A DNA stretch of 64,000 nt from Aromatoleum toluvorans (GTDB lineage: Bacteria; Pseudomonadota; Gammaproteobacteria; Burkholderiales; Rhodocyclaceae): assembly GCF_012910905.1 (NCBI RefSeq), contig NZ_WTVN01000017.1, positions 1 to 64,000 of the forward strand. The letters are read 5' to 3'. Below, piece after piece: positions 1 through 64,000 of this stretch. Position 1 is the first letter of the stretch. Every line of letters starts with the position of its first letter. Under the pieces are notes generated by a model, which worked only from the letters and a program-made list of their open reading frames with translations, was not told the DNA's origin and did not search any database. Position numbers and translations under genes: made by a program.

Positions 1-124
1 TTTGCCTTCGGCTTCCTCCAGATTCGCAGTTACCCGCGACACCCTTGCCGTTCGGCTAACTCTTCCCCTTGCCGGGCGAGTAGAGGACTTCCACCTCCAA
101 GTGAGTGCGCCCTGCCGGGCGCAC
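1..124 (-). mobile_element. 5' end of a bacterial group II intron, probably class C (cut by window edge)
   Basis: Read on the minus strand from position 124, the sequence opens with GTGCGCCCGGCAGGG, a group II intron 5' end (family consensus GUGYG). It continues with the domain I blocks GGAGGTGGAAGTCCTCTA, GTTAGCC, GGCAAGGGTGTC and GAATCTGGAGGAAGC in the order known from class C introns such as the Oceanobacillus one. The rest, including any reverse transcriptase/maturase gene, lies left of the window. The insertion point sits about 9 nt past a Rho-independent terminator stem, and class C introns characteristically insert after terminator hairpins. Class is inferred from motif order and target; the intron identity itself is secure. 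Confidence 0.88.
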
Positions 125-125
125 C

Positions 126-157
126 AAAAAAAAACGCAGTCCTCGCGGGACTGCGTT
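126..157 (-). terminator. Rho-independent terminator, target site of the group II intron
   Basis: A perfect 10-bp stem (AACGCAGTCC at 133-142 pairs with GGACTGCGTT at 148-157) has a 5-nt loop and, on the minus strand, runs into nine T. It would end a transcript entering from higher coordinates. No protein gene lies directly upstream on that strand, which suggests that the transcript is non-coding. Confidence 0.85.
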
Positions 158-273
158 AAATCCACACCAAAGGAGGAGGGTGGAGGAGACACCGGTTTGG
201 ATCACGAAGCTAAATCGATCCGACTGAGTGCCATTATCCAGAGCCGAATCCGACGTGGCAAGCACTTTTTGTG
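126..273 (-). ncRNA. candidate small RNA with two CUCCUCC motifs in one loop
   Basis: The minus strand holds a -10-like TATAGT at 285-280, so a start near 273 would give an RNA of about 148 nt ending at the terminator. Just before the terminator, 194-202 pairs with 160-168 (8 of 9 bp). This presents a 25-nt C/U-rich loop (169-193) with two copies of CUCCUCC, complementary to Shine-Dalgarno sequences. A small GCAC-AAAAA-GTGC hairpin lies near the 5' end. Loops of this type are known in trans-acting regulatory RNAs that block ribosome binding. No convincing reading frame lies in the interval. The 5' end is a guess; the terminator and loop are seen directly. Confidence 0.55.
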
Positions 274-302
274 CATCGCACTATAAATGTTTTGATCGAC
301 AG

Positions 303-317
303 ATAAGCATTGCTTAT
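303..317. promoter_or_regulatory. 15-bp palindrome, LysR-type T-N11-A operator candidate
   Basis: ATAAGCA-T-TGCTTAT is a perfect 7-bp inverted repeat with a 1-nt centre and fits the T-N11-A rule of LysR-family regulators. It overlaps the -35 region of the minus-strand small RNA promoter and lies in the AT-rich stretch between the small RNA and the OsmC gene. Which regulator binds is unknown; OxyR is a thought because of the OsmC neighbour, but the match to its consensus is only partial. Confidence 0.4.
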
Positions 318-331
318 TAAATTATAAATAA

Positions 332-345
332 TTGATGCATATCAA
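332..345. promoter_or_regulatory. perfect FNR/Anr box
   Basis: TTGAT-GCAT-ATCAA matches the FNR/Anr consensus TTGAT-N4-ATCAA exactly, in an AT-rich island of an otherwise GC-rich region. Toward the OsmC gene, a TATGCT hexamer at 366-371 would place the box near -40, close to the class II position. Toward the small RNA, the TATAGT -10 would place it near -65, close to but not at a class I position. The spacing does not decide between the two targets, and both may respond to oxygen limitation. Confidence 0.7.
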
Positions 346-528
346 GTTCTCCTCCTCCCCCGACATATGCTGCGGATGGCATCTGCCATGTGGAGCTCGC
401 TTTCGCGGACACATTGCTGCAACGCATCAGTAACTCCAGACTGCGCACCGGGCGCGGGCGGCCTTCCGGTAGAATCGCCCTCCGGTCGACCGATGGCGAC
501 CCCAATCCAGCCGACAACGGAGTCAATG

Positions 529-948
529 ATGGAATGCACGATCAAATGGGTCGACGGGATGACCTTTCTTGCCGAGACCGGCACCGGTCACGTCGTGGCG
601 ATGGACGGCGCACCCGAAGCGGGCGGGCGCAACCTGGCGCCGCGGCCGATGGAGATGATGCTGGCGGGTGCCGGCGGCTGCACGGCGTTCGATGTGGTGC
701 TGATCCTGCAGCGCGGTCGCCACGATGTGCGCAACTGCGAAGTGAAGCTCGTGGCGGAACGGGCCGAGACCGATCCCAAGGTGTTTACGCGCATTACCTT
801 CCACTTCACCGTGACCGGCAAGGGGCTGAAGCGTGAAATCGTGGAACGTGCGGTGCACCTGTCGGCGGAGAAGTATTGCTCCGCGTCGATCATGCTCGCC
901 AAGACGGCGGAGATGGTCCACGAAGTGAGGATCGTCGACGTGGAATAA
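529..948 (+). CDS. OsmC family protein, YhfA type
   Basis: This 139-aa cytoplasmic protein belongs to the OsmC/Ohr superfamily of thiol-dependent hydroperoxide reductases. The redox cysteine pair is visible as C51 (in GAGGCTAFD) and C117 (in EKYCSAS). Length and sequence follow E. coli YhfA along the whole chain (KWV-G-TFL, PMEM, SAEKYCS). YhfA itself has no proven substrate, so peroxide reduction is inferred from the fold. I chose the ATG at 529 because GGAG lies 6 nt upstream; the ATG at 526 is nearly equivalent. The FNR box 190 bp upstream suggests oxygen-responsive control. Confidence 0.88.
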   Translation: MECTIKWVDGMTFLAETGTGHVVAMDGAPEAGGRNLAPRPMEMMLAGAGGCTAFDVVLILQRGRHDVRNCEVKLVAERAETDPKVFTRITFHFTVTGKGLKREIVERAVHLSAEKYCSASIMLAKTAEMVHEVRIVDVE

Positions 949-970
949 GCGCCTCGGGGGATGCGCCGGA

Positions 971-994
971 CAGGGGGGGGCCGGCCGCCCCCTG
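971..994. terminator. GC hairpin between convergent OsmC gene and coq7
   Basis: CAGGGGG at 971-977 pairs with CCCCCTG at 988-994. A weak CCTTTG tail follows on the plus strand and there is no U-tract on the minus strand. It could act on both transcripts. Confidence 0.35.
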
Positions 995-1005
995 CCTTTG
1001 TCGGG

Positions 1006-1623
1006 TCAGACGCGGTACGCGGTGGTCGTCATGACCCGCGACATGAGCTTCATCGCGGCCTTGATGGGCGCAGGCAGTTCGTGGGCGCCCAGACCGATGG
1101 CGGTGTCGGCGTGGCGCGCTTCGTCGGTCTTCATCTGCGCGATGATTTCGCGGGACTTCTGATCTTCGGCGGGCAGGCGCTCGAGGTGCCCGCTCAGGTG
1201 CGCTTCGACCTGGCGCTCGGTTTCCGCGAGGAAGCCCAGGTTCCAGCGGTCTCCCAGTTTCCCCGCCAGCAGGCCGAGCGCGAAGGATCCGCCGTACCAG
1301 AGGGGATTCAGCAGACTCTTGCGCCCGCCCAGTTCGGCGATGCGCTGCTCGGTCCAGGCGAGATGTTCGGTTTCTTCGTTGGAGGCCTGCTGGAGTTCGC
1401 GCCGCACGCTGGCGTCCTGCGACATGATCGCCTGCCCCTGGTACAGGGCCTGGGCACAGATCTCGCCGCAGTGATTGACCCGCATCAGGCCTGCGACGTG
1501 TTCGCGCTGGCTGTCGCTCAGCGGGGCATCGGGCAGGTCGCCGCCGGGCACCGGCCGGACGGAACGTGCCGGGGCGAAGATCGTGCGCAGGGCCTTGTCG
1601 AATTCGACGATGAGCTGATCCAT
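1006..1623 (-). CDS. coq7: demethoxyubiquinone hydroxylase (2-polyprenyl-3-methyl-6-methoxy-1,4-benzoquinone monooxygenase)
   Basis: This 205-aa di-iron carboxylate enzyme performs the last ring hydroxylation of ubiquinone synthesis at the membrane. The iron ligands are all present: E54, E84 with H87 (ETEH), E136, and E168 with H171 (EARH), giving the two ExxH motifs of the family. Like other short bacterial Coq7 proteins it has no transmembrane helix, and the amphipathic middle (about 100-130) probably sits on the membrane. It starts at an ATG preceded by GAGGAA, 23 bp after the CNP1-like gene, so it is probably co-transcribed with it. An oxygen-using quinone enzyme beside a rubrerythrin set may be coincidental. 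Confidence 0.95.
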
Positions 1624-1646
1624 GGTGGTTTCCTCGGTCGCCTGGC

Positions 1647-2189
1647 TTATTTGCCCGATTTCATGAAGGTGCTGGCTTCGCCGCGCAGGCGCCGCAGGAC
1701 TTCGTCGCGATCGCGCGGGGGCACGGGGCCGTCGCAGAAATGGTCTTCGGAGAGCGCCGCGCGGGGACGATTGTAGGTGTTGTCGACGATCGGCTTCCAG
1801 TCAGCGTCGCGCGCCGGCGACCAGTCGCCGCCGGAACGGCCGGTCGCGTACAGGCGCCAGGTGCCGCCAGCGCAGCGGATGCCCTCGTGTGTCACGTTCT
1901 TCGCGCCGCCCGGCGTGCGGATCACGAGCGTGTAGCGGACGACGCCGTCCTCGCCGACGACGATGCTGTCCTCGTCGATGAAGAAGTGGTTGGGCGACGC
2001 GCTGCTGACGAAGAATTCGCGCAAGGCGCCGTCGCGCGGGGCCGCCGGGAGCGTGTGGCCGCCCTCCTTCCAGTCCGGATCGGCATCGGTAAACAGGCCG
2101 GCAAACGCCGGGGCGGAAAAACACACGAGGGCCAGGAGGCCCCCGCGCAGGATGGGTTGCAGCGGCGTCAAGCTCGCAAGTCTCCACAC
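1647..2189 (-). CDS. CNP1-like family secreted protein
   Basis: A 180-aa protein with an N-terminal signal peptide (hydrophobic stretch at about 13-29, cleavage likely after AFA). The mature part matches what I know of the CNP1-like family (PF08750), proteobacterial envelope proteins of unknown function: it has the F-V-S-S-A-S-P-N segment, DEDSI, a single internal Cys in [13 protein letters not shown] and a second in DHFCDG. The two cysteines could form a periplasmic disulfide. The GTG start overlaps the end of the DUF3501 gene by 22 bp; an alternative TTG at 2171 overlaps its stop by 4 bp. Either way the two look translationally coupled. Confidence 0.75.
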
Positions 2190-2755
2190 AAGGATTGCCG
2201 GATCGCGTCCGGGACGGGCTCCACAACCGCCGTCATGGCAGGGTGATCGACTCCGATCGCGAGCGCGGCGCCTGCATGGAGGGCGCGGATCGCCGGGGGC
2301 GGAAGTTCGAAGCGGAGGAAGTGTACCGCGGACGTCTTTTCGTCATTGTCGCGTTCCAGGTCCTCGTCCGCAATCGCGAAGATCGGCTCGCAGCCCGCGA
2401 CGCGAACCCAGACGTGCTTCTCGATGCCGATCAGGCGGGTGAGCCAGAGCCGTCGTTCGGCCTCCACCGGGAATTCGAGCATCATCGTCGCCTTCCAGTT
2501 GCTGCCGTCGGGCACGAGCGGGCTGTACGCGTCGAGCTCGTCCTGGATGCCCTCCTCCTCGAAGGTGCGTTCGATGCGCAGCATCTCCTGGATCTGGTAG
2601 CGGATCGTCAATTCGTCCTCGAACACCAGCATGATGTGCTCGCCCAGATGCAGCGTGCGCTCCTTCTTGTGCGCGATGACACGGCTGCGGAAGGCCGCGC
2701 GCTGGCGGGCGTAGGCTTCGAGGCTCAGGAGGCTGTCGCGGGAGATGGCGTTCAT
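2168..2755 (-). CDS. DUF3501 family protein
   Basis: A 195-aa soluble protein without signal peptide. It begins like other DUF3501 members (I-S-R-D-S-L-L-S-L-E, then the R-Q-R-A-A-F-R block and a H-L-G-E-H segment) and carries the conserved LTIRYQIQEMLRIER helix near residue 50. Function is unknown. The family is found next to rubrerythrin and a CCG-type Fe-S protein, as here, only 12 bp after the Fe-S gene. This suggests a third subunit or assembly factor of one redox unit; that role is inference from context. Confidence 0.8.
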   Translation of the reverse strand: MNAISRDSLLSLEAYARQRAAFRSRVIAHKKERTLHLGEHIMLVFEDELTIRYQIQEMLRIERTFEEEGIQDELDAYSPLVPDGSNWKATMMLEFPVEAERRLWLTRLIGIEKHVWVRVAGCEPIFAIADEDLERDNDEKTSAVHFLRFELPPPAIRALHAGAALAIGVDHPAMTAVVEPVPDAIRQSLCGDLRA

Positions 2756-2767
2756 CGTGTCTTCACC

Positions 2768-4108
2768 TCACAGTCCGTATGCCCTGCGCAGCAGGGTCAG
2801 GGGATGCGCCTTTTCGGCCTTCAGATCGGTGCCGCCGTCACGGATGCCCTGCTGGATGTGGCGGCCGGCGATGGGGCAGTCGGAGCTGATGAAATCCGGC
2901 CCGGCCTGCGCCATCTGGCGGAACACGGGGCGCCCGATCTTCATCGACTGTTCGAAGAATTCCTCCTTGACGCCCCAGGTGCCGTCGTGGCCCGCGCAAC
3001 GCTCGACCGTGGTGACCTCGGTGCCGGGCACCAGCTGGAGGGTCTCGCGCGTCTTCTGGCCGATGTTCTGGACGCGGCCGTGGCAGGGGATGTGATACGC
3101 GACCTTGCCCAGCGCCTGCTTGAAGTCGGTTTTCAGCAGGCCGTCGCGATGGCGCAGCATGAAGTATTCGAAGGGGTCGAACATCGCCTCCGCCACGGCG
3201 AGGACGTCCGCATCGTCCGGGAACATGAGGGGCAGCTCCTGCTTGAACATCAGGGCGCAGGATGGCACGGCGGCGAGGAGCGCGTAGCCGTCGCGGGCGA
3301 GCTTGGCGAGCGGCGGGATGTTCACGTCCTTCAGGCGGCGCACGCCCTCGAGGTCGCCCAGCTCGAGCTTGGGCATGCCGCAACAGGCTTCCCGGTGCGC
3401 GAGGACGACGGGGATCTCGTTGTGCGCGAGCACCGCGACGAGATCGTGGCCGATGCCCGGTTCGTTGTAGTTGATGTAGCAGGTCGAGAAGATCGCGACC
3501 TTGCCCGGCGCGCGCTCGCCGTCGCGCACCGGCCAGTCGGCGCGGGCGTCGGCCGAGCCGCGGAATTTGGCCGGGGCGTAGGGCGGGAGTTCGCGCCGCT
3601 TGTCGACGCCGAGCACGGACTGCAGCACGGTTCGGGCTGCGGGGTTGCGATTCGCGGCGTTGACGGTCTGGGCGACGACGGGAATCGCGGCTAGCTTGCC
3701 GAGCGCGTCCGTGCTCGTCAGCACCTTGTCACGCAGGCGCACCTCCCCCTTGCGGAACTTGACGGCCTTGGCGCGCAGCATCAGGTGCGGAAAGTCGACG
3801 TTCCACGGGTGGGGCGGCACATAGGGACACTTCGTCATGAAGCACAGGTCGCACAGGTAGCACTGGTCGACGACCTTGACGAAATCTTTCCTGGCGACGC
3901 CGTCGAGCTCGCCCGTGCTGCCTTCGTCGACGAGATCGAACAGCGTCGGGAAGGCGTTGCACAGGTTCACGCAGCGCCGGCAGCCGTGACAGATGTCGAA
4001 GACGCGTTCGAGTTCGTGCTCGAGCGCCGCTTCGTCATAGTAATCGGCCTTCTGCCACGCGATCGGGTGACGCGTGGGGGCTTCGAGGCTGCCTTCACGC
4101 TTGGACAT
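2768..4108 (-). CDS. (Fe-S)-binding protein with two CCG domains (GlpC/heterodisulfide-reductase-like)
   Basis: This 446-aa cytoplasmic redox protein has two [4Fe-4S] motifs near the N terminus (CHGCRRCVNLC at about 40-50 and CYLCDLCFMTKC at about 83-94). Two cysteine-rich CCG-type segments follow (ACCGMPK near 244 and ERCAGHDG near 370, with partner Cys in STCYINY and IPCHGRV). The layout matches GlpC and HdrB-like electron carriers that pass electrons from flavin or quinone partners. No membrane helix is seen. The ATG follows GGGAGG at good spacing. Between rubrerythrin and DUF3501 it may deliver electrons to the rubrerythrin, which lacks its own rubredoxin domain. Confidence 0.88.
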   Translation of the reverse strand: MSKREGSLEAPTRHPIAWQKADYYDEAALEHELERVFDICHGCRRCVNLCNAFPTLFDLVDEGSTGELDGVARKDFVKVVDQCYLCDLCFMTKCPYVPPHPWNVDFPHLMLRAKAVKFRKGEVRLRDKVLTSTDALGKLAAIPVVAQTVNAANRNPAARTVLQSVLGVDKRRELPPYAPAKFRGSADARADWPVRDGERAPGKVAIFSTCYINYNEPGIGHDLVAVLAHNEIPVVLAHREACCGMPKLELGDLEGVRRLKDVNIPPLAKLARDGYALLAAVPSCALMFKQELPLMFPDDADVLAVAEAMFDPFEYFMLRHRDGLLKTDFKQALGKVAYHIPCHGRVQNIGQKTRETLQLVPGTEVTTVERCAGHDGTWGVKEEFFEQSMKIGRPVFRQMAQAGPDFISSDCPIAGRHIQQGIRDGGTDLKAEKAHPLTLLRRAYGL

Positions 4109-4210
4109 GCGACCTCCCGTTTCGCGCGCACCAGCCGGCGCGCGCGATACCCAGTGCAGCGTTCCGGGCGGCCGCTACGGCCGCCCACGGCCGAGAGAGG
4201 CGAAGCCCGT

Positions 4211-4630
4211 TCAGTCCTGCAGGGCGTCCAGGGCCTTCTGGAAGCGATTGGCGTGCGAGCGCTCGGCCTTCGCGAGCGTCTGGAACCAGTCGGCGATTTC
4301 GTCGAAACCTTCTTCGCGCGCGACTTTCGACATCCCCGGGTACATGTCGGTGTACTCGTGCGTCTCACCGGCGATGGCGGCGCCGAGGTTGGCCCGCGTG
4401 GCACCGAACGGCAGGCCGGTGGCGGGGTCGCCACAGGCTTCGAGATATTCCAGGTGGCCGTGCGCGTGGCCGGTTTCGCCTTCCGCAGTCGAGCGGAACA
4501 CGGCGGCGACGTCGTTCTGCCCTTCCACGTCGGCCTTCGCGGCGAAGTAGAGATAACGGCGGTTGGCTTGCGATTCGCCGGCAAATGCGGCTTTCAGGTT
4601 CGCTTCGGTCTTGGATCCTTTCAGTTCCAT
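4211..4630 (-). CDS. rubrerythrin family protein without rubredoxin domain
   Basis: A 139-aa ferritin-like di-iron protein, probably a cytoplasmic hydrogen peroxide reductase. The ligand set is visible: E19, E52 with H55 (ETGH), E89 and E92, and E123 with H126 (ERSH). Classical rubrerythrins are about 190 aa and end in a CxxC rubredoxin domain, which is absent here as in sulerythrin-type short forms, so an outside electron donor is needed. The start is preceded by GAGGAG. It is the first gene of the set; about 100 bp containing a GC-rich palindrome (GCGGCCGCTACGGCCGC region) separate it from the Fe-S gene. Confidence 0.9.
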   Translation of the reverse strand: MELKGSKTEANLKAAFAGESQANRRYLYFAAKADVEGQNDVAAVFRSTAEGETGHAHGHLEYLEACGDPATGLPFGATRANLGAAIAGETHEYTDMYPGMSKVAREEGFDEIADWFQTLAKAERSHANRFQKALDALQD

Positions 4631-4772
4631 TGTCGTCTCCTCGTTCAGGGTGGCGAAGATACGCCCCGGTCGTCAGCCGGGGATGTCCTAAGCCTAGAAG
4701 CCGCGGACAGCGAGCGAAAATTGAATGCGCCTATGTTTTCGATCGCCCCCGGCTATCGGCTGGCGCGGCGCT

Positions 4773-5366
4773 TCACGCGGCGATCGCGGCTTCGATCTCG
4801 GCGAAGGTGCGTGCGATCTCGGTGGTCATCGGCTGCGGCTCGCCGAGCTGGCGCGCAATCTGCGAGGCGGAGAAGATGCCCCGGATCAGGCCGCGCCCGC
4901 CCTCCTCGCGCTCCAGCACCAGCGCATGCTGCCGGCCGGAACGGCGCAGTGTCGCGACGATATGGCCGACATCCGCGCGCATCACTTCGCCCAACTCCAC
5001 GGCCTCGGTCTTGTCGAGCGGCGTCATGACGTTGTCGACAACCAGTTCACCGAGGGGCACGCCACGTTCGCGCGCGGTATGCACCGGGCGCTCACCAAGC
5101 AGGTCGGCGACGCTGAGGACGCCGCGCACGAGGTGGCGTGCATCCGTCACCAGGAGCAGCCGGACCCCGCGCAGCAACATCGCGCGATTCGCGTCGGCGA
5201 GCAGTGTTTCGCCGGAAATCGTCGCCGCCGGCACACGGGTGAAATCCGTCATGACCTCGACGGCCGGTGAGGCCGGCGACACCCTGCGGCTCTCGTCGGT
5301 TCTGGCGACTTCGCAATGCAGGCCGGCGAGCCGGGCTTGCGGGAGCGGTTCGAATTCCCGGTTCAT
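4773..5366 (-). CDS. CBS-domain pair protein
   Basis: A 197-aa soluble protein. Two CBS domains follow an unstructured N terminus of about 35 aa: the first at about 38-100 (VMTDFTRVPAATISGETLL, ending HLVRGVLSVADLLG) and the second at about 110-180 (VMTPLDKTEAV, ending LIRGIFSASQIARQLG). CBS pairs bind adenosyl ligands such as AMP, ATP or SAM and act as energy sensors. No catalytic domain is fused, so the partner is unknown. I chose the ATG at 5366 because GGGAGG lies 5 nt upstream; the frame stays open further upstream but lacks a better start. Confidence 0.82.
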   Translation of the reverse strand: MNREFEPLPQARLAGLHCEVARTDESRRVSPASPAVEVMTDFTRVPAATISGETLLADANRAMLLRGVRLLLVTDARHLVRGVLSVADLLGERPVHTARERGVPLGELVVDNVMTPLDKTEAVELGEVMRADVGHIVATLRRSGRQHALVLEREEGGRGLIRGIFSASQIARQLGEPQPMTTEIARTFAEIEAAIAA

Positions 5367-5557
5367 GGGCACCTCCCAGTGGAGACAATCGCGTGGAGGG
5401 GCGCGTGTCCGGCTTGCGGACTTCGCGTCGGCACCCGTGCCGCGCCCCGCATGCGGCGCAGTCGTGCACCGCAGCCGGCCTATAGCCGGCATAGGGCTTT
5501 TGACCTCCTGCCCTGGCAGCGGTTCAGTGGCCACCGCGAGTCCGATTCGACGTGCAC

Positions 5558-5607
5558 AAAAAAACACCGCCGCAACGTAGCCGAACTTTGCGGATACGTT
5601 GCGGCGG
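5558..5607 (-). terminator. Rho-independent terminator of rppH
   Basis: A perfect 13-bp stem (5567-5579 with 5595-5607, core CCGCCGCAACGTA) is followed on the minus strand by seven T at 5564-5558. It lies 15 bp past the rppH stop. The 190 bp between it and the CBS gene hold no other gene that I can see. Confidence 0.88.
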
Positions 5608-5621
5608 CGTCGGTGCCACGG

Positions 5622-6152
5622 TCAGGATTCGCGCTCCTGCGCCGCGGCCCGGTAGGCTTCGGGCAGGTCGCCGGGGCGGACCCGGAACAGATTTTTCGAC
5701 AGCTCCAGCAGTGCCTGCTGATACACCTGCCGCTTGAACTCTATGACAGCGTCCAGCGGCACCCAATACTCACTCCAGCGCCAGGCATCGAACTCCGGAT
5801 GATTGCTGGCTCGCAGGCAGACGTCGGAATCACGCCCCACCAGCCGCAGGAGAAACCAGATCTGTTTCTGACCGCGATAGGTGTTGCGCCATTCCCTCCT
5901 TATCCAGTGTTTCGGAACGTCATACCTCAACCAGCCGCGCGTGCGGCCAAGAATCTTCACATGCTCGGGGCGCAGACCCACCTCTTCGAAGAGTTCCCGG
6001 AACATCGCCTGCTCGGGGGATTCCCCGTGCTTGATGCCCCCCTGCGGAAACTGCCAGGAATGTTCGCGAATCCGTTTGCCCCAGAACACCTCGTTGCGCG
6101 CGTTGACCAGAACGATGCCGACGTTCGGGCGATAGCCTTCACGGTCGAGCAT
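5622..6152 (-). CDS. rppH: RNA pyrophosphohydrolase
   Basis: A 176-aa Nudix enzyme that removes pyrophosphate from the 5' end of mRNAs and so triggers RNase E decay. The Nudix box runs from G38 to about 60 ([17 protein letters not shown] followed by FEEVG), with the metal-binding glutamates E53, E56 and E57 at the E. coli positions. It starts [12 protein letters not shown], as most RppH proteins do. The ATG at 6152 has AAGG 8 nt upstream; a TTG two codons earlier is less likely. It is divergent from proS across a 221-bp gap. Confidence 0.95.
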
Positions 6153-6373
6153 GATCAAACCTTCAATAATTCATGAGAGTTGTCACGATTTTTTCACACT
6201 TACCCTGCATTGGAAAGGAGCGGCCTGTGCCATGTTCCCGCACCGGCGGCGCTTTTTTCCGCGTTGACGCCCGGGAATGCACGGGTACTGCAGCGACCGC
6301 AAGGCGAATACCCGACCGGCACGCGACCGGATAGAATTTGTGGTTTGCCCAACCGACCATCCCGGACTCAAGA

Positions 6374-8122
6374 ATGCGTGCCAGCCAGTATTTCATCTCC
6401 ACCCTGAAGGAAGCCCCCTCGGACGCCGAAATCGTCAGCCAGAAGCTGATGCTGCGCGCCGGCTTCATCCGCAAGGTCGCCGCCGGCATCTACAGCTACC
6501 TGCCGATCGGCCTGCGGGTGATCCGCAAGGTCGAGAACATCGTGCGCGAGGAAATGAACCGCGCCGGCGCGCTCGAGCTGACGATGCCGATGGTGCAGCC
6601 CGCCGAGCTGTGGGCCGAAACCGGCCGCTGGGAGAAGATGGGCGAGGAGATGCTGCGCTTCAAGGATCGCCACGAGCGCGACTTTGCGCTGCAGCCGACC
6701 TCGGAAGAAGTCGTCACCGACATCGCGCGCCAGGAGCTGAAGAGCTACCGCCAGCTGCCGAAGAACTTCTACCAGATCCAGACCAAGTTCCGCGACGAGC
6801 GCCGGCCGCGCTTCGGCGTGATGCGCGGGCGCGAGTTCACGATGAAGGACGCGTATTCCTTCGACCGTGACGTCGACGCCGCCGGCCGCAGCTACGACGC
6901 GATGTACGCCGCCTACTGCCGCATCTTCGACCGCCTGGGCCTGACCTACCGCGCGGTGGCCGCGGACACCGGCGCGATCGGCGGCGACCGCTCGCACGAG
7001 TTCCAGGTGATCGCCGACACCGGCGAGGACGCGATCGTGTATTGCCCGGATTCCGATTACGCCGCGAACATCGAACTCGCCGAGGCGCTGCCGCTGCTCG
7101 CGTCGCGCGCGGCACCCACCAAGGCGCTCGAAAAGACCTCGACGCCGGGCAAGGAGACCTGCAAGGCCGTCGCCGAACTGCTCGGCGTGCCGCTCGAGAC
7201 GAACGTCAAGTCGCTGGTGCTTGCGACTGATGACGTCGATGAAAAGGGCCAGCCCGCAGGTGTCACCGTGTGGCTGCTGCTCGTGCGCGCCGATCACGAA
7301 CTGAACGAAGTGAAGGCGAGCAAGATCGACGGCCTGAAGGCGGGCTTCCGCTTCGCGACCGAAGCCGAGATCGACGAGCATTTCGGCTGCAAGCCGGGCT
7401 ACCTCGGCCCGATCGGCCTGAAGAAGCCGGTGAAGATCATCGCGGACCGCACCGTCGCCAATATGGCGGACTTCATCTGCGGCGCGAACGAAGAGGATTA
7501 TCACTTCACCGGCGCGAACTGGGGCCGTGACCTGCCCGAGCCGGATCTCGTCGCGGACCTGCGCAACGTCATCGAAGGCGATGCGAGCCCGGACGGCAAG
7601 GGGCGGCTCGCAATCCAGCGCGGCATCGAGGTCGGCCACGTGTTCTACCTCGGCACGAAGTACTCGAAGTCGATGAACGCGACCTTCCTCGATGTCGATG
7701 GCAAGCCCAAGCACTTCGAGATGGGCTGCTACGGCATCGGCGTGACCCGCATCCTCGGCGCCGCGATCGAGCAGAACAACGACGCGCGCGGCATCATCTG
7801 GCCGGATGCGCTCGCGCCCTTCCGCATCGTCGTGTGCCCGGTGGGCTGGGGCAAGTCGGAGGCAGTGCGCAACGAGGCGCTGAAGCTCTACGAGGGCCTG
7901 ATCGCCGCCGGCGTCGATACGATCCTCGACGACCGCGACGAGCGCCCCGGCGTGATGCTCGCCGACTGGGAGCTGATCGGCGTGCCGCATCGCGTCGTGA
8001 TCGGCGACCGCGGCCTGAAGGAAGGCGTGGCCGAATACCAGGGCCGGCGCGACGCCGAGGCGACGAAGGTCGCGATCGCCGATCTCGCCGGTTTCGTTGC
8101 CGCGAAGATGCGGGGCGAATGA
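6374..8122 (+). CDS. proS: prolyl-tRNA synthetase
   Basis: A 582-aa class II aminoacyl-tRNA synthetase of the long bacterial type. Motif 2 is seen near residue 145-157 ([17 protein letters not shown]). A large insertion between motifs 2 and 3 (about 225-410) corresponds to the editing domain that clears mischarged Ala-tRNA(Pro). Motif 3 lies near 450 ([17 protein letters not shown]), and the anticodon-binding domain fills the last 110 residues. I chose the ATG at 6374 ([19 protein letters not shown]), the conserved N terminus. A TAGAAT -10-like hexamer lies at about 6332-6337. The stop overlaps the next start (ATGA). Confidence 0.97.
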
Positions 8123-8787
8123 CTTTCAGCTATAACGTGCGCATGGAGCGCACGCGCCTTTCATTGCTTTTCGCCGCCCTGATGGCCATGTCGGCCTTCG
8201 GCGGCGAGGCATTGGCCGGCAATCAGATCTATGAGCCGATGGCAGCGAGCGTGCGCGCGGCCCTGCATGCGGCGGTCAGCGACGCGGGAGCGCCCGAGGT
8301 GCTGATCGCCGACGTGGAGGAACGCCACCGCTGGCTGCAGGAGATGTCGCGCCGCCTCGAGAAACGGATTCCGGATCGCGCCTACCGCGAGGATCTGCTG
8401 ACCTCCGTGCATTACGAGGCGACGCGGGCAGGACTGGACGCGCAGCTCGTGCTCGGGCTGATCCAGGTCGAGAGCGGCTTCCGCAAGTACGCGGTGTCGG
8501 GCGCCGGCGCGCGCGGCTACATGCAGGTGATGCCGTTCTGGGTCAGGACGATCGGCGGCCCCGAGGACAACCTCTTCCATCTGCGCACGAACCTGCGCTA
8601 CGGCTGCACGATCCTGCGCCATTACCTGGACGTCGAGAAGGGCGACCTGTTCCGCGCCTTGGGGCGTTACAACGGCAGCCTCGGCCGCCCGGAATATCCG
8701 AACATGGTACGCGCGGCCTGGGAGCGGCACTGGAGCTATCAGCCGCTGAAACTGGCCGTGTCGGACGCGCGCGGCCAGACCAACTGA
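8119..8787 (+). CDS. SLT-family lytic transglycosylase
   Basis: A 222-aa exported murein lytic transglycosylase. A signal peptide (hydrophobic core about 14-29, cleavage near ALA-G34) is followed by a helical linker and one SLT domain (about 95-205). The catalytic glutamate is E118 in the QVESGF motif, and the [12 protein letters not shown] block is characteristic. It begins with ATGA overlapping the proS stop, with GGGG just upstream; an alternative ATG at 8143 would give a more typical signal peptide. Being coupled to proS is unusual functionally but is probably just operon packing. Confidence 0.88.
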
Positions 8788-8817
8788 GCAGCCTGCCTTT
8801 CGGGCTCTGGAGCCGAC

Positions 8818-9183
8818 ATGGAACATCGCCTGTTTCGCCGCCGATCGATCTCGATCTCGTTTCGCGTGCATGACGCGGAAACGGGCAAATTCATCGGGCG
8901 CATCGGCGATATCAGCAAGGCCGGCCTGCTGGTGTACGGCCCGAGCAAGATGTTGCCGGGCCTCATGTACCGCCTGCGGATCGACCTGCCCGACGACCAC
9001 GGCAAGCCGCGCAGCGTGGTGCTGCCGGCCAAGGCGATGTGGTCGGGCCACGACACCAATCCGGCGTTCTGCAGCACGGGCTTTCGCCTGTTCGAACTCG
9101 ACCGGCCGGAAAACCAGGCCGCACTGAACGCCATGCTGTCGCGCTTTACCGTCGGCTTCGAGGACGAAGACGCGGATGCCTGA
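8818..9183 (+). CDS. PilZ-domain protein
   Basis: A 121-aa single-domain protein. The N-terminal arginine cluster (RLFRRRS, residues 4-10) and the D-I-S-K-A-G-L motif near residue 31-37 are the two c-di-GMP-binding elements of PilZ (RxxxR and D/NxSxxG). The C-terminal part keeps the beta-barrel pattern and ends acidic. No output domain is present, so it probably acts by protein contact. The ATG follows GGAG. It lies 30 bp after the transglycosylase gene, in the same direction. Confidence 0.85.
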   Translation: MEHRLFRRRSISISFRVHDAETGKFIGRIGDISKAGLLVYGPSKMLPGLMYRLRIDLPDDHGKPRSVVLPAKAMWSGHDTNPAFCSTGFRLFELDRPENQAALNAMLSRFTVGFEDEDADA

Positions 9184-9190
9184 AACGGCA

Positions 9191-9236
9191 AGGCCGGCAG
9201 CCGCCTCCCGCTGAGGCTGAAGCCGGCTCCCGGCCT
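9191..9236. terminator. GC hairpin between convergent PilZ and bactofilin genes
   Basis: AGGCCGG at 9191-9197 pairs with CCGGCCT at 9230-9236, with an inner CAGCC/GGCTG stem at 9198-9219. No U-tract is seen on either strand. Confidence 0.35.
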
Positions 9237-9247
9237 GCGAAGGTCGG

Positions 9248-9889
9248 TCAGGCGGCGGCGCCGGCGACCTTCACGTTACTGGATTCATCACGGCCGACGG
9301 CGCGCACCGGCTCCCGGCCCGCATCCTTCGCCGTCGCGAGCGATTGCACGTCGCCGGAGATCTCGCCCCCTTCCTCGATCAGGATCTTGCCGTAGCGGAT
9401 CTTGCCGCTGACACGGCCGGTCGCGTGGATGATCAGCTGGCTGCGCGCGGTGAGTTCGCCCTCGAAGCGGCCGCGCACCTCGGCGACGTCGATGCCGACA
9501 GTGCCCGAGAAGGAGCCGTTCTCGGCGATGCGGATGACGCGGCTGTCCATCGTGGCTTCGACACGGCCTTCGACGACCAGGGTATCGCAGTCGAGGATCT
9601 CGGCGCCCTTGAGCTTGACGTCGGGTCCGACGATCAGGCGGCTGCCGGTTTCCTGCACGCTGTCTTCGCCCGGGGTGGCCGCGATGTTCGCCGCTGCCGT
9701 CGCTTTCTCGTCAGCGGCCGGAGAGGAGTCGCTGGTCGAGGCCGGCAGTTCGGACGCACTGCGCGACAGGCTCGCGGAAGAAGACGCCGCCCCCGCGGTC
9801 AGACTGCCCGGTGCCGGCCGCGACGTGCCGTTGGTGCGCGATGCCGGGGAGTCTGGCGCTTTGGGGAACATGGCGGGTTTGTTGAACAT
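9248..9889 (-). CDS. bactofilin (polymer-forming cytoskeletal protein)
   Basis: A 213-aa protein. A low-complexity Ser/Ala/Pro-rich N-terminal tail (about 1-75) precedes a bactofilin beta-helix domain (about 83-190), marked by repeated short strands such as LIVGPDVKLKGAEI, LVVEGRVEA, IRIAENGSFSGTVG and IRYGKILIEEGGEISGD. Bactofilins form nucleotide-free filaments that place cell-wall enzymes and shape cells; a lytic transglycosylase gene lies close by. The tail is longer than in most bactofilins. The ATG is preceded by AAGGAGAG. Confidence 0.88.
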   Translation of the reverse strand: MFNKPAMFPKAPDSPASRTNGTSRPAPGSLTAGAASSSASLSRSASELPASTSDSSPAADEKATAAANIAATPGEDSVQETGSRLIVGPDVKLKGAEILDCDTLVVEGRVEATMDSRVIRIAENGSFSGTVGIDVAEVRGRFEGELTARSQLIIHATGRVSGKIRYGKILIEEGGEISGDVQSLATAKDAGREPVRAVGRDESSNVKVAGAAA

Positions 9890-10219
9890 GGTCTCTCCTT
9901 GAATCCGTAAACGTTTCCGGGCCGACGGTCATCGCCCCCGTGCGCATAAGCATTTGCCATGCCAAACCATCAAGCATTTGAATTTTAAGTATTTATTCAG
10001 CTTACACGCCGGAACGCGGCATTTCGGACCCGAAAACCGTCGCCATTCGGCGACACCTGAATCGCTCGTTGGCGTCATACCCCTGTTTTTATTCGATTTT
10101 TCACTGTCGCCTGGAAGCGACGGCAAACGCATTCTGAAACACGGCCTTGCACTTCCTTACGACGCGGTCCGCTGAACGCCACCTACACTTCCGCGCTGGT
10201 TTACGAAGATCCTCCAGCC
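9890..10219. other. 330-bp intergenic region between divergent bactofilin and glrK genes
   Basis: No gene is seen. The region is more AT-rich than its surroundings (9955-10010 and 10075-10105) and should hold the promoters of both divergent genes, but no clear -35/-10 pair or sigma54 -24/-12 element stands out. Two small hairpins (GTCGCC-ATTC-GGCGAC near 10046 and GTCGC-CTGGAA-GCGAC near 10108) lack T-tracts. Confidence 0.6.
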
Positions 10220-11623
10220 ATGTCGCGCCTTTCATTCAGCTATTCGCTGCTTGCCAGCTTTCTGCTCATTGCGGCGATCCTGGGTGCCACGGCGCTGGGG
10301 GGGCTGATCACGCTCGAGGAATTTGCGAGCCGGCACCGCGAAAGCGTCGATGACGCGCTGAAGTATTCGACGGCGGTGCAGCAGCTGGGGGAGCGCAGCG
10401 TCGATATGGAGCGCAGCGCACGCCAGTTCCTCGTGCTGAAGGATCCGCTCCTGCGCGAACGCTTCGAGCAGGCGCGCGGCGAGTCGCTCGCGGCCTTGGG
10501 CACGATTTCCGCATTGCGTGCGCCGAGCGTGACCCTTCTCGTGGACGAGTGGCGCATGGCGGCCGAGGCTGCGGGCGCGGCCCTGACCGGGAACGGCGGG
10601 GCGGAACCGGCGACGGCCGCGCTGGGCCGCGTGCCGCCGCTGAACGAGCGGCTCGCGGGCGAAGTGCGGGCGCAGCTCGATCGCCAGAGCCACGTGCTGT
10701 TCGCGGAACTGGACGCCAACCGCGGCCGCCTCGCGTGGCACGTGCTCGCCGCGATCATCGCCGCCTGCACCTTCGCGGCACTGACCGGCTGGTGGCTGCT
10801 GCGGCCGATCAACCGGCTGGAGGCGGCGATCGAGGCGCTGGGCGAGAGCCGCTTCGACGAACCGGTCGCGATTCCCGGCCCCGCGGACCTGCGCCGCGTC
10901 GGCCGCCGCCTCGACTGGCTGCGTCTGCGGCTCGCAGACCTCGAAGCGAACCGCAACCGGGTGCTGCGCCACGTGTCGCACGAGCTGAAGACGCCGCTCG
11001 CTTCGCTGCGCGAAGGCATCGCGCTGCTGGAAGACGGGGTGGTCGGCGAGCTCTCCGGGGAGCAACGCGAGGTGGTCGCGATCCTGCAGCACAACACCTA
11101 CGCGCTGCAGGGGCGCATCGAGGACCTGCTGGGCTACAACGCGGCGGTATTCCACGCGCGCAACCTGCGTCGTCGCCCGGTGCTGCTGCGCGCACTCGCG
11201 GAGTCGGTCATCGCCGAACAGCAGCTGCCGATCCAGACGCGCAACCTGAAGGTGGCCTTGCGCGGCGATCCACCCGCGTTCAGCGCGGATCCCGACAAGC
11301 TGCGCATCGTGCTGGCGAATCTGCTGGCGAACGCCGTGTCGTTCAGTCCGCGCGACGGCGAGATCCGCCTCACGCTGAGCAACGAGCCCGGCTGGGTCCG
11401 CATCGATTGCATCGACCAGGGGCCGGGGGCCGCGGCCGAGGAAGCCGAGCGCATCTTCGACCCCTTCTTCCAGGGCAGCCGGCAGCCGGAAGAGCCGCGT
11501 CACGGCAGCGGACTCGGCCTTTCCATCGTCCGCGAGTTCATCGTCGCCCATGGCGGGCGCGTCGGGCTCCAGCCTTCGGCAAAAGGCGCCTATTTCAGGA
11601 TCGAACTTCCCAATGAGATCTGA
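10220..11623 (+). CDS. glrK: sensor histidine kinase GlrK/QseE family
   Basis: A 467-aa membrane histidine kinase. Transmembrane helices at about 7-31 and 173-193 flank a mostly helical periplasmic sensor of about 140 aa. A HAMP-like segment (about 194-245) follows. The phosphoacceptor is H254 in HVSHELKTPL, and the ATPase domain carries the N box (NLLANAVSFSP), DQGPG and GSGLGLSIV motifs. The order kinase, small lipoprotein, sigma54 regulator is the diagnostic glrK-qseG-glrR arrangement. The signal it senses here is unknown. Confidence 0.88.
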   Translation: MSRLSFSYSLLASFLLIAAILGATALGGLITLEEFASRHRESVDDALKYSTAVQQLGERSVDMERSARQFLVLKDPLLRERFEQARGESLAALGTISALRAPSVTLLVDEWRMAAEAAGAALTGNGGAEPATAALGRVPPLNERLAGEVRAQLDRQSHVLFAELDANRGRLAWHVLAAIIAACTFAALTGWWLLRPINRLEAAIEALGESRFDEPVAIPGPADLRRVGRRLDWLRLRLADLEANRNRVLRHVSHELKTPLASLREGIALLEDGVVGELSGEQREVVAILQHNTYALQGRIEDLLGYNAAVFHARNLRRRPVLLRALAESVIAEQQLPIQTRNLKVALRGDPPAFSADPDKLRIVLANLLANAVSFSPRDGEIRLTLSNEPGWVRIDCIDQGPGAAAEEAERIFDPFFQGSRQPEEPRHGSGLGLSIVREFIVAHGGRVGLQPSAKGAYFRIELPNEI

Positions 11624-12278
11624 CTTTCAACACGAACTGCGCCTCGCGGCCCGCGACGCCCTCGGGCACCGCGGCGCGGCCGCCCTGCTCTGCGTGCTGG
11701 CACTCGCCGGGAGCCTCGCGGGCTGCGCCAGCGTGCGCAGCGCAAGCGCCGAGTTGCCGGCGCTGCCGCCCATCCCGCCGATGCCGCAGATCCTCACCAA
11801 CCGCAGCACTCCGCTCCAGACGGCGCTGGCCTACCACGAGACGCTTCGCGGCATGAATGCATCGGAACTCGCACGCGAACGCTCGGCGCAGTCCGGTGCG
11901 GGCAATGCGCCGCTGGCGCAGATCAAGCAGGCGATGCTCCTGAGCCATCCGCCGCAGGGGGCGACCAGTCTACAGCGCGCACAGTCCTTGCTAGAAGCGC
12001 TGAATGCGTCCGAGAAGGCCGATGCGGTGGCGCTGCAGCCGCTCGCCCGCGTGCTGGCCGAGCAGGTGCAGGAGCGCCTGCGGCTCGAGAGCACCGCGGA
12101 ACGGCTGACCCAGCAGCTCGAGCGGACGGGGCAGCAGCTCAAGGACGCGCAGAAACAGGGCGAAGAGCTTCAGGCGAAGCTCGACGCCTTGACCGAAATC
12201 GAACGCACCCTGCCGGCCAGGCCGTCCGCATCGACGCCGACGCAATCGACGCCACGGGAAAGGAGAACCGAGAAATGA
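11613..12278 (+). CDS. qseG: QseG-like lipoprotein of the GlrKR system
   Basis: A 221-aa outer-membrane lipoprotein candidate. An N-terminal hydrophobic segment ends in a lipobox (LAGC, Cys near residue 37), followed by a Pro-rich stretch, a helical region and a coiled coil (about 155-200, rich in Gln/Glu/Leu). The start overlaps the end of glrK by 11 bp and the stop overlaps the glrR start (ATGA), so all three genes are coupled. In enterics QseG binds the kinase and modulates its activity; the same role here is inferred from position and architecture, since sequence similarity in this family is low. Confidence 0.75.
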   Translation: MRSDFQHELRLAARDALGHRGAAALLCVLALAGSLAGCASVRSASAELPALPPIPPMPQILTNRSTPLQTALAYHETLRGMNASELARERSAQSGAGNAPLAQIKQAMLLSHPPQGATSLQRAQSLLEALNASEKADAVALQPLARVLAEQVQERLRLESTAERLTQQLERTGQQLKDAQKQGEELQAKLDALTEIERTLPARPSASTPTQSTPRERRTEK

Positions 12279-13705
12279 GGACGAGCCAGACCGCCGCCGG
12301 CGAGGCCATGACGACGCAGGGCGGTGCCCACCTGTTGCTCGTTGACGACGACGCCGATCTGCTGCGGCTGCTGTCGATGCGACTGGGCGCGAGCGGCTAT
12401 CGCGTCAGTACCGCGGAAAGCGCTGAAGCCGCGCTGGCCTGCCTGGCGGTGGAGCGCTTCGGGCTGGTGGTCAGCGACGTGCGCCTGCCCGACCGCGACG
12501 GGCTGCAGCTCTTCGAGGAGATCCGCCAGATCTGGCCGGCGCTGCCAGTGATCCTGCTGACCGCGCACGGCACCATCCCGGATGCGGCGGAGGCGACCTC
12601 GCGCGGGGTGTTCGGCTATCTGACCAAACCGTTCGACAGCAAGGCCTTGCTCGACAAGATCGCGCAGGCGCTGCAGATCGCCGGCACCGCCCATGCCTGC
12701 GAGGAGCGCGTGGCCGCCGGCTGGCGCGACAACATCATCAGCCACAGCGCCCGCATGGCGACGGTGCTGGACGAGGCGCTGCTCGTGGCCGCCTCCGACG
12801 CCAGCATCCTGATCCGCGGCGACAGCGGCACCGGCAAGGAGCTGCTCGCACACGCCATCCACAACGCCAGCCCGCGCGCCGACAAGCCCTTCATCGCGAT
12901 CAACTGCGGCGCGATTCCGGAGCAGCTGCTCGAGTCCGAGCTCTTCGGCCACATGAAGGGCGCGTTCACGGGGGCCGCGACATCGCACACGGGCCTGTTC
13001 CAGGCCGCGGACGGCGGCACGATCTTCCTCGACGAGATCGGCGACATGCCGCTCGCGCTGCAGGTGAAGCTGCTGCGGGTGCTGCAGGAGCGCGCGGTGC
13101 GGCCGGTCGGCGCGAGCCGCGCGCTGGAGATCGACGTGCGCATCCTGTCCGCGACGCACCGGGATCTCGAATCGGCCCTGACGGAAGGAGCGTTCCGCGA
13201 GGATCTCTTCTACCGCCTCAACGTCGTCAGCCTGACCCTGCCGACGCTGGACGAGCGGCGCGAGGACATCCCGCTGCTGGCGAATCATTTCCTGCACGGC
13301 CTGGCGCGCAAATATCAGAAGCGCCTGCGCGGCTTCGCGCCGGACGCGCTGGAGGCGCTGACGACCGCCGCCTGGCCGGGCAACATCCGTCAGCTGCAGA
13401 ACGTGGTGGAACAGGCGTGCGCGCTGGCGACGACGCCGCTCATCCCCGTGACGCTGGTCGAGCGCGCCCTGCGCGGCCCCAGCATCGAGGCCCTGAGCTA
13501 CGCCGAGGCGAAACTGCGCTTCGAGCGCAACTACCTGATCCAGCTGCTCAAGCTCACCGACGGCAACGTCTCCGACGCTGCGCGCCTTGCGGACCGCAAC
13601 CGCACCGAGTTCTACCGCCTGCTGCAGCGGCATTCGCTCACGCCCAGCCTGTTTCGGGCCGAGACGGCCGACGTCGCCCGTGAGCGACAGCAGGAATACC
13701 ACTAA
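12275..13705 (+). CDS. glrR: sigma54-dependent response regulator GlrR/QseF family
   Basis: A 476-aa NtrC-type activator. The receiver domain (about 19-135) has the phosphoacceptor D68 in VVSDVRLP. The AAA+ domain has a Walker A GDSGTGKE (182-189), the sigma54-contacting GAFTGA loop (229-234) and a Walker B LDEIGDMP. A Fis-type helix-turn-helix lies near the C terminus (about 430-455, GNVSDAARLADRNRTEFYRLL). The intact GAFTGA means that it can activate sigma54 promoters. In enterics GlrR drives the glmY small RNA; its targets here are unknown and no sigma54 promoter is evident nearby. Confidence 0.93.
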   Translation: MRTSQTAAGEAMTTQGGAHLLLVDDDADLLRLLSMRLGASGYRVSTAESAEAALACLAVERFGLVVSDVRLPDRDGLQLFEEIRQIWPALPVILLTAHGTIPDAAEATSRGVFGYLTKPFDSKALLDKIAQALQIAGTAHACEERVAAGWRDNIISHSARMATVLDEALLVAASDASILIRGDSGTGKELLAHAIHNASPRADKPFIAINCGAIPEQLLESELFGHMKGAFTGAATSHTGLFQAADGGTIFLDEIGDMPLALQVKLLRVLQERAVRPVGASRALEIDVRILSATHRDLESALTEGAFREDLFYRLNVVSLTLPTLDERREDIPLLANHFLHGLARKYQKRLRGFAPDALEALTTAAWPGNIRQLQNVVEQACALATTPLIPVTLVERALRGPSIEALSYAEAKLRFERNYLIQLLKLTDGNVSDAARLADRNRTEFYRLLQRHSLTPSLFRAETADVARERQQEYH

Positions 13706-13733
13706 ATCAGCGACTTACCACAGAACCGAAAGG

Positions 13734-13755
13734 AGTGTCGGGATAACACGACACT
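13734..13755 (+). terminator. possible weak terminator after glrR
   Basis: AGTGTCG (13734-13740) pairs with CGACACT (13749-13755) across an 8-nt loop, followed only by TTCGC. It lies 28 bp after the glrR stop. The rest of the 232-bp gap to the BON gene holds nothing that I recognise. Confidence 0.3.
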
Positions 13756-13937
13756 TTCGCGTCGAAGTGAGCCTGGGGCGAGGGGGCATCGAGAGGACGC
13801 CCCGCCACAACGCACCGCAATACCGCGGTTTACATGCGCCGGATCACACCTGGCACGCCATCTGCTGAACGAGGGTCACGGCACGGACGCCCGGCGCCCG
13901 CGCACAAAATCAACAACCCGCAGAAGGTACCCCCGAC

Positions 13938-14280
13938 ATGATCACGCGCAAGAACATCGTCTCCGTCCTCACCACCAGCGCCCTCGCCTTCGGCATCAGC
14001 GTTCCGGCCCGCGCGGAAGGCCTGCTGGCCGTCGCGCAGGGCAACCGCGGCTGTGGCGCGCGACGAACACGATCACAACCTGCAGCGCGAGATCAAGTCG
14101 GCAATCGGCGCCGATCCGGAGCTGCGCGCGACGCACATCGCGGTATCGGCGCATGCGGGTCGCGTGACCCTGGCCGGTGTCGTCGTCAATGACGAGCAGC
14201 GCACCCGCGCCCAGCGCACCGTGCAGGGCGTGCGCGGCGTGCGGACCGTCGAGAACGTGCTGGAAGTGGCGGAACGCTGA
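13938..14280 (+). pseudogene. BON-domain secreted protein, frameshifted
   Basis: A gene for a signal peptide plus BON (OsmY-type) domain is split by a +1 shift. The first frame from the ATG at 13938 gives MITRKNIVSVLTTSALAFGI and a signal peptide ending ARA. The BON domain (EHDHNLQREIKSAIGAD, then VTLAGVVVNDEQ and RTVENVLEVAER) is in the +1 frame from about 14043 to the stop at 14280. Removing one G from the GGG at 14039-14041 restores a single protein of about 113 aa. It could be a real mutation or a sequencing/assembly error in a G run. BON domains bind membranes and occur in periplasmic stress proteins. Confidence 0.8.
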
Positions 14281-14292
14281 GCGGTCGGCGCG

Positions 14293-14329
14293 CCGCCTGT
14301 GCCGGAGCCCCCCCGATCCGGTCAGGCGG
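14293..14329. terminator. GC hairpin between convergent BON gene and tldD
   Basis: CCGCCTG at 14293-14299 pairs with CAGGCGG at 14323-14329, with an inner CCGGA/TCCGG stem. It covers the tldD stop codon and has no U-tract. Confidence 0.35.
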
Positions 14330-15767
14330 TGCCGCCGACGGTCAGCCCGTCGAGCCGCAGCGTGGGCTGGCCGACGCCGACCGGCACGCTCTGGCCGTCC
14401 TTGCCGCAGGTGCCAACGCCCGGGTCGAGCGCCATGTCGTTGCCGATCATCGACACGCGCGTGAGCGCGTCCGGACCGTTGCCGATCAGCGTCGCCCCCT
14501 TCACCGGTCGGGTGACCTTGCCGTTCTCGATGAGATAGGCCTCGGCGGTCGAGAACACGAACTTGCCCGAAGTGATGTCGACCTGCCCGCCGCCGAAGTT
14601 CACCGCGTACAGGCCCTTCTTCACCGACTTGATGATCTCTTCGGGTGCCTTGTCGCCGTTCAGCATGTAGGTGTTGGTCATGCGCGGCAGCGGCAGGTGG
14701 GCGAAGGATTCGCGCCGGCCGTTGCCGGTGGGCTTCACGCCCATGAGCCGCGCGTTCATCGTGTCCTGCATGTAGCCGGTGAGGATGCCGTCCTCGATCA
14801 GCACGGTGCGCTCGGTCGGATTGCCCTCGTCGTCGATCGTCAGCGAGCCGCGGCGGTCGGGCAGCGTGCCGTCATCGACGACGGTGACGCCCTTCGCCGC
14901 GACCTGCTGGCCCATGCGGCCGGAGAAGGCGGAACTGCCCTTGCGGTTGAAATCGCCTTCGAGGCCGTGGCCGATCGCCTCGTGCAGCAGGATGCCGGGC
15001 CAGCCGGGACCGAGCACGACGCTCATCGTGCCGGCCGGCGCGGGGCCGGCGGCGAGATTCGTGCGCGCCTGATGGACGGCCGCACGCGCATATTCCTGCA
15101 GGCGCTCGTCGTCGAAGTAGCCGTAGTCGAAGCGTCCGCCGCCGCCCGCGCTGCCCTGCTCGCGGTGCCCCTTGTCTTCCATGATCACGGTGACGGACAC
15201 GCGCACGAGCGGGCGCACGTCGGCCGCCATGTGGCCGTCGCTGCGCGCGACGAGCACCACTTCCCACGAGCCGGCGATGTGCGCCATGACCTGCGTGACG
15301 CGCGGGTCCTCGCCGCGCGCGAAGCCTTCGAGGCGTTCGAGGAGCTTCACCTTGGCGGTGTCGTCGAGCGAGGCGAGCGGGTCTTCGCCGCGGTACAGGC
15401 GCGACTTGCCGCCGTGCGGCGCGATCGCGACGGTGCGCCGCCCGCCCGCCTCGGCGATCGCGCGCGTGGCTTCGGCGGCCGACGTCAGGGCCGGCAGGGA
15501 AATGTCGTCCGAATAGGCGAAGGCGGTCTTCTCGCCGCTGATGGCGCGCACGCCGACGCCCTGCTCGATGTTGAAGCTGCCCGACTTGACGATGCCTTCC
15601 TCGAGGCTCCAGCCCTCGGAGCGGTGGTACTGGAAGTACAGGTCGGCGTAGTCGAGGCGATGGCGCATCAGCTTGCGGAACACCTTCTCGAGTTCCGCCT
15701 CGCCCAGATCGTAGGGGTTGAGGAGGTAACGGTCGGCGACCTTGAGGGGGTTCTGTGCTCGGCTCAT
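14322..15767 (-). CDS. tldD: metalloprotease TldD
   Basis: A 481-aa cytoplasmic zinc protease subunit that forms a heterodimer with PmbA/TldE and degrades or matures small peptides through a tunnel-like active site. The motif HEAIGH gives H262, E263 and H266, and the third zinc ligand is C454, all at the E. coli TldD positions. I chose the ATG at 15767 ([19 protein letters not shown]), giving the usual length; the frame stays open upstream. Its partner pmbA lies 28 kb away at 43.8 kb. It follows the nitrilase gene by 76 bp. Confidence 0.96.
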
Positions 15768-15843
15768 TGTTCGTCCAGGTTGGGGCGGTCTGTCCGTTTC
15801 GACACGGACAAGGCGAATAAGGTCAAAAGGGCTGACGCAGGCG

Positions 15844-16677
15844 TCAGGCTTCGGCGATGCCGAGGCAGCGGTGGCGCAGGGCGGGCAGGCTTTCGCGCAC
15901 GGCCGCGATGCGCGCGGGGTCGACATCGGCCCACACGACGCCCGGCCCTTCGTCGCGGCACGCGAGGACTTCGCCCCACGGATCGGCGATCAGCGTGTGC
16001 CCCCAGGTGACGCGCCCGCTCGGGTGGCGTCCGCCCTGCGCCGGCGCCATCACGTAGCACTGGTTCTCGATCGCACGGGCGCGCAGCAGCACTTCCCAGT
16101 GGTCGCGGCCGGTAGTGTAGGTGAAGGCCGCGGGCAGGACGATGAGATCGACCGCACCCATCGCACGGAAGAGTTCGGGAAAGCGCAGGTCGTAGCACAC
16201 CGACAGACCCACGCGGCCGCAGGGGGCGTCGAAGGCGACCACCTCGCGACCCGCCTCGATCGTGGCGGCCTCGTCGTAGCGCTCGGCGCCCTTCTGGAAG
16301 CCGAAGAGGTGGATCTTGTCGTAGCGCGCGACGCGCTCGCCGCGGTCATCGAACACCAGCGTCGAATTGCGCACCCTGGCGTCCGACTCGGCCACCAGCG
16401 GGATCGTGCCGCCGACGAGCCACACGCCGTGGCGTGCGGCGGTCTCGCGCATGAAGTTCTGGATCGGACCGCGGCCGTCCGCTTCGCGGATCGCGACCTT
16501 CACGGTCTCGTCGGCGGTGATGAGCGGGAAGTACTCGGGCAGGGCGACGAGCTTCGCCCCCGCGGCGGCGGCTTCGGCGACCAGTTCCCCGGCAATGCGG
16601 AGATTGTCGCCGACGTCGGGGCCGGAAACGGTCTGGATCGCGGCGATGCGCACGGGGGAACGGTTCAAGCTCTTCAC
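15844..16677 (-). CDS. carbon-nitrogen hydrolase, Nit1/deaminated-glutathione amidase type
   Basis: A 277-aa nitrilase-superfamily amidase. The catalytic triad is E48 (LPEYFP), K121 (YDKIHLFG) and C161 ([13 protein letters not shown]). The last block is typical of the Nit1/YbeM-like branch that hydrolyses deaminated glutathione, a side product of transaminases; omega-amidase activity is also possible. Its ATG overlaps the yhdP stop by 4 bp, so it is translated with yhdP. The substrate is inferred from the family. Confidence 0.9.
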
Positions 16678-19600
16678 TCCTGCTTCGATGAAGCCGCCGT
16701 GCCGGGCGCGGCGGTGAGTTTCTCGACTTTCGGATCGGCCCAGTTGCCGGTGACCGCGTAGCTGAACGCGAACATCTTCTCGATCGGATCGCTCAGCGCC
16801 TTCTGCGCGACGTAGGCCACCACCCCCGCGACCGGATTGATGAGCCCGGCCGCCGTGCCGATCGCCACCGATTCGGACAGCGTCGGCTGCACCGTCACGC
16901 GCAGGTCCTGCGTCTCGTCCTCGATATCGACCGACCCGCTCATCCGCACCCTTGCCGCCGGTCCGCGGATGCGCAGGTCGTCGGTGCGCAGCTGGCCTGC
17001 CGCTGCCTTGATGCTACCGGAAATGCTGTCGAAGGCGAATCCTTCGCTGAACACGTCGCGGAAGTCGAGCGTGAGGCGCCGCGGCAGCGCCTGCAGGCTG
17101 AGCACACCGAGCAGGCGCCCCACTCCGGGGTCGAGCCTGCGGAACTGCCCGTTCTCGGCCTCGATCGTCATCGTGCCGGTCAGCGAGGGATAGTGGATGC
17201 GCGTCGGCGCCCCACGCCAGGCGACTTTGCCGGTCAGCACCGCCTTGCCGCCGCGCACGGCCTCGCCATACCCGAGCCGCTTCGCCAGCAGCCCGATGTC
17301 GCGCGCCTCGAGGCGGAAATCGAGATCGGTCTGCGGTCGCACGCCCGGACGCCACAAGCCGGAGCCGCCCAGCCTGCCGTCGGCGTTCGCCAGCGACACC
17401 GCATCGAGATGCCACATCCCGCCCTGATTCTGCGCCTGCAGTTCGAGGCGGCCGAACTCCATGCCGCGCAGCGAAAAGCGATCGACGACGACGTCGAGCG
17501 CAGGCAGGCGCCGCGGCGCTTCATCCGTTTCCGCCGCAGCGTCGGCGCTCGCGGCGGCCTCGGTGGCAGCATCGTGGCTGCCGCCGAGCACGAGGCGTTT
17601 CAGGCGCGCACGCAGGGTGCCGTCGCCGCTGTCCCGCCACTCGAAATCCCCTTCCACCTCACGGCTCTCGATCCGCCCTCGCCAGCCCCCGTCGTCCGCG
17701 CGCGCGCTCAGGTGGGCATCGGCGAGCTCGTGGCCGAACCCGCTCAGGCGCTGCGCGCGCAGGTCGACCGCCGCAACCGCGATCGGCCCGCGCCGGTCCG
17801 CCCCCCCACTGCTCTTCGCGGCGTCGAACACCTTGCGCCAGGCATCCACGTCGAGCTCGTCGAGTTTCGCCGCGATCGCCACGCCGGCATCGGAGTTCGG
17901 CGCAGCAGCCTGCAAGCCCATGCCGCCGCGCGCCGCCCCCCAGCCGTCGCCGGCACGCCGGCGCTCCAGCTGCAGCTCGCCCCGACCGTCGAGCGCGACA
18001 CGTACGCTCTCGGACTTTCCGCCGGCGGGGAAATCCAGCGTCACGCGCAGCGGCCAGGTCGCCGTGGCGCTCTTGTTCATCGGCTGGGGCAGGCTCGACG
18101 CCACGCCGATCAGGTTCGAGTCGACCACCACCCTGGTGCCCTGCGCACGCGTGTCGATGTTCGCCTTCCACTCCGCCCCGCCCGAAAGGTGGTCCAGCCC
18201 CGGCAGATCGTGGGCCTCCCGCAGGGCCTGCACTTTCATGCCGCCGGAGGCGTCGAACACGACGCCGCCGTCCTTCGCCGTGCTCGCCACCAGCTGCATC
18301 GGCTCGCCGTACAGGCGGGCACGCGCTTCCGGGATCGCCAGATCGTTCTCGGTGAAGCGCACGACGCCGCTCGCCTCGGTCAGCGGCGGCAGGCCATCGA
18401 CCACGTTCACGCGATTCGCGGTGAAGCGGTACTCGCCCTTCACGGTGCTGGTGTCCATCCGGCGCAGCGGCAGCACCAGCTTCAGGTCGAGCGCGCCCGT
18501 GCCTTCCGCACGCATCGCGTCGGTGAAGCCGTTGATGCGGCGCGACACCGGGCTTTCCGACACGAAGCGCAGGAAATCGGCCGTCGGCCCCGCCGCCCGG
18601 CCGTGGATGCTCATGATCTCGCCGCCCGGAGCGTCGAGATCCGGCACGTCGGCCACGACGTTCGCGAGCGCGACCCCGAAAATGCGCGCGCGATCGGCCG
18701 TGATGCGCATCCCCGGCCCTTCGAAGCGCACTTCGCCGTCGATGTTCGTGATCGACGGCCAGCCTTCCGCGTAATCCAGGCGCGCACCGAAGACGCGGGT
18801 CGTCACGAGGAACTGGCCCGACTTGCCGTTGCGGAACGGGAAGTCGTCGAGCTTGCCCTTCAGGCGCAGGCGCGCGTCGGGCACCCGGCCGCCGACGATG
18901 CCGTGCCGCAGCCACGTGCGCGTGTCGTCATTCACGACATGGGGCAGATAGCGCCACACGGCACCGCTTTCGGCGCGCGTCAGGCGCGCGCTGAGGTCGA
19001 TCTCCCCGGCGCTGCCCGCGGCTGGCCAGTAACGCCCGGACGCGGTCCCGGCCGCATCCGGGTTGTCGAAGTTCGCACTGTCGAGCGCGATCTCGAGCCG
19101 GCCATCGGCGCCATGCGTCCAGCGCCCGTCGGCACGCAGATTCGAGAAACCGATCCGTGACTCGGGGAAGACCGCGGGCAGCTCCAGCGCGGCGTCCTGT
19201 CCGGCGATACGGAAGCGGCCGGCGCGCTCGTCGCCTTCGATTTCGCCCGACATGCCCGCGAGGCCCGGCACGGCGCCCTGCGGATTGAGTCCGATGCCGG
19301 CGAAGCGCGTGCGGATCTTCCACGCCTCCAGCTTGTCAAGGGCGCCGCGCCATTCGAGGCGCAGCTCATCGAGCGTGCCCTGCGGCGCGAACGCGCCGAT
19401 GCGTTGCCGCACCGCGGGGTCGAAAGGCAGGTGGGCGGCAAGGCTGCTCAAGACCCTGAAATCGAGTCGGCCGCTCGTAAACTTTCCCGCGTCCGGCGGA
19501 CCGCCGTCGGCACCGTGCAAGCTCAGGTCCAGGTCCGTCGGCGCGATCGCGAGGCCGTCCATCGTTGCGAGTTCGAGCCCGCGGGCGGAAAACGCCATGC

Positions 19601-20567
19601 CCTCGGCCGTGCGCCGCCCCACGAGCCGGCCACGCACGCTCGCGAGCTCGAGCACCGGCAGATCGTCGCCCAGGCGCGCGTTCACGTCCGCCAACGCGAG
19701 ATTGACCGCCAGCGAATCGAGGCGCCCCTCGTCCAGTCCCATCCACGCCCGCACACCGCCCCGCCCCGCCAGCGCCACCGGATAATCGATCCAGGTCCGC
19801 CAGCCGCCCAGGCTCGCCTCGTCCGCGGCGACATACACCTGCCCCATCCACGACGACGGATCGGCCGGCGCACGGCTCGCAAGGTCGCCGCGCACTTCGA
19901 TCATCGGCGCCAGCTCCGCTGGCGCCTGCGCCCGGAACGCGAAGCGATAGCGCGGACCGCTGCGCAGCAGGCGGAACTGCACGCCGGCAAGATTCAGTTC
20001 CGGCGCGCCGCGCATCGCATCGGTCCAGCCCAGGCTCGCGTCGCGGATGACGATCTCGCGTTGCGCGAACAGCCAGTCGGCAAAACTGCGGTCGGCGGTC
20101 TGCTCCGGATCGATGCGGATGCCGGCGATGTAGATCGCGCCGTCCACGTCGCGCCGCAGGGCCAGGACGGGGCTCTTCACCTCGATGCGATGGAAATGCG
20201 GCTCGGCACGCAGCAGCGACCACCACGACAGCGTCGCATCGATGCTGTCCAGGTGCAGGGCCGGGCGTCCCTCGCGGTCCTTCAGCTCGAAGCCGGCCAG
20301 ATGCAGGCGCGGACGCAGCCCCCGCAGGTCGGCCGACAAGCCCTCGATCGATACCGGCAGGCCCGCCGCCACCGAGATCGCATCGGCCAGCTCCTGGCGG
20401 AACTCCCCGACACGCGGCACCAGCACTTCGCGCACGAGCAGGAAACCCGTGCCGAGGACGAACCATGCCGCCAGCAAGGCGACCGACAGCACGCGCCACA
20501 CCCGCCCGCGGCGCGCGGAGGAGATCATGACAGCGAGGTCGGGAAGGGGGGTGTGAGGGGCGTTCAT
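16674..20567 (-). CDS. yhdP: YhdP family AsmA-like envelope protein
   Basis: A very large protein (about 1297 aa) of the YhdP/AsmA-like class thought to form a bridge between inner and outer membrane for phospholipid transport. One N-terminal transmembrane helix (about 24-44) anchors it. The remainder is beta-rich DUF3971 and AsmA-C-like repeats, ending with the conserved block PTLSESVAIGTAAGLINPVA and a QKALSDPIEKMF segment. Length is close to E. coli YhdP. The ATG at 20567 is used; a TTG two codons upstream is possible, and no clear ribosome site is seen. It is the first gene of yhdP-nitrilase-tldD, divergent from glnE. Confidence 0.93.
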   Translation of the reverse strand: MNAPHTPLPDLAVMISSARRGRVWRVLSVALLAAWFVLGTGFLLVREVLVPRVGEFRQELADAISVAAGLPVSIEGLSADLRGLRPRLHLAGFELKDREGRPALHLDSIDATLSWWSLLRAEPHFHRIEVKSPVLALRRDVDGAIYIAGIRIDPEQTADRSFADWLFAQREIVIRDASLGWTDAMRGAPELNLAGVQFRLLRSGPRYRFAFRAQAPAELAPMIEVRGDLASRAPADPSSWMGQVYVAADEASLGGWRTWIDYPVALAGRGGVRAWMGLDEGRLDSLAVNLALADVNARLGDDLPVLELASVRGRLVGRRTAEGMAFSARGLELATMDGLAIAPTDLDLSLHGADGGPPDAGKFTSGRLDFRVLSSLAAHLPFDPAVRQRIGAFAPQGTLDELRLEWRGALDKLEAWKIRTRFAGIGLNPQGAVPGLAGMSGEIEGDERAGRFRIAGQDAALELPAVFPESRIGFSNLRADGRWTHGADGRLEIALDSANFDNPDAAGTASGRYWPAAGSAGEIDLSARLTRAESGAVWRYLPHVVNDDTRTWLRHGIVGGRVPDARLRLKGKLDDFPFRNGKSGQFLVTTRVFGARLDYAEGWPSITNIDGEVRFEGPGMRITADRARIFGVALANVVADVPDLDAPGGEIMSIHGRAAGPTADFLRFVSESPVSRRINGFTDAMRAEGTGALDLKLVLPLRRMDTSTVKGEYRFTANRVNVVDGLPPLTEASGVVRFTENDLAIPEARARLYGEPMQLVASTAKDGGVVFDASGGMKVQALREAHDLPGLDHLSGGAEWKANIDTRAQGTRVVVDSNLIGVASSLPQPMNKSATATWPLRVTLDFPAGGKSESVRVALDGRGELQLERRRAGDGWGAARGGMGLQAAAPNSDAGVAIAAKLDELDVDAWRKVFDAAKSSGGADRRGPIAVAAVDLRAQRLSGFGHELADAHLSARADDGGWRGRIESREVEGDFEWRDSGDGTLRARLKRLVLGGSHDAATEAAASADAAAETDEAPRRLPALDVVVDRFSLRGMEFGRLELQAQNQGGMWHLDAVSLANADGRLGGSGLWRPGVRPQTDLDFRLEARDIGLLAKRLGYGEAVRGGKAVLTGKVAWRGAPTRIHYPSLTGTMTIEAENGQFRRLDPGVGRLLGVLSLQALPRRLTLDFRDVFSEGFAFDSISGSIKAAAGQLRTDDLRIRGPAARVRMSGSVDIEDETQDLRVTVQPTLSESVAIGTAAGLINPVAGVVAYVAQKALSDPIEKMFAFSYAVTGNWADPKVEKLTAAPGTAASSKQE

Positions 20568-20709
20568 CGGCAATAAGGCGGAAGCTGCGCTGCGACCCGA
20601 CTGAATGCGGACCGGCTTCGATACAATCCAGTGTGCATCCTGAGCGTCGGCACCAGCTCATGCGTCCGGGGAACCGCGCATTCTATCAATGATCCCGAGT
20701 CCGTCTCCC

Positions 20710-23394
20710 ATGTCAGACACACCCGAACAGCCCTCCGAAGCAATTTGTTACGCGGCGACGCTGTCGCGCTACCTCCAGCGCATGCTCGACAGCCGCGCCT
20801 GGCTCGCCGAACGGCTCGCCGCCTCGCTCGACCGCCCGCTCGACGCCGACGCGATGCAGGCCTTCATGGCCGGCTCCGGGCTCGACGAAGCACGCCTGCG
20901 CGGCACGCTGCGCAATCTGCGCACCTGGGTCATGTGCCACCTCATCGTGCGCGACCTCAACGGCATCGCCGACCTCACCGAAGTCACCGAAACGATGACC
21001 GTGCTCGCCGAGGTCACGATCCGCGCCGCCCACGACGTGCTGCGCGAGGCCCTCGTGCAACGCTACGGCGCCCCGGTCTCGCAGAGCGGCTGGGAGCAGG
21101 AGCTGCTCGTCATCGGCATGGGCAAGCTCGGCGGGCGAGAGCTCAACGTTTCTTCAGACATCGACTTGATCTTTATCTATCCCGAAGACGGCGACACGGG
21201 CGGCGCGAAGGTCATCAGCAACTTCGAGTTCTTCGAGCGCCTCGGCAAGCAGCTGATCCAGGCGCTCGCCGACATCACCGAGCACGGGCAGGTCTTCCGC
21301 GTCGACATGCGGCTGCGGCCGAACGGCGACTCCGGCCCGCTGGTGTGCTCCTTCGACATGCTGGAGAACTACTTCATCACGCAGGGGCGCGAATGGGAGC
21401 GCTACGCGTGGATCAAGGCACGCGTGCTCGCGGGCGAGCGTTTCGAGGAACTGGAAAAGATCGCCCGCCCCTTCATCTTCCGCAAATACCTCGATTTCGG
21501 CGCCATCAACGCGATGCGCGACCTGCACGCGCAGATCCGCCGCGAAGTCGCGCGCCGCGACCGCGCCAACAACATCAAGCTGGGCCCGGGCGGCATCCGC
21601 GAGATCGAGTTCATCGCCCAGGTGTTCCAGATCATCCGCGGCGGACGCGAGACGCAGTTGCAGATCCGCCCGACGCTGAAAGTGCTCGCGCGCCTCGCCG
21701 AACGCGGCTTCCTCGCGCCCGAGGCGGTCGCCGAGCTCAGCGAGGCCTACGAATTCCTGCGCCGCCTCGAGCATCGCCTGCAATACCTCGACGACGCGCA
21801 GACGCACGACCTGCCCGGCAACGACGAGGACCGTGCGCGCATTGCCCGCGGCATGGGCTTCCCCGACTTCGCCGCCTTGCTCGAAGTCATCGACCGCCAC
21901 CGTGCCGCGGTGAGCCGCCACTTCGAGCATGTGTTCGGCGACCCGGCCGAAGAAGGCCACACCCTCGACAGCATGTGGGCCGCCGCCGGCGACAGCAGCC
22001 AGGCCGAAGGCACACTCGCCAGGCTCGGCTACCGCGATCCGCCCTCCGCGGCACGCCGCCTCGCCGCGATCCGCACCGGCAACCGCTACCAGCAGCTTCC
22101 CAACCACATCCGCAGCCGCCTCGACGCGCTGATCCCGCGCGTCGTCGAAGCCGCGGCCAGCACGCCGGACGCCGACGAGACGCTCGGGCGCTGTCTCGAC
22201 CTCCTCGAATCCATCAGCCGCCGCGGCGCCTACCTCGCACTGCTGCAGCAATACCCGCAGGCGCTGCGTCGCGTGGCCGACCTGATGAGCGCATCGCGCT
22301 GGGCGGCGCAGTTCCTCATCCGCCACCCCATCCTGCTCGACGAACTGCTCGATGCGCGCGTGCTGCAGACGGCCCCGGACTGGCCCGCCCTGCGCGAGCA
22401 GATCGCCGGCGCGCTGGACCTTGCGGAACCCGACATGGAGCGGCAGATGGACATGATGCGCGAACAGCATCACGCGCTCGTGTTCCGACTGCTGATGCAG
22501 GACATCGCCGGCATGCTCACGGTCGAAAAGCTCGCCGACCACCTCTCGGCGCTGGCCGACATGATGCTCGACCTCAGCCTCCCGACGATCTGGCGCAAGA
22601 TCAAGATCCGCCACCGCGACGAACCCAAGTTCGCCGTGATCGCCTACGGCAAGCTTGGCGGCAAGGAGCTCGGCTACGCCAGCGATCTCGACCTCGTGTA
22701 CCTGCACGACGACGACGCGCCGGAAGCGCCCGAGGTGTACACCCGTCTCGGCCAGCGCCTCAATTCATGGCTTTCCAGCCAGACCGCCGCCGGCATCATG
22801 TTTGAGACCGACCTGCGCCTGCGCCCGAACGGCGAGGCGGGCATGCTCGTGTGCTCGCTCGACTCCTTCCGCCAGTACCAGCTCGAATCGGCGTGGGTGT
22901 GGGAACACCAGGCACTGACGCGTGCGCGCTTCGCCGCCGGCGATGCCGCGCTCGGCGAAGCCTTCGAACGCATCCGCTGCGAAGTCCTGCGCCAGCCGCG
23001 CGACCTCGAGAAGCTGCGCGCGGACGTGCTCGAGATGCGCCACAAGATGCGCGACGCCCACGCGGGCAAGAGCGAGCTCTTCGACCTCAAGCACGACCAC
23101 GGCGGCCTCATCGACGTCGAGTTCCTCGTCCAGTACCTTGTGCTCGGCCACGCCCACCAGTACCCCGAACTCACCGGCAACCTCGGCAACATCGCCCTGC
23201 TGCGCATCGCCGGCGATCTCGGCCTCATCCCGGCGGGCCACGCCGGCCGCTGCGGCGACAGCTACCGCATGTTCCGCCACCTGCAGCACCGCCAGCGCCT
23301 CAACGACCTGCCCTCGCGCGTCCAGCCGCTGGAAGTGGCGTTCGCGCGGGAATCGGTGCGCCGGCTGTGGCAACTGGTGTTCGGTGAGGACTGA
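20710..23394 (+). CDS. glnE: bifunctional glutamine synthetase adenylyltransferase/adenylyl-removing enzyme
   Basis: An 894-aa enzyme that switches glutamine synthetase off (AMP addition) and on (AMP removal) under PII control. Two nucleotidyltransferase domains are evident. The N-terminal one has GMGKLGGRELNVSSDID (about 136-152, metal ligands D150 and D152) and the C-terminal one has AYGKLGGKELGYASDLD near 650. GlnD-UR_UTase-type helical regions separate them. The ATG at 20710 (MSDTPEQ) is preferred over 20689. The divergent region has a TACAAT hexamer at 20622-20627. Confidence 0.95.
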   Translation: MSDTPEQPSEAICYAATLSRYLQRMLDSRAWLAERLAASLDRPLDADAMQAFMAGSGLDEARLRGTLRNLRTWVMCHLIVRDLNGIADLTEVTETMTVLAEVTIRAAHDVLREALVQRYGAPVSQSGWEQELLVIGMGKLGGRELNVSSDIDLIFIYPEDGDTGGAKVISNFEFFERLGKQLIQALADITEHGQVFRVDMRLRPNGDSGPLVCSFDMLENYFITQGREWERYAWIKARVLAGERFEELEKIARPFIFRKYLDFGAINAMRDLHAQIRREVARRDRANNIKLGPGGIREIEFIAQVFQIIRGGRETQLQIRPTLKVLARLAERGFLAPEAVAELSEAYEFLRRLEHRLQYLDDAQTHDLPGNDEDRARIARGMGFPDFAALLEVIDRHRAAVSRHFEHVFGDPAEEGHTLDSMWAAAGDSSQAEGTLARLGYRDPPSAARRLAAIRTGNRYQQLPNHIRSRLDALIPRVVEAAASTPDADETLGRCLDLLESISRRGAYLALLQQYPQALRRVADLMSASRWAAQFLIRHPILLDELLDARVLQTAPDWPALREQIAGALDLAEPDMERQMDMMREQHHALVFRLLMQDIAGMLTVEKLADHLSALADMMLDLSLPTIWRKIKIRHRDEPKFAVIAYGKLGGKELGYASDLDLVYLHDDDAPEAPEVYTRLGQRLNSWLSSQTAAGIMFETDLRLRPNGEAGMLVCSLDSFRQYQLESAWVWEHQALTRARFAAGDAALGEAFERIRCEVLRQPRDLEKLRADVLEMRHKMRDAHAGKSELFDLKHDHGGLIDVEFLVQYLVLGHAHQYPELTGNLGNIALLRIAGDLGLIPAGHAGRCGDSYRMFRHLQHRQRLNDLPSRVQPLEVAFARESVRRLWQLVFGED

Positions 23395-23516
23395 CGCAGG
23401 TCGCCGCCAGGCGGGGCGACATGGTCCGCTGAAATATTTCAGTTCATCTTTCCGCGCATGACGCAAACGTAATACGCGACTAGAATCAGAACCTGATCAA
23501 CGGGCGATCGCGCTTC

Positions 23517-25043
23517 ATGGGCCAGGAAATCGAACTCAAACTCACCCTGCCCCCCAAGGCCCTCCCGGCACTGCGGCGCCACCCGCTGGTGGCCGGCGCC
23601 GCCCGCCAGGGCAGGACGGCAACGCTCGACAACACCTATTTCGACACGCCCGACCTGCAGCTCGCGGCGCGCCGCATCGGGCTGCGCATCCGCAGGAAGG
23701 GCCGCGTCGAACTGCAGACGGTGAAGTGCGCGGCGGAATCGACCGCCGGACTCAGCGCCCGCCCCGAGTGGGAACACCCCTACGCCGGCAGCTTCGACTT
23801 CACGCCGGTCGACGACGCCAAGGTGCGCAAGCTCCTCACCCGCCGCGCGCCCGGGTTCGTCCCCGTGTTCACGACCCGCTTCCGGCGCGAAACCCGCCTG
23901 TATGCCCCCGACGACACGGTGCGCATCCTGATGATGATCGACCACGGCGAAGTCATTGCCGGCGAGCAGCGCGCCCCGATCAGCGAACTGGAGCTGGAAC
24001 TCGTCGCCGGCGAACCGCTCGACCTGCTCGTGCTCGCCTGCCGCCTCGCCGGGGACATTCCGCTGATGCCCAGCGATCTCAGCAAGGCCGAACGCGGCTA
24101 CGCCCTCCACCTCGGCACGCGGCTCGCGCCGGCACGCGCCGAACCGTCGGCCATCACGGCCGACGCCTGCCCGCTCGACGCCTTCCGCAGCCTCGCCGGT
24201 TCCTGCCTGCGCCAGTGGCAAGCCAACGCGGTCGGTGCCGCCGAAGACGGCGCCCCCGAATTCATCCACCAGCTGCGGGTCGCGCTGCGGCGCCTGCGCA
24301 CGCTGCTGAGCCTCTTCGCACCGGTGCTGCCGCCCGAATTCGTCGGGGACTGGCGGGCGCGCCTCGGCGACAACGCGCGCACCTTCGCCGCGGCGCGCGA
24401 CCTCGACGTCCTCCACGCAGAGATCCTCGCTCCCGTCGCCACGGACGAAGCGGATCACAGCGGCAGCGAAGCCGACGCGGTCGTCGCGCTCGCCGCCCGC
24501 GTCGGAGCGGAACGGGAGCGCGCGCGCCGCGACGCCCTGAACGGCCTCGATCCCGCCGCCCAGGGCCGCCTGATGATCGGCCTCACCGCCGCCCTGCACG
24601 CCCTGCCGCCCGACGGCGCCCACGCGGACGCAACGCTCACGGACTTCGCGCACCGTCAGCTCGACCGCCTGCGCAAGAAAGTCCGGCGCCGCCATGCCGC
24701 GGCCACGGATGGCAGCCGCGCCCACCTCCACGCACTGCGCATCGCGCTCAAGCGTCTGCGCTACGCGCTCGAATTCTTCACCCCCCTGCTGCCGGCAAAG
24801 CGGACACGCAAGTACCTCGCGGCCATCGTCCGCACCCAGAACACGCTCGGTTTCGTGCACGACGTCGACGTGGCCCGCCTCCGCCTTGCGCACTTTGCCG
24901 GCGATGACGCGCAACTGCGCGCCGCGGCGGCCTTCGTCTGCGGCTGGCACGGCCCCGCCTACGCCCGCGCCGGCCGCCGCGCCCTGCGCGATGTCGCCCG
25001 GCTGCTCGGCGACGAGGCGCCCTGGGCCGGGGCGCGCCGATGA
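23517..25043 (+). CDS. CYTH and CHAD domain protein, inorganic triphosphatase
   Basis: A 508-aa protein. The N-terminal CYTH domain (about 1-205) has the EIELK signature (E4, E6, K8) that binds triphosphate and metal, as in E. coli YgiF. The C-terminal CHAD domain (about 220-505) is helical and rich in conserved His/Arg (FIHQLRVALRRLRTLL, HLHALRIALKRLRYALEFF), which bind polyphosphate. Hydrolysis of triphosphate is expected, with CHAD possibly targeting polyphosphate granules. The stop overlaps the open frame leading into sixA. Confidence 0.92.
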   Translation: MGQEIELKLTLPPKALPALRRHPLVAGAARQGRTATLDNTYFDTPDLQLAARRIGLRIRRKGRVELQTVKCAAESTAGLSARPEWEHPYAGSFDFTPVDDAKVRKLLTRRAPGFVPVFTTRFRRETRLYAPDDTVRILMMIDHGEVIAGEQRAPISELELELVAGEPLDLLVLACRLAGDIPLMPSDLSKAERGYALHLGTRLAPARAEPSAITADACPLDAFRSLAGSCLRQWQANAVGAAEDGAPEFIHQLRVALRRLRTLLSLFAPVLPPEFVGDWRARLGDNARTFAAARDLDVLHAEILAPVATDEADHSGSEADAVVALAARVGAERERARRDALNGLDPAAQGRLMIGLTAALHALPPDGAHADATLTDFAHRQLDRLRKKVRRRHAAATDGSRAHLHALRIALKRLRYALEFFTPLLPAKRTRKYLAAIVRTQNTLGFVHDVDVARLRLAHFAGDDAQLRAAAAFVCGWHGPAYARAGRRALRDVARLLGDEAPWAGARR

Positions 25044-25105
25044 GCCCGTCATTGCGTGGCAACAATCCCCCCATAGGCTGTCGCACCTTGGACGAGGAGG
25101 ACACG

Positions 25106-25558
25106 ATGGACCTGTTGCTGTGGCGCCACGCGGAAGCCGTCGACGGCAGCCCCGACCACACCCGCGAACTCACCGAGCGCGGCCTGCGCCAGGCACAGCG
25201 GGTCGCCGCCTGGCTCGAGGAACGCCGTCCCAAGCGGCTGCGCGTGCTCGTCAGCCCGACCGTGCGCACCCGCCAGACCGCCACCGCGTTCACCGATCGC
25301 TTCGAGATCGTCCCGGCGCTGGCGCCCGAAGGCGGCGTCGCCGACCTGCTGGCGGCCACCGGCTGGCCCGATTCCGCGGGCCCCTGCCTCGTCATCGGCC
25401 ATCAGCCCGCACTCGGCCGCCTGGCCGCCCTGCTGCTCTCGGGCGCCGAATCCGACTGGACGATCAAGAAAGGCGCGCTGTGGTGGTTCACCAACCGCGT
25501 GCGCGACGGGGAAACCCAGACCGTGCTGCGCGCCGTGGTGCCGCCGGATCTCGCCTGA
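25106..25558 (+). CDS. sixA: SixA-type phosphohistidine phosphatase
   Basis: A 150-aa minimal histidine-phosphatase-fold protein with the RH motif at R8-H9 (LLLWRHAEA) and the second catalytic His in VIGHQPALGRLAALL. SixA removes phosphate from histidine in phosphotransfer proteins such as PtsO/Npr or ArcB. The start is fixed by GAGGAGG 5 nt upstream; the longer upstream frame lacks a ribosome site. It is 62 bp from the CYTH-CHAD gene, so both may be phosphate-related parts of one transcript. Confidence 0.88.
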   Translation: MDLLLWRHAEAVDGSPDHTRELTERGLRQAQRVAAWLEERRPKRLRVLVSPTVRTRQTATAFTDRFEIVPALAPEGGVADLLAATGWPDSAGPCLVIGHQPALGRLAALLLSGAESDWTIKKGALWWFTNRVRDGETQTVLRAVVPPDLA

Positions 25559-25716
25559 CGCCGCCTGGTCCGCCCCGCCCGCCGCAGCGGACTTTTCGCG
25601 GTGGAAAAAATTGTCTGTGCCCGACATCGTGCCAGCACGCTTGCCGTAAGATTCGCCCTGCGACCAGGGCACGGCCCGCCCGCGCCTTCCGCTCAACCCG
25701 ACCGGGCATTCCAGAG

Positions 25717-26649
25717 ATGAATACTTCCATCACTGCCAACGGCACCAAGCGCACGATCGACGGCGTGGAACGCGTGTTCTACGACGGCTACTGGATCAAG
25801 GCCTACGAACCGCCGGCCGACTCCCTGCGCATGAAGCGACAGCTCATCGAAGGCCTCACGCGGCGCCTCTTCAACCACGTCGAGCACGGCATCAACATCC
25901 CCGGCAAACGCCTCGCCGAGACGCGCGCCTCCTACAACGCCGAGCCGGATCCGGACCGCAAGCGCGTCAAGGGCGCGATGCTCGCCGGCGCGCTGTTCAA
26001 CCGCGCGACGGACATCTTCACGAAACTGATGGAGATGCAGGAACTCGGCATCGAGATCCAGACCGACAACGCGCTGATGCGCGAGTGCGGCTTCTGTCTG
26101 CAGGAAGCCCTCAACCTCGGCAAGCTCGTGCGCCACCGCAGCGGCGAGGAAGGCATCGACGAGCTGTGGGGCGAGCCCTTCCGCGCGTTCTCGATCCCGA
26201 TCGAAGCCTTCTACGACAGCCGCTACATCAAGATCTCCCAGACCCTGCGCGACATCGACCGCATCAGCGGCGTGATGGTCGAGACCTTCGCCGGATCGCG
26301 TTTCTTCCAAGGCATCGAGGATCCGACGCTGCGCTTCGCCGAAGCCGCCAAGGTGAAATGCGAGACGCTGCGCACCGATCCCGCGATCTTCGACGTGTGG
26401 TCCGACTTCGCCGTCGCCGCCGAGCGGCTCGCGAGCGTCTCGCCGCGGCTCGCCGGCGCCACCACGCCCGAAGACCTGCAACTCGCCGTCGATGGCGTGA
26501 ATCTGATCGTGCAGGGGCGCGATCTCGTCAGCTACATCACGCGTGCGCGCGTGACGATGCCCAAGAGCACGCGCGAATACATCGAACGCTGCGAGCACTG
26601 GCGCCGCGGCCTCTGCCTGCGCCTGCACCCCTCGCCGGTCGCCCCCTGA
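25717..26649 (+). CDS. conserved-looking hypothetical protein, 310 aa
   Basis: I do not recognise this family. The protein is soluble and mainly helical, with no signal peptide or membrane segment. It opens with MNTSITANGTKRTIDGVERV, then an aromatic FYDGYWIKAYEPPADS segment, then long amphipathic helices (about 40-300). A CGFC pair lies near residue 126-129 and an ERCEHWRRGLC segment near the C terminus; metal or disulfide use is possible but unproven. Coding quality (GC at third positions, no rare codons) looks like that of its neighbours. It stands alone between sixA and a small gene. Confidence 0.8.
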   Translation: MNTSITANGTKRTIDGVERVFYDGYWIKAYEPPADSLRMKRQLIEGLTRRLFNHVEHGINIPGKRLAETRASYNAEPDPDRKRVKGAMLAGALFNRATDIFTKLMEMQELGIEIQTDNALMRECGFCLQEALNLGKLVRHRSGEEGIDELWGEPFRAFSIPIEAFYDSRYIKISQTLRDIDRISGVMVETFAGSRFFQGIEDPTLRFAEAAKVKCETLRTDPAIFDVWSDFAVAAERLASVSPRLAGATTPEDLQLAVDGVNLIVQGRDLVSYITRARVTMPKSTREYIERCEHWRRGLCLRLHPSPVAP

Positions 26650-26687
26650 GCGCCCCGTCCCTCACCACGCCGCAAAATTGACCTGCT

Positions 26688-26861
26688 ATGAAGAAGACCG
26701 ACCTCGAGAAACTCAACGGCCTCAAGATCCGCGGCCGCATGAAGAACAGCGACACCCCCGACCGCTTCGCGAAAGCGTCGAGCGGAGCGCATGCCGACGC
26801 CGCGGTCAATCCGCTGGTCGCGAAGCTCCTGAAGAAGGGCCTCGCCGGCAAGCAGTCGTAA
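26688..26861 (+). CDS. small basic protein, 57 aa
   Basis: A short gene beginning MKKTDLEKLNGLKIRGRMKN and ending LLKKGLAGKQS. It is rich in Lys/Arg with no hydrophobic segment and third-position GC typical of real genes here. It follows the 310-aa gene by 38 bp. No clear ribosome site is present, and function is unknown; the charge suggests nucleic-acid or ribosome contact. The hairpin at 26870-26898 begins 8 bp after its stop, which supports a gene end at this place. Confidence 0.6.
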   Translation: MKKTDLEKLNGLKIRGRMKNSDTPDRFAKASSGAHADAAVNPLVAKLLKKGLAGKQS

Positions 26862-26869
26862 ACGACGAC

Positions 26870-26898
26870 GCCCGGCCGGCACACACCGCCGGCCGGGC
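26870..26898. terminator. GC hairpin between convergent small gene and mnmA
   Basis: A perfect 11-bp stem, GCCCGGCCGGC (26870-26880) with GCCGGCCGGGC (26888-26898) and a 7-nt loop. No T-run follows on either side. It is symmetrical enough to serve both transcripts. Confidence 0.45.
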
Positions 26899-26915
26899 GT
26901 CCGAACTGCCCGCGC

Positions 26916-28040
26916 TCAGACGATCACGCCGCCGCCCAGGCACACCTTCGATTCATACACGACCACGCTCTGGCCCGGCGTCAGCGCCCACTGCGGCTGG
27001 GCGAACGCGATCTCGGCACGGCCGTCGGCCAGCGCATCGATCTCGCACGGCATGTCGGGCGTGCGGTAGCGCGGCTTGGCCGTATACACCCAGTGCGTGT
27101 GCGGCTCACGCCCCGCGATCCAGTTGAGCTCGGCCGCCGTCAGGCTGCCCTTCAGCAGCGCGGGATGGTCGTGGCCCTGCACGACGTAGAGCACGTTCGC
27201 CTTCACGTCCTTCGCGGCGACATACCAGGCGTCATGTTCGCCGGCCTCGTCCTGCTTGCCCTTGATGCCGCCGATGTGCAGGCCCTTGCGCTGGCCGATC
27301 GTGTGGTACATCAGGCCCTGGTGCTCGCCGAGCACGCGGCCGTCGTCGAGGTTGCAGATCTCGCCCGGCTTGGTCGGCAGGTAGCGCATCAGGAACTCGC
27401 GGAACGGCCGCTCGCCGATGAAGCAGATGCCCGTCGAATCCTTCTTCTCCGCCACGTGCAGGCCCGCCTCGGCGGCGATCCGGCGCACCTCGCGCTTGTA
27501 CAGCCCGCCCAGCGGGAACAGCGTCTTCGCGAGCTGCGCCTGCGTCAGGCGATAGAGGAAGTAGCTCTGGTCCTTCGTGCCGTCCTCGGCCTTCAGCAGC
27601 TGGAATTCGGTACGCCCGTCGTTCACCCACTCGCGCACGCCCGCGTAATGCCCGGTCGCGATCTTGTCCGCGCCGAGCTGCATCGCGTGGTCGAGGAAGC
27701 AGCGGAACTTGATCTCCGAATTGCACAGGATGTCGGGGTTCGGCGTGCGCCCGGCCTCGTACTCGCGCAGGAAATCGGCGAACACGCGGTCCTTGTACTC
27801 CGCCGAGAAATTCACGACCTCGAGGTCGATGCCGATCACATCGCACACCGACGCGACGTCGACCAGATCCTGACGCGTCGAGCAGTACTCGTCGTCGTCA
27901 TCGTCCTCCCAGTTCTTCATGAACAGGCCGGTCACCTGGTAGCCCTGCTGCTTCAGCAACAGCGCGGTCACCGAGGAATCCACGCCGCCGGACATGCCGA
28001 CGACCACCTTCATCCCGTTCGGATCCTTCTTACTGGACAT
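26916..28040 (-). CDS. mnmA: tRNA-specific 2-thiouridylase
   Basis: A 374-aa enzyme that inserts sulfur at position 2 of U34 in tRNAs for Lys, Glu and Gln. The PP-loop [10 protein letters not shown] (15-24) activates the tRNA with ATP. The two catalytic cysteines are C106 (ILCNSEIKF) and C206 (GICFIGE), the usual pair for persulfide transfer. I chose the ATG at 28040 because AAGGA lies 5 nt upstream; an ATG at 28055 is also in frame. It overlaps the end of the upstream hypothetical gene, so the two are coupled. Confidence 0.95.
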
Positions 28041-28737
28041 TCGGTCCTTCTCCATTCAGCCAATCCGCCAGCGGCAGCACCACCGCAGGCTCGCCATGAT
28101 CCACGAACCAGCTGTCGACCGCAAAGCGCGCGCCGGGATTCTGCGACACTTCGCGTTCCGGCTCCAGCCTGGCGGGCACGACCGGCGCGACATCCGCGAG
28201 CACTTCGCCGCAATCGCACAGCGCCAGCATCGGCGCGACGTAGTCGGGCACCACCACGGCGGGCGCGGCGGCGACGGGCGCCCGGAGAGGCGGAGCATCC
28301 GTTTCCTCGATCACGGCGGAGAAATGCTGCAGCACCAGCCAGGGCGCCCGCCGCTCGGCCGGCAGCACGCGGTGAAACCGCAGCCAGCCGCGCGCCGCCA
28401 TGAGTTCGAGAAAGTGCGTCGTCGTCGTCGAGTGATCGATGCAGTCCATCCGCCCCGCGACGTCGTCATCGAGAAAGTTGCCGCCACGATCCGCCGCGAT
28501 CGGCGTCTCGCGGGCGGCCAGACGCTGCATCATGCCCACCGCGCGGGCGATCGCCCCGCGCTCGGCCTCGGCGTCGGCCGCCGCTGCCAGCACGGCGGCC
28601 ACCCCGGCGAGGCCGTCGTCGGCCAGCTCGACCTGCACCCGGCTGGCACAGCCGTAGTTGAAGCACACCTCGACGGCTTCGGCCGCATGTGCGCCCGGCA
28701 GAGCGCACAACAGGCAGGCGATCAGCGCAGCGCGCAT
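28030..28737 (-). CDS. secreted protein of unknown function, possible papain/transglutaminase-like hydrolase
   Basis: A 235-aa protein with a clear signal peptide ([18 protein letters not shown]). I do not recognise the family. The mature part has a short Cys pair (VCFNYGC), then a segment around C99 ([18 protein letters not shown]), H138 ([12 protein letters not shown]) and D208 ([19 protein letters not shown]). The order Cys-His-Asp in such surroundings resembles bacterial transglutaminase-like cysteine hydrolases; this is inference from motif pattern only. It lies between nudJ (11 bp) and mnmA (overlap). Confidence 0.7.
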
Positions 28738-28748
28738 CGCCGCACGAC

Positions 28749-29216
28749 TCAACCCGGATAATGCCGGATCAGGTCGAGCGCATGGCGGCGCCCTGCGATC
28801 CAGTCGTCCACACACTGCAGCACCAGCGGATTGCGATGGCGCTCGCGGCAGTCGAGCAGTTCATCGCGCGTCAGCCACAGCGCGCGCACGATGCCCGCGT
28901 CGAGCGCGCGGCCCGCCTCCTCGGCACCGACCGTGCCGCCGAACGCGAAGCGCAGGTAGGTGATGCCGCCCTTCGGCACCGGCCACTGGTAGATGCCGAT
29001 GAGGTACTCGGGGACGAAGCGGTGCGCCGTCTCCTCCAGCGTCTCGCGCGCGGCGGCGTCGACCAGGGACTCCCCCGCCTCCAGGTGACCGGCCGGCTGG
29101 TTGAACCGCAGACCATCGGCCGTCTCCTCCTCCACCATGAGAAAACGCCCCTGACGCTCGATCACCGATGCCACCGTCACGTTCGGTTTCCAGACTCGTT
29201 CCATCGCCATCGTCAT
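28749..29216 (-). CDS. nudJ: Nudix hydrolase, NudJ-like phosphatase
   Basis: A 155-aa Nudix enzyme. The N terminus (WKPNVTVASVIERQGRFLMV) and the NQPAGHLEAGESLVDAAARE region follow NudJ, which hydrolyses HMP-PP and nucleoside di- and triphosphates. The Nudix box spans about 43-65 and ends ETLEETAHR, where the usual G is replaced by A. Starts at 29216, 29210 and 29204 are all in frame; none has a strong ribosome site. The first of three close minus-strand genes ending with mnmA. Confidence 0.85.
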   Translation of the reverse strand: MTMAMERVWKPNVTVASVIERQGRFLMVEEETADGLRFNQPAGHLEAGESLVDAAARETLEETAHRFVPEYLIGIYQWPVPKGGITYLRFAFGGTVGAEEAGRALDAGIVRALWLTRDELLDCRERHRNPLVLQCVDDWIAGRRHALDLIRHYPG

Positions 29217-29305
29217 GCAAAAACGAGCATTTTACCCTGTGCGCCCTGATCTTCCCGGATCGGACTCGTAAGCGACCGTATCCCCCATGACACCCGCAGA
29301 GCAGG

Positions 29306-29324
29306 GATACGCATTATCATTCAC
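29306..29324. promoter_or_regulatory. Fur-like box upstream of the NhaD-type transporter
   Basis: On the minus strand, 29324-29306 matches the classical 19-bp Fur consensus at 14 of 19 positions, including an unbroken AATGATAAT. It lies 27 bp upstream of the transporter start, where a repressor would block transcription. The remaining 135-bp gap to nudJ shows no other element. Confidence 0.35.
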
Positions 29325-29351
29325 CGTCCCGCGACGTCAGACCAAGAAGAC

Positions 29352-30557
29352 ATGACACCCACGCTCGTCGGCATTCCCGTCGACTTCATCCTCTTCGCGC
29401 TGACGCTGCTCGGCGTCGCGCTGCTGCACCACTACACGTTGTACGTCGCGCTGACCGGCTTCGCCGTCATCAGCCTCTACAAGATCGTCTTCACCGGCTT
29501 CGCGGCCGGCCCCGGCGTGGCGGGCTGGATCGGCCACCTCGGCCACGAATGGGTCACGTTCGCCAACCTGTTCTGCCTACTGATGGGCTTTGCGATCCTC
29601 GCGCGGCACTTCGAGAAGAGCCATGTCCCGGTGATCCTGCCGAAGTTCCTGCCGAAGGACTGGAAAGGCCCCTTCGCGCTGCTCGTGATGATCTTCTTCA
29701 TCTCGTCCATCCTCGACAACATCGCCGCCGCCCTCATCGGTGGCGCGATGGCGCACCAGCTGTTCCGCGCGAGGGTGCATATCGGCTATCTTGCGGCCAT
29801 CGTCGCGGCCTCCAACGCCGGCGGCGCCGGTTCCGTCGTCGGCGACACCACGACGACGATGATGTGGATCGCCGGCATCTCGCCGCTCGCCGTGCTCAAA
29901 GCCGCCCTCGGCGCCGGCATCGCGCTGTGCATCTTCGGCACGATCGCCGCGAAGCAGCAGCACGCCTGGTCGCCAATCAACAAGCACACCCACGAGCACA
30001 CGCACATCGACTGGGGCCGGCTCTTCATCGTCATGCTCATGCTGGGCCTCGCGATCGGCACCAACATCACCGTGAACATCGCCGCCCCGAGCGTCGCCAG
30101 CGCCTTCCCCTTCATCGGCGTCGCCGTGTGGGTGGCGATCCTGCTCACCGCGCAACTGCGCCGCCACGACTGGGAAATCCTGCCGGAAACCGCCAGGGGC
30201 TCGGTCTTCCTGCTCTCGCTGGTCGCCTGCGCGTCGATGATGCCGGTGAACGAACTGCCGCCCGCGTCATGGACCAGCGCGCTCGTGCTGGGCTTCGTCT
30301 CCGCGGTGTTCGACAACATCCCGCTCACGGCGCTGGCGATCCGCCAAGGCGGCTACGACTGGGGCTTCCTCGCGTATGCGGTCGGTTTCGGCGGCTCGAT
30401 GCTGTGGTTCGGCTCCTCGGCCGGCGTCGCGCTGTCCAGCATGTACCCCGAGGCGCGCTCGGCGGTCCAGTGGCTGCGCAAGGGCTGGCACATCCCCCTT
30501 GCCTACGTCGTCGGCTTCGCCGTGATGCTGGCCGTGCTCGGGTGGCACCCGCAGTGA
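29352..30557 (+). CDS. NhaD/ArsB-type ion transporter (probable Na+/H+ antiporter)
   Basis: A 401-aa polytopic membrane protein with about ten hydrophobic segments. It carries ion-transporter-superfamily signatures: SSILDNIAAALIGGAMA near 115-131, GGAGSVVGDTTTTMMWIAG near 157-175, and FDNIPLTALAI near 318-328. The two DN-containing re-entrant motifs are typical of NhaD-like antiporters and related citrate/arsenite carriers. A His-rich cytoplasmic loop (NKHTHEHTHIDWG) could bind metal. The ion is not proven. The start follows AAGAAG. Confidence 0.8.
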   Translation: MTPTLVGIPVDFILFALTLLGVALLHHYTLYVALTGFAVISLYKIVFTGFAAGPGVAGWIGHLGHEWVTFANLFCLLMGFAILARHFEKSHVPVILPKFLPKDWKGPFALLVMIFFISSILDNIAAALIGGAMAHQLFRARVHIGYLAAIVAASNAGGAGSVVGDTTTTMMWIAGISPLAVLKAALGAGIALCIFGTIAAKQQHAWSPINKHTHEHTHIDWGRLFIVMLMLGLAIGTNITVNIAAPSVASAFPFIGVAVWVAILLTAQLRRHDWEILPETARGSVFLLSLVACASMMPVNELPPASWTSALVLGFVSAVFDNIPLTALAIRQGGYDWGFLAYAVGFGGSMLWFGSSAGVALSSMYPEARSAVQWLRKGWHIPLAYVVGFAVMLAVLGWHPQ

Positions 30558-30666
30558 GCCGCTGCCGCGCGCACCCCGCAAAGTCGCCGGGTTTGCGCTA
30601 AAATTGCGAATTCGCTCCGCGCTGCGGAGCGCCCCCCTGAACACAATTCCGCTGGAGAATCCCATC

Positions 30667-31587
30667 ATGTCCATGGCTGACCGCGACGGTTTCATCTGGC
30701 AGGACGGCAAGCTCGTGCCTTGGCGCGAAGCCACGACCCACGTCCTGACCCACTCCCTGCATTACGGCGTAGCCGTGTTCGAGGGCGTGCGCGCGTACAA
30801 CACAGCCAAGGGCACCGCGATTTTCCGTCTCGCCGAGCACACCCAGCGCCTGATCAACTCGGCCAAGATCTACCGCATGGAGATCCCCTTCTCCAAGGAC
30901 GAGCTGATGGAAGCGCAGAAGGAAGTCGTGCGCGCCAACAAGCTCGAATCCTGCTACCTGCGCCCGCTGGCGTTCTACGGCTCGGAGAAGATGGGCATCT
31001 CGACGCGCGGGGCGCGCGTCCATGTCGCCATCGCCGCCTGGCCGTGGGGCGCCTACCTCGGCGAGGAAGGCCTCGAGAAAGGCATCCGCATCCGCACCTC
31101 GTCCTATGCGCGCCACCACGTGAACGTGACGATGCCGCGCGCGAAGCTGTCGGGCAGCTACGCGAACTCCATCCTCGCCAACCTCGAAGCAACCGACGAC
31201 GGCTACGACGAAGCGCTGCTGCTCGACACCCAGGGTTTCGTCGCCGAAGGCTCCGGCGAGAACTTCTTCATGATCAAGGACGGCAAGATCTACGAACCCG
31301 AGATCGCCTCGGCGCTGACCGGCATCACCCGTGACTCGGTCATCCAGATCGCGCGCGAGCTCGGCTACACGGTCGAATCCCGCCGCCTCACGCGCGACGA
31401 CATCTACATCGCCGACGAGGCCTTCTTCACCGGTACCGCCGCCGAAGTCACGCCGATCCGCGAGCTCGACAACCGCACCATCGGCGCCGGCAAACGCGGC
31501 CCGATCACCGAAAAGCTTCAGGCGCGCTTCTTCGACGTCGTCAATGGCCGCGCCCCCGAATACGAGCGCTGGCTCTCCTACGTCTGA
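30667..31587 (+). CDS. ilvE: branched-chain amino acid aminotransferase
   Basis: A 306-aa fold-type IV PLP enzyme catalysing the last step of Leu, Ile and Val synthesis. The PLP lysine is K160 (MPRAKLSGSYANS), and the conserved EGSGENFF (about 192-199) and TGTAAEVTPI motifs are present. I chose the ATG at 30667, 9 nt after GGAGA, giving MSMADRDGFIWQDGKLV. A TAAAAT hexamer at 30599-30604 may be the -10. The next small zinc gene is probably co-transcribed. Confidence 0.95.
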   Translation: MSMADRDGFIWQDGKLVPWREATTHVLTHSLHYGVAVFEGVRAYNTAKGTAIFRLAEHTQRLINSAKIYRMEIPFSKDELMEAQKEVVRANKLESCYLRPLAFYGSEKMGISTRGARVHVAIAAWPWGAYLGEEGLEKGIRIRTSSYARHHVNVTMPRAKLSGSYANSILANLEATDDGYDEALLLDTQGFVAEGSGENFFMIKDGKIYEPEIASALTGITRDSVIQIARELGYTVESRRLTRDDIYIADEAFFTGTAAEVTPIRELDNRTIGAGKRGPITEKLQARFFDVVNGRAPEYERWLSYV

Positions 31588-31600
31588 GGAAACGCACACC

Positions 31601-31801
31601 ATGGCCGAAAACCAGGACAAGACCCAAACGATCGCCGTCACCGCCCACGACCTGCCGCTGCATTGCCCGCGGCCGGACGCGCCGCTGTGGGCCCGCCACC
31701 CGCGCGTCTTCCTCGACGTGCTGGCCGAAGGCGAAGCAGTCTGCCCGTACTGCAGCACGAAATACGTCTTCACCGGCGAGCGTCCGAAGGGTCATCACTG
31801 A
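31601..31801 (+). CDS. CHCC zinc-finger domain protein
   Basis: A 66-aa protein of the zf-CHCC family (PF10276; related to the NDUFS6 subunit of complex I). Likely metal ligands are the Cys in LHCPRPD, a His in ARHPRVF and the CPYC pair before STKYVF. Free-standing bacterial members have no established role. It starts 13 bp after ilvE with GAGGA upstream, and this neighbourhood is common in betaproteobacteria as far as I know. Confidence 0.85.
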   Translation: MAENQDKTQTIAVTAHDLPLHCPRPDAPLWARHPRVFLDVLAEGEAVCPYCSTKYVFTGERPKGHH

Positions 31802-31822
31802 TCCACGGCGCATGATCGACAT

Positions 31823-31840
31823 GGGGGCAGCAATGCCCCC
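31823..31840 (+). terminator. GNRA-capped hairpin after the ilvE-CHCC unit
   Basis: GGGGGCA (31823-31829), loop GCAA, TGCCCCC (31834-31840): a perfect 7-bp stem with a stable tetraloop, 21 bp after the CHCC stop. The tail is only moderately T-rich (ATGGCATTTCC). It may stop transcription or protect the 3' end. Confidence 0.4.
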
Positions 31841-31882
31841 ATGGCATTTCCGGACCAGTTTCTTCGCTTAAAGCCAGCCCAA

Positions 31883-32314
31883 GTGAACAAACCCGTCTTC
31901 ACCACGGCCCTCGAGGCCGAGGCCGCCTTCTACGACGCGCTCGCACGCTCCGACCTCGATGCGATGATGCAGGTGTGGTCGGAAGACGACGAAGTCGTAT
32001 GCATCCATCCCGACGGCGCCCGCCTCGTCGGCCTGCACGCGGTGCGCGAATCGTGGCGCCAGCTGTTCGCCAGCGGCGTCCGCCTCGCGGTCAGCGTCTC
32101 GCAACGCGTCGCGTCGGGCAATTCATTGCTCGCAACGCACAACGTCATCGAACACGTCGCGCTCGCCCGCGACGAGCGCGCGCCGCCGCCGATGGTCGCG
32201 ACCAACGCCTATGCCAGCGGCCCGCATGGCTGGAAGATGATCATGCACCACGCGTCACCGGCGCCCGCATCCCTCCCTGCCGGCACACACGACGGCCCCC
32301 GCATCGTACATTGA
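31883..32314 (+). CDS. SnoaL/NTF2-like domain protein
   Basis: A 143-aa cone-shaped NTF2-like protein (SnoaL_3/YybH type): EAEAAFYDALARSDLDAMMQVWSEDDEVVCIHPDG is the first helix-helix-strand part, and the sheet ends GWKMIMHHASPAP. Members bind small ligands or act as uncharacterised enzymes. I chose the GTG at 31883 (VNKPVFTT), because homologues I know begin NKPVF, although an ATG at 31841 is in frame. The upstream ATG sits directly on the hairpin at 31823-31840, which argues against it. Confidence 0.78.
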   Translation: MNKPVFTTALEAEAAFYDALARSDLDAMMQVWSEDDEVVCIHPDGARLVGLHAVRESWRQLFASGVRLAVSVSQRVASGNSLLATHNVIEHVALARDERAPPPMVATNAYASGPHGWKMIMHHASPAPASLPAGTHDGPRIVH

Positions 32315-32465
32315 TGCGGCGCTGCAACATGCCCTGATACTTTTCCTGCGCCGGCGACGCGCTTCGCTTACACAACTGCGTTAATCTGCGCCCGTCGGCC
32401 GGCCCGACCGCAGCGCAGGCCATCCCGGCCTCCGATCCACTACCCTGGACAAACACGCTTTGAAC

Positions 32466-33857
32466 ATGACCCCGACTTCCTACGCCGCACCGGCGGCAGA
32501 AATCTTCAAGGCCTATGACATCCGCGGCATCGTCGACCGCAGCCTGACTGTCGACGCCGTGCGCGCCATCGGCCACGCCCTCGGCTCCGAAGCCGTCGCA
32601 CGCGGCCAGCGCGCCATCGCGGTCGGCCGCGACGGCCGTCTGTCCGGCCCCGAGCTCGCCGGCGCGCTCTCCGACGGCATCCGCGCCGCAGGCGTCGACG
32701 TCGTCGACATCGGCTGCGTGCCGACCCCGCTCACCTACTTCGCCGCCTACCAGCTCGGCACCGACTCCTGCGTCAGCGTCACCGGCAGCCACAACCCGCC
32801 CGACTACAACGGCCTCAAGATGGTGCTCGGCGGCCAGACGCTGTACGGCCCCCTCATCCAGGACCTGCGCCGCCGCATCGTCGAGAACGACCTCGTGCAC
32901 GGCGAGGGCAGCCTGCGCAAGGAAGAAGTGGTGGACGCCTACCTCGAGCGCATCGTCTCCGACGTCAAGCTCGCACGCCCGATGAAGATCGTCATCGACT
33001 GCGGCAACGGCGTCGCCGGCGCCGTCGCCCCCGCACTCTTCCGCCGCCTCGGCTGCGAGATCGTCGAACTCTTCTGCGAAGTCGACGGCAAGTTCCCGAA
33101 CCACCACCCCGACCCGTCCAAGCCCGAGAACCTGCAGGACGTGATCCGCGCCCTGAAGGAAACCGACGCCGAACTCGGCCTCGCCTTCGACGGCGACGGC
33201 GACCGCCTCGGCGTCGTCACCAAGGACGGCGAGATCATCTTCCCCGACCGCCAGCTGATGCTGTTCGCGGCCGACGTGCTGTCGCGCGTGCCGGGCGGCG
33301 AGATCATCTACGACGTCAAATGCACGCGCAACCTCGCCGGCTGGGTGCGCCAGCACGGCGGCAAGCCGACGATGTGGAACACCGGCCACGCGCTCGTGAA
33401 GGCCAAGCTCAAGGAAACCGGCGCCCCGCTCGCCGGCGAAATGAGCGGCCACGTGTTCTTCAAGGAGCGCTGGTTCGGCTTCGACGACGGCCTCTACGCC
33501 GGCGCACGCCTGCTGGAGATCCTGTCGCGCCACGCCGACCCCAGCGCGGTCCTCAAGGACCTGCCGGACGCCGTCAGCACGCCGGAACTCAACATCAAGA
33601 TGGCCGAGGGCGAGCCCTTCGAACTCGTGCGCCGCCTGAAGGAAACCGCGCGCTTCGACGGCGCGAGCGAAGTCATCACCCTCGACGGCGTGCGCGTCGA
33701 ATACGCCGACGGCTTCGGCCTCGCACGTCCTTCCAACACGACGCCCGTGGTCGTGCTACGATTCGAAGCTGACAACGAGGCCGCGATCGCCCGCATCCAG
33801 AACGCCTTCCGCGCCGCGATCGAGCAAGTCTGGCCCGGCCTCAAGCTGCCGTTCTAA
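32466..33857 (+). CDS. algC: phosphomannomutase/phosphoglucomutase
   Basis: A 463-aa alpha-D-phosphohexomutase, the same length as Pseudomonas aeruginosa AlgC. The phosphoserine is S108 (TGSHNPPDYNG), the metal loop is FDGDGDRLG near 242-250, the sugar-binding GEMSGH lies near 325, and the phosphate-binding RPSNTTP is near the C terminus. It interconverts mannose-1-P/6-P and glucose-1-P/6-P for polysaccharide and LPS precursors. It has its own strong terminator. manB would be an equally good name. Confidence 0.94.
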   Translation: MTPTSYAAPAAEIFKAYDIRGIVDRSLTVDAVRAIGHALGSEAVARGQRAIAVGRDGRLSGPELAGALSDGIRAAGVDVVDIGCVPTPLTYFAAYQLGTDSCVSVTGSHNPPDYNGLKMVLGGQTLYGPLIQDLRRRIVENDLVHGEGSLRKEEVVDAYLERIVSDVKLARPMKIVIDCGNGVAGAVAPALFRRLGCEIVELFCEVDGKFPNHHPDPSKPENLQDVIRALKETDAELGLAFDGDGDRLGVVTKDGEIIFPDRQLMLFAADVLSRVPGGEIIYDVKCTRNLAGWVRQHGGKPTMWNTGHALVKAKLKETGAPLAGEMSGHVFFKERWFGFDDGLYAGARLLEILSRHADPSAVLKDLPDAVSTPELNIKMAEGEPFELVRRLKETARFDGASEVITLDGVRVEYADGFGLARPSNTTPVVVLRFEADNEAAIARIQNAFRAAIEQVWPGLKLPF

Positions 33858-33890
33858 GATCATCCGATAACAAGAACAACAACAAACACA

Positions 33891-33922
33891 AGGCCCCGAT
33901 CCGCAAGGATCGGGGCCTTTTT
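33891..33922 (+). terminator. Rho-independent terminator of the phosphomannomutase gene
   Basis: A perfect 12-bp stem AGGCCCCGATCC (33891-33902) with GGATCGGGGCCT (33907-33918), GCAA tetraloop, and a T-run 33918-33922 followed by CTT. Confidence 0.93.
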
Positions 33923-33948
33923 CTTGCCAACGCCCCAGCACCACGCAA

Positions 33949-34134
33949 GGCGTCGTCGCCTTCCCCCGCAGGGCTGTCGAGAGCGCCGCCGGCCGGGCCG
34001 TTGCGGGGGGAAAACGGCGGCGCATGTCTGAGGGCGCGCAGCGCCCGAGTTTGCGCCGACGCCCCCGCAACGGTCTGGCCGGCGGGAAGCCGAAGGCCGC
34101 GAACGCCTGCCCGGAGGGGGAAGGCGACGACGCC
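33949..34134. repeat. 186-bp nested palindromic element
   Basis: Four nested inverted arms share one centre near 34040. The outer arm is 33949-33967 with 34116-34134 (19 of 19 bp). Next come 33988-34009 with 34062-34083 (20 of 22), then 34018-34024 with 34052-34058 (7 of 7), and finally 34032-34037 with 34041-34046 (6 of 6, loop GCA). The single strand could fold into one long hairpin. It lies between two terminators that close convergent genes, so transcription through it should be low. It looks like an intergenic repeat unit (REP/BIME-like), but no second copy occurs in this window. Confidence 0.75.
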
Positions 34135-34180
34135 GACCACGGAGTCTGGCCCTCCATCAACCCGCCCCCTGAAAGCACAA

Positions 34181-34211
34181 GAGCCCCGTCAGCCAAAGAC
34201 CGACGGGGCTC
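34181..34211 (-). terminator. terminator of alaS
   Basis: A perfect 10-bp stem GAGCCCCGTC (34181-34190) with GACGGGGCTC (34202-34211), followed on the minus strand by the T-rich tail TTGTGCTTTC. It is 33 bp past the alaS stop. Confidence 0.7.
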
Positions 34212-34243
34212 CCGATTTCAACGCGGCCGAAAGAGGCAGCGGC

Positions 34244-36865
34244 TTACAGCTTCCCGGCCACCCAGTCCGCAACCCCCGCCAGCGCCGCCGGCAGCTTCGA
34301 CGGCTCGGTGCCGCCCGCCTGCGCCATGTCCGGCCGACCACCGCCCTTGCCGCCCACCTGCTGCGCGACGAAGTTCACCAGCTCGCCGGCCTTCACCTTC
34401 GCCGTCTGGTCGGCCGTGACGCCCGCGATCAGGCTCACCTTGCCGTCGGCCGTCGACGCCAGCACGATCGCCGCCGACTTCAGCTTGTCCTTCAACTTGT
34501 CCATCGTCTCGCGCAGCGTCGGCACGTCGGCACCATCCAGCATCGCCGCCAGCACCTTCACGCCCTTCACGTCGGCCGCCTGCGCCACCAGATCGTCGCC
34601 CTGGCTCGCCGCCAGCTTCGACTTCAGGCGCGCCAGCTCCTTCTCCAGCGCACGCACGTTCTCCAGCATGGCGGCGACGCGTTCCGCAACCTCGTCCGGC
34701 TGAGTCTTCAACAGCGCCGCCACACCCTGAACGCGCCGTTCCTGCTCCTGCACGTACTGCAGCGCCAGCTCGCCCGTCACCGCCTCGATCCGGCGCACGC
34801 CGGCCGCAACGCCGCCTTCCGACAGGATCTTGAACAGACCGATGTCGCCGGTGCGCGCCACGTGCGTGCCACCGCACAGTTCCCGCGTCGAGCCGATCGA
34901 CATCACGCGCACCTCGTCGCCGTACTTCTCGCCGAAGAGCATCATCGCGCCCGTCTTCTGCGCCTCCTCGATCGGCATCACGCGCGCATCGGTCGCCGCG
35001 TTGGCGAGGATCTCGGCATTGACGATCTCCTCCACCTCGCGGATCTCCTCCGGCGTCATCGGCGCGGTGTGCGCGAAGTCGAAACGCGTCTTGTCCGGAT
35101 CGACCTGCGAACCCTTCTGCAGCACGTGCGCACCCAATACCTCGCGCAGCGCCTTGTGCATCAGGTGCGTGACCGAATGATTGCGCTGGGTGCGCGCGCG
35201 CGCCGCCGCATCGACCTTCGCCGTCACGCCCTGTCCCACCGACAGGCGGCCGGTCTTGACGACGCCGTGGTGGCCGAACACCGTTGCCTGGATCTTCTGC
35301 GTGTCCTCGACCGCGAAGATCCCCGCGGCACCGCGCAGCTCGCCGCGGTCGCCGACCTGGCCGCCCGACTCGGCGTAGAAGGGCGTGTTGTCCAGCACCA
35401 CGACCCCCATTTCGCCTTCGGCCAGCTCGTTGACCGGGGCCCCGTCCTTGTACAGCGCCAGTACGTTGCCGCGCTCCTCCAGCCGCTCGTAGCCGTGGAA
35501 GGTCGTCGCCGGCCCCTCGTACTCGAGGTTCGCGGCCATCTTGAACTTGCCGGCCGCGCGCGCCTGCTCCTTCTGGCGCGTCATCGCCGCATCGAACGCA
35601 ATCGCATCGACGGTCACTTCGCGCTCGCGGCACACGTCTGCCGTCAGGTCGAGCGGGAAGCCGTAGGTGTCGTGCAGCTTGAACGCCGTCTCGCCGTTGA
35701 ACACGCGGTTGCCGGCCGCGGACATCTCCGCGAGCTCGGCTTCGAGGATCGTCATGCCGTTCTCGATCGTCGCGAAGAAACGGTCCTCTTCCTGCTTCAG
35801 GATCTCGACGACACGCGATTGGGCCGCCTTCAGATCGGGATAGGCGTCGCCCATCTCGACGACCAGATCCGCCACCAAGCGATGGAAGAACGCTGCCCGC
35901 GCCCCCAGCTTGTAACCGTGGCGGATCGCGCGGCGAATGATCCGGCGCAGCACGTAGCCGCGCCCCTCGTTGCCGGGGATCACGCCGTCGGCGATCAGGA
36001 AGGAACAGGCGCGGATGTGGTCGGCGAGCACCTTCAGGCTCGGGCTGTCGAGGTCCGCGGTCTTCGTCTCGCGCGCCGCAGCCCGGATCAGGTTCTGGAA
36101 CAGGTCGATCTCGTAGTTGCTATGCACATGCTGCAGCACCGCCGAGATGCGCTCGAGGCCCATGCCGGTATCGACGCTGGGCTTGGGCAACGGATGCATC
36201 ACGCCCGCCTCGTCGCGGTTGAACTGCATGAACACGTTGTTCCAGATCTCGATGTAGCGGTCGCCGTCCTCCTCGGGCGATCCCGGGGGGCCGCCCCAGA
36301 TCTCGGGGCCGTGATCGTAGAAGATCTCCGTGCACGGGCCGCAGGGGCCGGTGTCGCCCATCATCCAGAAATTGTCGGAGGCGTAGCGCGCGCCCTTGTT
36401 GTCGCCGATGCGGATCACGCGCTCGGCGGGCACGCCCACCTCCCTGGTCCAGATGTCGTAGGCCTCGTCGTCCTCGGCATAGACGGTGACCCACAGCTTG
36501 TCCTTGGGCAGCTTGAACTCGTCGGTCAGCAGCGCCCACGCATACGTGATCGCGTCGCGCTTGAAGTAGTCGCCGAAGCTGAAGTTGCCCAGCATCTCGA
36601 AGAAGGTATGATGCCGCGCGGTGTAGCCGACGTTCTCGAGGTCGTTATGCTTGCCGCCGGCACGCACGCATTTCTGCGAGGTGGTTGCGCGCGAATACGG
36701 GCGCTTGTCGAAGCCGAGGAACACGTCCTTGAACTGGTTCATCCCCGCGTTGGTGAACAGCAGGGTGGGATCCTCGTGCGGCACCAGCGAGCTGGAGGAG
36801 ACGATCTGGTGGCCTTTCGACTCGAAGAACTTGAGGAATTTCTCGCGGATTTCGGCGCTTTTCAT
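34244..36865 (-). CDS. alaS: alanyl-tRNA synthetase
   Basis: An 873-aa class II synthetase with the full bacterial layout: catalytic domain ([19 protein letters not shown], then [14 protein letters not shown]), tRNA-recognition helices, editing domain and C-Ala domain. The editing-site zinc motif is THLMH near residue 565-569 and CGGTH near 665-669. The start overlaps no neighbour and has no strong ribosome site. Next upstream on the same strand is a 52-aa membrane protein gene, 116 bp away. Confidence 0.97.
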
Positions 36866-36981
36866 GGCAGGAATTCGGTTGTCCGGCGCCCGGTCGGCGC
36901 CTCGTCGTTCAGAAACGACAATTCTAACCGAAGCCCACCCGTTTCACCCGCGACGCCTGGCGTCGCGGGGAGTGTAGGGTG

Positions 36982-37140
36982 TCATGCCAGTTGCGTCGCC
37001 ACGCTGTGGGATTGAAGGCCGGCCACCGACGCGTTGAGCGTCAGCGGGATTTCGATGAACGCGTAGGTCATCACCAGAAGGAAGGTTCCGGCTACGACCG
37101 AAGTGAATTGCTTGAAGAACTCGGTTTGTCGCAACTTCAT
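36982..37140 (-). CDS. small single-pass membrane protein, 52 aa
   Basis: The protein begins MKLRQTEFFKQFTSVVAGTF, has one transmembrane helix (about 14-36) and ends QSHSVATQLA. The start is strongly supported by AAGGAG 6 nt upstream of the ATG. Basic residues before the helix predict a cytoplasmic N terminus. No family is recognised. On the minus strand, a TTGACT hexamer about 110 bp upstream could be a -35, but its -10 is poor. Small proteins of this type often regulate or assemble larger membrane complexes; no partner is evident here. Confidence 0.7.
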   Translation of the reverse strand: MKLRQTEFFKQFTSVVAGTFLLVMTYAFIEIPLTLNASVAGLQSHSVATQLA

Positions 37141-37298
37141 AAGACTCTCCTTGGGGTCATCGGGGACCGCATTTGTGATTAAAGGCCGGCGCATTCTGTG
37201 GTGCGGATGCGACGGATGCGGTAACACGATGAAATCTTTGGTAAGTCAATGAAACAACGGTAACCTTCCCGGTGTCCTCGACCGGGGCGCCCTTCGCC

Positions 37299-37304
37299 TA
37301 TAAT
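37299..37304 (+). promoter_or_regulatory. -10 element ahead of cobalamin adenosyltransferase gene
   Basis: A perfect TATAAT lies 35 bp upstream of the start codon. The best -35 (TCGACC at 37278-37283) is weak and spaced at only 15 bp. No cobalamin riboswitch is seen in the 199-bp gap upstream. Confidence 0.5.
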
Positions 37305-37339
37305 CAGGTGCTTCCCTGCAAAAAATACGGAAATTCCCG

Positions 37340-37891
37340 ATGGGCCACCGACTCTCGAAGATTTACACACGCACCGGCGATGCCGGCACCACCGGACTGG
37401 GCGACGGCAAGCGCGTCTCCAAGAACAGCCTGCGCATCCACGCGCTCGGCGAAGTCGATGAACTCAACGCGGCCGTGGGCGTGCTGCTGTGCGAGGAGCT
37501 GCCGGAAGACGTCCGCGAGCTGCTGACCGACGCCCAGCACGATCTCTTCGACCTGGGCGGCGAAGTATGCATCCCGGGCATGAGCATGATCACGGCGAAG
37601 CAGGTCGAGAAGCTCGAGCAGGAACTCGACCGCCTCAACGAGCCGCTCGAGCCGCTCAAGGACTTCATCCTGCCCGGCGGCACCCGCCCCGCCGCGCTGG
37701 CGCACCACGCGCGCACGGTATGCCGCCGCGCCGAACGCTCGCTCGTCGCGCTGGCGCTCGAGGAGGCCGTCAATGACGGTCCGCGCCAGTACCTGAACCG
37801 CCTCTCGGACCTGCTGTTCGTGCTCGGGCGCGTGCTCAACCGCGCCGGCGGCCGCGGCGACGTGCTGTGGCAGAAGCGCAAGAACGCCTGA
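37340..37891 (+). CDS. PduO-type ATP:cob(I)alamin adenosyltransferase
   Basis: A 183-aa helical-bundle enzyme that makes adenosylcobalamin. Signatures are the N-terminal IYTRTGDAGTTGLGDGKRV (ATP binding, about 8-26), the FILPGGTRPAA motif near 109-119 and the C-terminal CRRAERSL...YLNRLSDLLFVLGR (about 128-165). This is the PduO family, distinct from CobA/BtuR. No other B12 gene lies in the window. Confidence 0.93.
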   Translation: MGHRLSKIYTRTGDAGTTGLGDGKRVSKNSLRIHALGEVDELNAAVGVLLCEELPEDVRELLTDAQHDLFDLGGEVCIPGMSMITAKQVEKLEQELDRLNEPLEPLKDFILPGGTRPAALAHHARTVCRRAERSLVALALEEAVNDGPRQYLNRLSDLLFVLGRVLNRAGGRGDVLWQKRKNA

Positions 37892-37937
37892 CGGTCTGAT
37901 CTTTCCGCGCCGTCGCAGCGGCCGGAACGACAGGGAC

Positions 37938-37980
37938 GGCGCCCCGACCGGATCGCTCCGGCGACAGGAAGCGGGGCGCC
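37938..37980. terminator. GC hairpin between convergent adenosyltransferase and aroG genes
   Basis: GGCGCCCCG (37938-37946) pairs with CGGGGCGCC (37972-37980), with an inner CCGG...CCGG stem. No U-tract. Confidence 0.4.
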
Positions 37981-38010
37981 GCGATCACGCCGCGCGCAAT
38001 GCGGCCTGCC

Positions 38011-39096
38011 TTACTCGAGCTCGGCCCCGTGGCTGATCCGGCGCTGCCGCACCGCCTCGGCAAGGATTTCGAGGACCGTCACGCTGTCCTCCCACCCGAT
38101 GCAGGCATCGGTGATGCTCTTGCCGTATTCGAGCTCCTTGCCCGGCACGAGGTCCTGACGCCCTTCCTTGAGGTGCGACTCGACCATCACGCCAACGATG
38201 CGGTCCTCGCCCGCCGCCATCTGTGCCCCCACGTCGCGCGCGACATCGATCTGCAGGCGGTGCTGCTTGCGGCTGTTGGCGTGCGAGAAGTCGATCATGA
38301 CCTTGCCCGGCACGCCCGAAGCGGCCAGTTCCGTGCAGGCCGCATCGACGCTCGCGGCGTCGTAGTTCGGCGTCTTGCCGCCGCGCAGGATCGCGTGGCA
38401 GTCCTCGTTGCCGAGCGTCGACACGATGGCCGAATGACCGGCCTTCGTCACCGACAGGAAATGGTGCGGCGACTGCGCCGCCTTGATCGCGTCGACGGCA
38501 ATCCTGACGTTGCCGTCGGTGCCGTTCTTGAAACCGACCGGGCACGACAGCCCCGACGCCAGCTCGCGATGCACCTGACTTTCCGTCGTGCGCGCGCCGA
38601 TCGCCCCCCACGAGATCAGGTCGCCGATGTACTGCGGCGTGATCATGTCGAGGAACTCGGTGCCCGCGGGCAGCCCCAGCTCGTTGATCTCCCACAGCAG
38701 CTTGCGCGCGAGCCGCACGCCCTCGTTGATGCGGAAGCTGTTGTCGAGGTAAGGGTCGTTGATCAGGCCCTTCCAGCCGACGGTCGTGCGCGGCTTCTCG
38801 AAATACACGCGCATCACGACGAGGAGTTCGTCCTTGAAGCGGGCCGCCTCGGCCTTCAGCTTACGTCCATATTCGAGCGCCGCGTCGATGTCGTGGATCG
38901 AACAGGGCCCGATCACGACCAGCAGACGGTCGTCGGCACCGTACAGGATGCGGTGGATCGCCTGCCTCGCCTCAAACGCGACTTCCGCGGCCTTGGGCGT
39001 CGCCGGAAACTCGCGCAGCACGTGAACGGGCGGCACGAGCTCCTTGATCTCCTTGATGCGGACGTCATCGATATGGATCTTGACTGAAGCAGGCAT
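38011..39096 (-). CDS. aroG: 3-deoxy-7-phosphoheptulonate (DAHP) synthase, class I
   Basis: A 361-aa enzyme condensing PEP and erythrose-4-phosphate, the entry step to aromatic amino acids. Class I motifs are IGPCSIHD (metal Cys), MRVYFEKPRTTVGWKGLINDP (split here by the 20-residue rule: MRVYFEKPRT then TVGWKGLINDP), GFKNGTDG, and DFSHANSRKQ. The N-terminal extension with strand VKIHIDDVRIKEIKELVPP is typical of feedback-regulated isozymes. The ATG at 39096 gives the usual length. Which aromatic amino acid inhibits it cannot be told from sequence by eye. Confidence 0.94.
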   Translation of the reverse strand: MPASVKIHIDDVRIKEIKELVPPVHVLREFPATPKAAEVAFEARQAIHRILYGADDRLLVVIGPCSIHDIDAALEYGRKLKAEAARFKDELLVVMRVYFEKPRTTVGWKGLINDPYLDNSFRINEGVRLARKLLWEINELGLPAGTEFLDMITPQYIGDLISWGAIGARTTESQVHRELASGLSCPVGFKNGTDGNVRIAVDAIKAAQSPHHFLSVTKAGHSAIVSTLGNEDCHAILRGGKTPNYDAASVDAACTELAASGVPGKVMIDFSHANSRKQHRLQIDVARDVGAQMAAGEDRIVGVMVESHLKEGRQDLVPGKELEYGKSITDACIGWEDSVTVLEILAEAVRQRRISHGAELE

Positions 39097-39229
39097 GGCT
39101 AAAACTCTGTCGGGTGGCATTGGCGAACGTTCGATTCTAGCCCAAGATCGGCGCCGGGCGCTGTGCCTCGGCGCCGACACGCCGCACAAGGCATGGCTGT
39201 GGCAGTATCGCCATCACCGCACCCCGGAT

Positions 39230-39255
39230 GGAATAAACGGGACACCCCGGATGTT
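39230..39255 (+). promoter_or_regulatory. candidate ECF-type promoter of the sigma/anti-sigma pair
   Basis: GGAATAA at 39230-39236 (ECF -35-like GGAA core) and GTT at 39253-39255 (-10-like) lie at ECF-type spacing, 115 bp before the sigma gene. The 10-bp word ACCCCGGATG occurs twice, at 39221-39230 and 39244-39253. Autoregulation by the encoded sigma factor is the usual arrangement, but is not shown here. Otherwise the 273-bp gap holds only a doubtful 21-codon frame at 39289-39354. Confidence 0.42.
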
Positions 39256-39369
39256 CATGACGTAACGAACACGCAAGGAGCGCCTGGCATGAGCACGCGA
39301 CACCGCCCGAATCCCGCCTGCCCGGCTCCGGGCACACGTCCGGAACCGGCCTGACGCAGGCGCCGCAGC

Positions 39370-39873
39370 ATGTTCTCCGACGACGCACTGCTCGCCGAGA
39401 TCCCGCGCCTGCGCCGCTATGCACGCGGCCTGACGGGTGACGCCACGCGCGCCGACGACCTGGTGCAGGACACGCTGGAACGCGCGCTGCTCAAGGGACG
39501 CCTGTGGCGCCCCGGCAACCTGCGCGCCTGGCTGCTGACGATGATGCACAACGTATTCGTAAATCAGTACCGCGCCTCGGGCACCATGGACTTTCGCCCC
39601 CCCGAAGACCTGCCCGAGGTCGCCGTACGACCGCAGCAGACGGATGCCATCGAACTGCGCGAACTGGAACGCGCATTGCAGCAACTGTCGCCCGAGCAGC
39701 GCGAAGTGCTGCTGCTGGTGACACTGGAAGACATGAGTTACGAGGACACGGCCCACATTCTCGGCATCCCCATCGGCACCGTGATGTCGCGCCTGTCGCG
39801 CGCACGGGATCGCCTGCGCCAGGTGCTCGCCGGGCAATCCGCGGCACCCGACTACCTGAAGGTTGTGAAATAG
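39370..39873 (+). CDS. ECF-family RNA polymerase sigma factor
   Basis: A 167-aa sigma70-family protein containing only regions 2 and 4. Region 2 (about 10-75) includes DLVQDTLERALLK and RAWLLTMMHNVFVNQYR. Region 4 (about 105-160) contains LSPEQREVLLLVTLEDMSYEDTA, split as LSPEQREVLLLV then TLEDMSYEDTA, and a GIPIGTVMSRLSRARDRLR recognition helix. The next gene, 2 bp away, is its probable anti-sigma factor, and msrPQ follow. Confidence 0.93.
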   Translation: MFSDDALLAEIPRLRRYARGLTGDATRADDLVQDTLERALLKGRLWRPGNLRAWLLTMMHNVFVNQYRASGTMDFRPPEDLPEVAVRPQQTDAIELRELERALQQLSPEQREVLLLVTLEDMSYEDTAHILGIPIGTVMSRLSRARDRLRQVLAGQSAAPDYLKVVK

Positions 39874-39875
39874 CC

Positions 39876-40643
39876 ATGCGACACCCTATCTGCGAAGACG
39901 ATCTCCACGCCTGGGTCGACGGACGACTGGGTGCCGCCCGCCGCGGCGAGGTCAACACCTGGCTCGCCGAGGATCCGTCGCGCATCGAACGCGTCGAGGC
40001 ATGGCGCTCGAACGCCGAAGCGCTGCGCAGTGGCTATGCTGCGCTCCTCGAGGAACCGATCCCGGCACGCCTGCGCGCCGCCGTCGTACGCCGCAAGCCC
40101 CTGCCCGCCCTGAGATTTGCCGCCATGGTCGCATGGACCACGCTCGGGACGCTCACCGGCGCCGGCCTGGGCTACCACTTGGGCCAGTCCGGCTCGTCCG
40201 ACGTCGATACCCTCGCCTCCCTGCCGCATCGCGCCGCCGTCGCGCACGCCGTCTATGCGCCGGAGATCCGCCACCCCGTCGAGGTCAGCGCCGACCAGGA
40301 GCAGCACCTCGTCGCCTGGCTGACCAAGCGCCTCGGCGCGCCGGTGAAGCTGCCCGACCTGCACGACCAGGGGTTCGCGCTGCTCGGCGGGCGCCTGCTG
40401 CCCACCCCCGACGGCCCCGGCGCACAGTTCATGTACGAGAACGACGGCGGGCGCCGCCTCACGCTGTATCTCAGCGTGCGCGACGACGGCGCCGCGACGA
40501 CCGCCTTCCGCTACGCGCAGCAGGGCGACGTCGGCGTGTTCTACTGGGTGGACGGCCGCTTCGCCTACGCGCTCTCGGGCCAGTTCGGACGTGACACGCT
40601 GCTGCCGCTCGCAAACAGCGTCTATCACCAGATTTCGCCGTAG
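39876..40643 (+). CDS. probable membrane anti-sigma factor
   Basis: A 255-aa protein. An N-terminal cytoplasmic domain (about 1-75: MRHPICEDDLHAWVDGRLGA, Cys and His but no full zinc motif) is of the anti-sigma type. One transmembrane helix follows (about 83-103, FAAMVAWTTLGTLTGAGLGY) and then a periplasmic domain of about 150 aa ending in a beta-rich part (GRRLTLYLSVRDDG, VGVFYWVDGRFAYALSG). The gene order sigma then anti-sigma, 2 bp apart, supports the call. The periplasmic part presumably senses envelope or oxidant stress. Confidence 0.82.
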   Translation: MRHPICEDDLHAWVDGRLGAARRGEVNTWLAEDPSRIERVEAWRSNAEALRSGYAALLEEPIPARLRAAVVRRKPLPALRFAAMVAWTTLGTLTGAGLGYHLGQSGSSDVDTLASLPHRAAVAHAVYAPEIRHPVEVSADQEQHLVAWLTKRLGAPVKLPDLHDQGFALLGGRLLPTPDGPGAQFMYENDGGRRLTLYLSVRDDGAATTAFRYAQQGDVGVFYWVDGRFAYALSGQFGRDTLLPLANSVYHQISP

Positions 40644-40689
40644 CACGCGCGCCCGGGCAAACGGGTGAAATTCCCCGCTCACACGGAAC

Positions 40690-40712
40690 TTCGGCATCAT
40701 GCGGGTGCCGAA
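40690..40712 (+). promoter_or_regulatory. inverted repeat with ECF-like GGAACTT upstream of msrP
   Basis: TTCGGCA (40690-40696) and TGCCGAA (40706-40712) form a perfect 7-bp inverted repeat with a 9-nt centre. A GGAACTT word overlaps it at 40685-40691, and GGAAC is a common ECF -35. It may be an msrP promoter or operator; no convincing -10 follows. Confidence 0.3.
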
Positions 40713-40742
40713 TCAGCAGCTTTCACTCCTTGCAACGACGCG

Positions 40743-41687
<945 letters not shown>

Positions 41688-41715
41688 CCTTCCTCCGACC
41701 TTCCTTCCCGCGCCC

Positions 41716-42396
41716 ATGACCAAGACCCCGACCGCCGCTCAGCTCGCCGCGATCAAGGCCGCCCTCTTCGCACTGTGCCTCGTGCCGCTGGCGCTCAACC
41801 TGCAGCGCTGGTTCGCCGACGCACTCGGCGCCAACCCCATCGAAGCGATCACGCACGCGAGCGGCGACTGGACGCTGCGCTTCCTGCTGATCACGCTCGC
41901 GGTGACGCCGCTGCGCAAGCTCACCGGACTCAACTGGCTGCTGCGCCTGCGCCGCATGCTGGGCCTGTTCGCGTTCTTCTACGCCAGCCTGCACTTCACG
42001 ACGTATTTCTGGCTCGACCAGTTCTTCGACCTGAACTCGATCGCGCACGACATCATGAAGCGCCCCTTCATCACCGTCGGCTTCGCCGCCTTCGTGCTGC
42101 TGACCCCGCTCGCCGTCACGTCGAACAACTACGCCATCCGGCGCCTCGGCGGACGCCGCTGGCAATCGCTGCACCGCTCGGTGTACGGGATCGGCATCCT
42201 CGCGATCGTGCATTACTGGTGGCTGGTGAAGGCCGACATCCTCGAACCGATGATCTACGGCCTGATCCTCGCGACCCTGCTGGGCATGCGCGGGTGGTGG
42301 CGCGAACTCGAACGCCGCCGCCAGATCGCCGCGAACATGCCGCGGCCGATGCCAGGCGGGAAAGTCATCCCGCTCGTCGTCAAGTCACCGCAGTAG
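41716..42396 (+). CDS. msrQ: protein-methionine-sulfoxide reductase heme-binding subunit
   Basis: A 226-aa inner-membrane b-type heme protein (YedZ) with about six hydrophobic segments. Candidate heme His ligands are in YASLHFTTYF and SLHRSVYG, and in the YWWL-preceding IVHYWW. It passes electrons from the quinone pool or Fre to MsrP. It starts 28 bp after msrP and is co-transcribed with it. Confidence 0.95.
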   Translation: MTKTPTAAQLAAIKAALFALCLVPLALNLQRWFADALGANPIEAITHASGDWTLRFLLITLAVTPLRKLTGLNWLLRLRRMLGLFAFFYASLHFTTYFWLDQFFDLNSIAHDIMKRPFITVGFAAFVLLTPLAVTSNNYAIRRLGGRRWQSLHRSVYGIGILAIVHYWWLVKADILEPMIYGLILATLLGMRGWWRELERRRQIAANMPRPMPGGKVIPLVVKSPQ

Positions 42397-42402
42397 TGAA
42401 TC

Positions 42403-42434
42403 GACGGGGGCGCCACCGCAACGCAGCCCCCGTC
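42403..42434. terminator. GC hairpin between convergent msrQ and mog
   Basis: A perfect 9-bp stem GACGGGGGC (42403-42411) with GCCCCCGTC (42426-42434), 6 bp after the msrQ stop, without U-tract. Confidence 0.45.
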
Positions 42435-42531
42435 GCGGCGTGTTTCGTGCTGAGGCGTCCGCCACGCGCCAACGAAGCGCGGAACATGCCGCGGCGGGGG
42501 CGGTTCGAAGCCGAGGGCGTCCGCGAGCAGC

Positions 42532-43122
42532 TCAGCCCAGCTTCGGCCGGATCGCGTGTTTCGGCCGGAAAGCCTTGATCACGGCCTCGTCGGTCTCGAC
42601 GTAAGGCCCGCCGATCAGGTCGATGCAGTAGGGAATCGCGGCGAAGATGCCGACATGCGCGACCGACCCGTCCGGGGCGCGCAGCCCTTCGAGCGTCTCG
42701 CGGATCGACTTCGGCTGCCCCGGCAGGTTCACGATCAGCGACTTGCCGCGGATCACCGCCACCTGGCGCGACAGGATCGCGGTCGGCACGAAGTTCAGGC
42801 TGATGCGGCGCATCTCCTCGCCGAAGCCCGGCATCTCCTTCTCGCCCACCGCCAGCGTCGCCTCGGGTGTCACGTCGCGCACCGCCGGCCCCGTGCCGCC
42901 GGTCGTGAGGATCAGCGAGCAGCCGACCGTGTCGGCGAGATCGGTCAGCGTGCGCTCGATCATCGGCCGCTCGTCCGGGATCAGCCGCGTCTCGACGCGC
43001 CACGGCGAAGTCAGCGCCTTCGACAGCCACTCCTTCAGCGCCGGAATGCCCTGGTCCTCGTAGGTGCCGTCGGAAGCCCGGTCGCTGATCGAGACCAGGC
43101 CGATGGTGATTTCGTCGCTCAT
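42532..43122 (-). CDS. mog: molybdopterin adenylyltransferase
   Basis: A 196-aa MogA-type enzyme that activates molybdopterin with AMP before molybdenum insertion. Signatures are the start ITIGLVSISDRASDGTYEDQ, the LTTGGTGPAVRDVTPEAT active-site loop and the NLPGQPKSIRETLEGL segment. The start at 43122 follows GGGAGG. It lies next to darP in the same direction, 29 bp apart, and faces msrPQ, whose enzyme needs this cofactor. Confidence 0.95.
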   Translation of the reverse strand: MSDEITIGLVSISDRASDGTYEDQGIPALKEWLSKALTSPWRVETRLIPDERPMIERTLTDLADTVGCSLILTTGGTGPAVRDVTPEATLAVGEKEMPGFGEEMRRISLNFVPTAILSRQVAVIRGKSLIVNLPGQPKSIRETLEGLRAPDGSVAHVGIFAAIPYCIDLIGGPYVETDEAVIKAFRPKHAIRPKLG

Positions 43123-43151
43123 GATGCCTCCCATTGTGCGTCTTCCCCCGC

Positions 43152-43727
43152 TCATTCTTCGGCCGCGTCGTCGGCCGCCGGGGTCTCGCCTTCGCCCGCC
43201 GCCCCCGCATCGAGGTCGCGCAGGATGCGGAAAATCTCGCGGAACGCCCGCGGCGGCTTGTTCTGCTCGCGCTCCTTGAGCGCATTGCGGCGCAGCGTGC
43301 GCAGTTGCTGGAAATCGGCCTCAGGCCACAGCTCGGCGATCGCGTGCAGCGTCTTCTCGTCCTCCAGCAGGTCCGCACGCAGGCGCTCGAGGCGGTGCTG
43401 GCGCGCGATCTCCGCCTTCGAGATGCCATTGAACACGTCGAGCTGCGCCTGGATCGGCGCCGGATCGACGTTGCGCATCAGCTTGCCGACATACTGCATC
43501 TGGCGCCGGCGCCCCTCGTGGCTCGTGATGCGCTTGGCCTCGCGCACGGCATCCGCGAGCGAATCCGGCATCGGCACCTTCTTCAGCTGATCCAGCGACA
43601 AGGCCACCAGCTGCTCGCCCAGATCCTGCAACGCGTGCATGTCGCGCTTGCGCTGGCTCTTGCTCGGCCGCTCCGCAAACCCCGAATCGTCGTCCGGCAG
43701 CATTTCGTCGTGGTGGGCGTGGCTCAT
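43152..43727 (-). CDS. darP: ribosome-associated protein DarP (YjgA/DUF615)
   Basis: A 191-aa helical protein that joins the late-stage 50S ribosomal subunit. It has the KSQRKRDMHALQDLGEQLV block (about 23-41), an IAELWPEADFQQLRTLRRNA helix (near 130-150) and an acidic tail typical of the family. It is divergent from pmbA, the usual arrangement in beta- and gammaproteobacteria. Confidence 0.92.
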   Translation of the reverse strand: MSHAHHDEMLPDDDSGFAERPSKSQRKRDMHALQDLGEQLVALSLDQLKKVPMPDSLADAVREAKRITSHEGRRRQMQYVGKLMRNVDPAPIQAQLDVFNGISKAEIARQHRLERLRADLLEDEKTLHAIAELWPEADFQQLRTLRRNALKEREQNKPPRAFREIFRILRDLDAGAAGEGETPAADDAAEE

Positions 43728-43757
43728 GAAAAGTACAGTCGGTGGGAACGGGGTAAG

Positions 43758-43763
43758 ATTATA
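43758..43763 (-). promoter_or_regulatory. -10 element of darP
   Basis: A perfect TATAAT on the minus strand 31 bp before the darP start. The corresponding -35 (GCGGGA) is poor. Confidence 0.45.
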
Positions 43764-43788
43764 GCCTTTGCTCAACGGTCTCCCGCCC

Positions 43789-45129
43789 ATGTCCGATCAA
43801 GGCTTCTCCTTCACCTCCGACCGCCTGCAGGAAATCGCCAGCGACATCCTCAAGTTCGCCAGGAAGCGCGGTGCGTCGGCCTGCGAAACCGATGTCTCGG
43901 AAGGCTTCGGCCAGTCCGCGACGGTGCGCAAGGGCGAAGTCGACACGATCGAGTACAACCGCGACAAGGGCATCGGCGTCACGGTCTATCTCGGGCAGCA
44001 GCGCGGCCACGCGAGCACGTCGGATTTCTCGAAGGCGGCGTTGAAGGCGACCGTTGACGCAGCGGTGTCGATCGCGCGCTTCACCGCCCCCGACCCCTGC
44101 GCCGGGCTCGCCGACGCGTCCCTCATGGCGAAGGACTGCCCCGATCTCGACCTGCACCACCCGTGGCGCCCCGGCGTCGACGACGCGATCGCCGCCGCGC
44201 GCCGCTGCGAGGATGCCGCCTTCGCCGCCAGCCCGAAGATCACCAACTCGGAAGGCGCGAGCGTCTCGACGCAGGAGTCGCACTTCATCTCCGCCAACAG
44301 CAACGGCTTCATGGGCGGCTACGCCAGCTCGCGCCACAGCGTCTCGTGCTCGGTCATCGCCGGCGAAGGCGACGGCATGCAGCGCGAATACTGGTACGAC
44401 ACGCGCCGCGACGCCGCGGAGCTGATGTCGGCCGAATCGGTCGGCCAGCGCGCCGCCGAACGCGCGCTGGCCCGCCTCGGCGCGAAGAAGATCAAAACCT
44501 GCGAAGTGCCGGTGCTGTTCGAATCGTCGCTCGCCGTCGCGCTGATCGGCAACTTCGTCTACGCGGTGAGCGGCGGCTCGCTGTACCGCAAGTCCTCCTT
44601 CCTGCTCGACAGCCTCGGCCAGCCGGTCTTCTCGCCGCTCGTGAATATCTCCGAACGCCCGCACCTGCCCAAGGCCTTCGGCTCCAGCCCCTTCGACAGC
44701 GACGGCGTCGTCACGCGCGACCGCGAAGTCGTCACCGACGGCGTGCTGCAAGGCTACTTCCTGTCGACCTATTCCGCGCGCAAGCTCGGGCTGCAGACCA
44801 CCGGCAACGCCGGCGGCTCGCACAACCTCATCGTCAAGCCGGGCGACATGGACTTCGCCGCGCTGGTCAAGCACATGGACCGCGGCCTCGTCGTCACCGA
44901 GCTCCTCGGCCAGGGTGTCAATTACGTCACCGGCGACTACTCGCGCGGCGCCGCCGGCTTCTGGGTCGAGAAGGGCAAGATCAAGCACGCCGTCGAAGAG
45001 ATCACCATCGCCGGCAACCTGCGCGACATGTTCCGCAGCATCGTCGCCATCGGCAACGACGCCCTGCCGCGCGGAGCGAAACTCTGCGGCTCGGTCCTCA
45101 TCGAGCGCATGAAGATTGCCGGCAGTTGA
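43789..45129 (+). CDS. pmbA: metalloprotease PmbA (TldE)
   Basis: A 446-aa partner of TldD in the peptide-processing heterodimer. It has the TldE fold (ARKRGASACETDVSEGFGQS, VRKGEVDTIEYNRDKGIGVT, and the C-terminal GVNYVTGDYSRGAAGFWVEK block, then GAKLCGSVLIERMKIAG). As in other TldE proteins it lacks the HExxxH zinc site that TldD carries. The ATG at 43789 is used. It is 61 bp from the divergent darP. Confidence 0.95.
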   Translation: MSDQGFSFTSDRLQEIASDILKFARKRGASACETDVSEGFGQSATVRKGEVDTIEYNRDKGIGVTVYLGQQRGHASTSDFSKAALKATVDAAVSIARFTAPDPCAGLADASLMAKDCPDLDLHHPWRPGVDDAIAAARRCEDAAFAASPKITNSEGASVSTQESHFISANSNGFMGGYASSRHSVSCSVIAGEGDGMQREYWYDTRRDAAELMSAESVGQRAAERALARLGAKKIKTCEVPVLFESSLAVALIGNFVYAVSGGSLYRKSSFLLDSLGQPVFSPLVNISERPHLPKAFGSSPFDSDGVVTRDREVVTDGVLQGYFLSTYSARKLGLQTTGNAGGSHNLIVKPGDMDFAALVKHMDRGLVVTELLGQGVNYVTGDYSRGAAGFWVEKGKIKHAVEEITIAGNLRDMFRSIVAIGNDALPRGAKLCGSVLIERMKIAGS

Positions 45130-45195
45130 GCGGACCCCGCGGGCGGCGGATACGCGCACCAGGCATCCCTGCGCTTCACCCAGGAACATCGGACA

Positions 45196-45834
45196 ATGAA
45201 AACTCGCCTCTGCCTCGTCAGGCACGGAGAAACCTCCTGGAATGCCGAACAGCGGCTTCAGGGACATCTCGACATCCCCCTGAATCCCGTCGGCGAGGCA
45301 CAGGCCGCGGCCACCGCCGCCAGCCTCGCGACCGTGCATTTCGCCGCCGTCTACAGCAGCGACCTGCAACGGGCGCGCCAGACCGCGACCGCCATCACGC
45401 GCAACCGCGCCGCCGCCGTCGAATTCCACGATCGCCTGCGCGAGCGCAACTACGGCGCCTTCCAGGGTCTGACCTACTCCGAAGCCGAAACGCGTTTTCC
45501 CGACGACTATCGCCGCTTCAAGCAGCGCGACCCGCTCTTCACCTTTCCCGGGGGCGGCGAGAGCCTCGCCGAGTTCTCCGCCCGGGTCGCTGAAGCCCTC
45601 ACCGAACTCGCGAACAACCACGCTGGCGAACAGGTGCTCGTCGTCACGCATGGCGGCGTGCTCGACATCGTGCATCGCCTTGCCGCCGGCAAGGCACTCG
45701 ACGCCCCGCGCGACTTCACCATCCCGAACGCCGCCCTCAACTGGATCGAATACGACGGCGACACCTGGCACCTCGTGTCATGGGCCGAGCGCGGGCACCT
45801 CGAGGGCACCCGGGACGAACTTCCGAACGCCTGA
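45196..45834 (+). CDS. histidine phosphatase superfamily protein
   Basis: A 212-aa phosphoglycerate-mutase-like phosphatase with the RHGETSWN motif (H10) and the second catalytic His in VVTHGGVLDIVHRL. The E in LRERNYGAFQGL is the proton donor region. Sequence resembles GpmB and alpha-ribazole-phosphatase-like enzymes; the substrate is not clear. True glycolytic mutase is more probably the gpmA gene at 53 kb. Confidence 0.87.
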   Translation: MKTRLCLVRHGETSWNAEQRLQGHLDIPLNPVGEAQAAATAASLATVHFAAVYSSDLQRARQTATAITRNRAAAVEFHDRLRERNYGAFQGLTYSEAETRFPDDYRRFKQRDPLFTFPGGGESLAEFSARVAEALTELANNHAGEQVLVVTHGGVLDIVHRLAAGKALDAPRDFTIPNAALNWIEYDGDTWHLVSWAERGHLEGTRDELPNA

Positions 45835-45911
45835 CGCAGCACACCTGATCCGCGCCTGCACTGTTTGCGCGTGCTAATATTTCTTTTTAATCACCCCCTC
45901 GAGACCGTTTC

Positions 45912-47162
<1,251 letters not shown>

Positions 47163-47192
47163 TCCGCGGGCAGACAGGCCTGCGTGAACAAT

Positions 47193-47231
47193 CGGGGTGT
47201 GCCGTCCGCGAGCGGCACGCCCCGTTTTTTT
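47193..47231 (+). terminator. Rho-independent terminator of glyA
   Basis: A 12-bp stem (47193-47204 with 47213-47224, one G-U pair) followed by seven T at 47225-47231. Confidence 0.93.
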
Positions 47232-47261
47232 GTGTGAGTTGAAAAAGGGCCGACACACACC

Positions 47262-47771
47262 ATGAAGTGTCCGTTCTGTGGCGACCCGAACACCCAGGTC
47301 ACCGACACGCGCGAGAACGAGGACGGCGAGGTCGTCCGCCGCCGGCGCCGCTGTGCGCACTGCGACAAGCGCTTCACGACCTATGAGCGCATCGACCTCA
47401 AGATGCCGCACATCATCAAGCGCAACGGCATGCGCACGGAGTTCGACCACGACAAGCTCACGAGCAGCCTGAAGCTCGCGCTGCGCAAGCGCCCCGTCAC
47501 CCTCGATGCGCTCGAGGCCTCGGTCGACCGCATCGAGGCGAAGCTGCTGTCGATGGGCGAGACCGAAGTCCCCAGCGAGAAGATCGGCGAACTCGTGATG
47601 AAGGAGCTCAAGAAGCTCGACAAGGTCGCCTACATCCGCTTCGCATCGGTCTATCGCAATTTCGCCGACGTCGATGAGTTTTCCGAAGTGATCCGCGAGG
47701 TGCAGGCGCGCCCCAAGCGCGGACGCAAGGCCAACCCGGACGACACCGAGAATGACCTTTTCGGCAACTGA
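47262..47771 (+). CDS. nrdR: transcriptional repressor NrdR
   Basis: A 169-aa regulator of ribonucleotide reductase genes. A zinc ribbon (C3, C6, C31, C34: MKCPFC and CAHC) binds NrdR boxes, and an ATP-cone (about 48-138) senses ATP/dATP. Its length exceeds the usual 150 aa because of a basic C-terminal tail ([15 protein letters not shown]). The stop overlaps ribD by 20 bp. No NrdR box pair is evident immediately upstream. Confidence 0.96.
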
Positions 47772-48846
47772 TCACCGCGCGATGGCGCGTGCGCTGCAGC
47801 TCGCGGCACGCGGACTGGAAACCACCACGCCCAACCCGCGCGTCGGCTGCGTGCTGCTGCGCGAGGGAGAAATCGTCGGCGAAGGCTGGCACCGTCGCGC
47901 CGGCGAAGCGCATGCCGAAATCGAGGCATTGAAGATGGCCGGCGATGCCGCCCGCGGCGCGACCGCCTACGTGACGCTGGAACCCTGCGCCCATCACGGC
48001 CGCACCCCGCCCTGCGCCGAAGCGCTGATCCGCGCCGGCATCGCGCGCGTGGTCGCGGCCATGGAGGACCCCAACCCGCTCGTCGCCGGCCGCGGCATGG
48101 CGCTGCTGCGCGAAGCCGGCATCCCGGCGGCAAGCGGGCTGATGGCCGCCGAAGCGCACGAACTCAACATCGGCTTCGTCTCGCGCATGACGCGCGGCCG
48201 GCCGTGGCTGCGCCTGAAGGCGGCGAGCACCCTCGATGGCAAGACCGCGCTGAACAACGGCGTGAGCCAGTGGATCACCGGCGAAGCGGCACGCCGCGAC
48301 GGCCACCGCTGGCGCGCGCGCGCCTGCGCGGTGCTCACCGGCATCGGCACCGTGCGCGCCGACGACCCGCAACTCAACGTGCGGGCCGTACCCTGCGAAC
48401 GCCAGCCGCAACGCATCCTCATCGACGCGCAGCTCGACGTATCCCTCTCGGCGAAGATATTGCAGGACGGGAAATGCCTCGTCGCCGCGGCGGTCGCCGA
48501 CGAAGCGAAGGTGGCAGCCCTGGCCGCGCGCGGCGTCGAGGTCGTGGTGCTGCCCGACGCCGCCGGCAAGGTCGACCTGCCGGCGCTGATGCGCGAACTC
48601 GGGCGCCGCGGTTTCAACGAGATCCACGCCGAAGCCGGCTTCAGGCTCAACGGCGCGCTGCTGCGCGAAGGCTGCGTCGACGAGATCGTGCTCTACATGG
48701 CGCCGATGCTGACCGGGGATGCCGCGCAGGGCCTCTTCAACCTCCCCGAACTGAGCGCCCTCGACAAGGCCATACGCCTCGACCTGCGCGACGTGCAGCG
48801 CATCGGCGGCGACCTGCGGCTGATCGCGCGCCCCCTGCCGGCCTGA
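47752..48846 (+). CDS. ribD: bifunctional riboflavin biosynthesis deaminase/reductase
   Basis: A 364-aa enzyme for steps two and three of riboflavin synthesis. The deaminase domain (1-145) has HAEIEAL (H54, E56) and [11 protein letters not shown] (zinc C79, C88). The reductase domain (about 150-360) binds NADPH ([38 protein letters not shown]). The overlap with nrdR indicates coupled translation. Confidence 0.96.
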
Positions 48847-48862
48847 GCGGCTGGGCTCAGGC
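48841..48862. terminator. GC hairpin spanning both stop codons of convergent ribD and moeB
   Basis: GCCTGAGC (48841-48848) pairs with GCTCAGGC (48855-48862) across a 6-nt loop. The stems contain the TGA of ribD and the TGA (as TCA) of moeB. No U-tract. Confidence 0.45.
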
Positions 48863-49615
48863 TTCGCCCCGACTGCCGCACACCTCGCAGCCCGGATCGC
48901 GCCCGAGCGAGACGCTGCGCCATTCCATGCTCAGCCCGTCGAGCAGCAGCAGACGCCCGTCCAGCGTCGTTCCGCAGCCGACCAGCAGCTTCAGGGCTTC
49001 GGCCGCCTGCGTTGCACCGATGATGCCGGTCAGCGGCGCGAACACCCCCATCACCGCGCAGCGGATCTCCTCGATCTCCTGCCCTTCGGGGAACAGGCAG
49101 TGGTAGCACGGGCTTTCCGCCTGACGCAGATCGAAAACCGACACCTGGCCATCAAAACGGATCGCGGCACCGGACACCAGCGGCTTGCGATACCGCGCGC
49201 AAGCGCGGTTGATCGCGTGGCGAGTGGCAAAATTGTCGGAGCAGTCGAGCACCACGTCCGCCGCCGCCACCTGCGCATCGAGCGCCTCGCCCTCGAGCCG
49301 CCGGGCGAGCGTCTCCACGCGCGCAAACGGGTTCAGGCGCAACAGCGTGTCGCGACCCGATTCGACCTTCAGGCGCCCGACGCCTTCCGCGCTGTGCAGG
49401 ATCTGGCGCTGCAGGTTGGTGAGATCGACGGTGTCGTTGTCGCACAGGACCAGCGTGCCGACTCCCGCTGCGGCGAGGTACATCGCCGCGGGCGACCCCA
49501 GCCCGCCGGCGCCGACGACCAGAACACGCGCCGCCAGGATCGCCTCCTGGCCTTCGACGCCGATTTCGGGCAGCAGGATATGGCGGCTGTAGCGGAGCAG
49601 CTGATCGTCGTTCAT
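48857..49615 (-). CDS. moeB: molybdopterin-synthase adenylyltransferase / ThiF-family
   Basis: A 252-aa E1-like enzyme that adenylates the C-terminal glycine of MoaD (or ThiS). The nucleotide loop is GAGGLGSPAAMYLA (about 36-49), and an R/D pair is in NLQRQILH and DCSDNFATRH. The four zinc cysteines are CYHC and the C-terminal CEVC. No rhodanese domain is fused. MoeB is preferred because other Moco genes are close, but ThiF activity cannot be excluded. The ATG at 49615 gives MNDDQLLRYSRHILLPEIG. Confidence 0.9.
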   Translation of the reverse strand: MNDDQLLRYSRHILLPEIGVEGQEAILAARVLVVGAGGLGSPAAMYLAAAGVGTLVLCDNDTVDLTNLQRQILHSAEGVGRLKVESGRDTLLRLNPFARVETLARRLEGEALDAQVAAADVVLDCSDNFATRHAINRACARYRKPLVSGAAIRFDGQVSVFDLRQAESPCYHCLFPEGQEIEEIRCAVMGVFAPLTGIIGATQAAEALKLLVGCGTTLDGRLLLLDGLSMEWRSVSLGRDPGCEVCGSRGEA

Positions 49616-49679
49616 CGGCACAAAGATCCACACGATGCCGGGAACGGCGCCGGCATTTCACCGCCCGGTCGAACCGGGC

Positions 49680-50132
49680 TTACCTGTATTCACGGAATTC
49701 CGGCGGCGTGTCGTCGTGGTCGCCGTGGAGGTGGTACTCATACACCTTCACGTAGACCTCGTTCGACTGCTTGATCAGCCGCTCGGGCGACGCCACGTTG
49801 TGGCGCTGCGTTTCCTCGCAGAAGTAGACGACGGCGCGCACGAGCCTGGCGTACAGCGAGTTCTCGAGGTGGAAACCGGCGTCACGCAGCGCGTCTTCCA
49901 GCACCTCGAGCGAGAATTCGAGCACCGAATAGGAAACGACGATGGAATGTTCGCGCTCGCCATGCGGTGCCGCAGTCAGCCCCTTCAGCAGGCGCAGCGA
50001 TTGCAGCGCCTGCTGGACCTGTCGGGGGGGATACCCGGCGAAGCGGATTTCCCGCTCCTTGAGGAGACCCGCCGCCGCCACGGGGTGCTCATGATGGCGG
50101 CCGGCCAGTTTGTACGCGGTTTCACGGCGCAT
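49680..50132 (-). CDS. hypothetical protein, 150 aa
   Basis: Not recognised. The protein is soluble. A first half with alternating strand/helix pattern (IRFAGYPPRQVQQALQSLRL, then HSIVVSYSVLEFSLEVLEDALRDAG) resembles a ferredoxin-like alpha-beta fold, such as heavy-metal-associated domains, but lacks a CxxC. The second half is helical with ARLVRAVVYFCEETQRHNVA and ends charged. The ATG at 50132 follows GGGAGG. It lies between moeB and ctpA on the same strand, 64 and 34 bp away. Confidence 0.72.
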   Translation of the reverse strand: MRRETAYKLAGRHHEHPVAAAGLLKEREIRFAGYPPRQVQQALQSLRLLKGLTAAPHGEREHSIVVSYSVLEFSLEVLEDALRDAGFHLENSLYARLVRAVVYFCEETQRHNVASPERLIKQSNEVYVKVYEYHLHGDHDDTPPEFREYR

Positions 50133-50166
50133 CCCGGCCACCTCCCGTTTCTGTATTATCGACTCA

Positions 50167-51567
50167 TTATTTTTTATTCTGGACGATCTGCAGGCCCTTG
50201 AGAAGATTCAGCGCCTGGCCAAGCTGGTAGTCGTCCTTGCCGGCGAATTCGAAACGATGGGGCGACGCGGCCTCGTCGTCGCCGGCCGGCGCCTTGCTGC
50301 CTTCGCCCGCGGGTTGCTGCTGGGTCGCCGCCTTGGTCTTGCGCTCGGCATCCGGATCCTTGTCGTTGCCCAGATGCCCGTCGAGGTCGGCCTCGCGCAG
50401 GCGACGCGAGGAACCGTTCGCGCTCTCCTCTACGACGATATCCGGCTCGATGCCCTTGGCCTGGATCGAACGACCGCTCGGCGTGTAGTAACGCGCCGTC
50501 GTCAGCTTGATGGCGGTGTTGCTGTTGAGCGGCAGGATGGTCTGGACCGAGCCCTTGCCAAAGGTCTGCGTCCCCATCACCACCGCACGCTTGTGATCCT
50601 GCAGCGCACCGGCAACGATCTCGGAGGCCGACGCGGAACCGCCATTGACCAGCACCACCATCGGCAGCGTGCGAGCCCCCCCCGGCAGCGCCTTGAGGAA
50701 ATCATCGCGCGTGCCGCGCAGGTAATCCTCGGGGCTGGCGCGGTATTCGCGCTTCGCGTCCTCGGTACGGCCGTCCGTCGACACCACCAGCGTATTGGAC
50801 GGCAGGAAGGCCGCCGCCACGCCGACGGCACCATGCAGCAGGCCGCCCGGGTCGTTGCGCAGGTCGAGCACGAGGCCCTTGAGGCTGTTGCCCTTGGCCA
50901 TCTTGCCGAGGTGCTCGACCACCGCCTGCGCGGTGTTCTCCTGGAACTGTGCGACGCGCACGTAGCCATAGCCCGGCTCGACGACCTTCGACTTGACGCT
51001 CTGCACCTTGATCACTTCGCGGGTGAGCTTCAGCACGATGGGCTTCTGCTCGCCCTTGCGCGCGATGGTCAGCGTGATGTCGGTCTTCGGCTTGCCGCGC
51101 ATGCGCTTGACCGCGTCATTGAGGTTCATGCCCTTGACCGGCGTGTCGTCGAGCTTGACGATGAGGTCGCCCGCCTTGACGCCGGCACGATAGGCCGGCG
51201 TGTCCTCGATCGGCGAGATCACCTTGACGAAGCCGTCTTCCATGCCGACCTCGATGCCCAGCCCGCCGAACTCGCCGTGCGTGCCGACCTGCAGTTCCTT
51301 GTACGCTTCCGCGTCGAGATAGGCGGAGTGCGGATCGAGGCCGCTCAGCATGCCGCTGATGGCGTGATTGATGAGCTTCTTGTCCTCGACGGGTTCGACG
51401 TAACCCTGCTTGATCGCGTTGAAGACGTCGGCAAATGCACGCAGCTCTTCCACCGGCAGCGGTGCCTGCGCGGCCTTGTCGGCACTGGCGGAGAAATTGA
51501 GGCTGATCAGCACGCCGGCGACCACGCCGGTCATCACCAATCCTGCTTTCTGAAGCTTGTTGCGCAT
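50167..51567 (-). CDS. ctpA: C-terminal processing peptidase, S41 family
   Basis: A 466-aa exported serine protease. A signal anchor (about 8-28) precedes an N-terminal helical region, a PDZ domain (about 98-182, GEFGGLGIEVGMEDG and AGDLIVKLDDTPV) and the protease core. The catalytic Ser lies in GGSASASE (309-316) and the Lys is K338 in TFGKGS. A variable charged tail with Gln-rich stretch ends the protein. The start follows GGAG. It is coupled with envC: CtpA proteases cut cell-wall hydrolases or their regulators. Confidence 0.95.
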   Translation of the reverse strand: MRNKLQKAGLVMTGVVAGVLISLNFSASADKAAQAPLPVEELRAFADVFNAIKQGYVEPVEDKKLINHAISGMLSGLDPHSAYLDAEAYKELQVGTHGEFGGLGIEVGMEDGFVKVISPIEDTPAYRAGVKAGDLIVKLDDTPVKGMNLNDAVKRMRGKPKTDITLTIARKGEQKPIVLKLTREVIKVQSVKSKVVEPGYGYVRVAQFQENTAQAVVEHLGKMAKGNSLKGLVLDLRNDPGGLLHGAVGVAAAFLPSNTLVVSTDGRTEDAKREYRASPEDYLRGTRDDFLKALPGGARTLPMVVLVNGGSASASEIVAGALQDHKRAVVMGTQTFGKGSVQTILPLNSNTAIKLTTARYYTPSGRSIQAKGIEPDIVVEESANGSSRRLREADLDGHLGNDKDPDAERKTKAATQQQPAGEGSKAPAGDDEAASPHRFEFAGKDDYQLGQALNLLKGLQIVQNKK

Positions 51568-51611
51568 GAGCACTCCATCGAGGAAACATCGCCCGGCTCA
51601 CGCCGGAACAT

Positions 51612-53033
51612 CTAATTGACCTGCACCCACTTCAGCGGATCGAGCGGCTGACCCCGGTGTCGGATTTCAAAGTATAAACCCGAATCACTGCCGCCTCCGC
51701 TGGTGCCCACGCTGGCGATCGCGTCGCCGCCGGCGATGTTGTCGCCGAGCTGCTTCAACAGCGCATCGTTGTTGCCGTAGATGGTCAGGTAGTCGCCACC
51801 GTGGTCCACGATGATGAGGTTGCCATACCCGCGCAGCCAGTCCGAAAAGACCACCTCCCCCGCTGCCACGGCGCGCACCTGTGTCCCTCCCGCCGCCCGG
51901 ATGAAGACGCCGCGCCACGTCGTCCCGCCTTCCGCCCTTGGAGCGCCAAAGCGGCCGAGGAGTTCTCCGCGCACGGGAAATCTCATCTTCCCGCGCAGCT
52001 GCGCGAAGCTGACGCCCGTCGGAGTCGGCCCGGCGGACTGCCGGATCTCGCCGACGACGGGCTCGGAGCGGGCCTGGGCCGTCCGTGCCGGTTTGGCTTC
52101 GGCCGCGACAGCGGGAGAAACCGTGGTGTCGGCGCCCCCCGCCCCGCTCGCGCCGGGCACGCCGGGATCCCGCGCAGCACGCTCGCTCGCGGCCTGCTCC
52201 CGGGCCGCCTTTGCCCGCGCGGCCAGCTCGCGCGCCGCCTGCTCACGCGCAGCCTTCGCTGCCGCCGCAGCACGCGCCGCTTCGCGCTCGGCCGCACGAC
52301 GGGCGAGCACCGCGACGAGGCGCCCGAGGCGCTCCTGGTCCTGGCGCAAGGTCCGCTCCTCCTTGCGCTGGCTGCGCAGCTGTTCCGCGAGCCCGGCCAC
52401 GGCCTCCTTGCGCCGCACCTGCACCGCCTCCAGCTCCTTGCGCCGTACCTGCTGCTCCGCCTCGAGCGCGACAAGCCGGTCGCGCCGCGCCGCGATCGAC
52501 TCGCCCAGGCGCTTCTTTTCCTTGAGATCGGCGCGCAAAGTCTCGATCAGCTCGAGGCGCGCCTTGCCGAGGTATTCCAGATAATAAGCATCGCGTGCCA
52601 GCTGGTTCGGGTCGCGCGTCGACAGGAAGGGCGCAACACCGCCCGCCGCGCAATGCACGTAATGCTGCCTCAGCCACTCCGCCAGCTCCGACTGCCGGCT
52701 GCCGATGCGTTCCTCGACCGCCTGCCGCTCGGCCTCCAGCACGGCGAGGTTCTTCTCGGCCGCTGTCCGGTTGCCGGCGAGCTGCTGCAATTCGCGCTGG
52801 ACGCGGGAAACCGCGCGCTCGGCCTCGGCGAGTTCCTCCGACGCACTCGACCGCGACTCCTCGGTATCGGCGATTTCCTTCTGCAGATCGCGAATGCGTT
52901 GCCTGACCTCTTCAAGGTCGGAGCGCTTCTGCTCGACATCGCCGTTGTCCGCCGCCTGCGCAGCGAAGCCCGTCAGCAGAACGAGTGCGGCCAAGGCGTG
53001 ACGCAGGCAGCGCGGGCGCGGGATCTTCTTCAT
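51612..53033 (-). CDS. envC: murein hydrolase activator EnvC-like protein
   Basis: A 473-aa periplasmic protein. A signal peptide (about 1-28) precedes a long coiled coil (about 33-255), an Ala/Arg-rich linker (about 250-300) and a LytM domain (about 355-470). The LytM zinc site is degenerate: the usual HxxxD position reads TTWRGVFI and the HxH reads LYFEIRH. Such inactive LytM domains (EnvC, NlpD) activate amidases at the division septum rather than cut peptidoglycan. The order gpmA-envC-ctpA is conserved in proteobacteria. Confidence 0.92.
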   Translation of the reverse strand: MKKIPRPRCLRHALAALVLLTGFAAQAADNGDVEQKRSDLEEVRQRIRDLQKEIADTEESRSSASEELAEAERAVSRVQRELQQLAGNRTAAEKNLAVLEAERQAVEERIGSRQSELAEWLRQHYVHCAAGGVAPFLSTRDPNQLARDAYYLEYLGKARLELIETLRADLKEKKRLGESIAARRDRLVALEAEQQVRRKELEAVQVRRKEAVAGLAEQLRSQRKEERTLRQDQERLGRLVAVLARRAAEREAARAAAAAKAAREQAARELAARAKAAREQAASERAARDPGVPGASGAGGADTTVSPAVAAEAKPARTAQARSEPVVGEIRQSAGPTPTGVSFAQLRGKMRFPVRGELLGRFGAPRAEGGTTWRGVFIRAAGGTQVRAVAAGEVVFSDWLRGYGNLIIVDHGGDYLTIYGNNDALLKQLGDNIAGGDAIASVGTSGGGSDSGLYFEIRHRGQPLDPLKWVQVN

Positions 53034-53047
53034 CACGACCGCGACCG

Positions 53048-53797
53048 TCAGACCTTCGCCCGGCCCTGCCCGGCCACGGCAGCCTGGGCCGCGCGGATCG
53101 TGCCTTCGTCGGCGAGGTAGTAGCGCTTGATCGGACGCAGACTGGCGTCCAGCTCATACACCAGTGGCTGCCCGGTCGGGATGTCGAGGCCGACGACCTC
53201 CTCGTCCGGGATGCCGTCGAGGTACTTGACCAGGGCGCGCAGGCTGTTGCCGTGCGCCACGATCAGGATGCGGCGGCCCGCCAGGATCTGCGGCACGATC
53301 ACCGTCTCCCAGTACGGCACGAAGCGCGCCATGGTGTCCTTGAGGGATTCGGTGCGGGGAAACTGCGCGCGCGGCAAGCTTGCATAGCGCGGATCGTTCA
53401 GCGTGAGGCGCTCGTCGCCCTCGGCGAGCGCAGGCGGCGGGACGTCGTACGAACGGCGCCACGCGAGCACCTGCGCCTCGCCGAACTTCGCCGCCGTCTC
53501 GGCCTTGTCGAGCCCCTGCAGCGCACCATAGCTGCGCTCGTTCAGGCGCCACGAATGCTCCACCGGCAACCACAGCGCATCGAGCTCCTCGAGGACGATG
53601 TTGAGCGTCTTGCTGGCGCGCTTGAGCACCGAGGTGAAGGCGAGATCGAAAACCTGCCCCTCGCGCCTGAGCAGGCGACCGGCCTCGCGGGCTTCCTCGA
53701 CGCCCTTCCCGGTCAGATCCACATCGGCCCAGCCGGTAAAACGGTTCTCCTTGTTCCAGGTCGACTCGCCGTGACGAAGCAGAACGATTTTGTACAT
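53048..53797 (-). CDS. gpmA: 2,3-bisphosphoglycerate-dependent phosphoglycerate mutase
   Basis: A 249-aa glycolytic mutase. The catalytic H9 lies in [18 protein letters not shown], the second His is in [17 protein letters not shown], and the [14 protein letters not shown] block fixes the dPGM subfamily. Length and motifs match E. coli GpmA. It is first in gpmA-envC-ctpA and divergent from the ArsR gene. Confidence 0.97.
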
Positions 53798-53918
53798 GAA
53801 CGCTCAGAGGGTTTGATGAGTTGCACGAGGACCCACGGCCCCCTGACCGGCAACGTACGGACGCCCGGATCGGGCCTGCGGCGCACAAAGGCACCGATGG
53901 CACGCTTTTGCGGGCCGC

Positions 53919-53934
53919 GGTATTTTATACTACC
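53919..53934. promoter_or_regulatory. palindrome over the -10 of the ArsR gene
   Basis: GTAT-TTT-ATAC (53920-53930) lies within the larger GGTA...TACC repeat and overlaps the -10 hexamer TATACT (53926-53931). An ArsR-family repressor could block its own promoter here. The -35 is weak. Confidence 0.4.
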
Positions 53935-53959
53935 TGCCTGATCCGTACTTCCCGCCATC

Positions 53960-54289
53960 GTGGATACCAAGACCATCATCGACCTGATCGACAAGCACGA
54001 GCACATTGAAACCGCCGCGCGCGCGCTCAAGGCGATCGCTCATCCGTTGCGCCTGAAGATCCTGTGCGTGCTCGGCGAGAACGAGGTCTGTGTCCAGGAC
54101 ATCGTCGAAGCGGTCGGCACCTCGCAAAGCAACATTTCCCAGCATCTCGCCATCCTGCGCGACAAGGCCGTACTGCAGACCCGCAAGGACGCCAACCGCG
54201 TGTACTACCGCATCTGCGACCAGCGGACCCTGCAGCTCATCGCGCTGATGCGCGAAGTGTTCTGCAACGACACGCCCGGCCGGAACTGA
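53960..54289 (+). CDS. ArsR/SmtB-family regulator, possible persulfide sensor
   Basis: A 109-aa winged-helix repressor. The DNA-recognition part is TSQSNISQHLAILRDKAVL (about 55-73). It has four cysteines: C36, C44, C86 and C102. The classic metal site ELCVCDL reads EVCVQDI and so lacks one ligand. The spacing C36-C102 (66 residues) equals the distance between the sulfide-sensing cysteines of SqrR (41/107) and BigR (42/108), and the next gene is a rhodanese. Sensing of reactive sulfur is therefore a reasonable inference. The GTG start is used. Confidence 0.87.
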   Translation: MDTKTIIDLIDKHEHIETAARALKAIAHPLRLKILCVLGENEVCVQDIVEAVGTSQSNISQHLAILRDKAVLQTRKDANRVYYRICDQRTLQLIALMREVFCNDTPGRN

Positions 54290-54349
54290 TCGCCGGACAA
54301 GCGGCACCTCACCCTCCCCGGACAAGAAAAGCAATCGGAGCAAGACTAC

Positions 54350-54766
54350 GTGGAATTCCTGCAGCAAAACTGGTACTGGGCCGCGCTCGCGGCGGCGAGC
54401 GGCGCATGGCTGCTCTTTGACTTCGCGCGCAGCCAGGGCGACAAATCGCAGCTGTCGCCCGTCGAGGCGACCCTCCTGATCAACCGCGAGGACGCGCAGG
54501 TGCTCGACATCCGCGAGCAGGGCGAGTTCGCCGGCGGCCACATCCCGAACGCGCGCCACATTCCGCTCGGCGAGCTCGAACGGCGCAGCGGCGACCTGGA
54601 GAAATTCAAGGACCGCCCGATCATCCTGTGCTGCGCGACGGGCAACCGCTCCGCCACCGCCCTCGCCACCCTCAGGAAAGCAGGCTTCGAAAAGGTCTTC
54701 AACCTGCGCGGCGGCATCGCCGAATGGGAGAAGGCGGGCCAACCACTCAGCCGCAAGAGGAAATGA
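54350..54766 (+). CDS. membrane-anchored rhodanese-like protein
   Basis: A 138-aa protein. One N-terminal transmembrane helix (about 9-25) carries a rhodanese domain with the active-site loop C95-ATGNR (C94 is a second Cys beside it). The signature VLDIREQGEFAGGHIPNARH opens the domain. It transfers sulfane sulfur and probably faces the cytoplasm or periplasm near the membrane; topology cannot be settled from the weak flanking charges. The GTG start follows GGAG; its stop overlaps an ATG of grxC (ATGA). Confidence 0.9.
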   Translation: MEFLQQNWYWAALAAASGAWLLFDFARSQGDKSQLSPVEATLLINREDAQVLDIREQGEFAGGHIPNARHIPLGELERRSGDLEKFKDRPIILCCATGNRSATALATLRKAGFEKVFNLRGGIAEWEKAGQPLSRKRK

Positions 54767-54768
54767 CG

Positions 54769-55032
54769 ATGCAGCCCAAGATCCGCATGTACGCGACGGC
54801 GGTGTGTCCCTACTGTGTCCGTGCCGAGCAGCTGTTGCGGCGCAAGGGCGTGCAGGACATCGAGAAGATCCGCGTCGACCAGGATCCCGTGCGCCGCGAC
54901 GAGATGATCAGCATCACCGGCCGGCGCACCGTCCCGCAGATCTTCATCGGCGAAACGCACGTCGGCGGCTGCGACGACCTCTACGACCTCGAACACCAGG
55001 GCAAGCTCGACGCACTGCTGCAACAGGCCTGA
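54769..55032 (+). CDS. grxC: glutaredoxin 3
   Basis: An 87-aa thioredoxin-fold protein with the dithiol CPYC active site ([17 protein letters not shown]), the TVPQIFIG cis-Pro loop and the [16 protein letters not shown] helix. It reduces disulfides and glutathione adducts. The ATG at 54769 is favoured by spacing from AGAGG; an ATG at 54763 overlaps the rhodanese stop. It lies between rhodanese and secB, a conserved order in this class. Confidence 0.95.
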
Positions 55033-55081
55033 GCGATCCTTCCTCATCTTTTCATCCCGTTTCAATATTCCAGGCACTCAC

Positions 55082-55558
55082 ATGTCCGATAACACCCAGA
55101 ACGCCGAAAATCCCGTCTTCTCGATCGAAAAACTCTATGTGAAGGATCTGTCGCTGGAAGTGCCCAACGCCCCGCGCATCTTCCTCGACCGCGAGAATCC
55201 GCAGATCAACGTGCAGCTGCGCACCGAAGCCGCCAGCGTCGACGAAGGCATCTATGAAGTCACCCTGACGGTCACCGTCTCGGCCAAGCTCGCAGAGGAT
55301 CGCACGGTGTTCCTCGTCGAAGTCGCGCAGGCAGGCATCTTCCAGATCCGCAACATCCCCGAGGGCGACCTGGAGCCGGTGACGATGATCGGCTGCCCGA
55401 ACATCCTCTTCCCCTACGCCCGCGAGGCCATCTCCGACGCCGTCACGCGCGCGGGCTTCCAGCCCGTGGTCCTCGCCCCGGTCAACTTCGAGGCCCTGTA
55501 CCAGGCGCAGCAGCAACAGTCCGAGTCCCGCGAGCCGGGCGAACTGCCGATCCAGTAA
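55082..55558 (+). CDS. secB: protein-export chaperone SecB
   Basis: A 158-aa tetrameric chaperone that keeps precursors unfolded for SecA. Family blocks are [19 protein letters not shown], the [20 protein letters not shown] segment and [22 protein letters not shown], here naming only motifs under 20 residues: [15 protein letters not shown] then [20 protein letters not shown]. The acidic Gln-rich tail is usual. It follows grxC by 49 bp. Confidence 0.96.
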
Positions 55559-55564
55559 GCAGCG

Positions 55565-56011
55565 ATGCGCACCCAGCTCCACGTCGTCGCGCTCGCGGCC
55601 GCGCTCGCCCTGCCCGCAGCGGGCGCGCATGCGATCGACTACCGCTCGGTTTCCGAGCCGGCCATCCTGTTCGACTCGCCGTCCGACAAGGGCAAGCGCC
55701 TGTTCATCGTCGCTGCCGGCACTCCGCTGGAAGTGGTCGTCAGCCTCGACAAGTGGGTCAAGGTCCGTGATGCCGGCGGTTCGATCAACTGGATCGAGCG
55801 CCGCGTCCTCACGGACAAGCGCACCGTGATGGTCACCAGCGCGCGCGCCGTCGTGCGCCAGCGCCCTGCGGCCGACGCGCCGGTCGCCTTCGAGACGTCG
55901 AAGGACGTGGTCCTCGAAGTCACCGGCAGCGCCAGCGAGGGCTGGCTGCCCGTGCGCCACAAGGATGGCGCAAACGGTTATGTGCGCGTGACCGAGGTCT
56001 GGGGGCTTTGA
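55565..56011 (+). CDS. exported SH3-domain protein
   Basis: A 148-aa protein. A signal peptide (ALALPAAGAHA, cleavage near 23) precedes two bacterial SH3-like repeats (about 25-85, FDSPSDKGKRLFIVAAGTPLEV split by strands, and about 86-148, VRQRPAADAPVAFETSKDVV and GYVRVTEVWGL). SH3b domains bind peptidoglycan or other envelope targets. It begins 6 bp after secB and its stop overlaps the gpsA start (TTGA). Confidence 0.85.
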   Translation: MRTQLHVVALAAALALPAAGAHAIDYRSVSEPAILFDSPSDKGKRLFIVAAGTPLEVVVSLDKWVKVRDAGGSINWIERRVLTDKRTVMVTSARAVVRQRPAADAPVAFETSKDVVLEVTGSASEGWLPVRHKDGANGYVRVTEVWGL

Positions 56012-57003
56012 GCCGGAAGCGCATTGCCGTATTCGGCGCCGGCGCATGGGGCACCGCGCTGGCGCTGGCCTTTGCGGCGCGCCACCGCGTGATCCTGTGG
56101 GGACGCGACGCCACCCACGTCGAGACGCTGGCGGCAACGCGGCAGAACGCGCGCTACCTCCCGGATGTACCGCTGCCGGCCTCGCTGGAACTGACGGCCG
56201 ATTTCGAAACGGCCGCCCGCGGTGCCGACCTGCATCTCGTTGTCACGCCGCTCGCGGGGCTGCGCGACACGGCCGGCAAGCTGAACCGGCTGCAGCCGGG
56301 TACCCCGCTGATCTGGGCCTGCAAGGGCCTCGAGGCCGGCACTGGCCGCCTGCCGCATGAAATCATCCGCGAGGAACTGGGGCCGGACGCGCCCTGCGGC
56401 GTCCTCACGGGCCCGAGCTTCGCCGCCGAGGTCGCGCGCGGCATGCCGACCGCCGTCACGCTGGCCGCGTCGGATCTCGACTTCGCGCAGGAGTGGGTGC
56501 GCAACCTGCATCAACCGCACCTGCGGATCTACGCGAACACCGACGTCGTCGGCGCGGAGATCGGCGGTGCGATCAAGAACGTCCTGGCGATCGCCGCCGG
56601 CGTCTCCGACGGCATGGGCTTCGGCCTCAATGCGCGCGCGGCGCTGATCACGCGCGGGCTCGCCGAGATCGCGCGCCTGGCGACCGCTGTGGGCGGGCGC
56701 GCCGACACGCTGATGGGGCTCGCGGGGATGGGCGACCTGATCCTGACCTGCACCGGCGACCTGTCGCGCAACCGTCGCGTCGGCCTGGCGCTCGCGCAGG
56801 GCAAGACGCTCGCGGACATCCTGGCGGAACTGGGGCACGTCGCCGAAGGCGTCTCCACCGCGCGCGCGGTGGCAAGCCTCGCCGCCCGGCACGGCGTCGA
56901 GATGCCCCTGTGCGCGGCGGTCGACACGCTGCTCCACGACAACCGCCTCGGACCGCGCGAAGTGGTCGAACAGCTCCTGTCGCGCGAACCGCGCCAGGAA
57001 TAG
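56008..57003 (+). CDS. gpsA: glycerol-3-phosphate dehydrogenase [NAD(P)+]
   Basis: A 331-aa enzyme that makes glycerol-3-phosphate for phospholipids. The Rossmann motif is AVFGAGAWGTALA (near 8-20). The GPSFAAEVARG block, the catalytic-Lys region AEIGGAIKNVLAIAAGVSDG and GLAGMGDLILTC are present. It starts with TTG overlapping the stop of the SH3 gene, so expression depends on coupling. It ends the secB-gpsA run. Confidence 0.96.
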   Translation: MSRKRIAVFGAGAWGTALALAFAARHRVILWGRDATHVETLAATRQNARYLPDVPLPASLELTADFETAARGADLHLVVTPLAGLRDTAGKLNRLQPGTPLIWACKGLEAGTGRLPHEIIREELGPDAPCGVLTGPSFAAEVARGMPTAVTLAASDLDFAQEWVRNLHQPHLRIYANTDVVGAEIGGAIKNVLAIAAGVSDGMGFGLNARAALITRGLAEIARLATAVGGRADTLMGLAGMGDLILTCTGDLSRNRRVGLALAQGKTLADILAELGHVAEGVSTARAVASLAARHGVEMPLCAAVDTLLHDNRLGPREVVEQLLSREPRQE

Positions 57004-57029
57004 GTCCTCACCCCCCGGGCCCGCACACC

Positions 57030-57052
57030 CCGCCGTCGCTCGCGGCCGGCGG
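57030..57052. terminator. weak GC hairpin between convergent gpsA and trmL
   Basis: CCGCCG (57030-57035) pairs with CGGCGG (57047-57052). The weakest of the convergent-junction hairpins, with no U-tract. Confidence 0.2.
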
Positions 57053-57058
57053 CGTTCC

Positions 57059-57526
57059 CTAGCGCGCCGCGCCGGCAAACCCCAGCTGCCGCCACGCCTC
57101 GAACACCACGACCGCCACGGCGTTCGACAGGTTCACGCTGCGATTCGACGGGCACATCGGAATGCGCAGCGTGTTGCCTTCGGGCAGCGAGGCCAGCACG
57201 TCGGCCGGCAGGCCGCTCGTTTCGCGCCCGAACAGCAGCACATCGCCCTCGCGGTATTCGACACGATCGTAGCGCTGCGCGCCCTTCGTGCTCAGCGCGA
57301 ACATGCGCCGCCCCGCCAGCGCTCGCCGGCAGGCCTCCCAGTCGTCATGGACGCTGACACGCGCGAGGTCATGGTAATCGAGCCCCGCCCGCGCCAGCTG
57401 CCGGTCGGAGAGATCGAAGCCGAGCGGGCGGACGAGATGCAGATGGGCACCGGTATTGGCGGCCAATCGGATGGAGTTGCCCGTATTGGGCGGAATTTCG
57501 GGCTGGTACAGGACGATATCGAGCAT
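57059..57526 (-). CDS. trmL: tRNA (cytidine/uridine-34-2'-O)-methyltransferase
   Basis: A 155-aa minimal SPOUT methyltransferase. It begins LDIVLYQPEIPPNTGNSIRL (motif 1), has LLFGRETSGLPADVL (motif 2) and ends IPMCPSNRSVNLSNAVAVVV (motif 3, knot). TrmL methylates the wobble base of Leu tRNAs with SAM. The ATG at 57526 is 1 bp from the comF stop, so the two are translated together. Confidence 0.95.
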   Translation of the reverse strand: MLDIVLYQPEIPPNTGNSIRLAANTGAHLHLVRPLGFDLSDRQLARAGLDYHDLARVSVHDDWEACRRALAGRRMFALSTKGAQRYDRVEYREGDVLLFGRETSGLPADVLASLPEGNTLRIPMCPSNRSVNLSNAVAVVVFEAWRQLGFAGAAR

Positions 57527-57527
57527 T

Positions 57528-58217
57528 TCAGGCAGGCAAGGGAGTACGCGCAACGACCCGGTTCACGACGCGGGCCGCACCGCGCGATTTTAACGTGCGC
57601 GCCAGCTCGTCGAGCGTTGCCCCGGTGGTCATCACGTCATCGACCACGACGACCGTCCTGCCCGCGAATTCGCCCCGGCAGCGAAACGCACCGCGCAGGT
57701 TGAGCCGGCGCTCGAGCCACGGCAAGGACGCCTGCGGCGGCGTATCGCGGACCCGCTCGACCGCGGCGGCGTCGAACCGAAGCCCCCACGCGCGCGCTAG
57801 CGGGCGCGCGATCTCGGCCGCCTGATTGAAGCCGCGTTCGCGCAGCCGGCGGGAATGGAGGGGCATCGGCACCACGATCGCGTCCTCGTCCGGCGGCGCG
57901 AAAGCCTCCAGCAGGCTCGCCAGGAAGGGCGCCAACGCGAGCCGGTTCCCGTACTTCAGGGCCTGCACGAGCCGGTCGGCCGGAAACACATACGGCAGGG
58001 CCGCGACCGTCGCGTCGAAGGCGGGCGTCGTGCGCTGGCAGCTACCGCAGACCAGCCCGTCCTGCACCGGGATCGCGCACACCGGACACGCTTCCGAAAC
58101 TTGCGGCAAGTCCGCCCGGCAAGGCCCGCAAAGCAGCGCGGGGCCTGCATCCTGCCCGCACACGAAGCAGTCGTTCGGCATGAGCCGTGCCGCCAGCAGG
58201 CGCGACAGCGTCCCCAT
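57528..58217 (-). CDS. comF: ComF family phosphoribosyltransferase-like protein
   Basis: A 229-aa protein with an N-terminal zinc region of four CxxC pairs (CFVC, CGPC, CPVC, CGSC) and a PRTase domain whose PRPP loop is VVVVDDVMTTGATLDEL. ComF homologues support DNA uptake/transformation; the exact reaction is unsettled. The ATG at 58217 is preferred over a TTG seven codons upstream. Divergent from bioB, with bioC-type neighbours as common in this class. Confidence 0.9.
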   Translation of the reverse strand: MGTLSRLLAARLMPNDCFVCGQDAGPALLCGPCRADLPQVSEACPVCAIPVQDGLVCGSCQRTTPAFDATVAALPYVFPADRLVQALKYGNRLALAPFLASLLEAFAPPDEDAIVVPMPLHSRRLRERGFNQAAEIARPLARAWGLRFDAAAVERVRDTPPQASLPWLERRLNLRGAFRCRGEFAGRTVVVVDDVMTTGATLDELARTLKSRGAARVVNRVVARTPLPA

Positions 58218-58231
58218 ACGGTAAGGTACGT

Positions 58232-58261
58232 TTGACAAGTTTTTCCCGAATGGACGAATAT
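58232..58261 (+). promoter_or_regulatory. bioB promoter
   Basis: A perfect -35 TTGACA (58232-58237), an 18-bp spacer and GAATAT (58256-58261, 3 of 6) as -10. A start near 58268 gives a short leader. No BirA-type operator palindrome is seen. Confidence 0.5.
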
Positions 58262-58295
58262 GGGAGGCTTCGCATTACATCCCGGAACCGCTTTC

Positions 58296-59288
58296 ATGAC
58301 AATGACTTCTGCGTGCCGCAACCTCGACACCCAGCCCGCCGCCCACGCCGCCGATCGCAGGAAATGGACCGTCGCCGAGGCCGAAGCATTGTTCGAACTG
58401 CCGTTCATGGACCTTGTCTTCCGCGCCCAGCAGGTGCACCGCGAGCACTTCGACCCCAACGCGGTGCAGCGCTCGACGCTGCTGTCGATCAAGACCGGCG
58501 GCTGCTCCGAGGACTGCAGCTATTGCTCGCAGTCGGCCCGCTACCGGACCGGACTGGACCGCCAGCAGCTGATGGCCGTGGCCGAAGTGGTCGAGAAGGC
58601 AAAGGCCGCCAAGGCCAAGGGCGCCAGCCGCTTCTGCATGGGCGCCGCATGGAAGGGCCCCAAGGAGCGCGAGATGGAAACCGTCCTCGCGATGGTGCGC
58701 GAGGTCAAGGCGCTCGGCATGGAGACCTGCGTGACCCTGGGCATGCTCAAGGGTGAGCAGGCGCAGCAGCTCAAGGACGCGGGCCTCGACTACTACAACC
58801 ACAACGTCGACACGGCGCCCGAGTACTACGACAAGGTCATCACGACGCACACCCTCGCCGACCGCCTCGACACCCTCGACCAGGTACGCAATGCCGGCAT
58901 CAACGTCTGTTCCGGCGGCATCATCGGCATGGGCGAAGGCCGTAGCGGCCGCGCCGGCCTGCTCGTGCAGTTGGCGAACATGGATCGTCCGCCGGAGTCG
59001 GTGCCGATCAACAACCTCGTCGCGATCCCCGGCACGCCGCTGGCAGATGCCGAGAAGCTCGATCCCTTCGAGTTCGTGCGCACGATCGCCGCTGCGCGCA
59101 TCATGATGCCGGGCAGCTTCGTGCGCCTGTCCGCCGGTCGCGAGCAGATGAGCGACGAGATGCAGGCGCTGTGCTTCATGGCCGGCGCGAACTCGATCTT
59201 CTACGGCGACCGCCTGCTCACGACGGACAACCCGGAAGCCGACCGCGACGAAACCCTGTTCGCCCGCCTCGGCCTGCGTCCGATCTGA
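58296..59288 (+). CDS. bioB: biotin synthase
   Basis: A 330-aa radical-SAM enzyme converting dethiobiotin to biotin. The radical-SAM cluster is CSEDCSYC (Cys x3), and the sacrificial [2Fe-2S] site is represented by the Cys in SRFCMGAAW and [19 protein letters not shown] and [12 protein letters not shown] are conserved. Starts at 58296 and 58302 are close; GGAA lies 8 nt before the first. bioC follows after 14 bp. Confidence 0.96.
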
Positions 59289-59302
59289 GCGGTCCGCAAG
59301 GG

Positions 59303-60196
59303 ATGGCCGGCGAAGCCGACTTCGCGCTCGACCGCAAACTCCTGATCCGGCGCTTCGGGCGCGCGGCGGCAAGTTGCGACGAGGTTGCCGTGCTCGCGCG
59401 CGAAGTCGCACGGCGCATGGACGAGCGGCTCGAATACATCCGCATCGACCCCAGGCGCATTCTCGACCTCGGCTGCGGCACCGGGGCGGATTTCGACGCA
59501 CTCGGACGGCGCTTTCCCTCGGCGCAGCGCGTCGGCGCGGACTTCGCGCTGCCGATGCTAGCACGCGCACGCGGTTCGCGCAGCCTGCTCGGCCGCCTGC
59601 GCACACTCGGGCGCCCACAAGGGCCGTCGCTCGCCTGCGCCGATGCCGCGGCCCTGCCCTTCGCGCGCGGCAGCATGTCGCTGGTGTGGTCCAACCTGAT
59701 GCTCAACTGGCTCGCCGATCCCCTCCCCGCGCTGCGCGAGATGCACCGCGTGCTGGAGGTCGACGGCATGCTGATGTTCTCGTCGCTGGGCCCGGACACA
59801 CTGCGCGAGCTGCGCGCAGCGCTGCCTGCCTCGCAGGGCGAGCGTGTGCACCGCTTCATCGACATGCACGACCTCGGCGACGCGCTGGTGCAGGCCGGCT
59901 TCTCCGACCCGGTCATGGACATGGAAGTGCTGACCCTGACCTACGCCGACCTCGACGAGCTGCTGCGCGACCTGCGCCTGTCGGGCTGCGCGAATGCAAG
60001 CACCGCACGGCCGCGCGGCCTGTCGGGCAAGGGCGGCTGGGAAGCCGCCCGGCAGGCGCTGGAAGCCATGCGCGCCGACGGCCGCCTGCCCGCGACCTTC
60101 GAGATCGTGCAGGGGCACGCGTGGAAAGCCCAACCGAAGACGACGGAAGACGGCCGCTCGGTCATCCGCTTCCAGCCGCGACCGGGAAAGTCCTGA
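59303..60196 (+). CDS. bioC: malonyl-[ACP] O-methyltransferase
   Basis: A 297-aa class I SAM methyltransferase that starts pimeloyl synthesis by capping malonyl-ACP. SAM motif I is ILDLGCGTGADFDALG (about 53-68), and SLVWSNLMLNWLADP is motif post-I/II. FALDRKLLIRRFGRAA (the BioC-type N terminus) is present. Directly after bioB, supporting the biotin role. No bioH partner is in this window. Confidence 0.92.
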   Translation: MAGEADFALDRKLLIRRFGRAAASCDEVAVLAREVARRMDERLEYIRIDPRRILDLGCGTGADFDALGRRFPSAQRVGADFALPMLARARGSRSLLGRLRTLGRPQGPSLACADAAALPFARGSMSLVWSNLMLNWLADPLPALREMHRVLEVDGMLMFSSLGPDTLRELRAALPASQGERVHRFIDMHDLGDALVQAGFSDPVMDMEVLTLTYADLDELLRDLRLSGCANASTARPRGLSGKGGWEAARQALEAMRADGRLPATFEIVQGHAWKAQPKTTEDGRSVIRFQPRPGKS

Positions 60197-60203
60197 CCGG
60201 CAG

Positions 60204-60863
60204 GTGAACCATTCCGCGACCGGGCCGGTGTGGCTCTTCGACCTCGACAACACGCTGCACAACGCCAGCGCGCACATCTTCCCGCACATCAACGTCAGCA
60301 TGACCGCCTACGTCGCGCGGCACCTGGCGCTCAGCGACGAGGACGCCAACGCCCTGCGCGTGCGCTACTGGCGGCGCTACGGCGCCACGCTGACGGGGCT
60401 CATGCGCCACCACGGCGTCGATCCGCATCATTTCCTCAGGGAAACGCATCGGTTCGAGCGCCTGCACGAGATGATGGTCTTCGACCGCGCCCTCGGCGCG
60501 CTGCTGCGCCGCCTGCCGGGGCGCAAGATCGTGTTCTCCAACGGCCCGCAAGGCTATGCCGGGGCCGTGCTGGACGCGATGGGGATCCGCAGGCATTTCA
60601 GCGACGTGTATGGCATCGAGCAGATGCGCTTCCACCCCAAGCCGCAGACGCACGCCTTCCGCCACCTGCTGCACGACCTCCAGCTGCTGCCGCAGCGCTG
60701 CATCCTGGTCGAGGATTCGGCGGAGAACCTGCGCACCGCCCGCCGGCTGGGCATGAGGACGGTGCTGGTCGGGCGGGGCGTGAAAAAGCCGGCCTACGTG
60801 GACGTGCGGATCGCCTCGATTCTCGATCTGCGCCGCGCGGCCGGCCGGTTGCTGCCCCGGTGA
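60204..60863 (+). CDS. HAD-superfamily pyrimidine 5'-nucleotidase-like phosphatase
   Basis: A 219-aa enzyme with HAD motif I LFDLDNTLHNA (nucleophile in DLDNT), motif II SNGPQGYAGAVL, and motif III/IV KPQTHAF and VEDSAENL. The subfamily resembles SDT1-like pyrimidine 5'-nucleotidases. The substrate is unproven. It begins with GTG 7 bp after bioC, so it is co-transcribed with the biotin genes, but has no known part in that pathway. Confidence 0.85.
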   Translation: MNHSATGPVWLFDLDNTLHNASAHIFPHINVSMTAYVARHLALSDEDANALRVRYWRRYGATLTGLMRHHGVDPHHFLRETHRFERLHEMMVFDRALGALLRRLPGRKIVFSNGPQGYAGAVLDAMGIRRHFSDVYGIEQMRFHPKPQTHAFRHLLHDLQLLPQRCILVEDSAENLRTARRLGMRTVLVGRGVKKPAYVDVRIASILDLRRAAGRLLPR

Positions 60864-60875
60864 GCTCACCGGGGC
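60854..60875. terminator. 22-bp perfect palindrome between convergent HAD and hemB genes
   Basis: 60854-60875 reads the same on both strands (core CCCCGGTGAGCTCACCGGGG) and contains the HAD stop codon. It can form a hairpin on both transcripts. No U-tract. Confidence 0.45.
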
Positions 60876-60888
60876 GGGTTCACGGCCC

Positions 60889-61923
<1,035 letters not shown>

Positions 61924-62018
61924 TCAGTTAATCGACAAGAAATATAAGGTAACGAATCCGATTGGGAACTTTTCCCATTCGTGTTTACTCTGACAGTTCG
62001 GATGGTGACGAGCCGTCC

Positions 62019-62106
62019 CCCGCTTCACCTCCCTGAGCGGGCGCCTTAATCCCGTTAAGGCATTTGGCCCCGGGCTTTATCCCCTTTAGCCCGGGGTTTT
62101 TATTTT
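62019..62106 (+). ncRNA. candidate small RNA: three consecutive hairpins ending in a terminator
   Basis: On the plus strand three stems follow each other. CCCGCT/AGCGGG (62019-62041) has the loop TCACCTCCCTG. GCCTTAA/TTAAGGC (62043-62061) has the loop TCCCG. CCCCGGGCT/AGCCCGGGG (62068-62096) has the loop TTATCCCCTTT and then TTTTTATTTT. The last is a clear Rho-independent terminator although no plus-strand gene lies upstream; the first loop contains an anti-Shine-Dalgarno ACCUCC. On the minus strand the same loops show GGA, the CsrA/RsmA target word, but no T-run follows there. The 5' end is unknown; the T-run covers the yihA stop codon. Confidence 0.5.
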
Positions 62107-62750
62107 CCCGCCGCACCGAGCCGCGCCCCAGTCGGGACTTCCGGCAGATCGTCCGTCGCCAGGTTGAGCCAGCCGGCAACCGTGTGCTCGACCTCCTCCA
62201 TGCCGACTTTCTTCAGGCTGGAAAAGAGCTGCACCGTCACCTGCGCGCCCAAGCCGGCAAGTTCGCGACGCACCGCCGCGAGCGTCGCCGCCGCCTCGTT
62301 GCGCGACAGCTTGTCCGCCTTCGTCAGCAGCACGTGGATCGGACGCCCGCTCGGCACGAACCAGTCGATCATCTGGCGGTCCAGCGGCGTCAGCGGATGG
62401 CGCGAATCCATGATCAGCACCAGGCCGACGAGGTTCTCGCGCCGGCGCAGGTAGTTCTCCAGCAGCCCCACCCACTGCCGGCGGATCGCCTCGGGCACCT
62501 TCGCATAGCCGTAGCCCGGCAGGTCGACCAGCACCGCGCCGCAATCGAGCCGGAAGAAGTTGATCAGCTGCGTGCGCCCAGGCGTCTTCGACACATATGC
62601 CAGACGCGTATGGTCGGCAAGCGTATTGATGGCACTCGACTTGCCGGCATTCGAACGACCCGCGAACGCGATCTCGGGTCCGTCCGGAATCGGCAGATCG
62701 CCGGCTTTTGCAATGGAAATCTCGAATTTTGCGTTGCGGAAGAGCGACAT
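62100..62750 (-). CDS. yihA: ribosome biogenesis GTP-binding protein YihA/YsxC (EngB)
   Basis: A 216-aa TrmE-Era-type GTPase needed for 50S assembly. G1 is [10 protein letters not shown]3 is DLPGYG, G4 is TKAD, and G2 is [10 protein letters not shown]. The ATG at 62750 ([12 protein letters not shown]) gives the usual length; no ribosome site is seen upstream. It is divergent from the cytochrome gene. A yihA next to cytochrome c4 is standard in beta- and gammaproteobacteria. Confidence 0.95.
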
Positions 62751-62871
62751 CGGGAAGGGGAGGGAAAACGCGGATGGGTTGGCGGGCGGCCCACATTGCA
62801 TCGCGCAAATCCAGCCACCTGTTATAGAATACCGCGTTTGTGACAACCACTCACGGCTTTCTGAGGACACC

Positions 62872-63498
62872 ATGATCAAGCGTTCCCTGCTGCTCTCGCT
62901 GCTGCTGGTTGCGGGCGGCCTTCACGCCCAGGACCAGGCACCCGATCTCGCCAAGGCGAAACAGACTGCGGAGACTCTCTGCGTTGGGTGCCACGGCGCC
63001 GACGGCAACAGCCCGGTTCCGGTCAATCCGAACCTCGCAGGCCAGCACGCCGACTACCTCTTCAAGCAGCTGAAGGACTTCAAGGGCTGGAACGGCAAGC
63101 CGGCGGTACGCGAAAACCCGATCATGGGCGGCATGGTGGCGGCACTCGAGGAAGCCGACATGAAGGCGCTGGCGATGCATTTCTCGTCGCAGACGCTGCA
63201 GCCCGATTCGTCCAAGAACGCCGATCTCGCGAAGCTCGGCCAGAACATCTGGCGTGCCGGCCTCCCCGCCAAGGGCGTTCCCGCCTGTGCCGGCTGCCAC
63301 GGCCCGGCCGGTGCCGGCCTGCCGGCCCAGTTCCCGCGCATCGGCGGCCAGCACGCCGACTACACCGAGGCGCAGCTGAAGGCCTTCCGCGATGGCGTGC
63401 GCAAGAACGACCCGGCCCAGATGATGCAGACCATCGCGCTGAAGATGACCGACCCCGAGATGAAGGCGGTCGCGGATTACGCCGCCGGCCTGCGTTAA
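62872..63498 (+). CDS. diheme cytochrome c4
   Basis: A 208-aa periplasmic electron carrier with a signal peptide (about 1-20) and two similar c-type domains. The heme sites are C37-V-G-C40-H41 and C139-A-G-C142-H143, each followed by a Met-bearing segment ([10 protein letters not shown] and [10 protein letters not shown]). Cytochrome c4 passes electrons from the bc1 complex to oxidases such as cbb3. GAGGA precedes the ATG. A terminator lies 23 bp after the stop. Confidence 0.94.
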
Positions 63499-63521
63499 GC
63501 GCGCGATCCGCTGCAATCCCG

Positions 63522-63552
63522 AAGGGGTGGCCTCGCCACCCCTTTTCTTTTT
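63522..63552 (+). terminator. Rho-independent terminator of the cytochrome c4 gene
   Basis: A perfect 10-bp stem AAGGGGTGGC (63522-63531) with GCCACCCCTT (63535-63544), 3-nt loop, and the tail TTTTCTTTTT. Confidence 0.92.
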
Positions 63553-63678
63553 GCGGAGCCGTCCGGGTGCGTCGCGCGGCGCCGGGGACGGCCACAGCGT
63601 TCGCAAACGCGGCAAGTTCGGACAATAATGCATCTTTCCGTGCGCAACGAGCATACGCCGCATCCAGGAACGAGACCC

Positions 63679-64000
63679 ATGGAACAGAAACCCGGAAGCC
63701 CGATCACCAGACGCTCGCCGAACTACACCGCTGCGGAGGCCCGGCAGGCCATCCTCGATCGCCTGGCGCCTATCGGCGGTTGGGAGCGCGTCGACGTCCG
63801 CAGCGCGCTGGGGCGCGTGCTGGCCGAGGACGTCATCGCGCCGTGCAACGTGCCGGCACACGACAACTCGGCGATGGACGGCTACGCCGTGCGCTTCGCC
63901 GATCTCGCGCCGCAGGGTGAAAGCACGCTGGCGATCGTCGGCACCGCCTTCGCCGGCAAGCCGTTCTCCGGCATGGTTGGCGCCGGGCAGGCCGTGCGCA
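63679..64000 (+). CDS. moeA: molybdopterin molybdenumtransferase, N-terminal part (cut by window edge)
   Basis: The first 107 codons of MoeA, which inserts molybdenum into adenylated molybdopterin. After MEQKPGSPITRRSPNYTAAE comes GRVLAEDVIAPCNVPAHDNS and MDGYAVRF, the conserved MoeA substrate region. AGGAA precedes the ATG. With mog and moeB elsewhere in the window it completes the late steps of Moco synthesis. Confidence 0.93.
   Translation, partial: MEQKPGSPITRRSPNYTAAEARQAILDRLAPIGGWERVDVRSALGRVLAEDVIAPCNVPAHDNSAMDGYAVRFADLAPQGESTLAIVGTAFAGKPFSGMVGAGQAVR

Follow-up and report, generated by a model that had tools for sequence, protein, structure and literature searches.

A small RNA gene of family RF02278 in Aromatoleum toluvorans with a putative PhaR-type operator and a lineage-bound FNR-type box

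The window analysed here, a stretch of 64,000 nucleotides of Aromatoleum toluvorans DNA, contains on its minus strand a small RNA (sRNA) gene which, judged by its sequence, is real but is a member of a known RNA family, RF02278 ("Betaproteobacteria toxic sRNA"). The conserved promoter of the gene is preceded by a palindrome that looks like an operator of the PhaR/PhbF type and that is more widely conserved than the FNR-type box located further upstream. In the model that we consider probable, the gene encodes an anti-Shine-Dalgarno RNA that is gated by the PHB status of the cell through PhaR and that receives an additional, lineage-specific FNR-type input.

Family membership and distribution of the sRNA

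Positions 191-126 (minus strand) matched the Rfam model RF02278 with 64.5 bits (cut-off 50) over the entire model (1-64 of 64). The original prediction of an sRNA with twin anti-Shine-Dalgarno motifs is borne out by two CUCCUCC sites on the minus strand within the RF02278 core. The RNA is thus not a new one; NcS27 of Burkholderia and S17 of Bordetella are its relatives. For FnrS and AniS no Rfam match at the cut-off was obtained at the sRNA locus, and the scores for NmsR (RF02877, 31.6 bits, gathering score 52) and MmgR/suhB (mmgR, RF00519, 20.8 bits, gathering score 41) remained below the thresholds of these families.

The host genome (4.8 Mb assembly, in which the window forms the start of contig C26) contains five RF02278 copies. 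A search across relatives yielded matches at E ≤ 0.001 in all 17 same-genus genomes, the host included, in 141 of the 150 genomes of the host's bacterial family (112 above the cut-off), and in 158 of 250 genomes sampled from the order (93 above the cut-off), a sample that includes a few genomes of the host's own family. All 28 aligned relatives have an identical core sequence from UGUCUCC to GGAUU; the sRNA loci compared in this study are mainly higher-scoring matches, not random draws. The other four copies in the host are compact genes on contig C95 (L006, 4070-7480). They are arranged in pairs, with a LysR-type gene and a Lyase_1/fumarase-type gene, the latter resembling by eye an aspartate ammonia-lyase gene, enclosed by the two pairs.

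The features of the locus, with positions in the window, are as follows.

528-948, plus strand: gene of an OsmC family protein, divergent neighbour (NF008009, 172.4 bits, cut-off 138)
332-345, minus strand: FNR-type box TTGATATGCATCAA, a palindrome on both strands, centre near -113 (motif scan and spacing)
303-317, minus strand: inverted repeat ATAAGC-N3-GCTTAT between box and operator (sequence; similar in some relatives by eye)
269-281, minus strand: putative PhaR/PhbF-type operator GTGCGATGCACAA, centre near -50 (motif enrichment; motif from PMC3206438)
256-261, minus strand: -35 element TTGCCA (pattern scan and aligned upstream regions of relatives)
233-238, minus strand: -10 element GATAAT (pattern scan and aligned upstream regions of relatives)
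126-225, minus strand: predicted full-length sRNA of about 100 nt (start 7-8 nt past the conserved -10, U-run of the terminator taken as the end)
199-221, minus strand: 5' hairpin, 221-216 paired with 204-199 (single fold and consensus of 28 relatives)
126-191, minus strand: RF02278 core of 66 nt, perhaps the processed form (Rfam match)
182-191, minus strand: first anti-Shine-Dalgarno site UGUCUCCUCC (sequence)
172-179, minus strand: second anti-Shine-Dalgarno site CCUCCUCC, mostly in a hairpin loop (sequence and predicted fold)
133-157, minus strand: intrinsic terminator stem-loop, U-run 132-126 (10-bp stem in the predicted fold)

The OsmC protein has its nearest named relative in Aromatoleum buckelii (87 percent). 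In A. buckelii the gene that follows the sRNA reads by eye as rplM; the rplM-like gene of the host is located on contig C79, with a different gene upstream, so that the neighbourhood of the sRNA looks rearranged. Directly past the U-run of the sRNA an intron-like sequence begins (1-124, minus strand), in which positions 39-1 resemble a group II intron (RF02001, 29.5 bits, below the cut-off of 32) that is interrupted by the end of the contig. Insertion behind terminators is known for group IIC introns. Elsewhere in the window, an anti-hemB RNA (RF02837, 76.3 bits, cut-off 49.5) was found at 62016-62104 on the plus strand.

Promoter and folding of the RNA

A pattern scan identified the conserved promoter TTGCCA-17-GATAAT at 261-233, and the same pair of elements stands out in the aligned upstream regions of relatives. 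A promoter at this position predicts a start near 225 and an RNA of about 100 nt that carries an extra hairpin at its 5' end. TATAGT (285-280), previously taken as the -10 element, overlaps the conserved palindrome at 281-271 and was rejected because the conserved promoter sits downstream of it. Likewise discarded was an FNR class II promoter with a start near 296, for which no good -10 element could be seen by eye at that place.

In the predicted fold UGUCUCC is single-stranded and is followed by a hairpin whose loop contains most of the second CUCCUCC and then by the terminator, whose presence on the minus strand had been correctly recognized. The original prediction had also both motifs exposed in a 25-nt loop on a stem of 9 bp. 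Pairing 202-194 with 168-160 does give such a stem, with one mismatch, but the predicted structure is a different one, and the stem was rejected by the single-sequence fold and by the consensus fold. According to the predicted fold and the Rfam structure, the loop holds only the second CUCCUCC, the first being split between a single-stranded stretch and the hairpin's 5' arm. The predicted fold of the 66-nt core surpassed those of 200 of 200 shuffled sequences (z -5.07) and that of a 102-nt form those of 198 of 200 (z -2.83). The consensus fold, computed from 28 sequences, has 23 pairs, of which 5 displayed at least one double change; two of these belong to the terminator and three to the 5' hairpin, which has six pairs.

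A putative PhaR-type operator upstream of the promoter

The palindrome TGC-N3-GCAC directly before the -35 element was first noticed when the promoters of relatives were lined up. It was then examined in a test without a preselected motif, in which all 64 triplet palindromes with spacers of 0-8 (576 combinations) were counted in the 160 nt before the RF02278 cores. TGC-N3-GCA ranked first among the 576 in the host's bacterial family, where it occurred in 107 of 128 distinct upstream regions (shuffles: mean 12.2, maximum 20), and again in the other families of the order, with 43 of 70 upstream regions (shuffles: mean 6.5, maximum 12). The dinucleotide content of the shuffles was approximated, and loci whose core escaped a simple pattern (4 of 130 in the family, 15 of 85 in the order) were dropped. 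The form with R-N-Y in the middle was present in 105 of the 128 same-family upstream regions and, when the first base was also left free, in 124, both forms having been chosen after inspection of the data. The distance from the operator to the -10 element, which was set automatically (none was set in 24 cases), clusters at 42 and 22 nt, values that are two helical turns apart. Among the four copies on contig C95, three have the operator core 36 nt before the sRNA core and the fourth has only a TGC-N5-GCA version.

The palindrome corresponds to the motif TG[N]TGC[N]3GCAA of PhbF, the PhaR of Herbaspirillum, for which a DNase footprint and repression of phaP1 and phbF are reported (PMC3206438). 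In the host genome TGCNNYGCACAA occurs 29 times, compared with 10 occurrences of a reversed control. Two of the four host phasin genes have TGCNNYGCACAA at most 150 bp from the domain start; their operators are 41 and 42 nt from the -10 element, compared with 42 nt in the sRNA gene, and both have a second site past the -10. A third phasin gene carries TGCGTTGCAGCA and the fourth is without TGC-N3-GCA; the 600 bp ahead of the phaR match in the host genome likewise showed no such site. Unlike the two phasin promoters, the sRNA gene has no second TGC-N3-GCA near its start. As the single operator at -50 leaves the -35 element uncovered and the site near the start is missing, repression is not obvious, and PhaR might do something other than repress at the sRNA promoter.

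Operator-like sites were also seen at other places in the genome. The window contains a second TGCGGCGCACAA site (53877-53888, plus strand), flanked by ORFs that by eye resemble a phosphoglycerate mutase (minus strand) and an ArsR-type regulator (plus strand). At C51:24459-24495 (L157, L158) two facing TGC-N3-GCA sites stand upstream of an ORF that by eye resembles a benzoyl-CoA reductase subunit. Overall, the ORFs beside the operator-like sites of the host genome give a mixed picture by eye.

Co-occurrence of PhaR and the operator

PhaR is encoded in the host genome (PF07879 match at C27:59558, 5.3e-31). Outside the host's bacterial family TGC-N3-GCA was present in 39 of 48 genomes with PhaR versus 3 of 18 genomes without PhaR (Fisher 2e-6, a p-value that is too small because the genomes are related), and the R-N-Y form in 38 of 48 versus 0 of 18. 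Counted by family, the plain core was found in 16 of 17 families with PhaR versus 2 of 6 without. The comparison covered 66 of 76 genomes, since loci in which the pattern did not find the core were dropped. Among the genomes without PhaR, the sRNA and its promoter are of a common, divergent type. Nine of the 48 PhaR-bearing genomes are without the site. The RF02278 genes of PhaR-less order genomes (L308, L312, L315, L318, L327 and similar) have the promoter stretch TATTAGATAAT, or a sequence near to it, in common.

Within the host's bacterial family, 144 of 150 genomes encode PhaR, one of them weakly. The sRNA is missing in 3 of the 6 PhaR-less genomes versus 6 of the 144 genomes with PhaR (p 0.003, kinship among the genomes ignored). 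Two TGC-N3-GCA sites are kept in genome G136 (90 percent complete), in which PhaR was not found, and a one-base variant of the site occurs in genome G012, in which PhaR was likewise not found.

The FNR-type box

Across the 64 kb, where 0.01 perfect FNR boxes (TTGATN4ATCAA) would be expected, the one that had been recognized at 332-345 is unique. Its centre is 62.5 bp, or six helical turns, from the operator centre and about 113 bp before the start, which is not a class II position. The spacing was examined at 50 loci with long promoters, consisting of the window, 9 same-genus loci picked for their long promoter, and 40 of 80 osmC loci. A box with at most one mismatch stood exactly 65 nt before the operator in 19 of the 50, compared with 2 for 200 other offsets together. 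As the filter for these loci required an operator-like sequence and a TAAT -10 element, the result tests the FNR spacing only and not the operator. Loci with the box at the fixed spacing belong to the Aromatoleum type, Thauera, Azoarcus taiwanensis, and MAGs. No such box was present at the fixed offset in the other 31 loci, and the 250 nt preceding each of the four copies on C95 contained no FNR box with up to two mismatches either.

The assignment of an FNR-type site to the sRNA promoter region is upheld by the fixed spacing of the box to the operator and the promoter, by a distance to the osmC start that ranges between 190 and 286 bp across 13 loci, and by a host protein that scores above the threshold of the NCBI Fnr model (250.6 versus 228 bits). 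The rigid placement of the box relative to the operator makes an FNR-type input plausible in the Aromatoleum/Thauera group. Control by FNR itself is what we infer from the sequence, and other Crp/Fnr-type regulators are also encoded in the host genome. Dnr-type NO regulators would recognize a box similar to that of FNR.

Comparison with known regulatory RNAs

FnrS and AniS are FNR-dependent sRNAs, with an FNR-type site upstream of the sRNA gene as in the present locus; here, however, the box is centred near -113 and is accompanied by a PhaR-type operator. The NmsR sRNAs of Neisseria resemble the RNA described here in having two CU-rich sites and a double-hairpin plan; the similarity at the level of Rfam is weak and their regulation differs. 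A PhaR site in an sRNA promoter has a precedent in MmgR of Sinorhizobium meliloti, whose gene is bound by PhaR in gel-shift assays, is repressed by PhaR/AniA, and is tied to PHB (PMC12542648, PMC8401924). MmgR nevertheless belongs to another RNA family, occurs in another bacterial class, and targets phasins (PMC12542648, PMC8401924).

Closer relatives are found among the Betaproteobacteria. S17 of Bordetella pertussis has a related core, which is formed when RNase E converts a long form of 190 nt to one of 67 nt, and its sites lie near ribosome-binding regions (PMC11722255). The counterpart of S17 Site 1 is the first anti-Shine-Dalgarno site UGUCUCCUCC. S17 pairs with and represses BP2158, as confirmed by compensatory changes, and matching target sites are listed in Aromatoleum aromaticum EbN1 (PMC11722255). 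In contrast to the sRNA studied here, the level of S17 is Bvg-dependent, a repressor is only postulated, and FNR is absent from the text (PMC11722255). The double-hairpin RNAs of Burkholderia cenocepacia, NcS27 (bdhR1) among them, also belong to RF02278 and have twin CU-rich sites, several copies per genome, and a terminator hairpin; one of them arises by processing of a longer form, and the accessible parts of the two reports describe no PhaR or FNR link (PMC4603805, PMC5688073). Overexpression of NcS27 slows growth and respiration, and the Burkholderia RNAs increase in biofilms, under starvation, and in glucose medium (PMC5688073). The common upstream motif reported for three Burkholderia copies (PMC4603805, PMC5688073) may be the TGC-N3-GCA operator.

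Alternative explanations

According to the original prediction, the sRNA would resemble FnrS or AniS in being driven by FNR, TATAGT would serve as the -10 element, and oxygen would be the main signal. The perfect FNR box, its fixed spacing in Aromatoleum and Thauera, and the presence of Fnr agree with this proposal, yet TATAGT lies inside the operator, the conserved promoter is at 261-233, and the box is absent from most RF02278 genes examined, namely the 31 of 50 long-promoter loci and the four C95 copies, so that we regard it as improbable. Just as little credence is given to the view that the box, standing between osmC and the sRNA gene, serves the divergent osmC gene; that candidate was set aside on the grounds that the box keeps a constant distance to the operator and a variable one to osmC. 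The rival that deserves most attention concerns the palindrome, at which a different regulator might bind or which might simply be part of the promoter, the sRNA being an ordinary RF02278 RNA under other control. TGC-N3-GCA is short, operator-like sites in the host also occur by eye near genes that have no obvious tie to PHB, and binding of PhaR to an RF02278 gene was not found in the literature searched. Arguing against this explanation, which we judge unlikely, are the match of the palindrome to the footprinted PhbF core, its placement as in phasin promoters, and its loss in PhaR-less genomes.

The family name hints at a toxin-like RNA, such as the toxic half of a toxin-antitoxin pair, and growth of E. 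coli is inhibited by cloned members of RF02278 (PMC4603805, citing Kimelman 2012). Overexpression of S17 did not, however, impair exponential growth of E. coli BL21, relatives of the RNA have defined targets (PMC11722255), and no antitoxin-like partner was noticed in passing, which renders a toxin function very improbable.

A model for gating by PHB

In the model that we favour, with gating of the sRNA by PHB through PhaR, the double-hairpin RF02278 RNA would be transcribed from the sigma70-type promoter at 261-233, starting near 225 and ending at 126, and this transcript of about 100 nt might, like S17, be processed to the 66-nt core. Through its two CUCCUCC sites the RNA would pair with the ribosome-binding regions of target mRNAs and block their translation, as has been shown for relatives; the targets are probably transport and catabolic genes. 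As long as no PHB is present, free PhaR would occupy the operator before the -35 element and hold the sRNA gene down. When PHB accumulates, PhaR would move to the granules, the amount of sRNA would rise, and further carbon intake would be lowered. Such a release is known from Ralstonia eutropha, where PhaR is set free from DNA by binding to nascent granules (PMC11332829). In Aromatoleum and Thauera an input of oxygen or NO would be added through the FNR-type box, which lies upstream of the operator at a distance of six helical turns.

What makes the sRNAs of B. cenocepacia accumulate was called unknown (Sass 2017; PMC5688073), and the authors of the S17 study speculate on an unknown repressor (PMC11722255). 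Among the papers listed by a literature search, made by whole words and with few subscription papers covered, no joint mention of PhaR/PhbF with RF02278/NcS27 was found; in PMC5688073 'phar' occurs once as the start of a word and never as a whole word. We tentatively advance, as a possibility that for now falls short of even odds, that PhaR is the missing regulator of RNAs of the RF02278/NcS27/S17 type in many Betaproteobacteria. The PHB granule would soak up PhaR, the anti-Shine-Dalgarno RNAs would be freed, and carbon intake would be shut, and one copy in Aromatoleum/Thauera would act as an integrator at which an FNR-type protein and PhaR bind six helical turns apart. The repressor of S17 could then be PhaR as well, and the reported -35 element of S17, TTGCAT, could be the first half of a PhaR-type operator.

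If the PhaR operator is true, it offers one candidate switch for the RF02278 RNAs of many genera. Carbon storage would be tied to the translation of carbon-uptake genes, and a little-understood RNA family would gain a switch that can be tested.
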